Shown: positions 1-64,000 of the stretch, in pieces | Layout of the letters: each line of letters opens with the position of its first letter | How positions within the stretch are numbered: the stretch's first letter is position 1 | Assembly (NCBI GenBank): GCA_021819825.1 | Contig: JAKAEZ010000003.1 | Coordinates: 62,001 to 126,000, forward strand | Reading direction: 5' to 3' | DNA: 64,000 nt | Origin: Planctomycetota bacterium | GTDB lineage: Bacteria > Planctomycetota > Phycisphaerae > WQYP01 | Notes under the pieces: generated by a model | Told to the model about the DNA's origin: nothing | Databases searched by the model: none | What the model saw: the letters and a program-made list of their open reading frames with translations, nothing else | Translations under genes and position numbers: made by a program

Positions 1-665
1 CGCAGATAATCCCGATCAGAGATTTCGCGATGTAGTGCAGGCCACTGTCCGCTGGTGAGAGCGCCAATACATTCCTCAAGATTATGAAGCAGGGCGTTAT
101 TGACTTTTATTTTATCAACTGGGCTTCCAAGTTCACTCGCCAACGCGGTGGAAAACTCACGCAATGCCGGGTTTGCCGCCGCGGGATCGGCGTTGACATT
201 CATTCCAACGCCAACCACGGCCACCGCCCGCTGTCCCATTGTGATACTTTCGGACAGTACTCCGGCAATTTTTTTTCCGTTAAACAGCACGTCATTAGGC
301 CAACGCACATGCACATTGGTAAAAGCAATATCCTGTTTTGGACGACCGGGCAACCACGGGGAGGGAAACCATGGCCGCATAAGCAATCGGGTTATCGCCA
401 GGCCGGCTACCAAAGGAATATAGCAGTGCATATACTGCGGGACATCGGGGAACACCGCGCTTAAATAGATCCCGCCGTGGGGGCTGATCCATGCGCGACC
501 ATGCTGTCCTCGGCCCTGTGTCTGGCTTTCGGCAACAAAAAATTGCCGGGGAAATCCCAATGGCCGCTCGGAGAGTACCAACTGCTTGGCATGGGCCTTG
601 GCTATATCCTGTGTGGATTCCACGGTGCCCAGGTAAGTCACTTCACTGATGACGCGCCGGCTCAT
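1..665 (-). CDS. birA: biotin--[acetyl-CoA-carboxylase] ligase (BirA), C-terminus truncated by window edge
   Basis: Minus-strand translation from ATG at 665: MSRRVISEVTYLGTVESTQDIAKAHAKQ...ESQTQGRGQHGRAWISPHGGIYLSAVFP...VRWPNDVLFNGKKIAGVLSE; GRGQxGRxW and KWPND-like motifs of BirA/LplA. Overlaps the upstream gene stop (ATGA). Confidence 0.9.
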   Translation of the reverse strand, partial: MSRRVISEVTYLGTVESTQDIAKAHAKQLVLSERPLGFPRQFFVAESQTQGRGQHGRAWISPHGGIYLSAVFPDVPQYMHCYIPLVAGLAITRLLMRPWFPSPWLPGRPKQDIAFTNVHVRWPNDVLFNGKKIAGVLSESITMGQRAVAVVGVGMNVNADPAAANPALREFSTALASELGSPVDKIKVNNALLHNLEECIGALTSGQWPALHREISDRDYL

Positions 666-1456
666 TTTAAAATCCACTCTTGAAGCTGATTGCGGGCCTG
701 CTGGGCAGCTTGCGCCGGGTTTGTTAAATCACGGACGTCAACAATAATCGGCCCGGTAAAGTCCTGATCTTTCAAATTGTTCACTACTTCCCGGCTCTCA
801 GCTTGGCCGGAACCCAATGGTGTCATCTGAACATTTGAACCATTACGCAGGGCGTCGGTGCATGTCCATAGTGCTATCCGCCCGGCCAACATCTCGGCGG
901 CCTCTCGAGGTGAGCCGCCGGCGGCAACCACACGCGCTGAGTCCAAATTGGCCGCTAGAGATGGTGCATCCAAACTTGACAGGAGGTGCAGAAGCCATGG
1001 GCTTTGACCACAGGAAAGTGCCGCAACAACACCGGTACGATCCGCATGTTCCGCCAAGCGTCGAAATATTTCCGCGACATCGCCTGAGATATTCTGATCA
1101 TCCTTCGGTTCGCCTATATAAATGGATATGACAGATATTTGCAGGCGATGGGCTAATTCGCAAGCCGCTAGAGCGTCATCAAGCAGTTTCTGCGATGTTG
1201 CCGCGTCAAAGGCACCGGCCTTCCCCACGCCGACGCGCAAGGCCCCCATCACCAAACCGTGGGAAGCGAGAATTTGTTTAAAATGTCGTTGGGCTGTTTG
1301 ACCAAAGGTTTTGGCATGAATTTCCGGGTGGCCGATCCCAATGGCCAACCCGCCAAAGCCCCACTTCTGTGCGTGTTGCGCTGTGGTTCGCAAATCCATT
1401 CCCAGCGGCTCAACGGCTAACAGAGGTATCATGGGATTTACAGGCTGACGTTTCAT
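662..1456 (-). CDS. sugar phosphate isomerase/epimerase-like TIM-barrel protein
   Basis: 264-aa ORF; TIM-barrel xylose-isomerase-like pattern (GFGGLAIGIGHPEIHAKTFGQ..., HRLQISVISIYIGEP). Confidence 0.6.
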   Translation of the reverse strand: MKRQPVNPMIPLLAVEPLGMDLRTTAQHAQKWGFGGLAIGIGHPEIHAKTFGQTAQRHFKQILASHGLVMGALRVGVGKAGAFDAATSQKLLDDALAACELAHRLQISVISIYIGEPKDDQNISGDVAEIFRRLAEHADRTGVVAALSCGQSPWLLHLLSSLDAPSLAANLDSARVVAAGGSPREAAEMLAGRIALWTCTDALRNGSNVQMTPLGSGQAESREVVNNLKDQDFTGPIIVDVRDLTNPAQAAQQARNQLQEWILK

Positions 1457-1507
1457 GCTGATCCTTGTATTGGTCTCGCCACGGCAGTGCGGGGTGCTGC
1501 GTAAAGG

Positions 1508-2121
1508 TTATTCGCTGGCGGCTTTTTCTTTCTCTTTTTCATGGGCGGCCCACGCCAACTGCACTAAAATTCCCACACAGCAAATACCGATGATAATTGC
1601 CAGAAGATTAGTCGGTTGCTTGGCCACATTGGCCACAAAGGCGTTGCGTAAATTTGCCGTGCCGTAACGCATAATCAATCCGGTAGTGCCGATGACAATC
1701 ATTAACGCTCCTTCCAGCGTGCAAATGAGCACCGCACAGGCTTCAAATATATACAACCCCGCAACGCCTAATACAATCACTCCCAGAATGGCCGGCACCC
1801 AGCGGTAATCCGGAGGTTCCTTAAATACATGCCAAAGCGCCACCCCCGCAGCGCCACCGGCAACCGCTCCCAGAATAAATAGTGCAACGCGCATCATCGG
1901 CACCAGCAGCACCCCCAGCACCGTGCCTACCAGCGCCGCAACCGCTCCGGCGATCCAGGACCAATGCGCCAGAAACATCGCCAGGTACCATCCCAGCGCC
2001 GCGCAGTTGGCCATAATTAACGCCCGATAGCTCCGCCGGGCGGAACACAAAAAAGCCAGCCCCAGGATAAGAAGGGCAATATCCCATATCCACAGCAGTT
2101 TCGACCACGATTGAAGCATTG
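1508..2121 (-). CDS. multi-spanning integral membrane protein of unknown function
   Basis: ORF with several hydrophobic segments; ATG at 2121 preferred because the longer ORF overlaps the GH3 gene ending at 2172. Confidence 0.55.
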
Positions 2122-2171
2122 CCGCATAGCGGGCCGCAAAATGCTGTATCGTAATGGTCAACAGCACCCGA

Positions 2172-4715
2172 TTACTCCCTGATATGCACAGTGGCTGTCG
2201 AGGGTGTATACCGGCTCGAGGAACCAACCGCAAGTTGATACTTGCCGGAAGGAACTCGCCAGGCATTCCGACCGGAATCGAAATAGGCAAAATCTTTCCA
2301 ATCCAGTTGCAGATGGGCGGTTGCCGTCTGGCCTGCTTTAAGATTTACGCGTGCGAATGCCCGCAGGGTCTGAACACAGCGGTTCGCCCGGTCCTCCATG
2401 GGGCGCACATAAAGTTGCACCACTTCAGCTCCGGCCATTTTGCCGGTGTTGGTCACCGGCACGGCCACGTCTATTACGCGATTCTTGCCGGCACCCTTGG
2501 AAGTCACCGTTAAAGCCCCAAAAGAAAATGTGGTGTAAGAAAGCCCATCGCCAAAGCAGAAACGCGGTTGGATATGCCTTTTGTCAAACCAGCGATAGCC
2601 TACATAAATGCCTTCATTAAACAGCACTTGTCCATCATGGCCCGGAAAGTGGCCATACGCGGCATCATCCCGCCAATGTTTCGCAAAGCTGTCGGGCAAA
2701 CGACCGCTTGGATCAATTTTTCCAAATAAAATATCGGCCACGGCGGTGTTTCCGTTTTCTCCCGGGTACCAGGCGTCGACCAGGCCGGCGACACGGTGAA
2801 TCCACGGAGCCATACCCACCCCGGCCCCGGCGTTAAGTACCACGATGGTATGGGGGTTAATCCCCGCCGCTTCCCGCAGATACTGATCCTGCGGTGCCCA
2901 TAGGTGATAGGTATGATCCGCTCCTTCGTGTTCCATATTGGGGCCGTAACCCATACAAGCTATGACCACATCCGCGTGTTTGATGATTTTTTTCTGTGCG
3001 GCGGTCAACAGGTTATTGCCTTCCGGTAGATAACCAAACTCCATTTCCGCATTCCAGTGGGAACCAAAATATTCCACCCGCAGGCGGTAGGTTTTCCCCG
3101 CCGCAAGCGAAATACCCTTGAGTTTTTTGGTAAAGGCGTTTTGCCAGCGGCCGATTTTGATGATTCGTTTTCCATTAAGGTAGACACGGCACGGATCGGC
3201 AGCGGCGGCTTCAAATAGATAAGTGCCGCTGGTTTTGGCGGTAATGGTTCCAGTCCAGCGGACGGAAAAATGGCGATTGGGGGTTTCAACCGGGTAAAAT
3301 TGCCCCCAGTTAAAGGCAATGCGCTTATCGGTGCGGGTCATCACCGGCGTACCCGCCAAACGGTCGTTGTCGAAATATTCAGCCTTCAGGCCAGGCTTGC
3401 CCTGCGGCGTCTGATATTCACCCAAGCCCCAGAAGCGTGAAAGCTTTTTGTTGAACGGAATGCGAATGACTTTGATCGCTGATCCGGCGGCCGCATGACG
3501 AATGGCCGACAACATGCTTACCGGATTAATAATCGACGGGGCATAACCGCTGCCGCCGCCGGTCCAGATCGCCGGCGTGGCCATCGGGCCGATGACAGCG
3601 ATCGTATGAATTTGCGAACGATGCAGGGGAAGAATTCCGCCCTTGTTTTTCAATAACACCGTACCTTCGGCAGCCTCCTGAAAAGCCGTCGCCGCACTTT
3701 TCGGATTATTTAACGGAATGCTTTGATCTTCAACGCGCTTTTTCATAAAGCCCATGGCGATCATCATGCGCAGCAATCTTCGGACATGGGTGTTAATTTC
3801 ATGAACCGTGATCTGCTTGCTTTTTACCAGCGGCTTAATGGTCGCATAGTTGTAATAACGGTTATCCGGCATTTCCAAGTCCAATCCGGCGGCCATCGGG
3901 CCAACCGTATCATGTGTGGCACCCCAGTCGGACATCAGAAGGCCCTTAAAGCCCCATTGGTGACGTAGCACGTCGGTAAGCAGATAGCGGCTTGCGGTGC
4001 AATGATACCCGTTGAGTTGGTTATAAGCCGCCATAATGGTCCAGACATGCCCCTGTCGCACCGCCGCACGAAATGGCGGCAGATAGATTTCCTCCAAGGC
4101 CCGACGACTGACAATACAGTCAATCGTCATACGATTGGTTTCCTGCTCATTGGCGGCAAAATGTTTGGCACAGGCCGCCACGCCGACGGATTGCATCCCA
4201 CGAATCCACGGCGCAATAAGTTGCCCCGCCAAATACGGATCTTCCCCGACAAATTCAAAGTTACGTCCGTCTTGTGGTTCCCGCATCAGGTTGATGCCGG
4301 GGCCTAAGATGATATTAACTCCCCGCGCCAGCGCATCAGAGCCTAAAGCCCGGCCCACGCGCCCGGCCAGTTTTGGGTCCCAAGTTGCCGCCAAACACAC
4401 CGATGCCGGATACGCGGTAGATGGGCCGTATACGCGTACGCCTTGGGAGGCATCGCTCATATTTAAGCGGGGAATTCCCAGTTTGCGAACTTGACGCGTG
4501 CACATGCTGCCGTTGCCGGCCAAAAGATGAATTTTTTCTTTTAGGGTTAATTTGGCCAGCAGGGCGTCAGCCTGCGACTCTACCTGTGCTGGGGTCAGGC
4601 CGGTGCGAATATATTCACCCGCATCGGCTGCCCGGGAAAGACCCGTGCCCACAAGAGTTAATGCCGCCAACGCGCCAAAAGCCGTTGCGATCCGCATAAA
4701 AACCGTACGCATCAT
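2172..4715 (-). CDS. glycoside hydrolase family 3 beta-glucosidase with inserted PA14 domain, secreted
   Basis: 847 aa; signal peptide; GH3 motifs (KHFAANEQETNR, LLMSDWGATHD); PA14-like segment (GLKAEYFDND...VRWTGTITAKTSGTYLFEAAAADPCRVYLNGK); C-terminal Fn3-like domain. Confidence 0.9.
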   Translation of the reverse strand: MMRTVFMRIATAFGALAALTLVGTGLSRAADAGEYIRTGLTPAQVESQADALLAKLTLKEKIHLLAGNGSMCTRQVRKLGIPRLNMSDASQGVRVYGPSTAYPASVCLAATWDPKLAGRVGRALGSDALARGVNIILGPGINLMREPQDGRNFEFVGEDPYLAGQLIAPWIRGMQSVGVAACAKHFAANEQETNRMTIDCIVSRRALEEIYLPPFRAAVRQGHVWTIMAAYNQLNGYHCTASRYLLTDVLRHQWGFKGLLMSDWGATHDTVGPMAAGLDLEMPDNRYYNYATIKPLVKSKQITVHEINTHVRRLLRMMIAMGFMKKRVEDQSIPLNNPKSAATAFQEAAEGTVLLKNKGGILPLHRSQIHTIAVIGPMATPAIWTGGGSGYAPSIINPVSMLSAIRHAAAGSAIKVIRIPFNKKLSRFWGLGEYQTPQGKPGLKAEYFDNDRLAGTPVMTRTDKRIAFNWGQFYPVETPNRHFSVRWTGTITAKTSGTYLFEAAAADPCRVYLNGKRIIKIGRWQNAFTKKLKGISLAAGKTYRLRVEYFGSHWNAEMEFGYLPEGNNLLTAAQKKIIKHADVVIACMGYGPNMEHEGADHTYHLWAPQDQYLREAAGINPHTIVVLNAGAGVGMAPWIHRVAGLVDAWYPGENGNTAVADILFGKIDPSGRLPDSFAKHWRDDAAYGHFPGHDGQVLFNEGIYVGYRWFDKRHIQPRFCFGDGLSYTTFSFGALTVTSKGAGKNRVIDVAVPVTNTGKMAGAEVVQLYVRPMEDRANRCVQTLRAFARVNLKAGQTATAHLQLDWKDFAYFDSGRNAWRVPSGKYQLAVGSSSRYTPSTATVHIRE

Positions 4716-5168
4716 CCGTTTCTCCTAAGATAATTGGCGAAATAGCGCTCTCACTGCTGAGGTGGCGTCCTGAAGGGATTCATGCCGTTCAGGCATCCGC
4801 AGTTTCGCAGCGCTCCACCTTGTTTTGCGGTAGCATACTACAACAAAAGGTAATTTGCATCCACAGCCCACCGCATAAAAGCCCCTCCATAGTCAGACAA
4901 ACAAAAAAAATAAAAGAAAAACTGATGCTGGAATGCTGCAATCAACGAAAATATGTTTATACTATGTGCGCTTATCGGTCTTTAATGGACCGGTTCGCCC
5001 CGACTCTCGCGTACTGGGCGTTCCAGCGGCGGGGAACAAGGACGTTTCTGAATTGGCGGCATGGATTTGGCTGCGGCGTGAACGTGTTACAGCAATATCT
5101 TTTACCTGATTTATGCAAACCGGCGGGTGCCGCCGCGATTGGCTTTTTCATGGGCGGGGGGTGGTGTG

Positions 5169-6518
5169 ATGGCCGGGTTCCGTAATTTAATCAATTGGCC
5201 CACCCGCGTGACCTGGGCGAAGGGTGACCGCCATTCCGGACGGTCGCTGCCGGATATTTCCGCAATGCCGCCACCGGCGCGATTCACCGTGCAGCTAAGC
5301 CCCGTCTCGTTAACCTATGACCAACTCATGCTCGCTGTGTGCATGGCTCTCTTGGGCGTGGGCCTGCTGATGACCCAAAGCGCTGATGCCCGCATCGGCC
5401 ATTTGGTTCATGACTATTTATTCCACCTGGTTCTCAATGTCGAGGCTGTTCACGCCGCCCTGGCGATGATCTTACTGGTGTTTCTATGGCGTCTGGACTA
5501 TCGTCGGCTCATTGGCCGGAGCATGGCAAGCTCGGCACCCGCGATGCTGGTGGTGGTGAGTTTAATATGCCTGGCCCTGGTGCTGACGCGTCTGGGGACG
5601 GATATAAACGGAGCCAAACGCTGGCTGATGTTGCGCATTGGTTCTCATGCCTTGAGCTTTGAACCATCGGAACTCGCCAAATGGTCGCTGGTATTATTTA
5701 TCAGTGCCTATGCGGTACATCGCGGCGAGCAGATTCGTAATTTTTGGAAAGGCTTTGCTCCTCTCATGGTGGTGGTGGGGGCGACCAGTGCGTTGATCTT
5801 AAAAGAGGATTTCGGCACTGCCGCTCTGGTTGCCGGCATCGCTGTTCTACTGATGTTAATGGCCGGGTGTCGCTGGTGGCACATCGCCATGCTGCTGCCT
5901 CCGGCGCTGGTGGTGCTTTATTTTGCGGTTTGGCATGTGCCGTATCGCCGCGAACGCCTGCTGATTTTCATGCACCCGCACCTGGACCCCAAAGGCGCGG
6001 GGTACAACCCGATTCAATCGCTTTTATCCTTTGCCAGCGGCGGATTCTGGGGTCGCGGCCTGGGTGATGGCATTCAAAAAATGGGCTATCTGCCCGAGGA
6101 TAATACCGATTTTATTTTCAGTCTGATCGCCGAGGAACTTGGCTTTTTCGGCTGCATGATGGTGATTTTGTTGTATCTTACGCTGTTGTTTTCCGGTTGG
6201 CAGACAGGGCGGAGGGCACGGGATTTATTCGGTAAACTCATTGCATTCGGCTGCACGGCCATGATCGGCTTACAGGCGGCGATGAATATCGCGGTTGTGA
6301 CGGTTACCGTGCCCACCAAAGGCATAGCGCTACCGCTGATTTCATCTGGTGGAACTGGCTGGATTCTTACCGCGGGGGCCATCGGTCTGGTGATGAGCGT
6401 AGAGCGCGTGAATCGACTTGAAGCGGGGCCGCGCGGCGGTAATGAAAGCTCCGGTCGCCCTGCGCCTGTGGAACTTAACTTGGCGGAAAAGCAACCCGCC
6501 GGGGCTGGTGCGCTATGA
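5169..6518 (+). CDS. ftsW: SEDS-family peptidoglycan glycosyltransferase FtsW/RodA
   Basis: Polytopic; NGAKRWLMLRIGSHALSFEPSELAKW, EDFGTAALV, LPEDNTDFIFSLIAEELGFFG, LPLISSGGTGWI; ATG 5169 chosen within longer ORF 5127..6518. Confidence 0.92.
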   Translation: MAGFRNLINWPTRVTWAKGDRHSGRSLPDISAMPPPARFTVQLSPVSLTYDQLMLAVCMALLGVGLLMTQSADARIGHLVHDYLFHLVLNVEAVHAALAMILLVFLWRLDYRRLIGRSMASSAPAMLVVVSLICLALVLTRLGTDINGAKRWLMLRIGSHALSFEPSELAKWSLVLFISAYAVHRGEQIRNFWKGFAPLMVVVGATSALILKEDFGTAALVAGIAVLLMLMAGCRWWHIAMLLPPALVVLYFAVWHVPYRRERLLIFMHPHLDPKGAGYNPIQSLLSFASGGFWGRGLGDGIQKMGYLPEDNTDFIFSLIAEELGFFGCMMVILLYLTLLFSGWQTGRRARDLFGKLIAFGCTAMIGLQAAMNIAVVTVTVPTKGIALPLISSGGTGWILTAGAIGLVMSVERVNRLEAGPRGGNESSGRPAPVELNLAEKQPAGAGAL

Positions 6519-7768
6519 ATCTTTTGAATACTGGGGGCCATGCGGTAGTGCCCCTGCGAGATGGAGTATCGGCGGATCCTGGAATATCCGCACCACCTCG
6601 TAAAGACCTCATTGACGTAATTATGGCGGGCGGGGGTACTGGCGGGCATTTGTATCCGGGGTTGGCTGTGGCGCACCAATTAGACCAACTGCTTTCCTCC
6701 GCCGGCCGACAAGTCAAAATTATCTGGGCTGCCACGCCGCGCAAAATTGATCAGCGGCTGCTGGGTGCGGCCGCTGCGGATTATGTTCAGCAGGACGTTA
6801 AGCCGCTTTCCACCAATCCTGTGAAGTGGCCGGCGTTTTATATGGCTTGGCAAAAGTCGTGTCGGTACTGGCGGGAGTTTTTTGCTCAGCATCAGGTGGC
6901 CGTGGTGCTGGCATTAGGTGGGTATGCCGCGGGGCCGGCTTCTTACGAAGCGGCAAAACTAAATATCCCGGTGGGCTTGTTGAATCCCGATGCGCTGGCG
7001 GGGCGGGCCAGTAGATTTTTAATGCGGCGGGCGAATGTCATTTTTTCACAATGGCCCCTGGAACAATCCGCGGGGAAATATGCGAATCGCATACAGGTGG
7101 CGGGATGTCCCGTTCGGGCCTCGCTGGTGCGAATGAGTCGTGCCGTTGCGGCGGAAAAACTTGCTTTGGACCCGAATCGGAAAACGCTGGTCGTTACGGG
7201 CGCTTCGTTGGGAGCGCAAAGCATCAATCATGCTATCGCGATATTACTAAGTGATCCGGAAATACAACATCTCCTGAATGGCGCAGGCGATTCGCACTGG
7301 CAGATTTTGCATCTTACGGGTTTGGACCATGCGGCACAGTTGCAGGCTCTGGCGGGCCGCCGGCCACAGGTTCAATGGAAAATTATCGATTATTGTGATG
7401 ATATGGCCGCAGTTTGGTCCATGGCCGATTTGGCCATTGCGCGGGCGGGGGCCGGTACGTGCGCGGAATTATCATGTATGGGAGTGCCGGCAATTCTTAT
7501 GCCGTATCCGTTCCATAAAGATCATCATCAGCAGGCCAACGCTGAGAAACTCTGTGCCGCCGGTTCCGCGGTTCTCGTGCGCGATAGTAAAAATCCCGCG
7601 CACAATGCCGCCGAGCTTAAGCCGGTGCTCATGCGTTTACTTACTGAAACTGACCGTCTCGGGGAAATGGCGCTGGCGGCGCACAGCCAGGCCCGCCCCG
7701 ATGCCGCGGTCATAGTGGCCCGCTGGCTTATGCAGCAGATCCAATTAAAGACAGGAGATCAGCGGTGA
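6515..7768 (+). CDS. murG: UDP-N-acetylglucosamine--N-acetylmuramyl-(pentapeptide) pyrophosphoryl-undecaprenol N-acetylglucosamine transferase
   Basis: AGGGTGGHLYPGLAVA N-terminus; GASLGAQSINHAI; ARAGAGTCAELSCMGVPAILMPYPFHKDHHQQANA; 4-nt overlap with ftsW. Confidence 0.95.
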   Translation: MNLLNTGGHAVVPLRDGVSADPGISAPPRKDLIDVIMAGGGTGGHLYPGLAVAHQLDQLLSSAGRQVKIIWAATPRKIDQRLLGAAAADYVQQDVKPLSTNPVKWPAFYMAWQKSCRYWREFFAQHQVAVVLALGGYAAGPASYEAAKLNIPVGLLNPDALAGRASRFLMRRANVIFSQWPLEQSAGKYANRIQVAGCPVRASLVRMSRAVAAEKLALDPNRKTLVVTGASLGAQSINHAIAILLSDPEIQHLLNGAGDSHWQILHLTGLDHAAQLQALAGRRPQVQWKIIDYCDDMAAVWSMADLAIARAGAGTCAELSCMGVPAILMPYPFHKDHHQQANAEKLCAAGSAVLVRDSKNPAHNAAELKPVLMRLLTETDRLGEMALAAHSQARPDAAVIVARWLMQQIQLKTGDQR

Positions 7769-7847
7769 AATCGTCCGGGCAATACCCTGTTGGTCGCCGG
7801 CGGCAACGTACCGCTGTATCCATGCCAATAATAAAGGAGGCCGCCTC

Positions 7848-9344
7848 GTGGTGACATCAACCAAAAAGGATATCTCACAACCGGCGGTGGCCAAGCTGGA
7901 GGTCATTGATTTCAAACAGCCTCTCAAGATAAATGCGACGGAAAGGGCCGCTGGGTTTGCTATGCGGGATAATAAATTCTATCAAAAGCGTGTCCATTTT
8001 ATTGGAATCGGCGGCAGTGGGATGTGCGGCCTGGCGCAAATGCTGGCGCACATGGGAGCTGTTGTTTCCGGTTCTGACCGGGGGGAGTCTCCCGCAACGA
8101 AAAAACTGGAGAAAATGGGCGTCACGATTTCCTATCAGCAGACCGTTGCCAGCTTTCCCCATGACGCTCAATTTGTGGTGCATTCCGCTGCGGTAAAGGA
8201 CGATCATTCCGAATTGTCGCAAGCTCGGCATGCAGGCGTTAAGATTTTTAAATATGCCCAGATGCTCGGTGAAATCATGCGGTTAAAGCATGGCATCGCC
8301 ATCGCTGGTACACATGGCAAATCAACCACGACCTCTATGGTTGCCTATATTCTCTTACGGGCCGGTATTGACCCCTCGTACATTATTGGGGCCAGCTCCC
8401 GGCAACTGGGCGGCTCGGCCTATGGCGGATCAGGAGAATATTTTATTGCCGAAGCTTGCGAGTTTGACCGCAGTTTTTTAAATCTGCATCCGCGTCTTGC
8501 CGCCGTAACCAATGTGGAGCCGGACCACCTGGATTATTATCACGATATTCACGAGATCACCGAGGCCTTCGGGCAGTTTATGTCGCAGGTGGACTCCGAT
8601 GGCGTGGTTGTCACCAATGCGGATAATCCCTGGTGCCGGCAAGCTGCCGCGAAGGCTCATGCGCGCGTTGAGACCTACGGTCTGGCGGGCACCCCGACCT
8701 GGCTGGCGACAGACATCAAATCAGAAAATGGACGACTCTCCTATGATGTTTCGTATATGGGGCACCGGGTGGCGCGGCTGGCCTTGCGTATTCCGGGACG
8801 GCACAATATCGGTAATTCCCTGGTCGCTGCGGCAATGGCCCGGCATTGCCACGTGCCATGGGATGTCATCGCTTCATCCATTGAAGCATTTACGGGGGCT
8901 GATCGCCGCAGTGAGTTGCTGGGAAAGCTTCACGGCATCACGATCCTTGATGATTATGCCCACCACCCCACGGAAATCCGCACAACGCTGGCCGGCTTGC
9001 GGGAATTCTACCGGCCGCAGCGGCTGATTTGCGTCTTTCAGCCGCATCAGCACAGCCGGACCCGTAGCTTGCTGGAGGAATTTTCGCTCGGATTTTCCGA
9101 TGCGGATATGGTTATTGTCCCGGATATTTACATGGCGCGGGACACCGAAGCTGATATTAAAGCCGTCAGCGCGCAAAATTTAGTCGATCGCATTGTGGCC
9201 AATGGCCGATATGGTCGCTATATTCCTGCATTTCCGGAGGTTGTGGCCGCTCTTGAATTGGAATTAAAAGCGGGTGATCTTGTTGTATCCATGGGTGCTG
9301 GGCCGGTTTGGGAAATTACGCATGAATTGGTACGCCGACTTTGA
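7848..9344 (+). CDS. murC: UDP-N-acetylmuramate--L-alanine ligase
   Basis: FIGIGGSGMCGLAQML, GTHGKSTTTSM, DDYAHHPTEI; GTG start preceded by AAAGGAGG. Confidence 0.95.
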   Translation: MVTSTKKDISQPAVAKLEVIDFKQPLKINATERAAGFAMRDNKFYQKRVHFIGIGGSGMCGLAQMLAHMGAVVSGSDRGESPATKKLEKMGVTISYQQTVASFPHDAQFVVHSAAVKDDHSELSQARHAGVKIFKYAQMLGEIMRLKHGIAIAGTHGKSTTTSMVAYILLRAGIDPSYIIGASSRQLGGSAYGGSGEYFIAEACEFDRSFLNLHPRLAAVTNVEPDHLDYYHDIHEITEAFGQFMSQVDSDGVVVTNADNPWCRQAAAKAHARVETYGLAGTPTWLATDIKSENGRLSYDVSYMGHRVARLALRIPGRHNIGNSLVAAAMARHCHVPWDVIASSIEAFTGADRRSELLGKLHGITILDDYAHHPTEIRTTLAGLREFYRPQRLICVFQPHQHSRTRSLLEEFSLGFSDADMVIVPDIYMARDTEADIKAVSAQNLVDRIVANGRYGRYIPAFPEVVAALELELKAGDLVVSMGAGPVWEITHELVRRL

Positions 9345-10200
9345 AAATATCGTTCGCCTCAATGAACCTATGGCACCCAAGACATGGTTTCGTCTTGGAG
9401 GGCCTGCGCGCTACTTCATTGAGCCGCGCAGCCGCGATGAACTCTCGACGGTGGTCAAACGCCTGGCGGAGAATAATATTCCAATGTATCTGCTGGGCGG
9501 CGGGGCTAATTTGCTGGTACGCGACCAGGGGGTTGACGGTGCGGTGATTTCACTTTCACATAGCGCCTTTAGCCGGGTGGTTATTGATGATCGCATGGTA
9601 CGCGTGGGTGCCGGGAAGGACGTTTTAAAGCTGGTCTTGGAATTGGCGAAAACCGGGTTGGCGGGCTTGGAATGCCAGGCGGGTATTCCAGGTACGGTGG
9701 GCGGCGAAATTCGCATGAACGCCGGCGGCACGTTTGGTGATATTGGCTCAACCGTGGCGGAAGTGACGGTCATGGATTCTTTCGGGCAGGTATTTACCCG
9801 GCAGCGTGATGATCTGGTATTTTCATACCGCCGAAGCAATATCAATGCCAAAATTATCCTCGATGCGCTCTTTGAACTGACTCCGGAAAATCCCGATCGT
9901 CTGGCCCAACGAGTTAAAGAAATCTGGATGTACAAACGTAATACTCAGCCGCTGAAAGATAATAGCGCCGGTTGCATTTTCCGAAATCCTGACGGCCTGT
10001 CCGCCGGCAAACTTATTGATGAAGCGGGATTAAAAGGAAGTGTCGTCGGGGGGGCGGAAATCTCTCAGCATCATGCGAACTTTATTGTTGCGCGGCATGG
10101 AGCCTCAAGTGCCGATGTTCTTGCCCTGATGGAACTGGCACGCAAGACCGTGCGCGACAAAACCGGTATTGAACTGGAAAGTGAAGTGGTGATTTGGTAA
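9322..10200 (+). CDS. murB: UDP-N-acetylmuramate dehydrogenase
   Basis: TWFRLGGPARYF, LGGGANLLV, GIPGTVGGEIRMNAG, SAGCIFRNP; ATG 9322 overlaps end of murC. Confidence 0.95.
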   Translation: MNWYADFENIVRLNEPMAPKTWFRLGGPARYFIEPRSRDELSTVVKRLAENNIPMYLLGGGANLLVRDQGVDGAVISLSHSAFSRVVIDDRMVRVGAGKDVLKLVLELAKTGLAGLECQAGIPGTVGGEIRMNAGGTFGDIGSTVAEVTVMDSFGQVFTRQRDDLVFSYRRSNINAKIILDALFELTPENPDRLAQRVKEIWMYKRNTQPLKDNSAGCIFRNPDGLSAGKLIDEAGLKGSVVGGAEISQHHANFIVARHGASSADVLALMELARKTVRDKTGIELESEVVIW

Positions 10201-10302
10201 ACGTTTCAGGCTCCGATACGTATGGATTTGCTTCAGGGACGGTCGTTGCTTTGCCTGTGGAATCTCATGATCACCAGGTCCCGCTGAATTCTGGAGAACA
10301 CC

Positions 10303-11274
10303 ATGACAGCTTTCCTTAAGCCATTGAATATTACCGTGCTCGCCGGAGGTATATCCAAGGAGCGCGAAGTTTCGCTAGCCAGCGGATCCCAGATCTCCGC
10401 GGCATTGCGCCGGCGCGGGCATACCGTTTTTCAGGCCGATATCAGTCCCGAAAACCTTGCGGCCCTGGATCATCGTCCATGTGATCTGGTATTTCCCGCT
10501 CTGCATGGAACCTTCGGGGAAGATGGCCAATTGCAGGAAATTCTGGAATCCCGCGGCATGGCTTATGTGGGGTCCGGGCCGGCGGCGGCGAAATTGGCGA
10601 TGGATAAAGTCGCTGCTAAAAGCGTGTTCGCGGAAAAATGTATCGCCACACCGAACTGGCAGGTGGTCAGCAATGGAAAATTCAAAGATAGCTGGACCCC
10701 ACGCAGCGGTATTGGCTATCCTTGCGTTATTAAGCCCATTGCGGACGGCAGCTCCGTGGCCTGTCGAATATGCGCCAATATTTCCGACGCGCGCGCCCAC
10801 CTGTCCGAATTTTTGCCGCAATACGGAGCGATGCTGGTGGAGAAATTCATTTCCGGACCGGAGTTAACCGTAGGCATCATTGATGGCACGGCTTTGCCGA
10901 TCATTCAGATTCGCCCGGCGGCCGCATTTTACGACTATCAGGCGAAATATACGCGCGATGATACCGAATATGTTTTTGACATTGCGCTTCCTGAGGCCGT
11001 TTTGCATAAAGTTCGGCAAATGGCATTGGATACATACGCATGCCTCGGGTCGCGTCATTTGGCGCGTGTGGATATTATGGTGGATCAAGCTACCATGGAG
11101 CCCATGGTTTTGGAACTTAATAGTTTGCCGGGGTTTACCAGCCACTCTTTGGTGCCCAAAGCCGCCGCCAGAGCCGGAATAGCATTTGATGAATTGTGCG
11201 AGCGTCTTTCGGCAATGGCTCTGCGTGACCAGTCTCCCGTGCCGGTCCGCACGCCGGCCCAGCCGCACACGTGA
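10303..11274 (+). CDS. ddl: D-alanine--D-alanine ligase
   Basis: AGGISKEREVSLASG, PALHGTFGEDGQLQ, ELNSLPGFTSHSLVPKAA. Confidence 0.95.
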   Translation: MTAFLKPLNITVLAGGISKEREVSLASGSQISAALRRRGHTVFQADISPENLAALDHRPCDLVFPALHGTFGEDGQLQEILESRGMAYVGSGPAAAKLAMDKVAAKSVFAEKCIATPNWQVVSNGKFKDSWTPRSGIGYPCVIKPIADGSSVACRICANISDARAHLSEFLPQYGAMLVEKFISGPELTVGIIDGTALPIIQIRPAAAFYDYQAKYTRDDTEYVFDIALPEAVLHKVRQMALDTYACLGSRHLARVDIMVDQATMEPMVLELNSLPGFTSHSLVPKAAARAGIAFDELCERLSAMALRDQSPVPVRTPAQPHT

Positions 11275-11293
11275 GACAGGCATTGAAATAATT

Positions 11294-12253
11294 ATGACCA
11301 AAAGCCGTTACAGATCGACCTACCATCGCCCATGGGATATTCCCTGGGTGCATAGCACTCTACTGCTTTGCCTGACACTATTGGTCGTGGCTATGGTCAT
11401 TGAGGGGTTTGCCCGGCTGAACATTTACGGAAAAATGCTCATGGCCCAACGGTCACGGGATCGTCCGTTAAAGCGCATTGTAATGGTGGGTGCTCCGCCC
11501 TGGCTCGCGGCACCGATATTAAATTCTCTGGCCGCGGAGGCGGTGCAATTCACAATTTCCAATCCTCGCCATCCCGCGTATGCCGCGGAACTCCGTAACC
11601 CGTTGAATGGTAAAATTCTTCAGATTCTTGCCCGCCATTTTACCGCCCACCCGTCACAGGGATTTAACGCCTGGATTAAGCGCGTCAATTATGTGCGACG
11701 GGTCTGGCTGCCGCATGAACAGATCATTGAAATTTCCTGCCAATACCGTCGGCCCGCGGCACTGGTTTCGGTGGGGGGCAGCTACTATCTGATAAGCCCC
11801 CATGCCGTCCGCCTTCCCGGAACGTATGCTGCGGTTGATTTGCCACAGCTTGCCTGGTTGATGCGCATTAGCGGTGTTACGGTTTCTGTTCCCTCGCCGG
11901 GCAAGCCATTCTCGGCACCTGGTATAAAACTCGGACTGAAGATGGTAGCGTTGTTGTCCGGCCACGCATATTCCAGTCAGATTCAATCTGTTGATTTGGC
12001 GAACATGTATACCAATGTGCCGCCAACCACGCCCAAGATTATTCTCAAGACCCGGTTCGGTACACAGATATACTGGGGGCTTCCACCGGGCAAGGAGGGC
12101 TTTTATGAAGTGCCCGCCTCGCGAAAATTGCAGTTGCTTCATGACGTCTATCAGCAATATCATCGTATAGATGCTGGGAAAGCGTATCTGGATATACGCT
12201 CGGACGAAGTACTCGTGCCACGGACGCCGCCGACCACGCAGACGGGGCAATAA
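11294..12253 (+). CDS. ftsQ: FtsQ/DivIB-like cell-division protein (single N-terminal TM, POTRA-like region)
   Basis: Position directly after ddl; one N-terminal TM (IPWVHSTLLLCLTLLVVAMVIEGF); WIKRVNYVRRVWLPHEQIIEISCQYRRPAALV resembles the FtsQ region (W..V..RRVWP..I.I...R.P.A). Confidence 0.65.
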   Translation: MTKSRYRSTYHRPWDIPWVHSTLLLCLTLLVVAMVIEGFARLNIYGKMLMAQRSRDRPLKRIVMVGAPPWLAAPILNSLAAEAVQFTISNPRHPAYAAELRNPLNGKILQILARHFTAHPSQGFNAWIKRVNYVRRVWLPHEQIIEISCQYRRPAALVSVGGSYYLISPHAVRLPGTYAAVDLPQLAWLMRISGVTVSVPSPGKPFSAPGIKLGLKMVALLSGHAYSSQIQSVDLANMYTNVPPTTPKIILKTRFGTQIYWGLPPGKEGFYEVPASRKLQLLHDVYQQYHRIDAGKAYLDIRSDEVLVPRTPPTTQTGQ

Positions 12254-12307
12254 GTACCGCTGCTAAAATGAATCCAAGTGTGGAAATTCTGGAATTGGAT
12301 GAGTGTT

Positions 12308-13120
12308 ATGCCTGTGGACTGGTCAAAGAAGGTGGTGGTAATTACCGGGGCATCTTCCGGAATTGGTGCCGCGTGTGCCTTGGCCTTGGCACAACGCCGC
12401 ACCACCCTGGTTCTAGGTGCCCGACGTATGGATAAGCTCCAAGCCGTGGCCGACAAGGCTAAAGCCTGCGGATCACAGGTGATAATCGCTCCATGTGATG
12501 TTGCCATCCATGAAAATGTCGTTACCTTGGTACAAAGCGCCAAAGAGCGTTTTGGCCGCCTGGATGTTGCGATCGCCAACGCCGGATTCGGGCTTCGCTC
12601 ACCGGTTCACCTTACCACTCCAGAGCAGTTGCGGGAAATATGGAATGTCAATGTCATGGGTACATGGTATGTCATGGCCGCCGCCGCTCCGATTATGATC
12701 AACCAGCACGCCGGCCATATTATCGTTGTTTCTTCGGCGATTGCCCGGCGTTCAATTCCGCAAATGGGAGCCTATGCCATGACCAAATCCGCCCAGCTTT
12801 CATTGGCGGAGGCCCAGCGCCTTGAATTGTCCCGCCATGGCGTTGCGGTAAGTTCTGTTCATCCAGTCACCACGAGTACCGAGTTTTTTCAGCAGGCCAG
12901 CCGGCGTAGCGGCAAGCAAGTCGATGGGTTGGGAAAAACACAAACCCCGGAACTTGTGGCCGAGAAAATTGTACGCCTGATTGAACATCCAAAGCCGGAA
13001 TTATGGCCTTTTTCACCCGTTCGATATGCTCTGGCTTTGGCCGCCGCTTTTCCCGCGTTAGCTGATTTTTTAATCAGCAGGCAATTTTCCGCCCCCCAAA
13101 AAATAAAGAATCGAGTTTAA
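12308..13120 (+). CDS. short-chain dehydrogenase/reductase (SDR)
   Basis: VVVITGASSGIGAACALALAQRR; NAG; YAMTKSAQ (YxxxK). Confidence 0.9.
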   Translation: MPVDWSKKVVVITGASSGIGAACALALAQRRTTLVLGARRMDKLQAVADKAKACGSQVIIAPCDVAIHENVVTLVQSAKERFGRLDVAIANAGFGLRSPVHLTTPEQLREIWNVNVMGTWYVMAAAAPIMINQHAGHIIVVSSAIARRSIPQMGAYAMTKSAQLSLAEAQRLELSRHGVAVSSVHPVTTSTEFFQQASRRSGKQVDGLGKTQTPELVAEKIVRLIEHPKPELWPFSPVRYALALAAAFPALADFLISRQFSAPQKIKNRV

Positions 13121-13123
13121 TCC

Positions 13124-14089
13124 ATGCGCCTTCGCCCGCTACCTCATCGAACTGCCTTTTTTATCATATCCATGGCCATGGTGGCCGGGGTGGTGGCCTT
13201 TATCTGGTTAAGGCCACCTCGCATGATGCCCATTAACCACGTCGCCATCCACCGGCCCGTCTCCGCGGATATTCGCGTGCTGACCGCAAATATCAACCTG
13301 CTGCGGCCTCATGAGGGAATTCACAGTTGGTCCAACCGCCGCGGAATGCTCATTCAAGTGTTACATCACATTCACGCCGATATTATAGGTATGCAGGCGT
13401 CAACGCCCGCGCAAACCGCGTGGCTCGCCGCCCACCTGCCCGCCTACGCCCACTTTCCGGATGGAGCCGCCATTCACCGCAGTCTGATTACCACCTTAGC
13501 CGGGCCGTTAAGCACCTGGAATCAAATCTGGTTTCGCCGCGATCACTTCCGGCGCATTGCGGGAACCTACGGCATGGTGCGTCCCAATCACCCGCAAAAT
13601 AATCCCACCGAGAATACCTATTTTTCCCTGGTGGTATTGCACGACCGTCTGGATCGCTTCCCGGATCTGATTGTTCTGGATGTCCACCTGCGACACTGGG
13701 AAAAAAATGCTGTAAAAAGTGCTGAAAAGCTGCATAAAATCCTATCCCAATGGCAAAACCGCTTCCCGGCCGCAAAAGATATTCTCCTGGGTGATATGAA
13801 CCATTCCCGTAGCTCGCACGCCATTTACCAGGCACTGCTTGGAACGCCCTCCACCGTCCCATTACGCGATACCTTCAATTACGCGCTACATAAACCGGGA
13901 CAGCAGTGGGGGACTTGGGAAAATTACACCAATCACGTTTACAGCCCCTGGCCTACCGATCTAATTTTCGTGTCCCCACAACTCGCCCACCAGCCCGCAA
14001 GAATAATCCACTACCACATGCCCCCCTCAAAATTCCCCTCCAAGCACCTTTTCGTCCTGACCGTCCTGATCCCCAACACGTCCCCATAG
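13124..14089 (+). CDS. endonuclease/exonuclease/phosphatase (EEP) superfamily protein, membrane-anchored
   Basis: N-terminal TM; IRVLTANINLLRPHEG, DILLGDMNHS, TDLIFVSPQL. Confidence 0.7.
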   Translation: MRLRPLPHRTAFFIISMAMVAGVVAFIWLRPPRMMPINHVAIHRPVSADIRVLTANINLLRPHEGIHSWSNRRGMLIQVLHHIHADIIGMQASTPAQTAWLAAHLPAYAHFPDGAAIHRSLITTLAGPLSTWNQIWFRRDHFRRIAGTYGMVRPNHPQNNPTENTYFSLVVLHDRLDRFPDLIVLDVHLRHWEKNAVKSAEKLHKILSQWQNRFPAAKDILLGDMNHSRSSHAIYQALLGTPSTVPLRDTFNYALHKPGQQWGTWENYTNHVYSPWPTDLIFVSPQLAHQPARIIHYHMPPSKFPSKHLFVLTVLIPNTSP

Positions 14090-14334
14090 CTCAATGCGGC
14101 AGCGTTGAGTGGAACGCGGAACACGGTTAAATAACACAATGCAAGTCAACTCGTCGCGATTGGCTTGGCGCATACCCATTTTTGCCGGAATATCTCCTGC
14201 CTCGCTGGCGTCATGCCTGTCGCCCATACCGCCTGAGGCAGGCGGGGACGCCTGCACCACAAAATTTGGCGTTGCCTTACATCACTGGGATTTTCCGAGG
14301 CGTATACCGTGTCGTGCAATGCGCGATTGCGGGC

Positions 14335-14371
14335 AAAAAAATACCGCGGCCTGCTGCCAGACCGCGGTTTA
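14335..14371 (-). terminator. Rho-independent terminator of rnpB
   Basis: On minus strand: ACCGCGG TCTGGCAGCAG CCGCGGT followed by an uninterrupted T-run. Confidence 0.85.
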
Positions 14372-14380
14372 TTTTTCTGA

Positions 14381-14852
14381 AATGGTCTATAAGCCGAATT
14401 CTGTGCCCCTTGTGGGGCGGCGGTCATTGATCTGGGACAGGCGTTACCGTCTGCCTCAAGCAACCTACCCGGAATCTACGCGTATCATTCGTGCTGATTC
14501 TCCGAAGAGAACTTTGCCGGTGATGATGCTACGGCTTCCGCTATCCCTTGACGGGGGCATTTTGCGGCGGACGCCTGCGCGCCGGGCCGGCGCTTCGATT
14601 CCCTATTTGGTCTTGCACCCGGTGGGGTTTGCCATGCCGGCCATGTCACCATGGCCGCGGTGCGCTCTTACCGCACCTTTTCACCCTTACCATTCCGAAA
14701 AATCGGAATTCGGCGGTATATTTTCTGTGGCACTTTCCCGCATTCCCGTCGTTGCCAACGGGAATGGGTGGGGATTACCCACCACCGCGCCCTGCGGTGT
14801 TCGGACTTTCCTCCCGGCTTACGCCGAGCGACCGCCCGACCATTCCATAACC
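14381..14852 (-). ncRNA. rnpB: RNase P RNA component (bacterial class A)
   Basis: Minus strand: GGTCGGGCGGTCGCTCGGCGTAAGCCGGGAGGAAAGTCCGAACACCGCAGGGCGCGGTGGTGGGTAATCCC at 5' end; ...GGTAGGTTGCTTGAGGC... and terminal CACAGAATTCGGCTTATAGACCATTTC. Confidence 0.93.
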
Positions 14853-14981
14853 CCTATTGTAGCAGATTGATCATCTGATTTATATCCCGCCGGAAATGAA
14901 ATGCTATTCGGCTACTCGCTTTAGCACGGCAATCTGACCGCAACCTCGGCACCCCATGCCCCATAAACCGCTACAGGCTTT

Positions 14982-16424
14982 TCATGGCTTACGTGCTTTG
15001 CCGGCATGCTCCGCGCGGTTGCGCCCAAAGCGCAAACTCATGCTGATATGAATGTTTTTCCCATGCCGAAGGATCGTCAGTACCACGTTTTTTGGATTAG
15101 CCATAATATGGCGATGAATGGCGTGAAAATCCAGGATCGACGACCCGTCAATGGCAATAATGATGTCGCCCTTTTTCACTCCCGCTCGGGCAGCCGGCGA
15201 ATTAGGAAAAGTCCCCGTAACCTTCATAGCCGGTTTATGGCCCAAGTCCGCAATGCGCGTGCGCAAAGGATCATTGGCTTTAATCATGGCAAAGCGAATA
15301 CCAAATCGCGGCGGTTGCGGTGAGCCGGTGAGCAGAAAACTTTTCAGCGCCCGGCGGTTGTTATTCAACGGGAAAAATCCGCTTGGTAAATTCAATGCCG
15401 CCAGATGTCCGCGCAAATTAAATACGAAGGCCGGCGACTTTCCCATAAGCCCACTCATTGCCGGTCCGTGGTCCCTGTCGTGGCGGCCGAAGCGCGGAAG
15501 CCTCATCGGCTTTTCACCCAGTGGCATAATCCAATGGGCGGACGCGGATGTTGCGCTGATCGCAAAAAGCAACTCGGCTGGGTGCAATGGACGGCGGATT
15601 AACCTTACGCCGTGCAGCTTGGGGTGCCCCTTGATCGCCAGGACCGTTACCCCCATTGCTTCCTTCACACCAAGAATATAAGCCGAATATTTTTTGCCTC
15701 GGGAATTCCAGATTGTTACGGGGCGTGTGTCGCCGGCCGGCGCAATCACCGCGGGGATAACTATATAACCCCGCTCTCCAACAATTAATCCGCGCACCGT
15801 GTTGCGGCTGTTTGTCGGTAGTGACGCCAGTCGCGCATTAATAAGTTTAATTTCCGGCCAGAATTCCTGCGGCGGCAACGGATGAGTTTCAAAAAGATAA
15901 TGGCGAATCAGAAAAATCTCCGCCGCCGCGTGATGGTTAATATCTCCCAGTCGCTCCTGCTGGCTGTGATTAAGCACGAGTTTTTTATTCCCGGCTGATC
16001 GTAAATCCGGTTTGATGACTATTCGCGGTTCCGGAGGTCCTTCCCGATGAGCGTTCGGATTGGCTCGGAAATCATGCTCTACGACCCAGTTTTTCTCCCA
16101 AAGCAGAAATTTCTTCTGAATCTTTTCTGGAAGCAGGTGCAGGGGGTTGGGATCCATCTCCACTGTGACAAACGAATTTTGCAGCGTGCCGTAAAATGCC
16201 TGAGATTCCCGGCTTAACTGTTCCAGAATCCCCACACCCTGCCTGGCGGAATCCGTAACGCCTGACAGCGCCGGATTATCGGCGGCATTTTGCGCCGCCG
16301 CCGACCCCGCCGAACACGCATAAGTCATTATCCCCGCAACCAGCGCTGCCGCAGCCGACTTCCATTTGCCGGTGGTTCCAGAATGTCGCATTTGTCTAAC
16401 CATTGAATTCCGAATAATTACCAC
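14982..16424 (-). CDS. HtrA/MucD-like PDZ protein with degenerate trypsin-like domain (predicted pseudoprotease), secreted
   Basis: C-terminal PDZ (TGTFPNSPAARAGVKKGDIIIAIDGSSI); trypsin-like domain aligns to the intact HtrA in this window but lacks triad His/Asp; signal sequence. Confidence 0.75.
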   Translation of the reverse strand: MVIIRNSMVRQMRHSGTTGKWKSAAAALVAGIMTYACSAGSAAAQNAADNPALSGVTDSARQGVGILEQLSRESQAFYGTLQNSFVTVEMDPNPLHLLPEKIQKKFLLWEKNWVVEHDFRANPNAHREGPPEPRIVIKPDLRSAGNKKLVLNHSQQERLGDINHHAAAEIFLIRHYLFETHPLPPQEFWPEIKLINARLASLPTNSRNTVRGLIVGERGYIVIPAVIAPAGDTRPVTIWNSRGKKYSAYILGVKEAMGVTVLAIKGHPKLHGVRLIRRPLHPAELLFAISATSASAHWIMPLGEKPMRLPRFGRHDRDHGPAMSGLMGKSPAFVFNLRGHLAALNLPSGFFPLNNNRRALKSFLLTGSPQPPRFGIRFAMIKANDPLRTRIADLGHKPAMKVTGTFPNSPAARAGVKKGDIIIAIDGSSILDFHAIHRHIMANPKNVVLTILRHGKNIHISMSLRFGRNRAEHAGKARKP

Positions 16425-16435
16425 TGCCTGAAATC

Positions 16436-17014
16436 TTAAAACACACCCGTATTCGATGCCGACGCCACCTGCGGTGCCGCGACCGGGTGATTGCTGACGG
16501 CCTGTTCATCAGCGGTGTATGTTTGTGCAAAGGCTTTAGCCTGCTGATAAGTCGCAAACCGTTGGGATACAACCTGGCCGCTGGGCGTACTGATTTGCAC
16601 AGTATAACCAATAATTGAAGACGCTGCGGGAGCTGTTGCGGTTTGTGTGGTCGAAGTCACAGACCCCCGCCCGGCAAAGTAACTGCCCGTGGCGATAAGC
16701 ACACACGCCGCGGCCATGCCCAGTCGTTTCAACCAGACTGTCGTAGCACTTGATTCCAAAATGCGGCCAATAGGGGCATATTGATTTTCCCGGCAATAGG
16801 CCAAGGCACCTTCCGCCATACGCTGCGCTTCCGCGGCGTCCGGGGTATAGGATTCAAGGGCGGCCAGTCGTAAGGTTCTGGCTTGCTTCAGATGTGCCAG
16901 CGCCTGCGCTAATGTCTGCTCGGTTAGCAGGCGCTGCTCCAGTTGGGCTTTTTCCATTTCCGGCAATTCGCCGTCCAGATACAGTTCCAATGTAATGTAA
17001 TCGGTTTCTCGCAT
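16436..17014 (-). CDS. anti-sigma factor-like membrane protein
   Basis: ELYLDGELPEMEKAQLEQRL N-terminus typical of RseA/zf-HC2-type anti-sigma factors; single central TM; directly downstream of ECF sigma gene. Confidence 0.75.
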   Translation of the reverse strand: MRETDYITLELYLDGELPEMEKAQLEQRLLTEQTLAQALAHLKQARTLRLAALESYTPDAAEAQRMAEGALAYCRENQYAPIGRILESSATTVWLKRLGMAAACVLIATGSYFAGRGSVTSTTQTATAPAASSIIGYTVQISTPSGQVVSQRFATYQQAKAFAQTYTADEQAVSNHPVAAPQVASASNTGVF

Positions 17015-17089
17015 AAGGCACCTCTTTGAAACCCGCTGTTCCTTTCGCTGTTTTGGCCTTTGGCCGATATCTATCGGCGTAGGCCGCTG

Positions 17090-17641
17090 TTATTGCTCCA
17101 AGTGCGATCTAAGCGACTTGGCCAATTTCATTCTAGCGCGATGAAGCCAGGTTTTAACCTGGGATTCCGTTGCGCCCAAGGCTTCGGATATTTCCCGATA
17201 GCCCATACCTTGTTGCTCCCGTAACACCAGCGCCGAACGCCAGTCGTCGGGGAGCAACGCAATGTGCTGGCGCACCAGCTCGACGGTTTCCGCGGTCAGG
17301 GGCGCTTCCGCCGGGTCGTTTTCCTTGCCGATGCCGTCGTATAAACCGTCATCGGCATCAAGCGATCTTCCGATTTTGCGACGCCGACAACTGATGACGT
17401 TCCGCGACACCGCCTTTGCCATCAGCGACCATCCGCCATCATCCCAATTATAAGATTCGCAATGGCGGAATAGTTTCAGCAACGCGTCCTGTACCATGTC
17501 TTCAGCCTGCTTGGAATCTCGCATTTGCGAGCCAAGCATCGACCGCGCCAGGGCAATCAGCCGACCCATGTTAGCATGGACAGCCGCTTCAAACTGTCGG
17601 CTTGCCGTTGTCTGAGCTGGCATTCTGCTTCCCGGCATCAA
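17090..17641 (-). CDS. ECF-type RNA polymerase sigma-70 factor
   Basis: DSKQAEDMVQDALLKLFRH (region 2); LPDDWRSALVLREQQGMGYREISEALGATESQVKTWLHRARMKLAKSL (region 4). Confidence 0.93.
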   Translation of the reverse strand: MMPGSRMPAQTTASRQFEAAVHANMGRLIALARSMLGSQMRDSKQAEDMVQDALLKLFRHCESYNWDDGGWSLMAKAVSRNVISCRRRKIGRSLDADDGLYDGIGKENDPAEAPLTAETVELVRQHIALLPDDWRSALVLREQQGMGYREISEALGATESQVKTWLHRARMKLAKSLRSHLEQ

Positions 17642-18062
17642 GAGTTATAACGCAATTAAAACCGCCAAGTTGCAGATTCTTTATAAATCCCATCCGTTAC
17701 CTGTTTCGGATGTATGCAATCTTCTGGCTGCGTATTGGGACTGTTATTATATCGGCCGGCGACAGATTGTCAGCAAAGCAGAGATTTCAGTATTTTATCG
17801 GCCGGCAAAATAATAACAATTATCGGGTGCCGTTTTCGCCGATAAGGTATGTGCCGTTCCGAGTAACGACCGGCGATTACTCGAATAGGCCATTAGGGGC
17901 GAGCGATCGCTTATTGGACGAATTATTTTTCGCTTTTTATTTGCAAAGGAGTTTCAGGCGGTTGTATACTTCATAACAATGGAGTTGGGTAAAGAGGGAG
18001 ATGACCACCCGCCAACTAACCGGGAGTTTACCAGAACGTAATGACCCCACTGTGGAATTTGT

Positions 18063-19415
18063 ATGCCTTCAACAGTTCTTAACTCGCTTTCACCTGCTAC
18101 GGTGCTTATGCCGTACATGCCGGTGTTTTACGTCTCCTTTCTTGTTACCGTGCTTCTTACCCCGGTCATGCGGCAACTGGCGCTCCGCTATGGTGTTGTT
18201 GATGAGCCGGACGGCCACCGCAAAATTCATACCCGGCCCATTGCCTATCTCGGTGGCGTGGCCACTTTTATTGGCTGGATGGCCGGCGTATTGGTATCGG
18301 TGTTTATTACCCCCCTCAATAGTGATCCCAATCTTGTCGCCAACGTGCAGGTCCCCCCGGGGATCATTCTCGGAGCCGGCACGGTTGTCCTCTGCGGTTT
18401 AATTGATGATGTTTACAGTATTACGCCCCGGTTAAAGCTCTTTGGCCAATTTCTTGGGGCGGTGCTGCTGTTTTTCCTTAGTGTTGATCGATCCGGCTTT
18501 TTCGGTATTCGTATTGATTTAGCCAATATGCTGGTTTTCCCGTTGGAACGCCGCGGCTGGATTCCCGCAATTCAGTTAACGCATCCGCAGGCGTACATGC
18601 TGTTTGCCAGCATGTTAAGCGCGGTCTTGGCTGTTCTGATTATTATGTCAGCCAGCAATGCCATGAATCTGCTCGATGGCCTGGATGGGTTATGCTCCGG
18701 GGTTACCAGCATCATGGCTGTGGGTTATCTGGCGTTGGCTTTGTATTTGGCGTGCAACGGCGTACCGTCCGCCGGTGTGGCGTCCATGAATCCTACCCGC
18801 ATTACGCTTAGCCTGGCGTTGCTGGGGGCGGTGCTGGGTTTCCTGCCCTATAATTTCAACCCGGCAAGTATTTTTATGGGTGATACCGGCAGCATGTTCC
18901 TGGGCTACGTCTGCGGTGCCATGATTATCATGTTCGGAAATGATGGCATTTTCCGCTGGTTCCTCGGATCACTGGTCATCTTCGGCTTACCCATTCTGGA
19001 TACTTTTCTCGCCATCGTTCGTAGAAAACTTAACCATCGTCCCGTATTTTCGCCCGACTCCGGCCATTTCCATCACTTCCTCCTGAAGCGTGGTTTGTCT
19101 GTTAAACAGGCGGCCTTAACCAGCTATGGCCTGACCGCCATGTTTGTGAGCTTCGGCCTGGTAATTGTCCTTATTCCCACAAGTCTGGCGTTGGGAATTT
19201 ACATGGTTTTGTTTGTCTGGCTGGTGGTGATCGCCTTCAAAATGGGTATGGTGTACCAGCAAGGCGGAAAAACCGCAGCCGCAACAACGACCATTCCAAG
19301 AATCCCGCCCACCGCTGAATCCCCATTGGCTCCCCCTGAAGCTCATCCGGCAACCCCCACCCACGAAGCCCCCAACATCCTGCCCGTAGCCGATCACGGC
19401 CTATTCTCAAAATAA
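18063..19415 (+). CDS. MraY/WecA-family undecaprenyl-phosphate glycosyl-1-phosphate transferase
   Basis: GVVDEPDGHRKIHTRPIAYLGG; NAMNLLDGLDGLCSGVT; FNPASIFMGDTGSMFLG; DSGHFHHFLLKRG. Confidence 0.92.
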   Translation: MPSTVLNSLSPATVLMPYMPVFYVSFLVTVLLTPVMRQLALRYGVVDEPDGHRKIHTRPIAYLGGVATFIGWMAGVLVSVFITPLNSDPNLVANVQVPPGIILGAGTVVLCGLIDDVYSITPRLKLFGQFLGAVLLFFLSVDRSGFFGIRIDLANMLVFPLERRGWIPAIQLTHPQAYMLFASMLSAVLAVLIIMSASNAMNLLDGLDGLCSGVTSIMAVGYLALALYLACNGVPSAGVASMNPTRITLSLALLGAVLGFLPYNFNPASIFMGDTGSMFLGYVCGAMIIMFGNDGIFRWFLGSLVIFGLPILDTFLAIVRRKLNHRPVFSPDSGHFHHFLLKRGLSVKQAALTSYGLTAMFVSFGLVIVLIPTSLALGIYMVLFVWLVVIAFKMGMVYQQGGKTAAATTTIPRIPPTAESPLAPPEAHPATPTHEAPNILPVADHGLFSK

Positions 19416-19481
19416 CCACCCCCGGCCCCAGCATCCCGCACTTAACAGCACAGCGCCTCCAACTCCCAACTCCTCCATCCC

Positions 19482-19530
19482 AATAAAAGGTACCTGACAC
19501 CTTTATTAAAGGTGTCAGGTACCTTTTATT
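19482..19530. repeat. 49-nt perfect inverted repeat (24-nt arms, 1-nt centre); REP-like palindrome, possibly a bidirectional terminator
   Basis: AATAAAAGGTACCTGACACCTTTA-T-TAAAGGTGTCAGGTACCTTTTATT read directly; lies between convergent genes, 2 nt from the stop of the minus-strand gene. Confidence 0.9.
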
Positions 19531-19532
19531 TA

Positions 19533-21665
19533 TTACATCGCCTTGTTCAAGCCTTCGTGCCGGACCTTCCAGGAGCCGTCTTGGGGGAAGCCTGGGGCGT
19601 TGTGGTGCGGACCGCCATCCCAACCAGCTGTCAGGAATGCCGCTGCATAAAGTAAAGCGCCGTCTCCCGGAACATAAGGGCATGGGCCGCCGGTGTTGAT
19701 GCCGCGAATATCAAAATGATTGCCGTGAACTTTTGCGGTCAGGGCGGAAATTGCAATCTGCGGTTCACCAACCCGCGCCGCCGCCATAGCCATCCATGGC
19801 AAATCCCAACCATATTCATGCTTACCGGCCCAATCCCAGGATTTCCAAGTTTTTAAGACCGTTGCATGAGCTATCGCGGGGTCCACCCCGGCAATCGGCG
19901 GTAACATGCCGTATACGCCAATCATATCCGGATGATTATTGCGAATGGTCGTATAAGTCGCTTTGGCCCACTGCTCGGAAATCACATAAACGCCCTGATC
20001 TACCGGCAGTGGGGCCAAATGTTTCAGGACATGCGCCCAACGTGGATCCGCGGGCAGTCCCATGCGGCGGTGCCAAGTCTGAGCTGCGGTTAATGCGAAT
20101 CGCCAATAGGCCAATTCATAAACACTGTTGCTGGTAACGCCATGTTCACACGCCGGCATGATCGGAGTAAGATCATACCGCTTGAGCGTCTTGTTCCATG
20201 TTGGAAAACTGGCCATGTAATCCGCGGTGGAAAAAATAATATCCCGCCATAGTTCAAGCGTTTCGAAGGTGGGGGCCAGACGGTAATGCAATTCGGCAAA
20301 GAATATCGGGTGTGGCTGCTGCCAGGCCAGAATATTATCCCCAAACCATGGAACATTTCGCCCGCCGGGACCGGTGCGCTTCGGCCATTTTACACCACGA
20401 TAATCCAATTGCCTGGCCAGCGCCCGCGCCACCGGCTTGATCCGCCAATAAAACGCCAGTTCGCGCATAGCTAATGGCCAGCGGTTCCACAACGCATAAT
20501 GTCCGATATGCCAAACCGCCATTTCCATGTTGGCCTGACTGCTCCACTGATCCAGCCCTATTAAACCGATCTCAGCCCCGGGCATATCCCCGGCTTCCTG
20601 TACGGCCATCTGATATTGAGCCAGCACAATCCGCCGTTCGAGTTCCGGTGCCGCGGGGTTACTGCTGCCGGAAAGATCAATGGCTCCACCGCTGTTCCAA
20701 AACCGCTCCCAATGATTGGCCGTGGCTTTTTCCGTTTCCGCAAAGCTTGGGTGCCGCTGCCCCAGATTTACCGCATCCGGTGCGAACTGGCATGTCAATT
20801 CAATCGTGGTTTGGCCCGCCAGCGGAATCAGCCGCCAGGTGTGAGGACGCTCATCAGGATAAATGGCCGCATGTTTTCCCGTGAACATAACGCCATAACG
20901 TGACGAATCCGCAATGCGCTGCAAATGCACCCATGTTTCCGCGCGTCGCACGACCAGCGTCTTATGCTTCTGAGGTGCATGAAAATCCCCAATCCAAGGT
21001 CCCTGTTTGCGATCCGGATAGGGAAAATCCAGCATGATCCATAAACGCCCGACAGCCAGTGCGGAAGACGTTATTCGCACCGCCAACCTGTCGGCGCGCG
21101 TATCGCATAGACTTTCCACCGTGACTTGCTGCCCGTGTAACTGAAATACGGTGTGCTGTTTAACAGTATATATGTCAATGTGTCTATCAATTCCTGAAAC
21201 CTCCTCCCGTTTCAGCGGTTGTCCCCGGGCATGTACAAACCGCAGTCGCCCCAGATTCATGCGGTGCGGATTCTCCCGCATCCAGTGGTACAGCGCGTCT
21301 TCCGAAGCCGGCCAGATTTGCGGCCCTTTAAGGCGGCCGCGCTCATAGGTGCCGGTAATCGGGACATCCGCCCGCGTATAGCCCTGCGGCATCGGCGACC
21401 AATTCCAACCCCAGTCCGTCATGATATTACCGGCAAAGGTCTGCAAACCCGTGGCATCGCAATTAAAGACCGCGCCGCCATTACCGATTTGGAAGACCCC
21501 ATCAAGTTTATTGTATTGAAAGTTGTGCCGGGTGACCAAAGCTTTGCGATCAATTCCAGTTGCGCCTTTCCGTACGAGCGAAGCCCGCTTGGGAGCTGCC
21601 GCCGCCGTCAAAGCCCCGAGAAGCAAGTTTCGTCGTGAACAACCCATTGATGTCCGTCCAGCCAT
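19533..21665 (-). CDS. secreted (Tat-like signal) glycosidase-like protein, six-hairpin type fold suspected
   Basis: RRNLLLGALTAAAAP twin-Arg-like signal; DMPGAEIGLIGLDQWSSQANMEMAVWHIGHYALWNRWPLAMREL and WAGKHEYGWDLPWMAMAAARVGEP reminiscent of (alpha/alpha)6 glycosidases; start ATG 21665 with GGAG RBS. Confidence 0.6.
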   Translation of the reverse strand: MAGRTSMGCSRRNLLLGALTAAAAPKRASLVRKGATGIDRKALVTRHNFQYNKLDGVFQIGNGGAVFNCDATGLQTFAGNIMTDWGWNWSPMPQGYTRADVPITGTYERGRLKGPQIWPASEDALYHWMRENPHRMNLGRLRFVHARGQPLKREEVSGIDRHIDIYTVKQHTVFQLHGQQVTVESLCDTRADRLAVRITSSALAVGRLWIMLDFPYPDRKQGPWIGDFHAPQKHKTLVVRRAETWVHLQRIADSSRYGVMFTGKHAAIYPDERPHTWRLIPLAGQTTIELTCQFAPDAVNLGQRHPSFAETEKATANHWERFWNSGGAIDLSGSSNPAAPELERRIVLAQYQMAVQEAGDMPGAEIGLIGLDQWSSQANMEMAVWHIGHYALWNRWPLAMRELAFYWRIKPVARALARQLDYRGVKWPKRTGPGGRNVPWFGDNILAWQQPHPIFFAELHYRLAPTFETLELWRDIIFSTADYMASFPTWNKTLKRYDLTPIMPACEHGVTSNSVYELAYWRFALTAAQTWHRRMGLPADPRWAHVLKHLAPLPVDQGVYVISEQWAKATYTTIRNNHPDMIGVYGMLPPIAGVDPAIAHATVLKTWKSWDWAGKHEYGWDLPWMAMAAARVGEPQIAISALTAKVHGNHFDIRGINTGGPCPYVPGDGALLYAAAFLTAGWDGGPHHNAPGFPQDGSWKVRHEGLNKAM

Positions 21666-22013
21666 GACAAGCTTCTCCGCAGTTAATAAATTTGCCAAGT
21701 GGATATTCTGGACACGAACTGCGGAATTGTATCGCATCTTGATCGAACCGCAATATCATAACTGCACAAATGCTTTGGCAATCGCGATTTCTTAATTGCA
21801 TACAATCCAAAACCCTCAAGCAGAGGGTGTTATTGGTCAAAGCTATGCAACGAAGTTACGCCAAACTGCCGTTTTCCGCCTTTCAGAAACATATGGTAAC
21901 CTGTAACAAGGTCGTTAAATAAAATAGTAAAGCGGTTCAAATATTAAAAATTGCGAAATAACCAGTGGTTTATAGGATCAGTCGGGCTGGTAAAAAAAAT
22001 AATTAGAATCTTC

Positions 22014-22045
22014 TTGACAAACCAATTTAACCGGTTAAACTAAAT
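22014..22045 (+). promoter_or_regulatory. sigma70-type promoter overlapping a 14-bp palindrome TTTAACCGGTTAAA (LacI-family operator-like)
   Basis: TTGACA at 22014-22019, TAAACT 16 nt downstream; palindrome 22026-22039 covers the spacer and -10. Confidence 0.55.
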
Positions 22046-22097
22046 AGACGGTAGCGGAGGTCGCTACGCAAATTCATTATTTCTAAAGGAGAGTCTC

Positions 22098-23174
22098 ATG
22101 GTTGGTATCACATCTCATCGGTCTTGGGCCGCCCTATTGGGTATGGCTGCGGGAATAACAGCATTCGGCATGGTCGGTTCGGCAGTCCATGCATCGGCTA
22201 TTGCCAGCGATAATGCTTCGAATTATCAAGGCAGTGGCGGCACAACCAATGTTTGGGCGAATTCCAGCAATCCAAACAGCCTGTCTCCGACAGAGCCTAA
22301 CGGCGGGACTGGATTTGGCGCGTGGTCGATTTCCAATCAGCAAAGCGCAACACCACCCTACAACGGTTCAGGATTGAGCACCTTTGATACAACTAATCCA
22401 ATTAACACAAACGGAAATTATTGGTATATGTACGCCAACGGCGGCTCTGCGACCGCTCGCACGGATGCCTATCGGGCTTTCACTGGATCACTGGCTGTCG
22501 GGCAGTCCTTCGGCGTCGCACTGGAAACACAGGGGGTTGGTGCGAGCGCTGCCAACGGGCTTCCCAGTTTTGGATTCGCCTTGGATTCCAATTCCGGACC
22601 CTCGTTAACCGCCGGAAGTGTGAGCGTGACCTCCGCCGGAACCGGACCCACCTCGGCCACGAACTACGCAGACGCAAACGCTTTATTCTCTTTGAGTTTC
22701 AACGAACTTGGACCAACAGGTAACACGAATTCCAACCTGACCGGATACAATGGTCTGTCCAATACGTCAAGCTCTGGTTACGTTGTTGAAGTCAATATCA
22801 CCGCCGGTGGTGTAACGACTTCATCCTTGCTTAGCACAGTCACCAGCCCAGCCGGGGCGAACAGCTCAAACTATCCCGCCGGATCGGGTGAATCGTATCT
22901 CAACGGTGGCCTGACGGCAAACTTCACGTTGGAATCGAGCAACTCGTATACGCTGTCGTTAACGCCGATTGGATCCACCACCGCTATCCAAACCTATAGC
23001 GGAGCGCTTGGCTCTGGCAGTATTACTGGAGCCGACATTTTTGACCAAAGCACGTACCAAAATGGCAACTTCAACAGCTTGGCCATCACCGCCGTTCCTG
23101 AGCCGGCCACCATCGGCTTGTTCGTCGCGGCGGGTGCCGGTTTACTGTTGATTCGCCGTCGGCGGTCGGCCTGA
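22098..23174 (+). CDS. PEP-CTERM sorting-domain protein, paralogue 1
   Basis: Signal peptide; C-terminal AVPEPATIGLFVAAGAGLLLIRRRRSA. Confidence 0.9.
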   Translation: MVGITSHRSWAALLGMAAGITAFGMVGSAVHASAIASDNASNYQGSGGTTNVWANSSNPNSLSPTEPNGGTGFGAWSISNQQSATPPYNGSGLSTFDTTNPINTNGNYWYMYANGGSATARTDAYRAFTGSLAVGQSFGVALETQGVGASAANGLPSFGFALDSNSGPSLTAGSVSVTSAGTGPTSATNYADANALFSLSFNELGPTGNTNSNLTGYNGLSNTSSSGYVVEVNITAGGVTTSSLLSTVTSPAGANSSNYPAGSGESYLNGGLTANFTLESSNSYTLSLTPIGSTTAIQTYSGALGSGSITGADIFDQSTYQNGNFNSLAITAVPEPATIGLFVAAGAGLLLIRRRRSA

Positions 23175-23408
23175 AACGGCTCTTGTAATGTGAGATCTGA
23201 AATTTGAGATTTCAAATTTGAAACGGATGATTTAACGGGCCTTTACGGCTGTGTAAATCCGGAGTTTTAAATCAAGAAACCTCAACGCCCGGCGAAGTTG
23301 TAATCCGGTGATCGCGTCCAAACCGGCACCAATTGGTCGGAACGGGTTTGTTTTAGATTTGTTTTCAATACCCCTGTGGCAGGGCTTATGAGTTTCGGAG
23401 ATTTATGT

Positions 23409-24398
23409 ATGGCGGCCAAACGAATAAGTTCTGTCCAACACCACCCCCGATGGCCTCGCCTCTTGTCCGGTGCGGCTGTCGCGGGAATGGTCGGATGGGT
23501 GACAGCTCACGGCGGCGTGGCCGCCGCCGTGAGCTTATCCGATAATGCCGCCAACCCGGCCTACGCCGGCGGTACATGGACCAATAACAGCAACGGCGGC
23601 ACTGGCTTGGGACCCTGGTATCAAGGACCAACCGGTTCCGGAGTCGGGCAAAACGCGACGTGGGGTTTCGATACCGAATCCGCAGCCAATATTTTCGGTA
23701 CCACCGCCACGCCGAATATCAACACCAATGGCGTTGCCTGGACGCTTTGGTCACAAAATGGCACCGGCTCAGATCCCGCGGCTCCAACCGCTTACCGCGG
23801 TTTTAATTATCCCTTGGTTTCCGGAGCTACCTTTTCCATCAACATGGCGACCGATGCTATCGGTTCGCAAGGAGCGGAAGGATTCCAACTTCAAAGTTAC
23901 AATGCCGCCACCGGCTATGCCACACCCATTCTGGAAGTGGCGGCGTTCGCTTCGGGCAGCTATTACAGTGTCAGTTATGGCGGCTACACGTCCATCACGC
24001 CTGGATTTTCCAATTCCTTTACCTCCGGCATCAAATCCATTCATGACGGCAGCGGCAGCGAAAACAATGGCAATGGGCTGACCATTACGGTCGATCTCAC
24101 CGCACCGTCAACCGCGTCCGTTACGCTGACTCCCTTAAATAGTGCGCAGGGTAGCGCCGACACCTTTAACAACTTGGCGCTAAATCCAGATTCTATTAAT
24201 CAGATCATGCTCTTTAACGATAACCTCGGCAGTAGCGCGCAAAACGCGTATTTTAATAATTTGCAAGTGACTGACCCCGTTCCGGAGCCTACCGTCTTAG
24301 CTCTTTTGGGCTGTGCCTTGTTGGCGTTGCCCTTATTGCGGCGGAGAACGCTTGCCCTTAATCCCAGGCCGGAGAGAGACACAATATGTCAACGGTGA
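23409..24398 (+). CDS. PEP-CTERM sorting-domain protein, paralogue 2
   Basis: Signal peptide; C-terminal PVPEPTVLALLGCALLALPLLRRRTLALN; shares SDNAxN..GG..W.N.SN.GGTG.G.W with the preceding protein; ATG 23409 chosen within 23376..24398. Confidence 0.88.
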   Translation: MAAKRISSVQHHPRWPRLLSGAAVAGMVGWVTAHGGVAAAVSLSDNAANPAYAGGTWTNNSNGGTGLGPWYQGPTGSGVGQNATWGFDTESAANIFGTTATPNINTNGVAWTLWSQNGTGSDPAAPTAYRGFNYPLVSGATFSINMATDAIGSQGAEGFQLQSYNAATGYATPILEVAAFASGSYYSVSYGGYTSITPGFSNSFTSGIKSIHDGSGSENNGNGLTITVDLTAPSTASVTLTPLNSAQGSADTFNNLALNPDSINQIMLFNDNLGSSAQNAYFNNLQVTDPVPEPTVLALLGCALLALPLLRRRTLALNPRPERDTICQR

Positions 24399-27382
24399 CC
24401 GTACATCCTGAAAAGCATTTGTCCCGCGGCCAGGACAACCGTGCTCGTGCTTCCCGGACGCGCTTTGGTGCAGCAATGCTTGCCGCAGTGGCCTGTGTCG
24501 GGATAGCCGCGAGGGCACCGGCGGTATACGCCCAAAGCAGTGCTTATGCGGCTCCCGCGATTCTGGATTATTTTGGCGGTACCTGGCAAACCATAACCAA
24601 CCGCATGTCCGATGTTTTCGGAGCCGGCTATGGATCGGTGCTCACACCGCCGCCCACGCGGGCCGACTCCGGCAACGCATCGGTGGGCTATGACGTCTAC
24701 AATCGTTTTGATCTCGGCTCCGCCAATGACCCCACCGCGTATGGCACCATCAGCGGCTATGAAAATCTCGTCAGTGCGGTGCATCAAATGGGGGGGTATA
24801 TCTATATTGATTACTCCTTGGGACACAACGGCTTTTCCCAATGGGGCACCACGGATGGCAATGGAAACACCTTCGCCCAGGCCGGCGGCTATCCCGGATT
24901 TGTGTTAAGCAATTCCAGCAGCTCCTACGGTGATTTTAATAATCCCAGCGACACGGGCACGCAAACCGCTCAGTTGTCCGGTCTGATCAACATTAATTTT
25001 AATGAGAATTATCAATATATTCGTTTGCCAACCACAGCGGGAAATCCCAATAACATCCCCGGCGGGACAACCCCCGCCTTCGGCCGCCTGGCCAATGTGC
25101 CCCTGCCCGCCAATCAGCAGTTTTATCCACAGCCTGGTTACAACACCCAAAGCATTACCAATCCGGATACCGGCCAAAGCGGCATCTTGGTAAATTCATT
25201 TGATACTGCCAATCCACAGGGCGGTTCGCCAACGCTGCAAAATGACACCGGCTATCTGATGGACAACGTGCAATGGATGATCCAGACACTTGGTGTTGAT
25301 GGCTTCCGCCTCGATGCGGTCAAGAATATGGAATATTCCACTATTTTGCCATACTTTAATCAGGCGGTTACGCAGGCCAGCACACATACATATCTCAACG
25401 GCCAGCAGGAGCAGATTTATTCCTTCGGCGAATATTATGACAGCAATATCCCGCAAGGCCCGGGCGCACCCATTGATCCCGCAGCCAATATGAACGCTCT
25501 GAATTTTCCCCTGTTTTTTGCCATGCAAAGCAATCTGACCGGTGATGGTCTGACAAACAATTGGAACAACATTGTCAGCGCTTCCTATCTGGTCAATAAC
25601 GGTGGCGTGGATTTTGTGCAAAGCCAGGACAATGGTGCGCCTTACTTAAGTAATGTGGCGTATGCCTATGAACTTATGATGCCGGGCCAGGCGATTGTGT
25701 ATTACAACGGCAACGGCACCGCATTTGATAATGGCACGCAAAGTTTTCCGCAGAACGGCCGCGAGGATGCGCTGGGCGGTGTGTACGGCAATCAGATGGC
25801 CAACAATTCACTGGCCACCTACAATGCCTCCAGCCAAACAATGACAGTGACACATGTAAATCAAACCAGCGGCTTGGTGGATTTGCGCAACCGTTACAGT
25901 ACCGGCAATGTCATTCAACGTTATTTAAGTCAAAACAATTACGCCTTTGAACGTCAGGATTCCGCCCTTGTATTATTGAATAACCAAACCGGGGGCGGCA
26001 ATTTTTCCACCACCTTGCAAACGTCCTTTAATCCGGCCAATGTGCCGTATCTGGTGGAATTAACCGGCAACGCCGCCGCCAATGGCCTGCCGCAGGTTTT
26101 GCAGGTTAATTCCGATGGCACCGTAAACGCGACATTTTCCAATAACGCCAACTCCGCTGGGACATTCACCGGGCAGGGCGATCTGATCTACGGCCCAGCC
26201 ACGCCCATCGGAACCATGACCATCACCAATACCGCCGGCCAAATTCCCGGTACAGCTCCTTCCTCAAGTGATCCCAACATCATTGCGGACAATGGCAGCA
26301 ATACTGTTACCAATGTGGCCGTGGTAAAAGGATCTCAATTCCAGATCCAACTGCAAACCCAGAAAGTGTATCTGCTGGGAAACCCGAATCTGTATGATCC
26401 CAACGCCGGTGGCGATAACGCGATATTCAAAATTAACAGCGGCTTGGCCGTCAATAACCAGAGCTTTGTCAGCACCACGCCCAATAGCATTGGCTATGGG
26501 TATCTGGAATTCCAAAACGCCAGCCCGCTGGTCGGCGGGGGCACTGGTTTGTACTCCGAAACCATCAATACCAGCGATTTGCCGCAGGGGTATGACAACA
26601 TTGAAGTCATCGCCTTTCGCCATCGCACAGGCGCTGACGCACCGCCGGTCTATACCGACTGGACCCAAACCATCTATGTCGATACCTCCGCACCCGTCTC
26701 GCAGGTCATGAGTTTCAATCCCGTAACGCATGGCGTGAATCAGAATCGTGATCTTGTGGTGCAATCAGTGGATGGTCTGGCCAACAATATCCACGTCCTA
26801 TTTGATTTAGGCTCGGCGCTTACCAACACCCAGATTCTTTCCATGATCAGCAGTTCCAATCAGGCCACGCAGACCGATACCAATCAGTGGACCATGGAAG
26901 CCCAGGGGTTAACCAGCGGCAATCATGTCGCGACGGTGGTAACCTACAAACCGGATGGCACGTATAACATCCAACGCTTTGCCGGCCTTTATACCTCCAC
27001 CATTTATGGCCAGGGACTGGGGGATCTGAATTTTAACGGTTTATATAACGTCGCGGATGTGAATACCTTTGCGGCGTTGCTGGCCAGTAACAATACCGAA
27101 TTCAATCCGGCGGCGGATTATCTGGGAACCGGTGTGATTAACACCCAGGATCTGATTTTATTTGGCCAGACATTGCGGCAGGAAAATGCGAACAGTCAAA
27201 CCATGACCGCCTATGATAATTTGTTGCAGCAATACACCGGCACCACCAATCTGGCCGCATTATTGGCGACATCATCCGTGCCGGAACCGGCGGCAGGTGT
27301 TCTGTTGCTGGCGGGTTTGCCCTTGATATTCATGCGGCGTCGCCGCAATGACAATAAAAAAGTATGTTTCCAGGTGGCCTGA
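24386..27382 (+). CDS. GH13 alpha-amylase-like protein with dockerin-like segment and PEP-CTERM anchor
   Basis: GFRLDAVKNMEY (nucleophile region), IYSFGEYYD (acid/base), FVQSQDNGAP; GLGDLNFNGLYNVADVNTFAALL...GTGVINTQDLILFGQTL dockerin-like; SSVPEPAAGVLLLAGLPLIFMRRRR. Confidence 0.88.
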   Translation: MSTVTVHPEKHLSRGQDNRARASRTRFGAAMLAAVACVGIAARAPAVYAQSSAYAAPAILDYFGGTWQTITNRMSDVFGAGYGSVLTPPPTRADSGNASVGYDVYNRFDLGSANDPTAYGTISGYENLVSAVHQMGGYIYIDYSLGHNGFSQWGTTDGNGNTFAQAGGYPGFVLSNSSSSYGDFNNPSDTGTQTAQLSGLININFNENYQYIRLPTTAGNPNNIPGGTTPAFGRLANVPLPANQQFYPQPGYNTQSITNPDTGQSGILVNSFDTANPQGGSPTLQNDTGYLMDNVQWMIQTLGVDGFRLDAVKNMEYSTILPYFNQAVTQASTHTYLNGQQEQIYSFGEYYDSNIPQGPGAPIDPAANMNALNFPLFFAMQSNLTGDGLTNNWNNIVSASYLVNNGGVDFVQSQDNGAPYLSNVAYAYELMMPGQAIVYYNGNGTAFDNGTQSFPQNGREDALGGVYGNQMANNSLATYNASSQTMTVTHVNQTSGLVDLRNRYSTGNVIQRYLSQNNYAFERQDSALVLLNNQTGGGNFSTTLQTSFNPANVPYLVELTGNAAANGLPQVLQVNSDGTVNATFSNNANSAGTFTGQGDLIYGPATPIGTMTITNTAGQIPGTAPSSSDPNIIADNGSNTVTNVAVVKGSQFQIQLQTQKVYLLGNPNLYDPNAGGDNAIFKINSGLAVNNQSFVSTTPNSIGYGYLEFQNASPLVGGGTGLYSETINTSDLPQGYDNIEVIAFRHRTGADAPPVYTDWTQTIYVDTSAPVSQVMSFNPVTHGVNQNRDLVVQSVDGLANNIHVLFDLGSALTNTQILSMISSSNQATQTDTNQWTMEAQGLTSGNHVATVVTYKPDGTYNIQRFAGLYTSTIYGQGLGDLNFNGLYNVADVNTFAALLASNNTEFNPAADYLGTGVINTQDLILFGQTLRQENANSQTMTAYDNLLQQYTGTTNLAALLATSSVPEPAAGVLLLAGLPLIFMRRRRNDNKKVCFQVA

Positions 27383-27403
27383 TATTTTAGAAGGAGGTTC
27401 TTT

Positions 27404-28489
27404 ATGAACCGGAGAAAAGGCTTTACCCTCATTGAACTCTTGGTCGTCATCAGCATCATCGCACTGCTGATCGCGCTACTTCTGCCGGCACTGGCCAGAG
27501 CCAAGCAGTTGGCCGACTCCATTGTGTGTCTATCCAATGTGCGACAGCTTGGCTTGGCGGAAAACATGTTCGCCAATGAACACAAAGGCCTGGTGCAGCC
27601 GATTACCGACAGCGGCATCATGCAATATACCGAAACGCCCGACACGGATCACACCATGTTCGCGTATCGTTACACAACCTATAACCCCGCTACCGGCACT
27701 TATTCCCCGGCCGCTGGAGCACCGATCTTGAAGGACTGGGCCAGCGCTTTGGTACCGTATCTCGGGGGCCAGGAAAATCAGACTTTCATGAATTTTGGCG
27801 TCAATGGTTCCGGCGAAAAAGTATTTCTCTGTCCCAGTGACCCGACCCTGAACGATCCATACCCGGGTTACCAGCTATTTAACAATGTAGAGGTTACAAA
27901 TAACAGCCAGCCGACACCGAGCGGATACCCCTCCCCATATTTCCAAGGGTATTACCCGATATCATACGGAGTCAACGCGGATATCGCCGGATTGGTATAC
28001 AATGGTGGTGGAGGCGCATGTAACCCCGGCGCGGACTATTTGGTTGCAGCCGGATCCACGGCCAAAGCGGGCCTGACGAATCCGCTGGCATGCAAATTGG
28101 GCGGCGTAGACGCTCCGGCCAGTACGCTGTTATTCGCCGACTGCGGTGTGCGTCCGAATCCCGGCGGTAACGACGTTGGCGGCAACATGCTCAACTTTTG
28201 CGACGCGTTGTATTACACTACTTTCTTTGACACCGGCGCGCCGCAGGTGGCTTCGGGGAATGTGAATCCCTGCTCATTGCAGGCCATCGCGGATACGCCT
28301 TGGATTCGAGATCGTATTCCGCTGGCACCCGACGTATTACCTCTTCCGGTTGGTGACTCAGGTGGCAATAACATGGGGTGGGTGCGGCATGGCACCACCA
28401 TCAATGTGGCGTTCTGTGACGGCCACGCGGCGGCCGTGTCCACCAGCGACTTCCCTTCCGTATTTGTCTCGCCTTACAGCGGGCGTTAA
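27404..28489 (+). CDS. prepilin-type N-terminal methylation protein (DUF1559-like, H-X-DG C-terminus)
   Basis: [32 protein letters not shown]-terminal [32 protein letters not shown]. Confidence 0.9.
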
Positions 28490-28561
28490 AAAGGACAGCG
28501 GCCTTAGCCCATGCCAGGGCCGACGAAATGTCTGGCAACACGTGCTTACGCTCTGAAAACT

Positions 28562-28597
28562 GCGGCCATGGATAACCCATCCGTGGCCGCTTTTTTA
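28562..28597 (+). terminator. Rho-independent terminator
   Basis: GCGGCCA TGGATAACCCATCCG TGGCCGC TTTTTTA. Confidence 0.8.
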
Positions 28598-28788
28598 TGC
28601 GCCGCGCTGATCCCTCTTGGCGCATCATTTCCCGCCCCCGTAAAAATATTTTGCCTGCCCTGTAGGGGTTTATCCCCCTGCGGCAACGTATATGGTGAAC
28701 GGGCAATCACCGGGAACGGAATAATAAACCGACCCGATAAGAAAGCCCCGCGTTGAGAAGTGTTTGGAAATTTACGGAGTTTGCATTT

Positions 28789-30366
28789 ATGAAGTACGGA
28801 TCACGAAAACCCTCGCAACTGGTAACCTTGGCCGCGGCGCTGGCGATGGCGTCATCCTTTGGCCTTGTGGCGATGGGAATTTTTGGTTCATCCCATGCCG
28901 TTCACGCTGATGCCTCTTCCGGCGTGCCGGCTATTAACCCCAAGGTAACCGCGTTTGCCAATCAACTTTCCGACGCTTTTGAAGCTGTCTACAACGCTGA
29001 TCATAAGGCGGTGGTTAATATTCAGGTCGTCAAGGAAATTCCGCAATCCCAGAACATCAATCCCGGCGGCCCGATGCAGTTGCCGCCGGGATTTCGCAAA
29101 ATGCTGCCGCCCGGAGCTTTTCCGCTGGTTCCTTCCAACCCCGGCCCGGAGAAAATTTTTGGCACCGGCAGCGGAGTCATTATTTCATCCAATGGATATA
29201 TTGTCACCAACAACCACGTTGTCAGCGACGCCACAAAAATTACCGTCACGCTGGCGGATCATCGCCGGTTTAAGGGAAAAGTCATCGGTACAGACCCCAA
29301 GTCTGATTTGGCGTTAGTGAAGATTGCCGCCAATAATCTCCCGTTTCTCACCTTTGGCAATTCGTCTCATGTGCGCGTAGGCCAGTGGGTTATAGCCATT
29401 GGCTCCCCCTTCGGCTTTACCCAAACCACAACCCAGGGCATTATTTCCGCCAAGGGACGCACCAATGTAAATGTGATTGCGGAAAATGACCCCAAGCTCG
29501 CCGGTTTAACCTATTCTGATTATCTCCAGACCGATGCCGCCATTAACCCCGGTAATTCCGGCGGCCCCTTGCTGAACCTCAAAGGGCAGGTAGTCGGTAT
29601 TAATTCCGCCATCGCCACGAACACCGGTTCGTTTAACGGCATCGGCTTTTCCATTCCTTCCAATGAAGTCAAATATGTTATTCATGCCCTGAAAAAATAC
29701 GGTAAAGTCGTGCGGGGATATCTGGGTGTAACCATTGCGGATGTGCGGCACAGTGTCGTTCAGAAAACCGCGAGAAGCTTTGGCTATGACCATCTCCATG
29801 GCGTACTCGTCGAGCAGGTATGGCCGGATTCTCCTGGTGCTAAGGGCGGTTTGAAGGCCGGAGATATCATCACCGCCATTGATGGAGCCAAAGTCCGCAC
29901 GATGAATCAATTGCGCGATACGATAGCCGATACGCGTCCGGGTAAGGATGTCACGCTGGGTATTTTCCGGCGGGGGAAAATGATGAATTTGACGTTTCCC
30001 GTCGGCACGCAACCCGCCAGCATCAGCCAATTGGCGTTGGCTGGTGCCACCGGTGAACGGCCTGGCGTGGTGCAATCCAAGAGTTTGGGCGTTACGGTGG
30101 CCAGTGTCAGCTCGGAAATAGCCAAGCAATATCACCTTTCCAAACCCGAAGGCGTAATGGTCAGCAAAGTGGACCCCAACGGCGTGGCCGCCGGCGCTGG
30201 TGTAAATCCAGGCGATATCATCCTGCGGGTGCAGGGACATAAAATTACATCGGTGGATGAATTTAAAGCGGTGTTGAAAAAAGTGAGTCTGTCATCCGGG
30301 ATACGCATGTATGTGCGGGGTGCTGACGGCTCGGAGCGCTTTGTGTTTGTGCAGCAGAGCAATTAA
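28789..30366 (+). CDS. HtrA/DegP-family serine protease with two PDZ domains
   Basis: Intact triad motifs TNNHVV, KSDLALVKI, NPGNSGGPL; two PDZ-like repeats. Confidence 0.95.
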   Translation: MKYGSRKPSQLVTLAAALAMASSFGLVAMGIFGSSHAVHADASSGVPAINPKVTAFANQLSDAFEAVYNADHKAVVNIQVVKEIPQSQNINPGGPMQLPPGFRKMLPPGAFPLVPSNPGPEKIFGTGSGVIISSNGYIVTNNHVVSDATKITVTLADHRRFKGKVIGTDPKSDLALVKIAANNLPFLTFGNSSHVRVGQWVIAIGSPFGFTQTTTQGIISAKGRTNVNVIAENDPKLAGLTYSDYLQTDAAINPGNSGGPLLNLKGQVVGINSAIATNTGSFNGIGFSIPSNEVKYVIHALKKYGKVVRGYLGVTIADVRHSVVQKTARSFGYDHLHGVLVEQVWPDSPGAKGGLKAGDIITAIDGAKVRTMNQLRDTIADTRPGKDVTLGIFRRGKMMNLTFPVGTQPASISQLALAGATGERPGVVQSKSLGVTVASVSSEIAKQYHLSKPEGVMVSKVDPNGVAAGAGVNPGDIILRVQGHKITSVDEFKAVLKKVSLSSGIRMYVRGADGSERFVFVQQSN

Positions 30367-30393
30367 CGATTTCATGGCTTCTCCTTCTCCCTG

Positions 30394-30428
30394 ATGCCTC
30401 GGAGCCACTCCCGCTCCGGGGCATTTTT
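30394..30428 (+). terminator. Rho-independent terminator after htrA
   Basis: ATGCCTCGGAGC CACTCCC GCTCCGGGGCAT TTTT. Confidence 0.8.
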
Positions 30429-30614
30429 ATGCGCGTAATTTCGTGAAATCGCAATGTGGCGGAGCTATATCCAATGCCATTAGGGACTTTGGATCGCATG
30501 CCGAATCAGCGATTATTTTCCGAGAAATCGCCGTTGAGGGCGATTAATATCTCATGAGATACACGAAAATAATGTATTAAGGCATAAAAAACTTTAATCT
30601 TTTAGCGAATTTTG

Positions 30615-30642
30615 TTGACATGAATGTAATAAACTGTAGACT
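30615..30642 (+). promoter_or_regulatory. putative sigma70-type promoter
   Basis: TTGACA (30615-30620), 16-nt spacer, TAGACT (30637-30642), upstream of ORF 30711. Confidence 0.45.
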
Positions 30643-30710
30643 CATAACCAAAGAGAGCGCCTTGATGTAAGGATCTCCATTAAAAATAGGGCTTTGTCAG
30701 GATTTTCACT

Positions 30711-31475
30711 ATGAAGTTGCAGAAAATATTAGGTATCGGTGCGGGATTATCCGCCGGTTTAGTTGTCGCAGGAATGGCCAGTGCGAGCGTGCAGTTGGAA
30801 ATCATCGCCGGTGGCCAGTCGGAATTACTTCCGACATCTCCGACTAGCAACGCATCGTATACGTCCTCTTCCGGTAGCTTTGATGGTTTTTCTTGGTCGG
30901 CCATCACAGTCTCCTCCAATGCTTCGAATTCGACGCAAGCTGCCAACTTGACTTTGGGAATTACCGACCTTACCAACGCGTCTGCGTCCGGTTTTCCGAA
31001 CAGCGGTATCGAGATTCTGGCATCCGGCGATGGCTTCTCTTACGATCCCGCGGGAACAAACTATTTACAATCCAGTGGTTCGCTGGATTATTCTTCTGGG
31101 ACATCGAGCGACAGCGTCATTCAAACCAGCTACCAGGACAACACCAATAGCTTATTCGGCGAGACAAATTCTCTGACCCCGGATAAGTCGCCGTACACCA
31201 TCCCGAGTCCAGCTCCGTCCGGATCAACTCCGGTTTCCTTGGGGCAAAACGAAATTGTCATCACGCCTAATTCGAGCTATTCGCTGACGGTGTCAGCCAG
31301 CTTTTATATTCAGGCAACTGGATCTACATCGAACTATGGTGGAAGCTTTCAGTCCGTCGTTTCAAACACGCCGCTCGTCGCGTCAACCCCGCTGCCCGGC
31401 AGCGGTGCTCTGGCTTTAATTGGCGGACTCGCCCTCATCGGCGGAATGGCTATCCGACGGCGGGTTACTCGCTGA
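30711..31475 (+). CDS. secreted protein with PEP-CTERM-like (PLPGSG variant) C-terminal anchor
   Basis: Signal peptide; C-terminal STPLPGSGALALIGGLALIGGMAIRRRVTR (motif + TM + Arg cluster). Confidence 0.7.
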   Translation: MKLQKILGIGAGLSAGLVVAGMASASVQLEIIAGGQSELLPTSPTSNASYTSSSGSFDGFSWSAITVSSNASNSTQAANLTLGITDLTNASASGFPNSGIEILASGDGFSYDPAGTNYLQSSGSLDYSSGTSSDSVIQTSYQDNTNSLFGETNSLTPDKSPYTIPSPAPSGSTPVSLGQNEIVITPNSSYSLTVSASFYIQATGSTSNYGGSFQSVVSNTPLVASTPLPGSGALALIGGLALIGGMAIRRRVTR

Positions 31476-31510
31476 TCCATAAAGCCCGCAAATAAAGTAC
31501 GCCTGATTAC

Positions 31511-31548
31511 CAAAAAGCCCAGCGGCTAAAACCGCTGGGCTTTTTGGC
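31511..31548. terminator. bidirectional Rho-independent terminator
   Basis: CCAAAAAGCCCAGCGG CTAAAA CCGCTGGGCTTTTTGG, perfect 16-bp stem. Confidence 0.9.
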
Positions 31549-31779
31549 CATTCACCGTCAGACATTACCAACCTCACCAAAGTTAAACCGTCCGCTCACC
31601 GGCCAAAGCAAAAATTTCAACAACGCAGCTTGACCGCCATGCCCTTACCGCGTATCCTTAATGGGCTATACATCCGCCGAGAAGGCCGGTTTGACGGGTT
31701 GTCATTCCGGTACGCCGGCTTTGATTGCAGCAGGCTACGCCGGCGGGCGTTTTGGGCCTGTGTGCTGAAAGGAGCTTCC

Positions 31780-32376
31780 ATGTCCCGCTATTTAGGTCCT
31801 AAGGTGCGTCTGTCACGCCGGCTCGGTGTGGCTATTGCCGATCTTCCCAAACATAACAAAAGCGAGTTCGTTGCCCCCGGCATGCATGGGTTTCGCAGCC
31901 GCCGCTTGTCGGAATACGGTATCCGTCTTCGTGAAAAGCAGCGCATGAAGGCCCATTACAACGTACTTGAAAAGCAGTTCCGGCGTTATATGGCCATGGC
32001 CAAAAGCGCCAAGGGTAACACCGCGGTAACGTTGCAACAGGTCCTGGAAACTCGTTTGGATAATGTCGTACGCCGTTTGGGCGTGGCACGCTCCATCTGG
32101 GCCGCCCGGCAGCTTGTGGCCCATGGCCACGTCCTGGTCAATGGTAGCAAGGTAGATATCGCCAGCTATCAGGTGGTTCCGGGAATGACCATCACCTTTC
32201 GTGAAAAAACCGCCAAACTCCTGCGGGAAAATATGGAATCCATGGCGGGCCATCAGGTGCCGGCATGGTTGGATTTTAATCCCGCGCAATTGGAGGCTAA
32301 AGTGGTGGCCTTGCCGATGCCGGAGCAAATTCCCTTCCAGATTAACCCCAGCCTGATCATCGAATTTTATCGTTAA
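31780..32376 (+). CDS. rpsD: 30S ribosomal protein S4
   Basis: MSRYLGPKVRLSRRLG; YGIRLREKQRMKAHYNVLEKQFRRY; LETRLDNVVRRLGVARSIWAARQLVAHGHVLVNGSKVDIASYQV; RBS GAAAGGAG; ATG 31780. Confidence 0.96.
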   Translation: MSRYLGPKVRLSRRLGVAIADLPKHNKSEFVAPGMHGFRSRRLSEYGIRLREKQRMKAHYNVLEKQFRRYMAMAKSAKGNTAVTLQQVLETRLDNVVRRLGVARSIWAARQLVAHGHVLVNGSKVDIASYQVVPGMTITFREKTAKLLRENMESMAGHQVPAWLDFNPAQLEAKVVALPMPEQIPFQINPSLIIEFYR

Positions 32377-32400
32377 TCTTCGGATGGCTATCCCACAATT

Positions 32401-32435
32401 AAACAACCGCGCCACAACCATGGGTTTTGGCGCGG
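32401..32435 (+). terminator. Rho-independent terminator after rpsD
   Basis: AAACAACCGCGCCA ... TGGCGCGGTTTGTTTTT. Confidence 0.85.
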
Positions 32436-32480
32436 TTTGTTTTTATAGGCTACAATACCGTTGGTTTTGGAGAAACTGTC

Positions 32481-33095
32481 TTGGCAGGATTCCGCTTTAC
32501 ACAGGTATTGTTCTCTCTGGGGCTTTGCATCTATTTCGGCGGCCTGCTGATTCTCGGTGCGGTCGTAGCACCGGAAATTTTCCACACCATTTCCGCCGCC
32601 GGGGTTCACGCATCGGTCATTAACCCAAAATTAAATCAATCCAAAGAACTCGCCGGTCTTATTTTTGGCAATATCCTTCAAATTTTTTCCGTCTTTCAAT
32701 TGGTGTGTCTGTTCCTGATGCTGTTTTGTTCGCTGTTTCAAATGGCGTTTCATCTTAGCGCGCTGAATATTTGGGTATGGCTGCGGCTCTCCGGGGTGCT
32801 GATCCTGGCAATGTTACTGGGTTCGCAAATGCTGCGTTTGGATCCTGCTGTCCGACGGGAACATAAACTCTATTTGCAATATATCGATTCCAACCCTGCC
32901 AATGCCGCCCTGCACAAGGCGCAATTTCAGCGCTATCACGCCGCCGCCGAACGCAACGGCATGATCCAAATGGCTGTTCTACTGGCCTTGGTATTTATCC
33001 AGGGATGGGGCATTAATTATCCCACGCGCCACGAATTTATACGCACGCTGGCGCAAAACGCCAAACTCATTGAACCGCCGGTCAAATCATCTTAG
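32481..33095 (+). CDS. DUF4149/TMEM205-like integral membrane protein
   Basis: Four TM-like segments (FTQVLFSLGLCIYFGGLLILGAVVAPEIF...); TTG start at 32481 suggested because the upstream ATG 32427 lies inside the rpsD terminator. Confidence 0.55.
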   Translation: MAGFRFTQVLFSLGLCIYFGGLLILGAVVAPEIFHTISAAGVHASVINPKLNQSKELAGLIFGNILQIFSVFQLVCLFLMLFCSLFQMAFHLSALNIWVWLRLSGVLILAMLLGSQMLRLDPAVRREHKLYLQYIDSNPANAALHKAQFQRYHAAAERNGMIQMAVLLALVFIQGWGINYPTRHEFIRTLAQNAKLIEPPVKSS

Positions 33096-33832
33096 TCGCT
33101 TCTCGACTTCCCGCCGCTTCGGGCTTTTACCGGACGTCCGCTTTTCTTCTGCGTAGTGCATTGCAGACTTTCGCTGATTCGCCGTGCGGTCTTCAATCGT
33201 TGGGCCGAGATCCTCGCAAACGCTCTTCGCACGGGCGCGCTGATGCCGCGGGGCGCTTTATCAATGTCACCGCACTTGAATGGTGGCTCCGGAGCATACT
33301 CAACGGCCAATTGAATCATCTTCGCATTTTTATCCCCCACCAAACGGGCGACCGCCACCAACGCACCATCAATCCCGGATGTCACGCCCGCACAGGAAAT
33401 AAGCCCGCCACTGATGACCACGCGCTTTCTGCGTGGCTTGGCACCAAACAATGTCAGCAGAGCCAATGATGCCCAGTGCGTGGTAGCAGGTTTGCCGATA
33501 AGTAATCCCGCGGCTCCGCATAGCAACGCTCCCGTGCAGATTGAAAGTACAATCTTGGCCTGCATCGCCCGATGTTTAATAAAATTAATGATCTCCAAAT
33601 CATCCATGATCTCTTCCTGCCCTGGCCCGCCGGGAATTACCAGCACATCAAGCTTCGGGCACGACGAAAGCGTCATCGTGGCAGTGAGAATCAGGCCGTG
33701 AACATCCTGTATTGGTTCGCGTGTTTTCCATAGAATATGGACGTTCGCTCCCGGTACACGCGATAAAATCTCAAATGGTCCGGTAAAATCCAACTGATCA
33801 ACACCGGGGAAAATCAATACACCAATATCCAT
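33092..33832 (-). CDS. DJ-1/PfpI family protein (isonitrile hydratase/GlxA-like)
   Basis: DIGVLIFPGVDQLDFTGPFEILSR; LDVLVIPGGPGQEEIM; LSICTGALLCGAAGLLIGKPATTHW. Confidence 0.85.
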   Translation of the reverse strand: MDIGVLIFPGVDQLDFTGPFEILSRVPGANVHILWKTREPIQDVHGLILTATMTLSSCPKLDVLVIPGGPGQEEIMDDLEIINFIKHRAMQAKIVLSICTGALLCGAAGLLIGKPATTHWASLALLTLFGAKPRRKRVVISGGLISCAGVTSGIDGALVAVARLVGDKNAKMIQLAVEYAPEPPFKCGDIDKAPRGISAPVRRAFARISAQRLKTARRISESLQCTTQKKSGRPVKARSGGKSRSD

Positions 33833-33968
33833 AACCGTACACTCCAACGCTACAGTTCCTTTCGGAGTATCATCTCCTTGAGGTACGCCATCATCGCCGC
33901 TTCTTGATGTGGGCCAAAATCATCCCGGCTCGCCTGGATCGTCATCCGGCGATTATTCTGGCAGACTC

Positions 33969-36338
33969 CTACGCACCGCTCCACTTCCAGTTGCGAATTT
34001 CAGGCAGGTCTTGGCCATGCTGTTGAATATACCGCTTGTGTTCAATGAGCTTATCGCGCACCATCTGCTTAAGATAGGCCGCCCGTGTGCCCGCTTTTGG
34101 CACGCGATCAACCACATCCTGTACCAGATGAAATCGGTCCATATCATTGAGCACTGTCATATCAAATGGCGTGGTGATAGTGCCTTTTTCCTTATAGCCG
34201 CGAACGTGAATGTTGCGATGATTGTTACGGCGGTACGTCAATCGATGAATCAACCAGGGATAGGCGTGAAACGCGAAGATCACCGGTTTATCCTTTGTGA
34301 ATAGAGAATCAAAATCCAAATCAGTTAAACCATGTGGGTGTTCACTTGCCGGCTGAAGCTTCATCAAGTCCACCACATTAACCACCCGGATTTTCAGGTC
34401 CGGCAATTCATGCCGCAGAATGGATACCGCCGCCAGTATTTCCAATGTCGGCACATCACCGGCGCAGGCCATAACCACGTCCGGATCAACGCGGTCGTCA
34501 TTGCCCGCCCATTTCCAGATACCAATTCCCTCTTCGCAATGAATCGCCGCTGCATCCATGGACAGCCACTGCGGCGACGGATGCTTCCCAGCCACGATCA
34601 CGTTCACATACTGTCTGCTGCGCAGGCAGTGGTCCATCACGGAAAGCAGACAGTTGGCGTCGGGCGGCAAATAAACCCGCACCACATCCGGGCTTTTATT
34701 CACCACCACATCCAGAAAGCCCGGATCCTGATGCGTAAAGCCGTTATGATCCTGCCGCCACACATGGGATGACAACAGATAATTCAATGATGCAATATCC
34801 GCCCTCCATGGCAGGTTATCGGTGACCTCCAGCCACTTGGCATGTTGATTAAACATAGAGGCAACAACATGAATGAACGCTTCATAGCAATTGAAAACGC
34901 CATGTCGTCCGGTCAGCAGATACCCTTCCAGCCAGCCTTCACATTGATGTTCGCTGAGCATGGAATCCAGCACGCCGCCTGATGTCGCCAGAAATTCATC
35001 ATTGGGCACGGTGCGTGCATCCCATTGGCGGTTGGTATGTTCAAAAATGGCCCCCAACCCATTGGAAAGCGTTTCGTCCGGGCCAAAGAGTCGAAAATTC
35101 CGTGGTGCGCTATTAAGTTTTGCCACATCGCGCAAAAATGGCCCCAAGACATGCGTGTCCCCAATGCCCATAACGCCGGGCTGCGTAACCGTCACGGCAT
35201 AGTCCCGGAAGTCCGGCATTCGCAAGTCCCGCAGCAACTTGCCGCCGTTGGCATGACGGTTGGCTCCCATACGCCGCTGGCCCTTGGGTGCCAGATCCGC
35301 TATGCCCGCCCTGAGGCGGCCCTGGTCATCAAAGAGTTCTTCCGGATGGTAGCTTTTCATCCACGCTTCCAGCATTTTGAGATGCTCAGGATTTTTCGCC
35401 GGATCAGACAAGGGCACCTGATGCGCACGGAACGTCCCTTCCACTGGCAAACCGTCAATAACCCGTGGCCCGGTCCAGCCCTTGGGAGACCGCAGCACAA
35501 TCATCGGCCACCGCGGCCGCATCGTATTGCCTTGCGTGCGGGCCTCCTGTTGAATTTGGCGGATACGTTCTATGGCCGAATCCAATGCTGTTGCCATGGC
35601 TTCATGCATAAGTGCCGGCTCGCGGCCTTCAACAAAACGCGGGTCCCATCCATAACCGCGCAATAACTGTTCCAATTCCTCATGTTCAATGCGGGCCAGT
35701 ACCGTGGGATTGGAAATTTTGTATCCATTAAGATGCAGAATCGGCAACACCGCGCCATCCGTCCTGGCATCGAGAAATTTATTGGAATGCCAGCTTGTCG
35801 CCAAAGGACCGGTTTCCGCTTCGCCGTCACCCACCACACAGGCGGCAATCAGATCCGGGTTATCAAACACCGCTCCAAAGGCGTGGCTGATGCTATAGCC
35901 TAATTCACCACCCTCATGGATGGACCCCGGCGTTTCGGGTGCCGCGTGGCTGGGAATGCCACCGGGGAAGGAAAACTGCTTGAAAAGCTTTTTCATTCCC
36001 GCCTCATCCTGGCTGATATTGGGGTATATCTCGCTGTAAGTTCCCTCCAGATAAACATTTCCCACCACCGCCGGTCCTCCGTGGCCGGGACCCGAGAGAT
36101 AAATCATGTCCAGATCGTATTTGTTGATCACGCGGTTCAAGTGCGTGTAAATGAAATTTTGTCCCGGTGTTGTACCCCAATGGCCCAGCAACATCGGTTT
36201 AATATGTTCGAGTTTCAATGGTTGTTTTAATAACGGATTATCATAAAGATAAATCTGTCCTACCGAGAGATAATTGCCGGCCCGCCAATACGCATCGAGT
36301 TTGGCGAGCATTTCCTTACTGAGTGTTGTCGTGGCCAT
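33969..36338 (-). CDS. xfp: phosphoketolase (xylulose-5-phosphate/fructose-6-phosphate)
   Basis: [85 protein letters not shown]. Confidence 0.96.
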
Positions 36339-36341
36339 ACG

Positions 36342-37607
36342 TTACGTTCCTTTCATTTTTATTTTAAGCAAACCGAGTACCGACCGCGCGATCATCAGCT
36401 CTTCGTCGGTAGGTATAACGCGTACAGTTACCGCAGCCCCCGGAACTGAAATAACCGGGGCGTTCCGGGCGTTAGCCGCGGAATTAATTCGGATACCCAG
36501 GAATCCCAAATCCCGGCAGATATTCTGGCGGATCACCGGTGCGTTTTCACCAATACCGCCGGCAAACACCAGCGTATCCACACCGCCTAATGCCGCGGCA
36601 AAAGAGCCGATCCACTTTCTGGCTTGATAGCAGAACATGTCGATTGCCAAAGCGCACCGCTTGTCGGTGGCGCGTTTCGTTAACAGGTCACGCACATCAG
36701 GGCTTACGGCCGAAACGCCCAGCAGTCCTGATTCATGATTCACCATATTTTCAAAGTGCGCCGCCGTCATACCTTGCGTGCGCGACAGGTAACTAAAAAC
36801 CCCCGGGTCTAAATCTCCGCAACGGGTGCTCATCATCAAACCGGCGGCGGGAGTAAAGCCCATGCTGGTATCGATGCTTTTTCCATCGCGAACGGCCACT
36901 AAACTGGCACCATTTCCCAGATGTGCCAGAATCACCCGGCCTTTTTCAGCGGCGGAGTCTCCCAGCCGCCGCAATTCTTCCATCAAAAACGCATAGGATA
37001 AGCCATGAAACCCATAGCGGCGCAAGCCTTTTGCCGCATAACGCCGGGGAATCGGTAACACTTGCGCGATCAGCGGCATGGTGCGGTGAAACGCAGTGTC
37101 AAAGCAGGCAACCTGAGGAAGTTTCGGATGCCATTCGCGAAAGCGCCGAATAAGTTGAATTTCCCCCGGCAAGTGATCAGGATCATAAGTTGCAATACGG
37201 TGTAGTTTGGCCAAAAGCGCGGCAGTGACGCGCTGCGGCTTCGAATAGCCCATCCCATGCACCACCCGATGCCCGATAGCCCGCACATCACCAAATTCCT
37301 TCTGTGCCCCGAGAAAATCCAGCAAAAATTCCCCCGCAGAACCATGATCCTGCGTATTTATGCTGCGGCTGATCTGCTGCCGGCCCTGTGAATCATGGGT
37401 TATAAAACGCGTGCCGCTCTGGCCCACACGGTCAATGGTCCCACTTATCACCCGCCTTGGTTTTCCAGTGGCTTCAAACAGTGCGAACTTGATACTGGAA
37501 GATCCCGCGTTCACAGTCAGAATCAGGCGCGGCTGATCGGGTTTGATCACCGCGTGCATGGCCCGTGCGTTGGCTTTTCCGGAAATTTTGTTGTGCTGTT
37601 GCGGCAT
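36342..37607 (-). CDS. ackA: acetate kinase
   Basis: LTVNAGSSSIKFALFE; GHRVVHGG-type motif; VACFDTAFHRTMP; HLGNGASLVAV; FAGGIGENAPVIR. Confidence 0.95.
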   Translation of the reverse strand: MPQQHNKISGKANARAMHAVIKPDQPRLILTVNAGSSSIKFALFEATGKPRRVISGTIDRVGQSGTRFITHDSQGRQQISRSINTQDHGSAGEFLLDFLGAQKEFGDVRAIGHRVVHGMGYSKPQRVTAALLAKLHRIATYDPDHLPGEIQLIRRFREWHPKLPQVACFDTAFHRTMPLIAQVLPIPRRYAAKGLRRYGFHGLSYAFLMEELRRLGDSAAEKGRVILAHLGNGASLVAVRDGKSIDTSMGFTPAAGLMMSTRCGDLDPGVFSYLSRTQGMTAAHFENMVNHESGLLGVSAVSPDVRDLLTKRATDKRCALAIDMFCYQARKWIGSFAAALGGVDTLVFAGGIGENAPVIRQNICRDLGFLGIRINSAANARNAPVISVPGAAVTVRVIPTDEELMIARSVLGLLKIKMKGT

Positions 37608-37650
37608 CGACTCATTTCGCTTTCAGTCTGTGGCTCATCGTTTTGCCTAC

Positions 37651-40197
37651 CTACTTCTGCCAGACAATATGCCGCGATTCCATCGGCACCGTCAAGCCGG
37701 GTATGTTCGGAATAATGCGTGCGGTATAGTCGGCCGCCGGTCGTGCGGCAGAGAGTTGCGCATGATAGGCGTAGCCACCCGCTGCGCCAGTGAGCTTTCC
37801 CGTCAGCTTCATTTCCTCCCGAACCACGCCGCCTCCGTTCACGCCATTGGCAAAAAGTTCCACACGCACCATCGCAGGGTCCAGGCCATTAAGATAAACA
37901 TGGGCATCAAATATATGCCCTTCGCCGCTGGAACTGCTATGTACATCGCCAAATCGCAAACTGCCCCATTTCTCGTTTAATATCCCTAGCACCTTGCGAA
38001 TTTCCGCACCTTTGGCTCCATGCTGGGCGGCCCGGGCCAGATAATCCTGGGCCGCCGGCAGATAATAAAGTGCCGTATACTCCCGCACCGTGCGGTTGCA
38101 GCAGAATTGCGGCGTGAGGTGCGCCATGCTGGCGCGCAGGTGCGCAACCCATGCCGTGGGAACACCGGCGGCATCGCGCGCATAAAATGTCGGAATGATT
38201 TGCTGTTCCAACAGGTCATAAAGCGCGTTGGCCTCCTGGGCGTCCCAGCCCGGATCATCGCCATGCTCCTTACCATCTCCCAAAGCCCAGCCCACTTCAG
38301 GACAGAACGCTTCCGCCCACCATCCGTCAAGTTCTGAAAGATTCAATCCGCCGTTGGCCAGTATCTTCATGCCACTGGTGCCCGAGGCTTCCCATGGTCG
38401 TCGCGGGGTATTGATCCATACGTCCACACCCCGCGCAAGGCGCTGCGCCAGACTCATATCATAATCATATAAGAATGCGGCGTGTGGCCGCACATCCGGG
38501 CGGCGCATAAAGCCAATCCACTGTCGAATTGATTGCTGCCCGGCCCAATCCGCGGGATGAGCCTTTCCGGCAATAATTAACTGAACCGGATGCTGCGCAT
38601 GAGTTAAAATGCGGACCAGCCTTTCCGGATCATGTAGCAGCAGATTCGGCCGTTTATACGTGGCAAACCGCCGAGCAAACCCCAGTGTCAGCACATTGGG
38701 ATCCAACAAATGCCCTGCCGCCTGCACCTCCTGATTTAAACTGCCCGAGGCCGCCAGTTGCCGTGCAAGACGGACGCGCACCTCATCAATCAGCGTATTT
38801 CGCCCGTTGGTACGTAATTCCCACAGTCGGGCATCGGGTAACTTCTGTAGCTTTTGCGTCAAAACATCCGGCTTATGCAACCAGCAGTCCGCTCCACACT
38901 CTTTTGTCCAGAGTTCCTCCGCAGCCGCCGATTGCCACGTTGGCACATGAACGCCATTGGTGACATGCCCTATGGGCACTTCATCAATGGGCCAACGTGG
39001 GAACAGGGATGAAAACAGTGCCCGGCTCACCTGCCCATGCAGGCGGCTTACGCCGTTGGCCGCACCGCTGCCCCGCATGGCCAGATACGCCATATTAAAT
39101 GGCTCGTTGCTATCCGCCGCATCGTGCCGCCCCAAGGCCAATAGATCGCCCACGGATATGCCAAGCTTCTCTGTGGCATAACGCCCCAGATATTGATTAA
39201 TCAGGGTCGCTGAAAAACGGTCAAACCCCGCCGCCACCGCGGTATGCGTGGTAAATACATTACCCGCCCGCGTAACAGCTAAAGCGTCTTCGAAAGATAA
39301 TCCGGTTTTTTCCTTAAAACTCCGCGCCCGCTCTAAAATGGCAAATGCGGCGTGGCCTTCATTGAGGTGGCATACCTCCGGCTTTAATCCCAAAGCTTCC
39401 AACAATCTCCAGCCCCCGACTCCCAGAAGTATTTCCTGCTGAAGCCGCAATTCCGGACCGCCCCCATAAAGTTCACTGGTGATGCCGCGATGAACGGGAT
39501 AATTCGCGGGATCATTGCTGTCCAGAAGATAAAGTTTTCTCTGTCCCACCTGCACCTGCCAAGCCCGCACCCACATGGCATATCCAGGAAGCGCGATTTC
39601 CAGACGCAACCATTCCCCGTTCGCATCCCGCAACGGCGTAATCGGCAATTGGCCGGGATCATTATACGGATACAAGGCCTGCTGGTTGCCATCGCGATCA
39701 ATATGCTGACGGAAATATCCCTGCTGATACAACAAACCCACGGCCACGACCGGCACACCCAGATCACTGGCGGATTTAAGTTGATCGCCAGCCACATTCC
39801 CCAAGCCACCGGAATAGATCGGCAGCGCCTCACTTAACATGAATTCCATGCTGAAGTACGCCACGCACGTCAAGGGTGCACCAGGATGCTCCCGCGTGAA
39901 CCATGTTGGGCCATCCGCCGGCAGCTTTTGGTTTCTCAGTAACGCCTCAACCTCCGTGCAAAAGTCTTTGTTCTCCAGAAGACTTTGGAGCTTGGCCGGT
40001 GAAACCGTCTGGAGAACCAGCCACGGGTTGCGCGTTTCCGCCCACAATTCCGGTTCAAGTTGCCGCCAGATGCCATCCGCCGCCCGGTTCCAACTCCACC
40101 GCAAATCCAAAGCCAGTTCAACTAAAGCCGCATACCCCGGCATATCCATACGCAGGGCATTGTGAACATAGGCAAGTGTCTCGCTACGTTGTGTCAT
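37651..40197 (-). CDS. glgP: alpha-glucan (glycogen/maltodextrin) phosphorylase with N-terminal DUF3417-like region
   Basis: YFSMEFMLSEALPIYSGGLGNVAGDQLKSASDLGVPVVAVGLLYQQGYF; HLNEGHAAF; RPWEASGTSGMKILANGGLNLSELDGWWAE. Confidence 0.95.
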   Translation of the reverse strand: MTQRSETLAYVHNALRMDMPGYAALVELALDLRWSWNRAADGIWRQLEPELWAETRNPWLVLQTVSPAKLQSLLENKDFCTEVEALLRNQKLPADGPTWFTREHPGAPLTCVAYFSMEFMLSEALPIYSGGLGNVAGDQLKSASDLGVPVVAVGLLYQQGYFRQHIDRDGNQQALYPYNDPGQLPITPLRDANGEWLRLEIALPGYAMWVRAWQVQVGQRKLYLLDSNDPANYPVHRGITSELYGGGPELRLQQEILLGVGGWRLLEALGLKPEVCHLNEGHAAFAILERARSFKEKTGLSFEDALAVTRAGNVFTTHTAVAAGFDRFSATLINQYLGRYATEKLGISVGDLLALGRHDAADSNEPFNMAYLAMRGSGAANGVSRLHGQVSRALFSSLFPRWPIDEVPIGHVTNGVHVPTWQSAAAEELWTKECGADCWLHKPDVLTQKLQKLPDARLWELRTNGRNTLIDEVRVRLARQLAASGSLNQEVQAAGHLLDPNVLTLGFARRFATYKRPNLLLHDPERLVRILTHAQHPVQLIIAGKAHPADWAGQQSIRQWIGFMRRPDVRPHAAFLYDYDMSLAQRLARGVDVWINTPRRPWEASGTSGMKILANGGLNLSELDGWWAEAFCPEVGWALGDGKEHGDDPGWDAQEANALYDLLEQQIIPTFYARDAAGVPTAWVAHLRASMAHLTPQFCCNRTVREYTALYYLPAAQDYLARAAQHGAKGAEIRKVLGILNEKWGSLRFGDVHSSSSGEGHIFDAHVYLNGLDPAMVRVELFANGVNGGGVVREEMKLTGKLTGAAGGYAYHAQLSAARPAADYTARIIPNIPGLTVPMESRHIVWQK

Positions 40198-40489
40198 ATC
40201 ACACCCGTTCCGCGTTTCTACAAATTGCCCCGCAGCTCTATACCTATCATAGCGCGGGTGGGTTCCCAGTCAAGGAATATAATTTTTATGCTTTTTTTAC
40301 CGCCGTTTGATTAATCTGCTGCTTCCTGTCCCCCGGTTTTTTCTGTTGTCTCTTTGGCCTTTAATTTATTCCCGCGTTGCCATGGCTTTTTGTGTTTATA
40401 GAGTTCATAATGCTTTATAGAAATAGCTGCCGCGGTTACCCGTTATCGTTTGATCTTAGCGTCTGCTGCGGCGTGTCCTCGGAGAACGC

Positions 40490-41512
40490 GTGATGAAAAG
40501 CCTGCCCCATCGCCACGTACATGTATTCGTCGCCATACTGGCATTGTGTCTGTTGATATTCTCCGGCGCTGCCGGGATTAAAGCTGCTGCGATAAAAGGG
40601 CCGTTACGCATCGCCTTAATTTGCTCCGGCAGTGTGACCGATGGCGGTTGGAATCAGGAAGGGAAGGATGCGATTCTGGTCGTGAAGAAAAAACTGCATG
40701 CCCATGTATCAATTCTGGAACATATTTCCCCCGTGCGGGCGGTGGATGTAATGCGTTCTTACGCCATGCGGGGATACAATCTCATCATCGGTCACGGCTA
40801 TGAATTTCTCATCCCGGCCACGCAAGTGGCAGCGATGGGGGGTAAAACAAAATTTGCCGTCAGCGGTGCCGACACCACCAAGCCCGGGGTGCTGACGCTG
40901 AATTTTGATCTCGCGCAGCCCTCCTACCAACTGGGAATTCTGGCGGCCATGTTAAGTAAAACCGGAAAAATCGGTTTTATCGGTGGCGAAGCCATTCCGT
41001 CGGTTGTGGCGTGTTATCGTGGATTCGCGGCCGGGGCCAGAAGTGTGAATCGCAACATTAAAATCGCTGCTGCCTACACCAGTTGGGACCAACCGGCATT
41101 GTCTAAAAGTCAGGCACAGGCCTTTATCCAGCAGGGGATTGATGTGATTTATCAGAATGTTGATGCGGCCAGCCGGGGTGTGTTTGAGGCCGTCGCACAA
41201 GCCAACAAATCCGGCCATGGTCCAGTCTACGTGTTCGGGTCCAACAGCGATCAGAATAATAATCCCACCTGTTCCCGTTATACTCCGGCCAGTGCGGTTA
41301 TCCGCCTGGACCGGGCATTTCTCCGCGTGGCCCGGCAGGTGCAACGCGGAACTTTTAAGCCGGGCGTTGCTCCGGAAAACCTGCAAAATGGTGTGTGCAT
41401 TGTGGTATTAAATCCCAAGCTTATCGGGTCGGTTATTACCCCCGCCATGCGGCAAGCCCTGACCCGAGCGGTGCGGGAATTACTAACCGGTAAAGTGCAT
41501 GTTGCGGGATGA
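40490..41512 (+). CDS. BMP/PnrA-family ABC transporter substrate-binding protein
   Basis: Signal peptide; LRIALICSGSVTDGGWNQEGKDAI; QAFIQQGIDVIYQNVDAASRGVFEAV; followed by cognate ABC and permease genes. Confidence 0.9.
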   Translation: MMKSLPHRHVHVFVAILALCLLIFSGAAGIKAAAIKGPLRIALICSGSVTDGGWNQEGKDAILVVKKKLHAHVSILEHISPVRAVDVMRSYAMRGYNLIIGHGYEFLIPATQVAAMGGKTKFAVSGADTTKPGVLTLNFDLAQPSYQLGILAAMLSKTGKIGFIGGEAIPSVVACYRGFAAGARSVNRNIKIAAAYTSWDQPALSKSQAQAFIQQGIDVIYQNVDAASRGVFEAVAQANKSGHGPVYVFGSNSDQNNNPTCSRYTPASAVIRLDRAFLRVARQVQRGTFKPGVAPENLQNGVCIVVLNPKLIGSVITPAMRQALTRAVRELLTGKVHVAG

Positions 41513-41648
41513 CCGCAGGAGTGGCCGCGCGACTAATGCGCCCGCCCGGCACTCACGCGCCGTTCATAAAAATTGCTAAACGGAATGTATCATCTATGAC
41601 GGATCATAATAACACGTTAAAGCGGCGCTGCCTCCGGAAAGGAGGACT

Positions 41649-43151
41649 TTGATGGCCGCAACACCTTTGGCCTTAAAACTTACCGGTATTTCCAAAACTT
41701 TCAGAGGTGTCTCGGCGTTGGAGGATGTGACGCTGGAAGTGGCGGCGGGCGGCGTGCATGGCATTCTTGGCGAGAATGGGGCCGGTAAAACAACGCTCAT
41801 GAATATCATTGCGGGCCTCCTGCGCCCGGATTCAGGGCGCGTGGAAGTCATGGGTGACCCGGTACCTCTGGGGTCCGTGCGCGCCGGTCGCGCACAGGGC
41901 ATCGGGATGGTGCATCAACACTTTAAGCTTGTAGAGAATCAAAGTGTGCTGGACAACCTTGTCCTGGCCGTCGGTAAATCCCTTTTTTCCCGCAGCCCCC
42001 GCAGATTGTTGCGAGATATTAATTACTGGTGTCGAGAATTAAACTGGCCGCTGGATCTTGATGTGCCCGTTGGGAGCCTGGCAGTGGGGCGTCAACAACG
42101 CGTCGAGATTATTAAAGCACTTTGCGGCGGTGGTAAAATTCTTATTCTGGATGAACCCACCGCAGCTTTGACGCCGGCGGAAGTGGACGAACTGGCCTTG
42201 GCCGTCGCGGGGCTGACACGTGCGGGAATGACCGTATTATTTATCAGCCATAAGCTCCTTGAAGCCGTGCGAATATGCCGCACGATTTCCATCTTGCGGC
42301 GGGGGAAGCTGGTCTATTCCGGTACGACTGCGGATTTGTCCGTGGATCAGATTGCGGAAAAAATGGTCGGGGCCAAAGTGGATGTCCCGCGACTGACGCA
42401 ACTGGCCGGCCACACTGAAACCCCGCCGATGCTGGAACTTGTGGATGTGGAGTATCGCGCTAAAAAACGCGGGCCGCCGGTGTTAAAGCAAATCAATATG
42501 ACCGTGCGTCCCTATGAAATTTTGGGCATAGCCGGCGTGGATGGCAACGGCCAAAGCGCGTTGGCCGCTCTGATTTCCGGGGCGGTAAATCCCACTGCCG
42601 GACGAATTGTCCACCGCAGCGGCGGCCATGGCAACGTCCCCATCCGCTTGGGCTATATTCCGGAAGATCGGCATAAAGAAGCGCTCGTGCTGCCGCTGCC
42701 GATTGTTTCCAATTTGTTGTTGCGCAGTTACCGTCAACGCCCATTTGCCCGCTGGCGTTTTTGCCGCTTCGGTGCCTGGCGAAAGCATTCCGCTGATCTG
42801 GTGCGGCAGTATGACATTCGCTGCCGCCGGTTGGAGGATGCCGTAGCCACGCTTTCCGGGGGCAATCAACAGAAAATTGTTCTGGCCCGGGAATTATCGC
42901 AGCAGCCGGAATTGATTTTGGCCGTCAATCCAACCCGCGGGCTGGATGTTGGCGCAACGGCGTTTGTGCTGCGGCAGTTGCTTGAGGCCCGGGAGCGAGG
43001 CGCGGCCATTATCCTGATTCATGGCGATCTCGATGAATTGCTTTCAATCAGTGATCGCGTTGCTGTCATCCACCGCGGAACATTGACCATCACCGCATGG
43101 CCCGATACTACCCCGGCGCAGATTGGCCGCTTGATGCTCGGAGGAATGTGA
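41649..43151 (+). CDS. nucleoside/sugar-type ABC transporter ATPase, two NBDs
   Basis: GENGAGKTTLMNIIAGL; LAVGRQQRVEIIKAL; ILILDEPTAALTPAE; LSGGNQQKIVLARELSQQPELILAVNPTRGLDVGA. Confidence 0.95.
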   Translation: MMAATPLALKLTGISKTFRGVSALEDVTLEVAAGGVHGILGENGAGKTTLMNIIAGLLRPDSGRVEVMGDPVPLGSVRAGRAQGIGMVHQHFKLVENQSVLDNLVLAVGKSLFSRSPRRLLRDINYWCRELNWPLDLDVPVGSLAVGRQQRVEIIKALCGGGKILILDEPTAALTPAEVDELALAVAGLTRAGMTVLFISHKLLEAVRICRTISILRRGKLVYSGTTADLSVDQIAEKMVGAKVDVPRLTQLAGHTETPPMLELVDVEYRAKKRGPPVLKQINMTVRPYEILGIAGVDGNGQSALAALISGAVNPTAGRIVHRSGGHGNVPIRLGYIPEDRHKEALVLPLPIVSNLLLRSYRQRPFARWRFCRFGAWRKHSADLVRQYDIRCRRLEDAVATLSGGNQQKIVLARELSQQPELILAVNPTRGLDVGATAFVLRQLLEARERGAAIILIHGDLDELLSISDRVAVIHRGTLTITAWPDTTPAQIGRLMLGGM

Positions 43152-44254
43152 TGATCAAGCGATTTCTCGCCAACATCTGGAATGCTGTAAGCGCTGTAGC
43201 GCTGGCGGCACTGGTGTGTGCGGCGGTATTGGCTCTAGCGATCGGGGCCGGGGCGCTATTGGGATATCCACCAATACACCTTGCGGATTTATGGCTCCGC
43301 GGGGCTGCGGGAAGCTGGTACGCCTTAAGCAGTTCCTGCGCTGATGCCTGCCCGTTACTCCTGACCGGTCTGGCGGCGGGAGTCGCCTTTCGCGCCGGCG
43401 TATTAAATATTGGAGCACAGGGACAATTCCTTCTCGGAGCCTTGGTGGCCGTTGCCTTAAGTACCCGTATGATGATTTTTCATCAGGCGGAGCTGGTGAT
43501 TCCAACCGCCTTGATCGGTGGGGCGGTGGCGGGGGGGCTGTGGGGCCTTATCGCGCAATACCTTGAACGCTATAGATCCGTACCTGTGGTGCTATCGACA
43601 ATTCTCCTCAATTTTGTCGCCCTGTATCTGGCCCAGGCGGCTTTGCAGGGGCCGTTGCAGGCTGTGGGAACCGCCGCAGCGCAAAGTCCTGAGGTTGCGG
43701 GGAAATATTGGCTGCCCCTGTTTGTTCCCTACACGGATTTTCACATCGGCATTATTTTGGCTCTGGTATTGGCTATTCTGCTATGGGTGTTGCAAGAATA
43801 TAACCTCTTCGGTTTTGAAGCACGCGTGGTGGGGTTGAATCCCGGTACCGCAAAAGCCATGAAAATGCCCGTAACAATTCGGCAATTTCAAATTATGTTC
43901 ATCAGCGGGGCCTGCGCGGGCCTCGGCGGTGCCATTCAACTTCTGGGACAGGTGCATTTCATGACGGCTCACATGGGCAATTATGGCTATGCCGGCATAG
44001 CTGTGGCGCTTTTAGGACGCCTGAATCCGCTGGGAATTATTCTCTCCGCCCTATTTTTTGGCTTCCTGGATACCGGCGCGTTTCGCGTGGAGGAAAGCTC
44101 TTTGGCGCTGCCGCATGACATGGCCAACGTTATTAAAGCTGTGGTAATTCTGGTCATGCTGGTGCTGGCCGGATTATCTTTACGCCGCGCCCGCCGTGCT
44201 GGCCGGTACGCGGCAGAGCCATCAACGCCTCCAATGCGGGAGTCCACGCTATGA
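43151..44254 (+). CDS. ABC transporter permease (BmpC/YufP-type)
   Basis: Polytopic; ADACPLLLTGLAAGVAFRAGVLNIGAQGQFLLGAL; overlaps the ATPase gene end and next permease; start probably near the ATPase stop. Confidence 0.88.
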   Translation: MIKRFLANIWNAVSAVALAALVCAAVLALAIGAGALLGYPPIHLADLWLRGAAGSWYALSSSCADACPLLLTGLAAGVAFRAGVLNIGAQGQFLLGALVAVALSTRMMIFHQAELVIPTALIGGAVAGGLWGLIAQYLERYRSVPVVLSTILLNFVALYLAQAALQGPLQAVGTAAAQSPEVAGKYWLPLFVPYTDFHIGIILALVLAILLWVLQEYNLFGFEARVVGLNPGTAKAMKMPVTIRQFQIMFISGACAGLGGAIQLLGQVHFMTAHMGNYGYAGIAVALLGRLNPLGIILSALFFGFLDTGAFRVEESSLALPHDMANVIKAVVILVMLVLAGLSLRRARRAGRYAAEPSTPPMRESTL

Positions 44255-45237
44255 CCCCTGCGCAAAATATGCTCACATTCTTATCACGTCAGGCCGTCAC
44301 TGCCGCCACGCCTATGATTCTCGCCGGTGTCGGTGAACTCGTCGGAGAATTATCCGGCGTTATCAACATCGGCATTGAAGGCACCATGCTGATGGGTTGC
44401 ATTGCGGCATACACCGTCACCGGTGTAAGCGGTCACGGAACAGTCGGATTGTTGGCGGCCATGGCGGCGGGGATGGTCATGGCCGTGATATTCGCCGCCA
44501 CCAGCGTATGGGGCAGGGCCGACCAGATTGTCGCTGGTACGGCCATGGACCTTCTGGGCGTGGGTTTAAGCGGCATGATCTGGATGATGTATCAGAACTG
44601 GCGGGAAAATCTCGGCTTTTCTACCGCCTTGCCGCGCGGCAGCGGCTTTTCCGCCGTGCCCATACCTGTGCTGCATGATATTGCCTATCTGGGGCCGGTG
44701 CTTTTTGACCAGTATGCTTTGTGTTATATAACGATAGGTCTATGTGTTGTGATATGGTGGGTGCTGCGTCGCACGCGCCTGGGATTAATTATCCGCGCAT
44801 TAGGTGACGCCCCGGAGGCTTGCCACGCCGCGGGTGTGCGGGTGCGACTGGGACGGTCTCTGTGCTTGCTGTTTGCGGGGGCGTGTTCGGGAGCGGCCGG
44901 GGCATATTTAAGCATTATGCAAACGCACGCTTTCGCTTCGGATATGACCGGTGGCGAAGGGTTCGTGGTTTTAGCGCTGGTTATTTTTGGTCGCTGGAAA
45001 TTGCCCGGCCTCATCGGCGGATGTCTGTTTTTCGGTTTAATTAACAGCCTCCAGCAAACCCTGCAGACCGCGCGATACACCTCTCAAAACGCCGCCCTGC
45101 ACGCCCTGACGCATGTGCCCTTCCAGTTTTTTCAAATGCTGCCCTATCTTGCCGCCATCATGGCCCTGGCCATCATGTCCCGCAAAGCCCCCGGCCCCCG
45201 TTACATCAACGTGCCCTGGCCGGAGGTTAAAACTTAA
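44251..45237 (+). CDS. ABC transporter permease (YufQ-type)
   Basis: Polytopic; ELSGVINIGIEGTMLMG; GEGFVVLALVIFGRWKLPGLIGGCLFFG. Confidence 0.9.
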   Translation: MTPAQNMLTFLSRQAVTAATPMILAGVGELVGELSGVINIGIEGTMLMGCIAAYTVTGVSGHGTVGLLAAMAAGMVMAVIFAATSVWGRADQIVAGTAMDLLGVGLSGMIWMMYQNWRENLGFSTALPRGSGFSAVPIPVLHDIAYLGPVLFDQYALCYITIGLCVVIWWVLRRTRLGLIIRALGDAPEACHAAGVRVRLGRSLCLLFAGACSGAAGAYLSIMQTHAFASDMTGGEGFVVLALVIFGRWKLPGLIGGCLFFGLINSLQQTLQTARYTSQNAALHALTHVPFQFFQMLPYLAAIMALAIMSRKAPGPRYINVPWPEVKT

Positions 45238-46741
45238 GTTGGAACTGCACAAAAGATACCAGGTTCTGCGCGTTGCTGACAATGTTCGTATTGCTGCTCG
45301 AAAGCGCCGCGGCATCAGGGATATAGATAATCGCGGTTTGGAAGCGGGCGTTGCTGCCATATAAATAATAATTCAGCCCCAGGCCATATTCCATCATTTG
45401 TCTGTTCCCTGATTCCGTCAGTAATTCTCCGGCGCGTCCGATGATCTGCCAGCGGCGTGGCACCAGAAAATATCCCATCTCTCCGTAATAAGCGAACTCA
45501 AAAAGACTTCGGCGTCCAAACGCGGTTGCAAAGCTGTCGGTGGATGCTCCCGCCGGAGGTCGGTCATTATATTGCTGGAAAAATGCGGTCGTGCTGGCGT
45601 CAAGGCCTTCATATTTAATGTGGAGATCCGTGGTAGCGCGGTAAATGGCACCATTGGCCGGAATACTGGGGTAGTAACCCGCGCCATCCGGTGTGGCCAG
45701 ACCGGGCAGGGTTAATGTTGTCTGTGGGGCGGGAAACGCGGTGGACGTGGAATTTTGTTCCTCATACCCCAGCCCCACGCCCAGCATCCAGGCTAAATGT
45801 CGCCGCAGGCGAAAGTCCGCTTCCCTGTCGAAATTAAGCACGCGCTTATCCGACCACTGCGCGCGCACGTAGTAGCCGAAACGATTGTCCACCGCCGTCG
45901 AGGTGCTGCTGGCTTTCGAGCCATTGTTGATCTGCATGTCGTAGCTGAAATGCCCCCCGGCAAGGCGGCCTGATAAATCCAGTCCCATGGAACGCTCGGC
46001 ATTAAATGGTACGGACAGCAGGGGGTAGGCACCAAAGTCATCTCCCGTGACTGGATAGTCACTTAAAAAAGTAAAAGGCACACGCAATACGCCCGCTCGG
46101 AACACCAACGCTTTATCAAAGCGGTAACCGCCATAGGTAGTTTTAAGCTGGAAATAGCCATTGGTATTCGTGGCTCCCGCGAAATCTCCGGATATTTCAT
46201 AGATAAGCTGCGACTGAACAATATACCCCGAAAAAATAAGCCGCGCCCGACGCAACGTCAATTTACTCGTGTCGCCCACGGCCGGCGGTCCAATTGGATT
46301 GCCATTGACATTCATGTTCTGGGCGTTGCCTGCCGTACTACTGGCAAACGTATATCCCGCCTGAATATAGCCGCGAATCCTCAGGCGAAATAGGTTGTCG
46401 GGTGCGGCAATGAAAAAGCCATGATCGTAGCCGGCGGTGGCCTGCCGTTGCAGCACTTGAGCCTTGCGCTGCGCGTTGTTGAGTACCGATTCCACAATCG
46501 CGTGTACCTGATGCGTGGTGAAGCGACTGTCCCACTGCTTTTTCTGCTGCGTCTTAAGAGTGGCCACCTCTTGTTGCAGTGAGTCTATTTCCCGTTGGAG
46601 TTGTTGTATGTTCGCAGTTCGAGTTCGTGGGTTATTGTTTTTTGTCGACGCGGCCGGGGCAGCGCCGGCCCACAGCGCCGGCAGGGGGGATGCAAGCAAG
46701 GTGCCTAATACGCAGATCCGCTTGGCAAATCCGTACACCAT
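45227..46741 (-). CDS. OprO/OprP-like outer-membrane porin with N-terminal coiled coil
   Basis: Signal peptide; NIQQLQREIDSLQQEVATLKTQQKKQ; FRLRIRGYIQAGYTF; TLRRARLIFSGYI; terminal aromatic LVSFVQFQLKF. Confidence 0.8.
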   Translation of the reverse strand: MVYGFAKRICVLGTLLASPLPALWAGAAPAASTKNNNPRTRTANIQQLQREIDSLQQEVATLKTQQKKQWDSRFTTHQVHAIVESVLNNAQRKAQVLQRQATAGYDHGFFIAAPDNLFRLRIRGYIQAGYTFASSTAGNAQNMNVNGNPIGPPAVGDTSKLTLRRARLIFSGYIVQSQLIYEISGDFAGATNTNGYFQLKTTYGGYRFDKALVFRAGVLRVPFTFLSDYPVTGDDFGAYPLLSVPFNAERSMGLDLSGRLAGGHFSYDMQINNGSKASSTSTAVDNRFGYYVRAQWSDKRVLNFDREADFRLRRHLAWMLGVGLGYEEQNSTSTAFPAPQTTLTLPGLATPDGAGYYPSIPANGAIYRATTDLHIKYEGLDASTTAFFQQYNDRPPAGASTDSFATAFGRRSLFEFAYYGEMGYFLVPRRWQIIGRAGELLTESGNRQMMEYGLGLNYYLYGSNARFQTAIIYIPDAAALSSSNTNIVSNAQNLVSFVQFQLKF

Positions 46742-47006
46742 AAATCATCCCTACACCTTTACCATGACCCGGCTCCAGAATTTCATATCCGGCATTCTGA
46801 ACCCTGTAAAAGCAAAGCGCTGCCCAACCGTTCCAACTTCTACGCCCTTCATAGTGCCCAAATAATACTACCACCCCGATGGATGTAACGCGACTTGCTC
46901 GGGCAATCCCCGCTTCCGCATGGCCACTTCCTCCACTGGTCGCTCTATTTGCGGCATACCGCCGTCGGACTTGCCGGAAATCGCTTCTGCCCGCAGAATA
47001 CGTGAT

Positions 47007-48212
47007 ATGCACAATGTGAAATCAGCCCGACATGAATCGCCTCACGGAATGCTGCTCTCCAGCGGGCCGGAACTTCAGGCTTTATGTGAGCAACTGAAAA
47101 CCGCGGCGGCTTTCGGCATTGATACCGAGTTTATCGGCGAAACCTCGTATATCCCCATCCTCTGCCTGATCCAGATTTCCATCGGAGATCAGGTGCACCT
47201 TGTTGATCCTATGGCCATCGACGATCTTTCCCCTTTACTTGCGCTTATGACCGATCCAGCCGTTGTAAAAATTTGTCACGCCGGCGAGCAGGATTTGGCC
47301 ATCCTCGCACAGCGCGCCGGTGCCCGGCCCGCCAACGTCATGGATACGCAGGTCCTGGCTGGATTGGTCGGCCTGGGCTACCCGCTTTCTTATGCCCGAC
47401 TCGTTGAGTATTTCTGCGGCGTAACGTTGGCCAAAGCCCACACCTACAGTGCCTGGGACCGCCGTCCGCTGTCACCGGCTCAACATGAATACGCCATTGA
47501 TGATGTCAAATATCTATCCGCTATTTACGCGGCCCTTTCGCAACGCCTGTCTTCCCACAAGCGCCACGCCTGGGCCACGGCGGCGTGCGAGGAACGCTGC
47601 GATGCCGCGGTGCGGCCCAATGATCCGCAGTTGGCGTATCTGAAACTTAAGGCACCCCGCAGTATGAATCCGCTGCAGTTGGCCGCACTGCGTGAACTAT
47701 GTGCCTGGCGTGAACAATTGGCTTTCGAACATGATTTACCTGCCCGCACCATGCTGCCGGATAACGTCCTGCGGGACATCGCCAAACAATTGCCATCCAG
47801 AGCCTCAAGCCTTAATAACATTAAAGATTTCCCGTCGCGTGAATTAGCCACCTATGCGGAATTTATTGTGTCGCTTATTGCGCGCCTGAAAAATCAACCC
47901 GAATCCGCCTTTCCACCCGCCGCCGATGAAATCGACGAATCCCCGGATGCTCGCGTGTTTGGCGAAACCGCCTGGGCGCTGGCCCAAACCATTTGCCTTG
48001 CTAACCATGTCAGCACCGCTCTGGTCGCTTCTCAAACCGACGTACTGGAGTTCGCGCATCTGCTGCGAGCCGGCAAACCTCTGACCAATCATAAACTTGC
48101 CGGCGGATGGCGGCATGAATGCCTTGGAAAAGCGTTGCTGGAATGTCTGACCGCGCATCGCTCCATTACCCTTAGCTGCCGCAATGGTGTTCTTGAACCT
48201 TTGACACAGTGA
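47007..48212 (+). CDS. rnd: ribonuclease D (3'-5' exonuclease + HRDC)
   Basis: FGIDTEFIGETSYIPILCLIQI; KICHAGEQDLAILAQ; YAIDDVKYL; LCAWREQLAFEHDLPARTMLPDNVLRDIAKQLP (HRDC). Confidence 0.93.
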   Translation: MHNVKSARHESPHGMLLSSGPELQALCEQLKTAAAFGIDTEFIGETSYIPILCLIQISIGDQVHLVDPMAIDDLSPLLALMTDPAVVKICHAGEQDLAILAQRAGARPANVMDTQVLAGLVGLGYPLSYARLVEYFCGVTLAKAHTYSAWDRRPLSPAQHEYAIDDVKYLSAIYAALSQRLSSHKRHAWATAACEERCDAAVRPNDPQLAYLKLKAPRSMNPLQLAALRELCAWREQLAFEHDLPARTMLPDNVLRDIAKQLPSRASSLNNIKDFPSRELATYAEFIVSLIARLKNQPESAFPPAADEIDESPDARVFGETAWALAQTICLANHVSTALVASQTDVLEFAHLLRAGKPLTNHKLAGGWRHECLGKALLECLTAHRSITLSCRNGVLEPLTQ

Positions 48213-48221
48213 GTTCTGGCC

Positions 48222-50075
48222 ATGTGTGGTTTTGCCGGAATTATTCAATGGAATTCCCCCGCTGACAAGTCCGCCATTTCTGACGCCACACTTGATACTG
48301 TTGACCAACTTCTCGCTCATCGCGGCCCGGACGGCACCGGCCGCTGGCGCGACCCCCACAACCCCGCCTGCGCTTTATTGCACCGCCGCTTAAGCATTGT
48401 TGACATCGCCGGCGGCAGACAACCGATGGGCAATGAAGATCAGAGAGTGCAGGTGGTTTTCAACGGCGAAATTTACAATCATCGGGACTTGCGGTCGCAA
48501 TTAAAACAATTGGGGCACAGCTTTGCCAGTGATCACAGCGATACGGAAGTTCTGGTGCATGGCTGGGAACAATGGAATTCAGCCATGCTGGAAAAATTGA
48601 CCGGCATGTTCGCCTTCGCCCTTTGGGACACCCGCAGCCGGACGCTGTTTTTAGCCCGTGATCGTATGGGGCAAAAGCCGCTGTTTTATCAATCGACGGA
48701 CAATGGGCTTTATTTCGCCAGCACACTTCCCGCGCTGCGGGCGCTGGGTGCCCGGGCCGTGGTATCAACGCGGTCCGTGGCGGGGTACCTGGCGCATGGC
48801 TACCTGCCGCCGCCATTTACCATTTATGACAGCATTTTTCAATTATCCCCCGGGGAATGTTTAACCGCCCGCCAGGATCTACGCCACCGGCAATATTATT
48901 GGCTGCCGACTGTGTCGGCGGCAAATGCGCCGGCAGCGGACGGTGCGGATATTTCAGCGGTTATCAGCGCCGCGGTTGCTTCCCAAATGCACGCTGATGT
49001 TCCCATGGCGTGTTTTCTTTCGGGTGGAATTGATTCGACGATCATCGCCGGACTTATGCAACGCCACGCCGCGAGGATTGGCCTAGAACGCATTAATACC
49101 ATCAGTATCGGCTTTGCCGAGGCGGCCTTTGATGAAACCTATTTTGCCCAGATCGCCGCCCGCCATATTGGCTCGCAGCATCACACCTTTCAGGTAAGCG
49201 CCGGTGCCGATGTTATGCAGACTCTGCAATGGCTGATGCGTTATACGCTGGGTCAGCCCTTTGCCGATTCCTCTATTTTGCCTACGTACTATCTGGCGAA
49301 TTGCGCCCGCATGGTCGCCCCCTGCGCCATCAGTGGTGACGGCGGGGATGAGCTTTTTGGCGGGTATGACCGCTATCGCGCCTTACAACTCATTACCGCG
49401 GCACCCCGGTTATCACGGGTTCTGGCGAATGCCGCGATGCTTGTAAATCCGCAACCACGCACACGCCGGTTCGCTGCCGCAAGCCAGCAAACCTCCTGGC
49501 CGCTACGCTACGCCGCATTAACCAGACTATTTTTCCCAACGGATATTCACACGTTGCTGCCGGGACTTTCGGAGGATGATTTCCTGTTAGCGTGGCCCGC
49601 CGCGCGGGAAAAGTTATCTGATGCGGCGCGCGGTGCCATGCAGCTTGATCAGCGGCATTATTTACCGGGCGATGTCCTGTGGAAAGTGGATAGCGCGTCC
49701 ATGGCCAACGCTCTGGAAGTTCGCAGCCCATTTTTCGATCACCATGTGACAGCCTGCGCCGCCGCCATACCCACGGCAGAACTGCTGAATTACCGCAGCG
49801 GAAAGCTGGCACTCAAAAACAGTTTCCCCGACCTACTTCCACCAGCCATATCCCGGCGCTCCAAACAGGGCTTTGGTTTACCCATCGGCCAATGGTTCCG
49901 CCAACAGTTGCGTGAACCTCTGCACGACCTGTTAATTTCCAAAACGGGATTTTTCCAGTCCGCCGAAAGCCAGAGGTTTTTGCAGAAGCTGCTGCAAGAA
50001 CATCAGCAATCCCACCGCGATCACACCCATCGCCTGTTCGCCTGCCTGATGCTGGAATTATGGCATCAGGGGTAG
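48222..50075 (+). CDS. asnB: asparagine synthase (glutamine-hydrolysing)
   Basis: MCGFAGIIQW; HRGPDGTG; FNGEIYNH; ACFLSGGIDSTIIAGLM; SGDGGDELFGGYDRY. Confidence 0.95.
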   Translation: MCGFAGIIQWNSPADKSAISDATLDTVDQLLAHRGPDGTGRWRDPHNPACALLHRRLSIVDIAGGRQPMGNEDQRVQVVFNGEIYNHRDLRSQLKQLGHSFASDHSDTEVLVHGWEQWNSAMLEKLTGMFAFALWDTRSRTLFLARDRMGQKPLFYQSTDNGLYFASTLPALRALGARAVVSTRSVAGYLAHGYLPPPFTIYDSIFQLSPGECLTARQDLRHRQYYWLPTVSAANAPAADGADISAVISAAVASQMHADVPMACFLSGGIDSTIIAGLMQRHAARIGLERINTISIGFAEAAFDETYFAQIAARHIGSQHHTFQVSAGADVMQTLQWLMRYTLGQPFADSSILPTYYLANCARMVAPCAISGDGGDELFGGYDRYRALQLITAAPRLSRVLANAAMLVNPQPRTRRFAAASQQTSWPLRYAALTRLFFPTDIHTLLPGLSEDDFLLAWPAAREKLSDAARGAMQLDQRHYLPGDVLWKVDSASMANALEVRSPFFDHHVTACAAAIPTAELLNYRSGKLALKNSFPDLLPPAISRRSKQGFGLPIGQWFRQQLREPLHDLLISKTGFFQSAESQRFLQKLLQEHQQSHRDHTHRLFACLMLELWHQG

Positions 50076-50130
50076 CGGGCGCGGTTGCGGGGGACACGAG
50101 CACGCAGAAGTCACGAGTTGGGGCTCGCAG

Positions 50131-50155
50131 AAAAGGTGTCAGGTACCTTTATTAG
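50131..50155. repeat. second copy of the half-unit of the 19482 palindrome
   Basis: AAAAGGTGTCAGGTACCTTTATTA; contains AAAGGT...ACCTTT mini-hairpin. Confidence 0.8.
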
Positions 50156-50240
50156 GATGAGGTTTGCCACGCCCGGTTTGCCAGGAGTTGGAACGGGGAC
50201 TTGAAAACAGTGTAAAAGCAAGTAGGATAGAGGCTCAGAA

Positions 50241-50313
<73 letters not shown>

Positions 50314-50361
50314 GTAAAAATCATCAATTAAAAAGTTGGGTTCTGGCATACGACGGAGGGC

Positions 50362-50396
50362 GCTTGGAGCTTGGAATCTGGAACCTGGAACCTAGA
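50362..50396. repeat. imperfect heptameric tandem repeat (5 units)
   Basis: GCTTGGA GCTTGGA ATCTGGA ACCTGGA ACCTAGA. Confidence 0.75.
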
Positions 50397-50646
50397 ATAC
50401 AGCGGGGGCCGCGGTAGTCTTCGCCTGCCGAGAAAAGCACAAAGCGCAACACTTCCGTATTTTACGTGTTCGCTGGGCGGAAGTGCAGGTGAGAGCGGCG
50501 TAGATCCACAGATTTCGCCGATTACTCAGATTAACGAGGGGGGATTAGCCACAGAGATTACTGAGGGCACAGAGGCGGGGGAGGACGCGGCGTTGCGCTT
50601 CAACGGCCAATGATCGATATTTCTTGATTTCGGAAAAGTCAGTGGT

Positions 50647-50667
50647 CCATGATCCATGATCCATGAT
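50647..50667. repeat. heptameric tandem repeat (CCATGAT)x3
   Basis: CCATGAT CCATGAT CCATGAT, exact. Confidence 0.85.
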
Positions 50668-51012
50668 CATTGGCGTGCGATTCGAGATTCCAATTTAAGT
50701 ATTGATCAGTACGTTCAGTATTTAACAGTAAGTGCAGTGGATGAAGGAATCAGCGGGTTTGCCTACTAAGCAAGATAGGAGCGGGATCGCTGCTGAAGCC
50801 TTCTAACTTCCAATTCCTAACTCATCGCTTCTTCCTGGGGTACAGGTTTGGGATTCACGTAATGGCGGAGAATTGCCGATAATAATTGTTGTGAAACGCG
50901 GATTTTTCGGTTTTGCTTGCCTGGGTACTTGATTATAGTGCTCTGCTATCCGTAGAATTCACAAGGTTGCGGATATCCGCCGATGGTGCGGATGGCGCTC
51001 CCAGGAGTATTT

Positions 51013-53505
51013 ATGTACGAACGTTTTACAGATCGCGCACGGAAAGTGATGGCTCTGGCCAATCAGGAGGCTCAGAGATTTAACCACGAATACATTGGTA
51101 CCGAGCATATTTTGCTGGGTCTGGTTAAGGAAGGTTCCGGCGTTGGTGCGACGGTCCTGAAAAATCTGGATATCGACTTACGCAAGGTTCGCCTGGAAGT
51201 TGAAAAGCTTGTTAAGAGCGGACCGGATATGGTTACGATGGGGAAACTTCCGCAGACGCCGCGCGCCAAAAAGGTGATTGAATATGCGATTGAAGAGGCG
51301 CGAAATCTGGGCCACAATTATGTTGGCACGGAACATCTGCTGTTGGGACTGCTGCGTGAACGGGACGGCGTAGCTGCGCAGGTGCTGATGAATCTGGGCT
51401 TGAAACTGGAAGAAGTCCGGGAAGAAGTATTGAACCTGCTGGGTGCCGGGGTGGAAAGTGAAGGTTCATCTGAAAGCAAAGAAGGCGGCAAAACCAAGTC
51501 CCGCACGCCGGCGTTGGATTCGTTTGGGCGTGATCTGACGGAACTGGCGCGGGAAGGGACGCTGGATCCGGTGATTGGGCGTAATAATGAAATCGAACGG
51601 GTTATTCAGATTCTTTGTCGGCGGACCAAGAACAATCCGGTTCTGCTGGGTGAAGCGGGCGTTGGGAAAACAGCGATTGTTGAGGGGCTGGCCCAGAAAA
51701 TTATCGGAAACGATGTACCGGAAATTCTGGTGGACAAACGAATTGTGGTGCTGGACCTGGCCATGATGGTGGCGGGCACGAAATACCGCGGACAATTTGA
51801 AGAACGTATCAAAGCGGTCATGAATGAAGTGCGGCGGGCCAAAAATGTGGTGCTGTTTATTGATGAACTGCACACGCTGGTGGGGGCGGGCGGTGCGGAG
51901 GGGGCCATTGACGCCAGTAACGTGCTTAAGCCGTCGCTGGCGCGGGGTGAAATTCAGTGCATCGGCGCGACCACGCTGGATGAATACCGGAAATATGTGG
52001 AAAAGGACAGTGCCCTGGAGCGGCGATTCCAGACGGTGATGGTGGAGCCACCCAACAAGGAAGAGGCTCTGGAGATACTGCGTGGTTTGCGGGATCGGTA
52101 TGAAGCCCATCATCGCGTGCAGATTACCGATGAGGCATTGCGGTCCGCTGTGGAGCTTTCCACACGGTACATAACGGGCCGGTGCCTGCCGGATAAGGCT
52201 ATTGATGTTATTGATGAAGCTGGAGCGCGGATTCGACTCAAAAGCATGACCAAGCCGCCCAATCTGACGGAAGTGGAAGAACAGATTGAGCGTTTGACCA
52301 TGGAAAAAGATGAGGCCGTAAAAAATGCGGATTACGAACGAGCCGCGGAATTACGGGATCAGGCGGAAGCTCTGCGCCGCAAAAAGGATGAGGAGCAGAA
52401 GAAATGGCGTGAGCAGGCCAAGGAAGTCGACGGCGTGGTCGATGAAGAAACCGTTGCTGAAGTGGTCAGTAGAATGACAGGTGTTCCATTGACGCGGCTG
52501 GAAAATGCTGAAGCATCCCGGCTGCTGGAATTGGAATCTGAACTGCATCGGCGCGTGATCAGTCAGGATGACGCGATTAAGGCGGTTTCCCGGTCAATTC
52601 GCCGTGCGCGTTCCGGGTTGAAAGATCCGAACCGTCCGATGGGGACATTTCTGTTCCTGGGGCCTTCGGGCGTGGGTAAAACGCTGTTGTCCAAGGCGAT
52701 TGCGGAGTTCATGTTCGGCAATGAGGCTTCTCTCATTCAGATTGATATGTCTGAATATATGGAGAAACACAATGTCAGCCGATTGATTGGCGCGCCTCCG
52801 GGGTATGTCGGTTATGAAGAAGGCGGTCAGCTTACGGAACGCATTCGCCGGCGGCCCTACGCTGTGGTGCTGCTGGATGAAATTGAAAAAGCCCATCCGG
52901 ATGTGTTCAACATGTTGTTGCAGATCATGGAAGAAGGCCGCCTGACGGATAATGTCGGTCGGCAGGTTGACTTTAAGAACATCGTGCTGATTATGACCAG
53001 CAATATCGGCGCTGATCTGATAAAGAGCGGCGGCATTCAAGGCTTCGGCTACGGCAAGCGCGATCTGGATCAGAATTTTGAACAGATGAAACGCGGTCTG
53101 CTGCGGGAAGTTGAAAAATTCTTCCGGCCGGAATTTATCAACCGTCTGGATGATACGATTATCTTCCGGCCGCTGAGCAAAGATGATCTGTATCGGATCA
53201 TTGACATTGAAATCCAGAAGGTTACCAAACGACTCGTTGAGCAGGGTATCAAGCTGGAAACTACGCTGGCGGCCCATGATTTTCTGATTGAGAAGGGATA
53301 CAACCCGGACTTTGGCGCTAGGCCCTTGCGGCGCGCCATTGAGCAATTTGTGGAAGATCCGTTGTCGGAATCCATTCTGCGCGGTGAATATAAGCAGATG
53401 GCCAGCGTTAAAATTGACCGCGATGGGGATTCGTTGCGGTTTACGGGCGTGCCAAGGCAGGTGGAACCTGCGGCGGCAGGTGCCGGTGGGGCGGTCGCCA
53501 CGTAA
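51013..53505 (+). CDS. clpC: ATP-dependent Clp protease ATP-binding subunit ClpC
   Basis: [37 protein letters not shown]; two AAA+ modules ([17 protein letters not shown]); UVR-like [18 protein letters not shown]. Confidence 0.96.
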
Positions 53506-53616
53506 TTGTGCGGTAGACCGCCGGGTTAGCGAAACGCGGCATTTGGTGTGGTTGATTCTGTTGCGCGTGGGGCGATTACGACGTGCGTGGCGAACTTTCC
53601 GGGCATCCCTGGGGCC

Positions 53617-53640
53617 GCGGGTGTCCTCACCCGCTTTTGC
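53617..53640 (+). terminator. probable terminator hairpin downstream of clpC
   Basis: GCGGGTG TCCT CACCCGC TTTTGC. Confidence 0.5.
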
Positions 53641-53852
53641 TTTGTGGAGACCAAGACTCAGCCCTGAATTTAGGCCTTCATTAGCAAATTTCTGCCCTTG
53701 CCCGGAAAAATTGCCACGCCCGATCTCGGCGGGATGACGTTTCTAATTGACGTAAGATTCAATTTGAATTAATTTGAATACGTTCGTCGGCAGCGTAGGG
53801 CTGTTATGTCGATGGGCGCGGCGTCATTTTCCTGCTGTTATTGGAGTGGTTT

Positions 53853-54575
53853 ATGCAGATATTGGTCAAATTTCGTCATATCCGTCTGCTATTTGCCCTG
53901 ATGTTTGCGGCGTGTCTGGTGCCGACGGTTGGGCAAAGTGTCACCGCGGCACCGGTGCGTATTGCCTGCGTCGGTGACAGTATTACATGGGGATATACCA
54001 TTACCCATGATCGGCTGGCGCGGGCGTGGCCCGGGGTGTTGCAGAAGCTGGTGGGGAAAAAATACAAATCGGAGGATTTTGGTCATAACGGTGCCACGCT
54101 GTTGAAGAAGGGAAATCTGCCCTATTGGACAACTCCGGAATTTAAGGGGGCGACAAAATTTGATCCCAATATCGTCATTATTATGCTGGGCACCAACGAC
54201 ACCAAGCCGCAAAACTGGAAAAAATACGGTTCACAGTTTACCGCGAACGCGGAATCGCTGATCCGCCATTTTGAACATCTGCGGGCACACCCGAGAATTT
54301 ATATCTGCACACCACCGCCCGTGGTGCGAAATAAGAAGCTTGGTGTGGGCAATGGGTGGGGTATTAATGAAAAGACGCTGGTTCATGGCGTGATTCCCGC
54401 CATTAAGCGGGCGGCGAGGGCCATGCACGTTCCGGTGGTGCATGTGCACGGGCAGATGATTAAGCGGGCGACGGAACCGATGTATAAATACTTTGCCCAT
54501 GACGGGGTGCACCCGGATCCATTGGGGCAGGCGCTGATGGGAAGAATTATCTATCGGGCGGTGTTCAAAAAATAA
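53853..54575 (+). CDS. secreted SGNH/GDSL hydrolase
   Basis: Signal peptide; RIACVGDSITWGYTI; IIMLGTNDTKPQNW; FAHDGVHPDPLGQALMG. Confidence 0.9.
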   Translation: MQILVKFRHIRLLFALMFAACLVPTVGQSVTAAPVRIACVGDSITWGYTITHDRLARAWPGVLQKLVGKKYKSEDFGHNGATLLKKGNLPYWTTPEFKGATKFDPNIVIIMLGTNDTKPQNWKKYGSQFTANAESLIRHFEHLRAHPRIYICTPPPVVRNKKLGVGNGWGINEKTLVHGVIPAIKRAARAMHVPVVHVHGQMIKRATEPMYKYFAHDGVHPDPLGQALMGRIIYRAVFKK

Positions 54576-54627
54576 GCGTTCGGACGCTGGCGTGAAGCTC
54601 TTGCGATAAAGGGAGCCCCCGATCTGA

Positions 54628-54939
54628 TTGCCGGGGCCGGCTCCCCGGCAGATTTGCCAAGTGCCGGTGGATATTCCTATAATTGCAGCGTCTTTACTGG
54701 CAGGGTGGCCGTTGCTTCGATTGAATTTACATCATCGGTTTGCGGATGAATCTTACGAGGAAATGCGCGAACGGATGTTAAATGAAACGGGCCGGTTTAT
54801 TGAATGGGGTTTAGCGCATCCCCATCGTGTGCCGCACATTCCCGCGTATCCTGTTGGTAAGGGAGAGTTTTCCGCCAACGTCAGGCGATGGTTTTGGGAG
54901 GTTGTCTTGACCAGTGATTTTGGGCCACCGCCGCTTTAA
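54628..54939 (+). CDS. small hypothetical protein (start uncertain)
   Basis: 103-aa ORF; ...RFADESYEEMRERMLNETGRFIEWGLAHPHRVPHIPAYPVGKGEFSANVRRWFWEVVL has protein-like composition. Confidence 0.4.
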   Translation: MPGPAPRQICQVPVDIPIIAASLLAGWPLLRLNLHHRFADESYEEMRERMLNETGRFIEWGLAHPHRVPHIPAYPVGKGEFSANVRRWFWEVVLTSDFGPPPL

Positions 54940-54992
54940 TAACCGGGTGGGACGGCTGATTTTCCGTTGGTCAACGCCAGGAGTTTTATTTG

Positions 54993-55640
54993 ATGCAGAT
55001 GATTGCTCAACCTGCCCTCTGGGAACGCCGCCGTCCGTTGGTGCTGGCATTCCTCTGTTTTGTGTTTGCGGCGTGGTTTGCCTGGGATGGCTGGTACGGC
55101 TGGCCGAATCATGATGACAAAGCGGTAAAACAGATGCTGCTGTCTCATCGGGTTACGGGCAAAGACAAGGCCATTGCACGTTCGTGGCCCGGCTGGCGGC
55201 ATGCGACGGAGGCCCAGCGCCTCCGGTTTGATCATCTGGTGCATATTAATAATATCACGGGTTGGCATACCGTAACGGACATTCATAACCAGCGTTGGAT
55301 TGTGCTGGCAATCGGTTTGGTGGCGGTAGGGGGACTGGTCTGGTATTTGCGTGTAAAATCCAAACGCATTGTGGTGGACGATCAGGGGCTGCATTTGCCC
55401 AATGGAAATCTTGTCCCTTATGCGGCGATGAAAGTTATTGATAATCGCCGCTGGCCCGGCGCGGGGCTGGTAACCGTTGAATATGCCGATACCGCGGGGC
55501 ATAACCATCATGCGGTATTGGATGCCGTTATTTATGAAAATCTTCCCCCATTATTAAATGAAGTTATCGCACGAGCCACCGCCGCCCAGGTGGTAAACCC
55601 GCCGGAAAAGCCGGCAGTGGCGGTTGGCGTGGAGAGTTGA
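54993..55640 (+). CDS. hypothetical membrane protein with PH-like C-terminal region
   Basis: Two TM segments; KSKRIVVDDQGLHLPNGNLVPYAAMKVIDNRRW resembles bacterial PH-like domains; RBS CAGGAG. Confidence 0.6.
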   Translation: MQMIAQPALWERRRPLVLAFLCFVFAAWFAWDGWYGWPNHDDKAVKQMLLSHRVTGKDKAIARSWPGWRHATEAQRLRFDHLVHINNITGWHTVTDIHNQRWIVLAIGLVAVGGLVWYLRVKSKRIVVDDQGLHLPNGNLVPYAAMKVIDNRRWPGAGLVTVEYADTAGHNHHAVLDAVIYENLPPLLNEVIARATAAQVVNPPEKPAVAVGVES

Positions 55641-55644
55641 AATC

Positions 55645-56082
55645 ATGGCATTGGCCGCAATAGTAACGGACTTGATATTCTCGACAAAAATTGTGACCGA
55701 AGCGCGGGCGCAGAAGCGGCAGGTGCGGGTGTTGCGATCGTACAGCGTTTTAAGTGAATTTCTCCGGGCAACTCCGCCGGACATGCTGATTGTGGATATG
55801 AATTGCGGGGGCATTAACCCACTATCCGCCATAACATTGGCCAAAACTTCCAAGCCCAGTTGTAAGATCGTGGCTTATTTATCGCACACTCAGCAGGACT
55901 TGGCCCAACAGGCGATACAGGCCGGCGCTGAGCAGGTGGTGCCGCGCTCGGAATTTGTCGTTCTTCTGCCAACATGGGTGCAAACGTATGCGGACGCTGC
56001 CGCGGTTAGTCAGCAAGCGGGAATCGAAAATGTTTCGGAATCGCGATCCGGCCCCGCCGGCGTTCAACCAAAATCGCTATGA
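55645..56082 (+). CDS. degenerate response-regulator receiver-like protein
   Basis: PDMLIVDMNCGGINPLSAITLAKTSKPSCKIVAYLSHTQQDLAQQAIQAGAEQVVPRSEF: beta3 Asp present, terminal Lys absent, N-terminal acidic pair reduced. Confidence 0.55.
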   Translation: MALAAIVTDLIFSTKIVTEARAQKRQVRVLRSYSVLSEFLRATPPDMLIVDMNCGGINPLSAITLAKTSKPSCKIVAYLSHTQQDLAQQAIQAGAEQVVPRSEFVVLLPTWVQTYADAAAVSQQAGIENVSESRSGPAGVQPKSL

Positions 56083-56105
56083 CCCGCCCCAGTCACGGAG
56101 TTGGC

Positions 56106-57158
56106 ATGTCCTGTGTATTAGGTATTGAAACAACCTGTGATGAAACCGCTTGTGCGGTAGTCGAAGACGGGCGAATTGTGCGATCCAATGTTGTCCGCAC
56201 GCAAATTGATCTGCATCAGAAATATGGCGGCGTCGTGCCGGAAATTGCGGCCCGCGCGCACATTGAATGGCTCAATGACATTGTGGCCACCGCGATGCAA
56301 ATTGCCGGTGTTACCGCAGAGGATCTTTCCGGAATTGCGGTAGCTAGCTGTCCGGGGCTTGTCGGGTGCCTGCTGGTGGGTGTTTCGGCGGCTAAGGCAT
56401 TGGCGTTTGCGTGGGATAAGCCGTTGGTTGGGGTGAATCACGTACATGCTCATTTGTACGCCGGTTGTCTGATTCCGCCACGGGATCGGGATAATGCATC
56501 AGCGGTATGGCCGGATCCGCCCGCGTTGCCGGCGTTGGGGCTGGTGATTTCCGGCGGACATACCACGCTGTACGAGGTGCAGAGATTTGATTCGCTGCGC
56601 CGCCTGGGTTCCACGATTGACGACGCGGTGGGAGAGGCCTTTGATAAAGTTGCCGCAATTCTGCAGCTGGGATATCCCGGCGGCCCACTAGTAGAGAATC
56701 TGGCTCGTGATGGTCGGGCAAATGAGGTGAAATTTCCTTTGTCTCTTCTGGGGAAGCAATCCCTGGATTTTTCTTTTAGCGGTATAAAAACGGCGGTTTT
56801 ATATCATGTTAATGGTCAGGGCGGCGCACAACGCACCAGTGCGGATTTAACGCCGCAGCAGCGGGCGGATACCGCGGCGGCATTTCAGCGTGTGGTGACG
56901 GAGATACTGGAAGTTAAAGTACGCCGGGCGATGGAAGTAATGACTCCGCGGTCTTTGATTGTCGGCGGCGGCGTTTCGGCTAATGGGGCCATTCGGAGTT
57001 GTTTACAGCGTGTGGCGGATGCGGCAAAAATTTCCTTATATCTGCCGCCCATGGCGTATTGTACAGATAATGCCGCCATGATTGCGGGGTTGGGTTCGCA
57101 GCTTTTAGAATCCGGGGGGCGCGCGGATTTGGACTTATCAGCGATCGCTACGGCGTGA
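56106..57158 (+). CDS. tsaD: tRNA N6-adenosine threonylcarbamoyltransferase TsaD
   Basis: VLGIETTCDETACAVVEDG; VVPEIAARAHIEWL; VGVNHVHAHLYAG; LVISGGHTTLYEV; DFSFSGIKTAVLY. Confidence 0.95.
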   Translation: MSCVLGIETTCDETACAVVEDGRIVRSNVVRTQIDLHQKYGGVVPEIAARAHIEWLNDIVATAMQIAGVTAEDLSGIAVASCPGLVGCLLVGVSAAKALAFAWDKPLVGVNHVHAHLYAGCLIPPRDRDNASAVWPDPPALPALGLVISGGHTTLYEVQRFDSLRRLGSTIDDAVGEAFDKVAAILQLGYPGGPLVENLARDGRANEVKFPLSLLGKQSLDFSFSGIKTAVLYHVNGQGGAQRTSADLTPQQRADTAAAFQRVVTEILEVKVRRAMEVMTPRSLIVGGGVSANGAIRSCLQRVADAAKISLYLPPMAYCTDNAAMIAGLGSQLLESGGRADLDLSAIATA

Positions 57159-57334
57159 GACCGCGATTAGTTTATGGGTTACAGGTTATAGGGGAGGTTG
57201 CGAGATGGTAGATTGCGGGGGCCAAGGGTCGGAGTTGGGTGGGAAATATTTTTTCAATATTAAGCTTGTATTAGCCGATCAAAAATGTTATGAAGAAGTT
57301 GTGATTTCGACTTCTCTTTTTTTGGGAGGTTACC

Positions 57335-57469
57335 ATGCCGCATCGGCGCACCAGTGGTTCTAAAGTTCGTTCCCATAAATTCGGTTTTAATAAGGCAAGT
57401 TTTCAGCAGCGGAAAGTCGCGCGGCTTGAAGGGCGTCGGGCGCTATCGAGCCTTCCGCGAGAAGAATAA
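57335..57469 (+). CDS. 44-aa basic small protein, unknown function (below the ORF-track cutoff)
   Basis: ATG after GGGAGG: MPHRRTSGSKVRSHKFGFNKASFQQRKVARLEGRRALSSLPREE*. Confidence 0.6.
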   Translation: MPHRRTSGSKVRSHKFGFNKASFQQRKVARLEGRRALSSLPREE

Positions 57470-57549
57470 ATTGTCATGTTGCGATATAATGCCGCCTGAT
57501 TTTGCAGCATTCCTCTGATGAGGAGTGCTCTACCAAGGAGGCATTGTAT

Positions 57550-58038
57550 ATGGCGGCACCGGTTCGCAGCAGCAATGACACGCATCTACCCCGCAGCACC
57601 ATATTGGTGGTGGATGATAATCCGCCGAATGTTGAGCTGATCCAAGCCTATTTGGAATCCATGGACTGCACAACGGAGGTAGCGGTGGACGGCGTGGATG
57701 CTTTGGCCAAGGTGCCCAAGGTCATGCCGGATTTAATTATTCTTGATGTGATGATGCCGCGCATGAGTGGATTTGAAGTTTGCCGGAAACTCAAATCCGA
57801 TGCCCGCTTCCGTGATATACCCATTCTGATGATTACCGCCCTGAACGAATTAGGGGATATTGAGCGCGGCGTGGAAAGTGGGACCGATGATTTTCTTACC
57901 AAGCCAGTCAACAAGCTGGAGTTGCTCACGCGGGTGAAGAGTCTTTTGCGGGTGCGGCATCTGAAGGGGCAACTGGAGAGAACCTTGGCGTATTTACATG
58001 AAATTGAGGCCAATGAGCCGCGGCGGCCTCAAGGATAG
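57550..58038 (+). CDS. response regulator (CheY-like/PleD-type receiver)
   Basis: TILVVDDNPPNVELIQAYLE; LIILDVMMPRMSGFEVCRKLK; MITAL; DFLTKPVNKLELLTRV. Confidence 0.92.
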   Translation: MAAPVRSSNDTHLPRSTILVVDDNPPNVELIQAYLESMDCTTEVAVDGVDALAKVPKVMPDLIILDVMMPRMSGFEVCRKLKSDARFRDIPILMITALNELGDIERGVESGTDDFLTKPVNKLELLTRVKSLLRVRHLKGQLERTLAYLHEIEANEPRRPQG

Positions 58039-58334
58039 AATGCACTTGCCGGTGCAGCTGTCATCATTTTAATGGTGATGTCGCACCGCATCGGGCGGGC
58101 GGCGAAATCGACGGCATAAGTGCCGGCGCTATAGAGAATTCCTGGCCATGGAAACGCGCCTCGCAGAGGCCCTCCCGGATTTATTGCCACGCCGGCGGGC
58201 GGCGAATTCAGTTCGACGTTTGACTGTATTGCGAGTTCTAGGCTATAAAACACGGCGCGGGTGCGGTATATCCGTCGTAGAGCGTTGGATCAGGCGGAAC
58301 AAATAGTACTCCGGTTTAAGTAAGCGAGAAGTAG

Positions 58335-59876
58335 ATGCTACGTTTTCAGGTTTTCCGAGATGGCCAGGCACCCACAGAGCTTGATTTAGGCTCGGCTTAC
58401 CTTGTTGGCTCCGATAGTGTGCCGATCCGCGGTGAATTGGCATACGTGGATGGTGAGATTCGGTGTCGTAAGCGGCCTGCGGGGCCGGCGGCGCTGACCT
58501 TAATGTGGGACGTGCGGAATTTTGGGACCATCATGCTGGAGACCGTACGCCTGCCGGAACGCAGTCAGCCGTATGTGCTTAATGTTGAATTGGCCCGTAA
58601 TCGAATGATGCGGCTTTTGCAAAAACGGGAAGATTGGGGGCTTTTGGATATTCCGGAAGCCCAAGCGGTAAATCAGAAATTTAATGAAGCCCGTGATTTG
58701 CTCATTGAAGCCATGGAGAATCTGGAAAATCCGGCCTTGGCCTCTAAATTTGCGGATAAGTGCCTGGCGATCGCGGTTCCCGCTTCGGAACAGACGGCTC
58801 TGGTTCATGCGGAGTTGCTGTTGCAGCGCCGCATCAGCACGCGAGCCTTTCCAAAAAATGTTTTTGGCCTTGCGACCGCGCCGGAGCGCGCGGATGATGC
58901 GTACCGCCGAAAATTGGTTGCTGCGGGTGAATTTGTGTATCTCCCCATGACTTGGAAATTCATGGAACCCCAGGAGCAAACCTTTAACGCAGCGCCTATG
59001 GATAACTGGGTTGAATATCTGCGGCAGGCCAAACTGCCCATTGTGGCCGGCCCGCTGGTGCATTTTTCCGAAGCGGCAATTCCTGATTGGCTTTATATCT
59101 GGGAACACGATTACGAAACCGTGCGGGGCTTGCTTTACGAACATATTGAACGCGTGGTTCAGCGTTACGGCCCAAACGTGGTGCTATGGAATGTGCTAAG
59201 CGGATTGCATGTCAATTCGCATTTTTCCTTTACCTTTGACCAACTCATGGACCTTACGCGTATGGCCATTACGCTTATCAAAAAGTTGATACCCAACGCC
59301 CAAACCATGATTGAGATCACACAGCCATGGGGCGAATATTATGCCAAAAATCAGCGCAGCATTCCGCCGATGATTTACGCCGAAATGGCGGTGCAAAGCG
59401 GCATCCCGTTTGATATTTTCGGAGTGCAGGTGTGTTTTGGCGCTCCGCGTGACGGCGGTTGGCAACGGGATTTGTTTCAAGTCAGTGCGATGCTGGATCG
59501 GTTTGCGGCTTTGGGCAAACCGGTTGTTATAAGCCGCATGGGGGTTCCGAGCATTCAAACCGACAAGAACGCGGCTGCGGGTTTGTGGCGCAAGCCGTGG
59601 AATGATCAATTGCAAAGCAAATGGCTTGAAGCATTATCCAATATTGTGCTTTCCAAGCCCTTTGTAGAAGCCATGACTTGGGCAGATGTTGTTGATTCGG
59701 AAACCGGAGCCATGCCTGGGTGCGGTCTGCTTACTGCGGATTTATCAGCCAAACCGTCCATGCAGACTTGGCTGGCCATGCGCCGGGCTGTTTTGGCGGT
59801 ACGCCAAGGGGCACAGAAAACACCGGCCGCCGGGGCCGCCGCGGCCAATAAGGTTGTCCCGGGAACCACTGCGTAG
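58335..59876 (+). CDS. GH10 (xylanase)-like TIM-barrel protein, cytoplasmic, catalytic Glu motifs apparently lost
   Basis: FVYLPMTWKFMEPQEQTFNAAPMDNWVEYLRQAKLPIVAGPLVHF; RYGPNVVLWNVLSGLH; GIPFDIFGVQVCFG; GKPVVISRMGVPS; no signal peptide. Confidence 0.65.
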   Translation: MLRFQVFRDGQAPTELDLGSAYLVGSDSVPIRGELAYVDGEIRCRKRPAGPAALTLMWDVRNFGTIMLETVRLPERSQPYVLNVELARNRMMRLLQKREDWGLLDIPEAQAVNQKFNEARDLLIEAMENLENPALASKFADKCLAIAVPASEQTALVHAELLLQRRISTRAFPKNVFGLATAPERADDAYRRKLVAAGEFVYLPMTWKFMEPQEQTFNAAPMDNWVEYLRQAKLPIVAGPLVHFSEAAIPDWLYIWEHDYETVRGLLYEHIERVVQRYGPNVVLWNVLSGLHVNSHFSFTFDQLMDLTRMAITLIKKLIPNAQTMIEITQPWGEYYAKNQRSIPPMIYAEMAVQSGIPFDIFGVQVCFGAPRDGGWQRDLFQVSAMLDRFAALGKPVVISRMGVPSIQTDKNAAAGLWRKPWNDQLQSKWLEALSNIVLSKPFVEAMTWADVVDSETGAMPGCGLLTADLSAKPSMQTWLAMRRAVLAVRQGAQKTPAAGAAAANKVVPGTTA

Positions 59877-59897
59877 CGTGCGTATCAAGGCGGAAGG

Positions 59898-60509
59898 GTG
59901 AAAGGATGGAAGGATAACGTTTCGAACGCAAGCCTCCGGCTTATGCGGTACGCGCAGGGGTGGATGATGAGAACAAATAATTCCGGTTCCCCGAAACAAG
60001 TCAGCGATACGCGAGACACAGCGACTTGGGATGATGCATCGGTGTGCAAGGGGGGTGATTGCGGCGAATGTTCCAACAGTTCTCCAGTTGCCGCCGATGA
60101 AAAATCGCCACCGGCGTTATTTTTTATAGCCATCGCGATAGCCATTGTGCTTATATCAATGGGTTACAGCCTCACAGTGCGCGTTGCAAACAATCAATAT
60201 TCGTCGACGTTTGCCAACCGGATTACACAAACCACGATTGATCCGAACACGGCAAATTGGGCCTCGCTGGTTCGAATTCCGGGCATCGGGCCGGCACGTG
60301 CTGAAAAACTCCTGGCACGGCGTAAGACGCATGTATCCAAAGCAATGCCCGTTGTGTTTAAGAATTTAGAAGATCTGCGGCATATTCCTTCATTTGGCCC
60401 GAAAACCGTTGCCGGCATTGCTGAATATCTCCGGTTTCCAAGGCAACGATCAGTTGGCGGGCACATCGGGTCTGGCCGTCCTACCCAAGCTGCAATTCCA
60501 ACGCCTTAA
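59898..60509 (+). CDS. membrane-anchored helix-hairpin-helix (ComEA-like) protein
   Basis: TM ALFFIAIAIAIVLISMGYSLTV; NTANWASLVRIPGIGPARAEKLLARRKTH...FKNLEDLRHIPSFGPKTVAGIAEYL; exact start uncertain. Confidence 0.7.
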   Translation: MKGWKDNVSNASLRLMRYAQGWMMRTNNSGSPKQVSDTRDTATWDDASVCKGGDCGECSNSSPVAADEKSPPALFFIAIAIAIVLISMGYSLTVRVANNQYSSTFANRITQTTIDPNTANWASLVRIPGIGPARAEKLLARRKTHVSKAMPVVFKNLEDLRHIPSFGPKTVAGIAEYLRFPRQRSVGGHIGSGRPTQAAIPTP

Positions 60510-61467
60510 CCAGGGTGTCCCGCGCGCTGTGCAGGGGGCCGGGCAGGCGGCAGCCGGCGGCTCTCGCATGACCGCCACCTCCAAATTTCCGGCACACCTC
60601 GTTGACATCCACGGTGTGTTTGCTGCGCAGGCTGGCGCGGATTTTTCCTTCCGGGGTTTCACTTAAAAATACCGAGCACACCACGCTGCCGACCATCATG
60701 GGAATATCGATAAGTCCCTCGGTTTCCCAAGTTTCGGCTTGGGCTTGGGCAATGTCCTGATTGGATAATTCCATCGCCGCAATCCGATCCTGGGCGTAAA
60801 AGTTTATCCGACCTACCGCGTGGCTTAGCAGCACTAGTTTGGATTTTCTTTCGCTTTGCATTAGCCGGCCCCACAACTCGGATGGTGAAGCGCCGGCGGC
60901 CAATAATTTGGCGGCGATTTCATGGGTGCGCGGTGTTACGCTGTCAAAGCGAAACCATCCGGTATCGCCCACCAACCCCGCCAATAAAGCGGTTGCCATA
61001 GGTTTGCTTAGCGCCACGCCCAGCAACTCGCCCAGATGCGCGACGATCTCCACGCACGCCGCGGCAGAGGTGTCCCGGTAAATCAGATCATGGTTTAATT
61101 CACCGGAAATGTGATGATCGAGAATCAGTACTTTAGACGCGCACGACTCCAGAAAAGCACTCGCCGGCTCCAATTGCTGCCGGGCGGAGGTATCCACCAC
61201 CAGGATGCGATCCGCGGAAATGCCGGATGCTTTCTCAGGTGTATACTCCGTGCATGACTGAGGCAGCATATTGAGGAGAAATTGCAACGGTTGTGGTATC
61301 GGCGGAAGACACATCACAGAAACTTGTTTCCCCATCGCTGCAAGCATCAGCGCGGCACCAACCTGGGAACCAATGGCATCCGGGTCGGGGCGGGCGTGGG
61401 TGAAAATTGCCACGCTTTTGGCACGCTGCACGGCATCGGCAATTGCGGTAAGTTCATTTTCGGGCAT
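60481..61467 (-). CDS. nrnA: DHH/DHHA1 phosphoesterase (NrnA-like oligoribonuclease/pAp phosphatase)
   Basis: VAIFTHARPDPDAIGSQVGAALML; LILDHHIS; GDTGWFRFDSVTPRTHEIAAKLL; FGGGGHARAAGCRL. Confidence 0.9.
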   Translation of the reverse strand: MPENELTAIADAVQRAKSVAIFTHARPDPDAIGSQVGAALMLAAMGKQVSVMCLPPIPQPLQFLLNMLPQSCTEYTPEKASGISADRILVVDTSARQQLEPASAFLESCASKVLILDHHISGELNHDLIYRDTSAAACVEIVAHLGELLGVALSKPMATALLAGLVGDTGWFRFDSVTPRTHEIAAKLLAAGASPSELWGRLMQSERKSKLVLLSHAVGRINFYAQDRIAAMELSNQDIAQAQAETWETEGLIDIPMMVGSVVCSVFLSETPEGKIRASLRSKHTVDVNEVCRKFGGGGHARAAGCRLPGPLHSARDTLVKALELQLG

Positions 61468-61501
61468 TATCTTCCTTTCGATAGCTTTCACGGCAAGGTA
61501 T

Positions 61502-62539
61502 CTAATTTGCCGCGTCGGCCAAGTTGCTTTGATCGGGCACACTGGTTTCCCCGCGTGTCTCGCTTGACGGGCTTACGTGCGCCAAACTATTTGTCGCGGC
61601 GTGGCGTACCTGATCAACATCGCGCTGAATTTGTGCCTTAAGTGCTTCAACGCCCGAGAACTTATATTGGTCCCGGAGCCAGTGGGTAAATCGCACTTCC
61701 ACCCGTTGATCATAAACTGAACCGGAAAAATCAAGCACAAATGCTTCAACGGTTAGCGCTGTGCCATTAAACGTGGGATTATTTCCGACGCTTATTGCCG
61801 CCGCATAAGTCTGTTCCGCAAGAACCGCTTGACCGGCATAAACTCCCGGAGCAGGCAGCAACTGTTCGCACTGGATATTCAGGGTCGGGTATCCAATGGT
61901 TGTTCCGCGTCCGGCCCCGCGCGCTACGACTCCCCGTAGCGTGTAAGGGCGACCCATTAATCGTGTGGCATCGGCGACGCGGCCCTGGCTGATCAGCCAG
62001 CGGATCAGACTGCTGCTGACATCCACCAGCGATAAGTCCCGCAATACCGCTTTTTGCGTGGGCACAATGATAGTTTCCCAGCCGAAGCTCCGGCCGTTCT
62101 CCTGTAAAGTGGTGACCGTCCCCAGTGCTCCTTTGCCGAAGGTAAAGTTGCCGCCCTCCACAACGGCTTTCGCCGCTATGGTTTTCACGAGGATGTTGTG
62201 CATAAATTCATCTGCGGTCATATTGAGAAAATCCTGATCCGTCTTCACCACCCACAACACATCCGGTTCAAAGCCCTGGAGTATTTCCATGCGTTGCGTA
62301 ACAGTCATAAGGGGCCGGCGGGGCAGGTTTGGCCGCAAAATGTGTAGAGGATGCGGATGAAAGGTCATAACCACGAAATGCAGATTCCGCTTGCGCGCCA
62401 GGCTTTTTGCCTCGGCAAGCATTCGTTGGTGCCCGAGGTGTACGCCATCAAAATTTCCCACACACAAAACCGATTCTTTGGCACTAGGGGGAAACTCAGT
62501 TGCATGATTAATCAGCCACATGTGTGAAAGTATATGCAA
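61502..62539 (-). CDS. ribF: bifunctional riboflavin kinase/FAD synthetase
   Basis: VLCVGNFDGVHLGHQRML; LMGRPYTLRGVVARGAGRGTTIGYPTLNI; FVLDFSGSVYDQRVEVRFTHWLRDQYKFSG. Confidence 0.95.
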   Translation of the reverse strand: MHILSHMWLINHATEFPPSAKESVLCVGNFDGVHLGHQRMLAEAKSLARKRNLHFVVMTFHPHPLHILRPNLPRRPLMTVTQRMEILQGFEPDVLWVVKTDQDFLNMTADEFMHNILVKTIAAKAVVEGGNFTFGKGALGTVTTLQENGRSFGWETIIVPTQKAVLRDLSLVDVSSSLIRWLISQGRVADATRLMGRPYTLRGVVARGAGRGTTIGYPTLNIQCEQLLPAPGVYAGQAVLAEQTYAAAISVGNNPTFNGTALTVEAFVLDFSGSVYDQRVEVRFTHWLRDQYKFSGVEALKAQIQRDVDQVRHAATNSLAHVSPSSETRGETSVPDQSNLADAAN

Positions 62540-62663
62540 CAGCCTTAAAGACGCAATGTTGCTGCCAGCGCGTTGCCGCCGCCATCCGGACGACGCGATA
62601 GTCCCATGAGATATCCAGCAATCGTTGCTTAAAGGGGAAACCCGGGAACCCGCGTGCTACGTT

Positions 62664-63764
62664 TTACACCGTGCCGCTGATCCATTGATCCATCTCTGCC
62701 GCGGCCAGGGCATCGGGCCGCTGGACTGGCGGGTGCTTCATCAGTGCGGCGGAAACCTCCGCCAGTGGGCCGCCCGTTTTTCGGTGCAACGCCAGCGCTG
62801 CACAGCGTACCGCATCGACCACAATTCCCGCGCTGTTGGGGGAATCATCAACGGATAATTTGAGGTCCAATTCCATGGGCAGGCCGCCGAATCCGCGCAC
62901 ATTCATCCGGATATAGCAAACTTTGTTATCTGCCAAAAATGGAATGTAGTCTGATGGGCCTATATGGATATGGTCCTGATCCAAGGCGGTTTTAAGTTGG
63001 CTGTTCACCGCTTCAGTTTTACTGATTTTTTTACTGCCCAGTCGGCTGCGTTCAAGCATATTGAGAAAATCGGTATTGCCGCCCACATTTAACTGATAGC
63101 TGGAATCAATGGTAAATCCTCGGCTTTCCGCCAGAGCCATGAGTTGCCGGTGCACAATGGTGGCACCAAATTGCGATTTAATATCGTCGCCGATTAACGG
63201 GATATTGGCTTTGGCAAAGCGCCCCGCCCACGTGCTATCACTGGCGATAAAAGCCGGGATGCAGTTTACCATCGCGATGCGGGTATCCAGGCACGCCTGG
63301 GCATACAGTTCCGATGCTTTTTGTGAGCCTACCGGAAGGTAATTTACCAGGACGTTAGCGCGGGTTTCCCGCAAAACGTTTATCACATCCGCCAGCGTCG
63401 CGGTATTGGAGTCGGGACTGGCCGCGACCCGGTGCTGTTGATCAAAATTCCGCAAATGATCCGCTACTCCGTCGCCGATTGGCCCGGCAAATACGCGTGC
63501 GCCATGATCTTCCGGATCAGAACAAAACACCCGCGCGTTGTTGGGCGGCGCGAAAATGGCTTGGGCCAAGGGCTTTCCGATTTTTCGTTGGTCCACATCA
63601 AAAGCACAGGCCAGCGTAATATCGCCTACGGAAAGCCCGGCAATGTCCGGGTGCATCAGCCCAATGGTTGAGCCGCCGCGGCGATACCAGGTCAGTCCTT
63701 GAATCAACGAACTGGCACAATTACCCACGCCGACGATCGCCAGGCGTGGTGGTGAAATAGACAT
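62664..63764 (-). CDS. ino1: inositol-3-phosphate synthase
   Basis: LAIVGVGNCASSLIQGL; NYLPVGSQKASELYAQACLD; NCIPAFIASDSTWAGRF; GDDIKSQFGATIVHRQLM. Confidence 0.92.
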   Translation of the reverse strand: MSISPPRLAIVGVGNCASSLIQGLTWYRRGGSTIGLMHPDIAGLSVGDITLACAFDVDQRKIGKPLAQAIFAPPNNARVFCSDPEDHGARVFAGPIGDGVADHLRNFDQQHRVAASPDSNTATLADVINVLRETRANVLVNYLPVGSQKASELYAQACLDTRIAMVNCIPAFIASDSTWAGRFAKANIPLIGDDIKSQFGATIVHRQLMALAESRGFTIDSSYQLNVGGNTDFLNMLERSRLGSKKISKTEAVNSQLKTALDQDHIHIGPSDYIPFLADNKVCYIRMNVRGFGGLPMELDLKLSVDDSPNSAGIVVDAVRCAALALHRKTGGPLAEVSAALMKHPPVQRPDALAAAEMDQWISGTV

Positions 63765-63819
63765 TAAAACTCCTAATGCGGCGGTCCGCGTTCAACCCGT
63801 ACAAACAAAACGCACTGGC

Positions 63820-64000
63820 TTATCGATCCAAGGTGTCCAGGATAATACAAGCATACGTCGTAACCAGAATTGGGCTGAATTCCAGCCAGCGCGGACTCCA
63901 TTTATTTTTCCAGGAACCATTGCCGTTCTGCAACGCTTTGAGTTTTGCCCGCATTTCCGCCCGCCAGTGATGGACGATGCCGTTGTCGTCCGTAATGGTT
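63820..64000 (-). CDS. C-terminal end of a prenyltransferase/squalene-cyclase-repeat-like protein (truncated by window edge)
   Basis: Minus-strand translation ...LKALQNGNGSWKNKWSPRWLEFSPILVTTYACIILDTLDR*, QNGxGSW-type repeat. Confidence 0.5.
   Translation of the reverse strand, partial: TITDDNGIVHHWRAEMRAKLKALQNGNGSWKNKWSPRWLEFSPILVTTYACIILDTLDR

Follow-up and report, generated by a model that had tools for sequence, protein, structure and literature searches.

A conserved HtrA-like pseudoprotease encoded with an ECF sigma factor and its anti-sigma factor in Phycisphaerae: a probable PDZ-tail partnership

Introduction

What does an HtrA-like protein without its catalytic residues do in an operon with an ECF sigma factor and an anti-sigma factor? 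The question is raised by three adjoining genes in a 64,000-nucleotide stretch of DNA (hereafter the window) from the metagenome-assembled genome of a planctomycetal bacterium of the class Phycisphaerae. In the known PDZ-controlled envelope stress switches, the PDZ domain belongs to an active HtrA protease and reads misfolded outer-membrane proteins. A sequence-only reading of the window had described the three genes as a minimal algU-mucA-mucD-like module whose third product is no longer proteolytic. We examined this locus, its counterparts in the window's own family (f1, 11 genera) and those in other families of the class.

Results

Operon layout, sigma factor and promoter

The three open reading frames lie on the minus strand in the order sigma factor (17641-17090), anti-sigma factor (17014-16436) and PDZ protein (16424-14982), separated by gaps of 75 and 11 nt; order, coordinates and gaps agree exactly with the sequence-only reading. 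The features of the locus are as follows.

17649..17674, minus strand: predicted ECF-type promoter TGCAAC-N16-CGTT (motif conserved upstream of the sigma gene)
17090..17641, minus strand: ECF sigma factor, 183 aa from TTG (TIGR02937 and Pfam matches; adjoins the anti-sigma gene in f1 and in a second family, f6)
16436..17014, minus strand: single-pass anti-sigma factor, 192 aa (NF052375, homologue alignment, structure model)
16673..16747, minus strand: predicted transmembrane helix, anti-sigma residues 90-114 (structure model and sequence)
16496..16606, minus strand: small periplasmic beta-beta-alpha element, anti-sigma residues 137-173 (tentative, model pLDDT about 50-60; conserved columns)
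16439..16447, minus strand: Gly-Val-Phe, the last three anti-sigma codons, proposed C-terminal PDZ ligand (conservation in PDZ-linked homologues)
14982..16424, minus strand: likely secreted HtrA-like pseudoprotease of 480 aa with a single PDZ domain (Pfam, structure model, profiles; signal-peptide-like N-terminus by inspection)
15369..15806, minus strand: dead trypsin-like domain, residues about 207-352 (homologue alignment, structure model, profile comparison)
15027..15317, minus strand: PDZ domain, residues about 370-466 (Pfam; carboxylate-binding loop R-F-G-I at 15297-15308)

The first gene product is an ECF sigma factor, with Sigma70 regions 2 and 4 both present above family thresholds (TIGR02937 sigma70-ECF, E 3.7e-22, 78.7 bits against a cut-off of 42.9; Pfam Sigma70_r4_2, E 3e-13). 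The true starts of two genes may lie a few codons away from those assigned (TTG for the sigma factor, GTG for the PDZ protein), since the end of the predicted sigma promoter is only about 8 nt upstream of the TTG; an ATG at 17638 or 17623 may be the true sigma start. The promoter pattern GCAAC-spacer-CGT stands upstream of the sigma gene in 17 of the 18 f1 intergenic regions examined, and 0.19 chance matches to the pattern are expected in the window. Several f6 members have a related motif, AACTT-spacer-GCGTG. An ECF-type promoter kept in this position in one family, with a related motif in the other, fits autoregulation, and the sigma promoter is probably autoregulatory. We claim no regulon for the sigma factor: in eight genomes, matches to the promoter pattern were not clearly above those of a reversed-pattern control.

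The intergenic region that holds the promoter is shared with a divergent gene for a WecA/MraY-like glycosyltransferase (18063-19415, plus strand), which is found in this arrangement in most f1 genomes whose contigs extend that far. Directly downstream of the operon and on the same strand lies RNase P RNA (RF00010, 290.7 bits, full model; 14374-14847, minus strand); the open reading frame that overlaps it (14109-14870, plus strand) is probably spurious.

Distribution of the operon

In f1, the order sigma factor, anti-sigma factor, pseudoprotease recurs in every genome with a contig that covers the region. When 298 genomes of the class were searched with profiles, the same operon came to light in f6, a second Phycisphaerae family, where the anti-sigma factor was found in 18 of 26 genomes and the pseudoprotease gene adjoins it in 15 of those 18. 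A phylum-wide sample of 392 genomes, searched at E <= 1e-22, returned only the window itself and one match of 507 aa from another family. The genomes compared are mostly MAGs, and some homologues (L051 and L149) are truncated by contig ends. In one genome (G116), the pseudoprotease gene is split into two overlapping open reading frames (L108, 4346-5430), through either assembly error or decay; the anti-sigma factor of this genome still ends in Phe despite the split.

An HtrA fold with lost catalysis

PDZ was the only domain of the 480-aa protein to exceed Pfam thresholds. Trypsin_2, which matches the intact HtrA of the window (28753-30366) with an E-value of 4e-37, gave no match. Profile-profile comparison with seven Phycisphaerae HtrAs nevertheless covered the protease domain and the first PDZ domain (99.7% probability, E 6e-27). 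It paired GYIVIPAVIA with GYIVTNNHVV, VKEAMGVTVLAIK with TDPKSDLALVKIA and GKSPAFVFNLRG with GNSGGPLLNLKG, and so reproduced the pairings that had been drawn by eye against the window HtrA. The structure model has a mean pLDDT of 71, with the protease-like strands and the PDZ domain mostly at 80-90, and its best structural matches in the PDB were DegP, DegS, AlgW and MucD (E down to 2e-14). Global agreement with the PDB matches was low (TM-scores of 0.23-0.27, normalised by query length, and an rmsd of about 10 A). Such values fit a different arrangement of the two domains, and the comparison thus supports the local fold, not the overall arrangement.

The protein has the trypsin-like domain followed by PDZ that is expected of an HtrA (S1C) member and lacks the family's His-Asp-Ser triad and GNSGG loop. 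Alignment to HtrAs bore out the earlier observation that the triad His and Asp are absent from the window protein and that the Gly-Gly is lost. Across the family, the catalytic His is replaced and GNSGG is absent in all 40 homologues, while Asp occupies its column in only three of the 40, all of them without the His. The sequence-only reading had also regarded the Ser position as kept. This is true of the window protein and its close relatives, but the Ser is missing from a homologue of the same genus (L055) and from nearly all others, so that the statement does not extend to the family. A catalytic triad displaced to elsewhere in the domain is unlikely, because no His, Asp or Ser is invariant or near-invariant in the protease-like region of a 27-sequence alignment. 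With the catalytic residues lost in 40 of 40 homologues, the sequences support the view of the third protein as a non-proteolytic HtrA relative. In a maximum-likelihood tree, a long branch with full support separates the pseudoproteases from the active HtrAs; the root is arbitrary, and a single origin is compatible with the tree, not proven by it.

The PDZ domain has fared differently from the catalytic site. Its carboxylate-binding loop is intact by sequence: position 374 is hydrophobic and position 375 is Gly in 40 of 40 homologues, and position 376 is Ile, Val or Leu in 39 of 40. This is the hydrophobic-Gly-hydrophobic loop with which DegS and AlgW accommodate a C-terminal Phe. An Arg of the same domain, R388 (15261-15263), is present in 39 of 40 pseudoproteases; the window HtrA has Gln there.

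Could the third protein be simply an HtrA in decay, or one with weak residual activity, whose place in the operon is accidental? Its HtrA homology and the Ser at the old catalytic position of the window protein would agree with that. Decay, however, would not preserve the reading frame, the fold and the PDZ loop, all of which are kept across two families while the His and GNSGG are lost in every member, and we regard this explanation as highly improbable. Both the gene order and the loss of the triad hold in the 40 comparable homologues of the two families, as the sequence-only reading had proposed to check. For this reason, the sequence comparison indicates that the pseudoprotease is old and maintained.

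Architecture of the anti-sigma factor

By predicted topology, the second gene product has the general layout of a membrane-bound anti-sigma factor, that is, an N-terminal helical domain, one transmembrane helix and a periplasmic C-terminus, and its gene adjoins that of the sigma factor. It matched NF052375 with an E-value of 6e-5, below the cut-off of that family. In the AlphaFold2 model, the helical cytosolic domain (residues 1-76) is confident, and the tail (residues 171-192), modelled with very low confidence, is predicted to be disordered.

Assignment to known families was negative. The protein has no RseA/MucA match in Pfam, where the only hit was a weak one to zf-HC2 (E 0.04), and an alignment of 25 homologues has, in the cytosolic domain, no invariant His or Cys of the kind that the ZAS motif HxxxCxxC would require. 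The three-gene operon contains no rseB/mucB-like gene, and the MucB/RseB Pfam domain was not found. MucD, moreover, is an active protease. On these grounds, the description of the locus as an algU-mucA-mucD-like module does not stand as a statement of membership.

A conserved hydrophobic C-terminus linked to the PDZ gene

Anti-sigma factors encoded next to a PDZ gene have a conserved last residue: 40 of the 42 terminate in Phe and the remaining two in Leu. That of the window has VASASNTGVF as its last ten residues. The f1 proteins end in Phe without exception (27/27) and have Gly at position -2 just as regularly (27/27), with the surrounding positions variable; in f6, the last residue is Phe in 13 of 15 and Leu in 2, with position -2 mostly Asp. 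A translational signal, such as ribosome binding or gene overlap, can be dismissed as the cause of this conservation, because both Phe codons (TTT and TTC) are used and the interval between the anti-sigma stop and the PDZ gene ranges from overlap or a few nucleotides up to more than 100 nt. C-terminal xxF peptides such as YxF and WVF are recognised by the PDZ domains of DegS and AlgW (PMC8545111). Position -2 of these ligands is aromatic, unlike the Gly of f1 and the frequent Asp of f6, a difference that counts against the proposed binding.

The tail and the PDZ gene are also lost together. In two genomes of one f6 genus (L147 and L148), orthologues of the sigma and anti-sigma factors occur without an adjoining PDZ gene, and the search of the class found no pseudoprotease orthologue elsewhere in these genomes; both anti-sigma factors keep the periplasmic domain and end before the tail. 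A weaker orthologue without a PDZ gene (L150) lacks the tail too. The joint loss of tail and PDZ gene represents one lineage.

Comparison with unlinked anti-sigma factors points the same way. Among 55 others of the class that have a complete end and no PDZ gene downstream, the last residue is Phe in two and Tyr in three, and Leu, Ile, Val and Met do not occur there. Left out of this count are two further proteins that extend past the end of their contigs, and L149, whose PDZ gene is cut by a contig end. The control set, assembled through similarity to the anti-sigma family of the window, is a non-random one. The background frequency among 731 long open reading frames is 4.7% for terminal Phe and 13% for terminal Phe, Leu, Ile or Met.

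A second, distinct type of operon surfaced among the controls for this test. In families f8, f16 and f20 (L229-L244), a sigma and an anti-sigma gene are followed by a gene for a PDZ-only protein. In all 16 anti-sigma factors of this type the last residue is Leu, Ile, Phe or Met, for the most part preceded by a Tyr-containing motif, as in AxYxGDL. Taken over both operon types, hydrophobic ends number 58 of 58 in linked and 2 of 55 in unlinked anti-sigma factors (Fisher p about 1e-30, computed with 57 controls); this p-value is inflated by shared ancestry, as the homologues do not count as independent events.

A terminal aromatic residue need not imply a PDZ partner, since another anti-sigma subfamily has such ends without a PDZ neighbour (L155, L157-L159). 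The members of this subfamily (L155, L157, L158, L159 and L166) end in LPY, LPF or RLY. In three of them (L155, L157 and L166), the protein encoded by the next gene begins around SALINEALDKxV and has no PDZ domain.

These patterns bear on which PDZ domain the terminal Phe might serve. On one hand, the reader of the Phe might be the PDZ domain of a catalytically competent enzyme (HtrA, S2P or a C-terminal processing protease), while the pseudoprotease would serve some other purpose, for instance to bind a ligand or a protein of the envelope. These genomes do encode active proteases with PDZ domains, and Prc and CtpA act on the FoxR anti-sigma factor in Pseudomonas (PMC11637429). On the other hand, the tail is missing where the pseudoprotease gene is missing, even though other proteases remain, and a hydrophobic end tracks the PDZ gene in two operon types and is rare without one. 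An active protease as the reader of the tail therefore seems doubtful to us. The conserved C-terminal Phe much strengthens the candidate role of the third protein as the PDZ partner of the anti-sigma factor.

Discussion

We consider it probable, judging from the sequences, that the pseudoprotease and the anti-sigma factor form a non-catalytic PDZ-tail partnership. The sequences themselves show the operon, the loss of the triad, the conserved terminal Phe, the intact PDZ loop, the absence of the tail in the lineage where the PDZ gene is absent and the conserved ECF-type promoter. Such a partnership might work as follows. The ECF sigma factor would be held by the single-pass anti-sigma factor, which has a short periplasmic portion with a flexible, Phe-terminated tail. 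The secreted dead HtrA-like protein would bind this Phe through its PDZ domain, and by holding the tail would gate the access of real proteases to the anti-sigma factor. Displacement of the tail, either by a competing C-terminus (for example, that of a misfolded envelope protein) or by a ligand of the dead protease domain, would expose the anti-sigma factor to cutting by general proteases; the freed sigma factor would then re-activate its own operon. Candidate proteases are at hand, as the genome has genes for S2P/RseP-type proteases and for an intact HtrA, and S2P-family genes occur in 28 of the 28 genomes searched. We infer that the PDZ domain of the pseudoprotease holds the anti-sigma tail in the periplasm and, more weakly, that the releasing signal is a competitor or a ligand.

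The direction of the effect is a separate matter. That PDZ binding protects the anti-sigma factor from proteolysis, as RseB and MucB (PMC8103513) or the FoxA signalling domain (PMC11637429) do, is a tentative proposal. The pseudoprotease might instead be an adaptor or activator that binds the tail and presents the anti-sigma factor to a working protease (S2P, or the window HtrA at 28753-30366), so that binding would release the sigma factor. Triad loss and terminal Phe fit such delivery nearly as well as they fit protection, and there is a precedent in MamO, a dead HtrA that stimulates proteolysis by the active protease MamE (PMC4794232). Where PDZ gene and tail have been lost, however, the sigma/anti-sigma pair is retained, so that delivery is not essential there, an observation that does not decide between the two models. 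We consider delivery unlikely, and keep protection as the working assumption.

How would such a system relate to known ones? It shares with DegS/AlgW and RseA/MucA an ECF sigma factor, a single-pass anti-sigma factor with a periplasmic C-terminus and an HtrA-fold protein with one PDZ domain; the DegS and AlgW PDZ domains read C-terminal Phe peptides (PMC8545111), and the pseudoprotease has kept the loop for such ends. The HtrA here, however, is dead and seems to be secreted, not anchored in the membrane. The Phe is carried by the anti-sigma factor itself instead of by outer-membrane proteins or MucE, and this anti-sigma factor has no RseA/MucA match. With RseB/MucB, the system would share control over anti-sigma cleavage by a non-catalytic periplasmic partner from the same operon, but the fold of the partner is different and the proposed contact is between a PDZ domain and a C-terminus, not through an RseB-type lipid-binding domain. 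By analogy, the system would thus work as a hybrid of DegS/AlgW, in which a PDZ domain reads a C-terminal Phe, and RseB/MucB, in which the partner is non-catalytic. It belongs to neither, because the catalytic residues are lost, the anti-sigma factor does not match the RseA family and its partner does not resemble RseB.

Other resemblances are more partial. MucD/DegP in algU-mucA-mucD is likewise an HtrA-fold protein encoded downstream of a sigma and an anti-sigma gene, yet MucD is active and has two PDZ domains, whereas the proteins described here have lost the triad in all members and have one. MamO and other HtrA pseudoproteases have also lost catalysis and kept the HtrA-fold protein for another role (PMC4794232), although MamO binds metal in magnetosomes and has no sigma/anti-sigma link. 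In the FoxA-FoxR pair, a periplasmic partner shields the anti-sigma factor from proteolysis when the signal is absent (PMC11637429), but that partner is the signalling domain of a TonB-dependent receptor and there is no PDZ-ligand contact. Given the MamO precedent, a dead HtrA alone is not new; the coupling of its PDZ domain to an anti-sigma C-terminus appears to be. A literature search combining anti-sigma, pseudoprotease and PDZ found nothing, although the gene order may have been mentioned earlier.

The PDZ-only operons hint at something wider. It is possible, though we put it forward with reserve, that Phycisphaerae have a general, undescribed class of anti-sigma factors whose conserved hydrophobic C-terminus serves as ligand for the PDZ domain of a non-proteolytic protein from the same operon. 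What adjoins the PDZ domain would be exchangeable, a dead HtrA domain in f1 and f6 and an unrelated C-terminal region in f8, f16 and f20, and the envelope would be sensed through occupancy of the PDZ domain by the tail, not by a dedicated DegS-type protease.

If the proposed partnership is true, the ligand logic of DegS and AlgW would be rewired, with the anti-sigma factor itself as the PDZ ligand, and the usual cutting switch would be replaced, or preceded, by one based on binding. ECF control in Planctomycetota would gain a mechanism that is concrete and testable, and the case would show how a pseudoprotease can persist as a signalling part.
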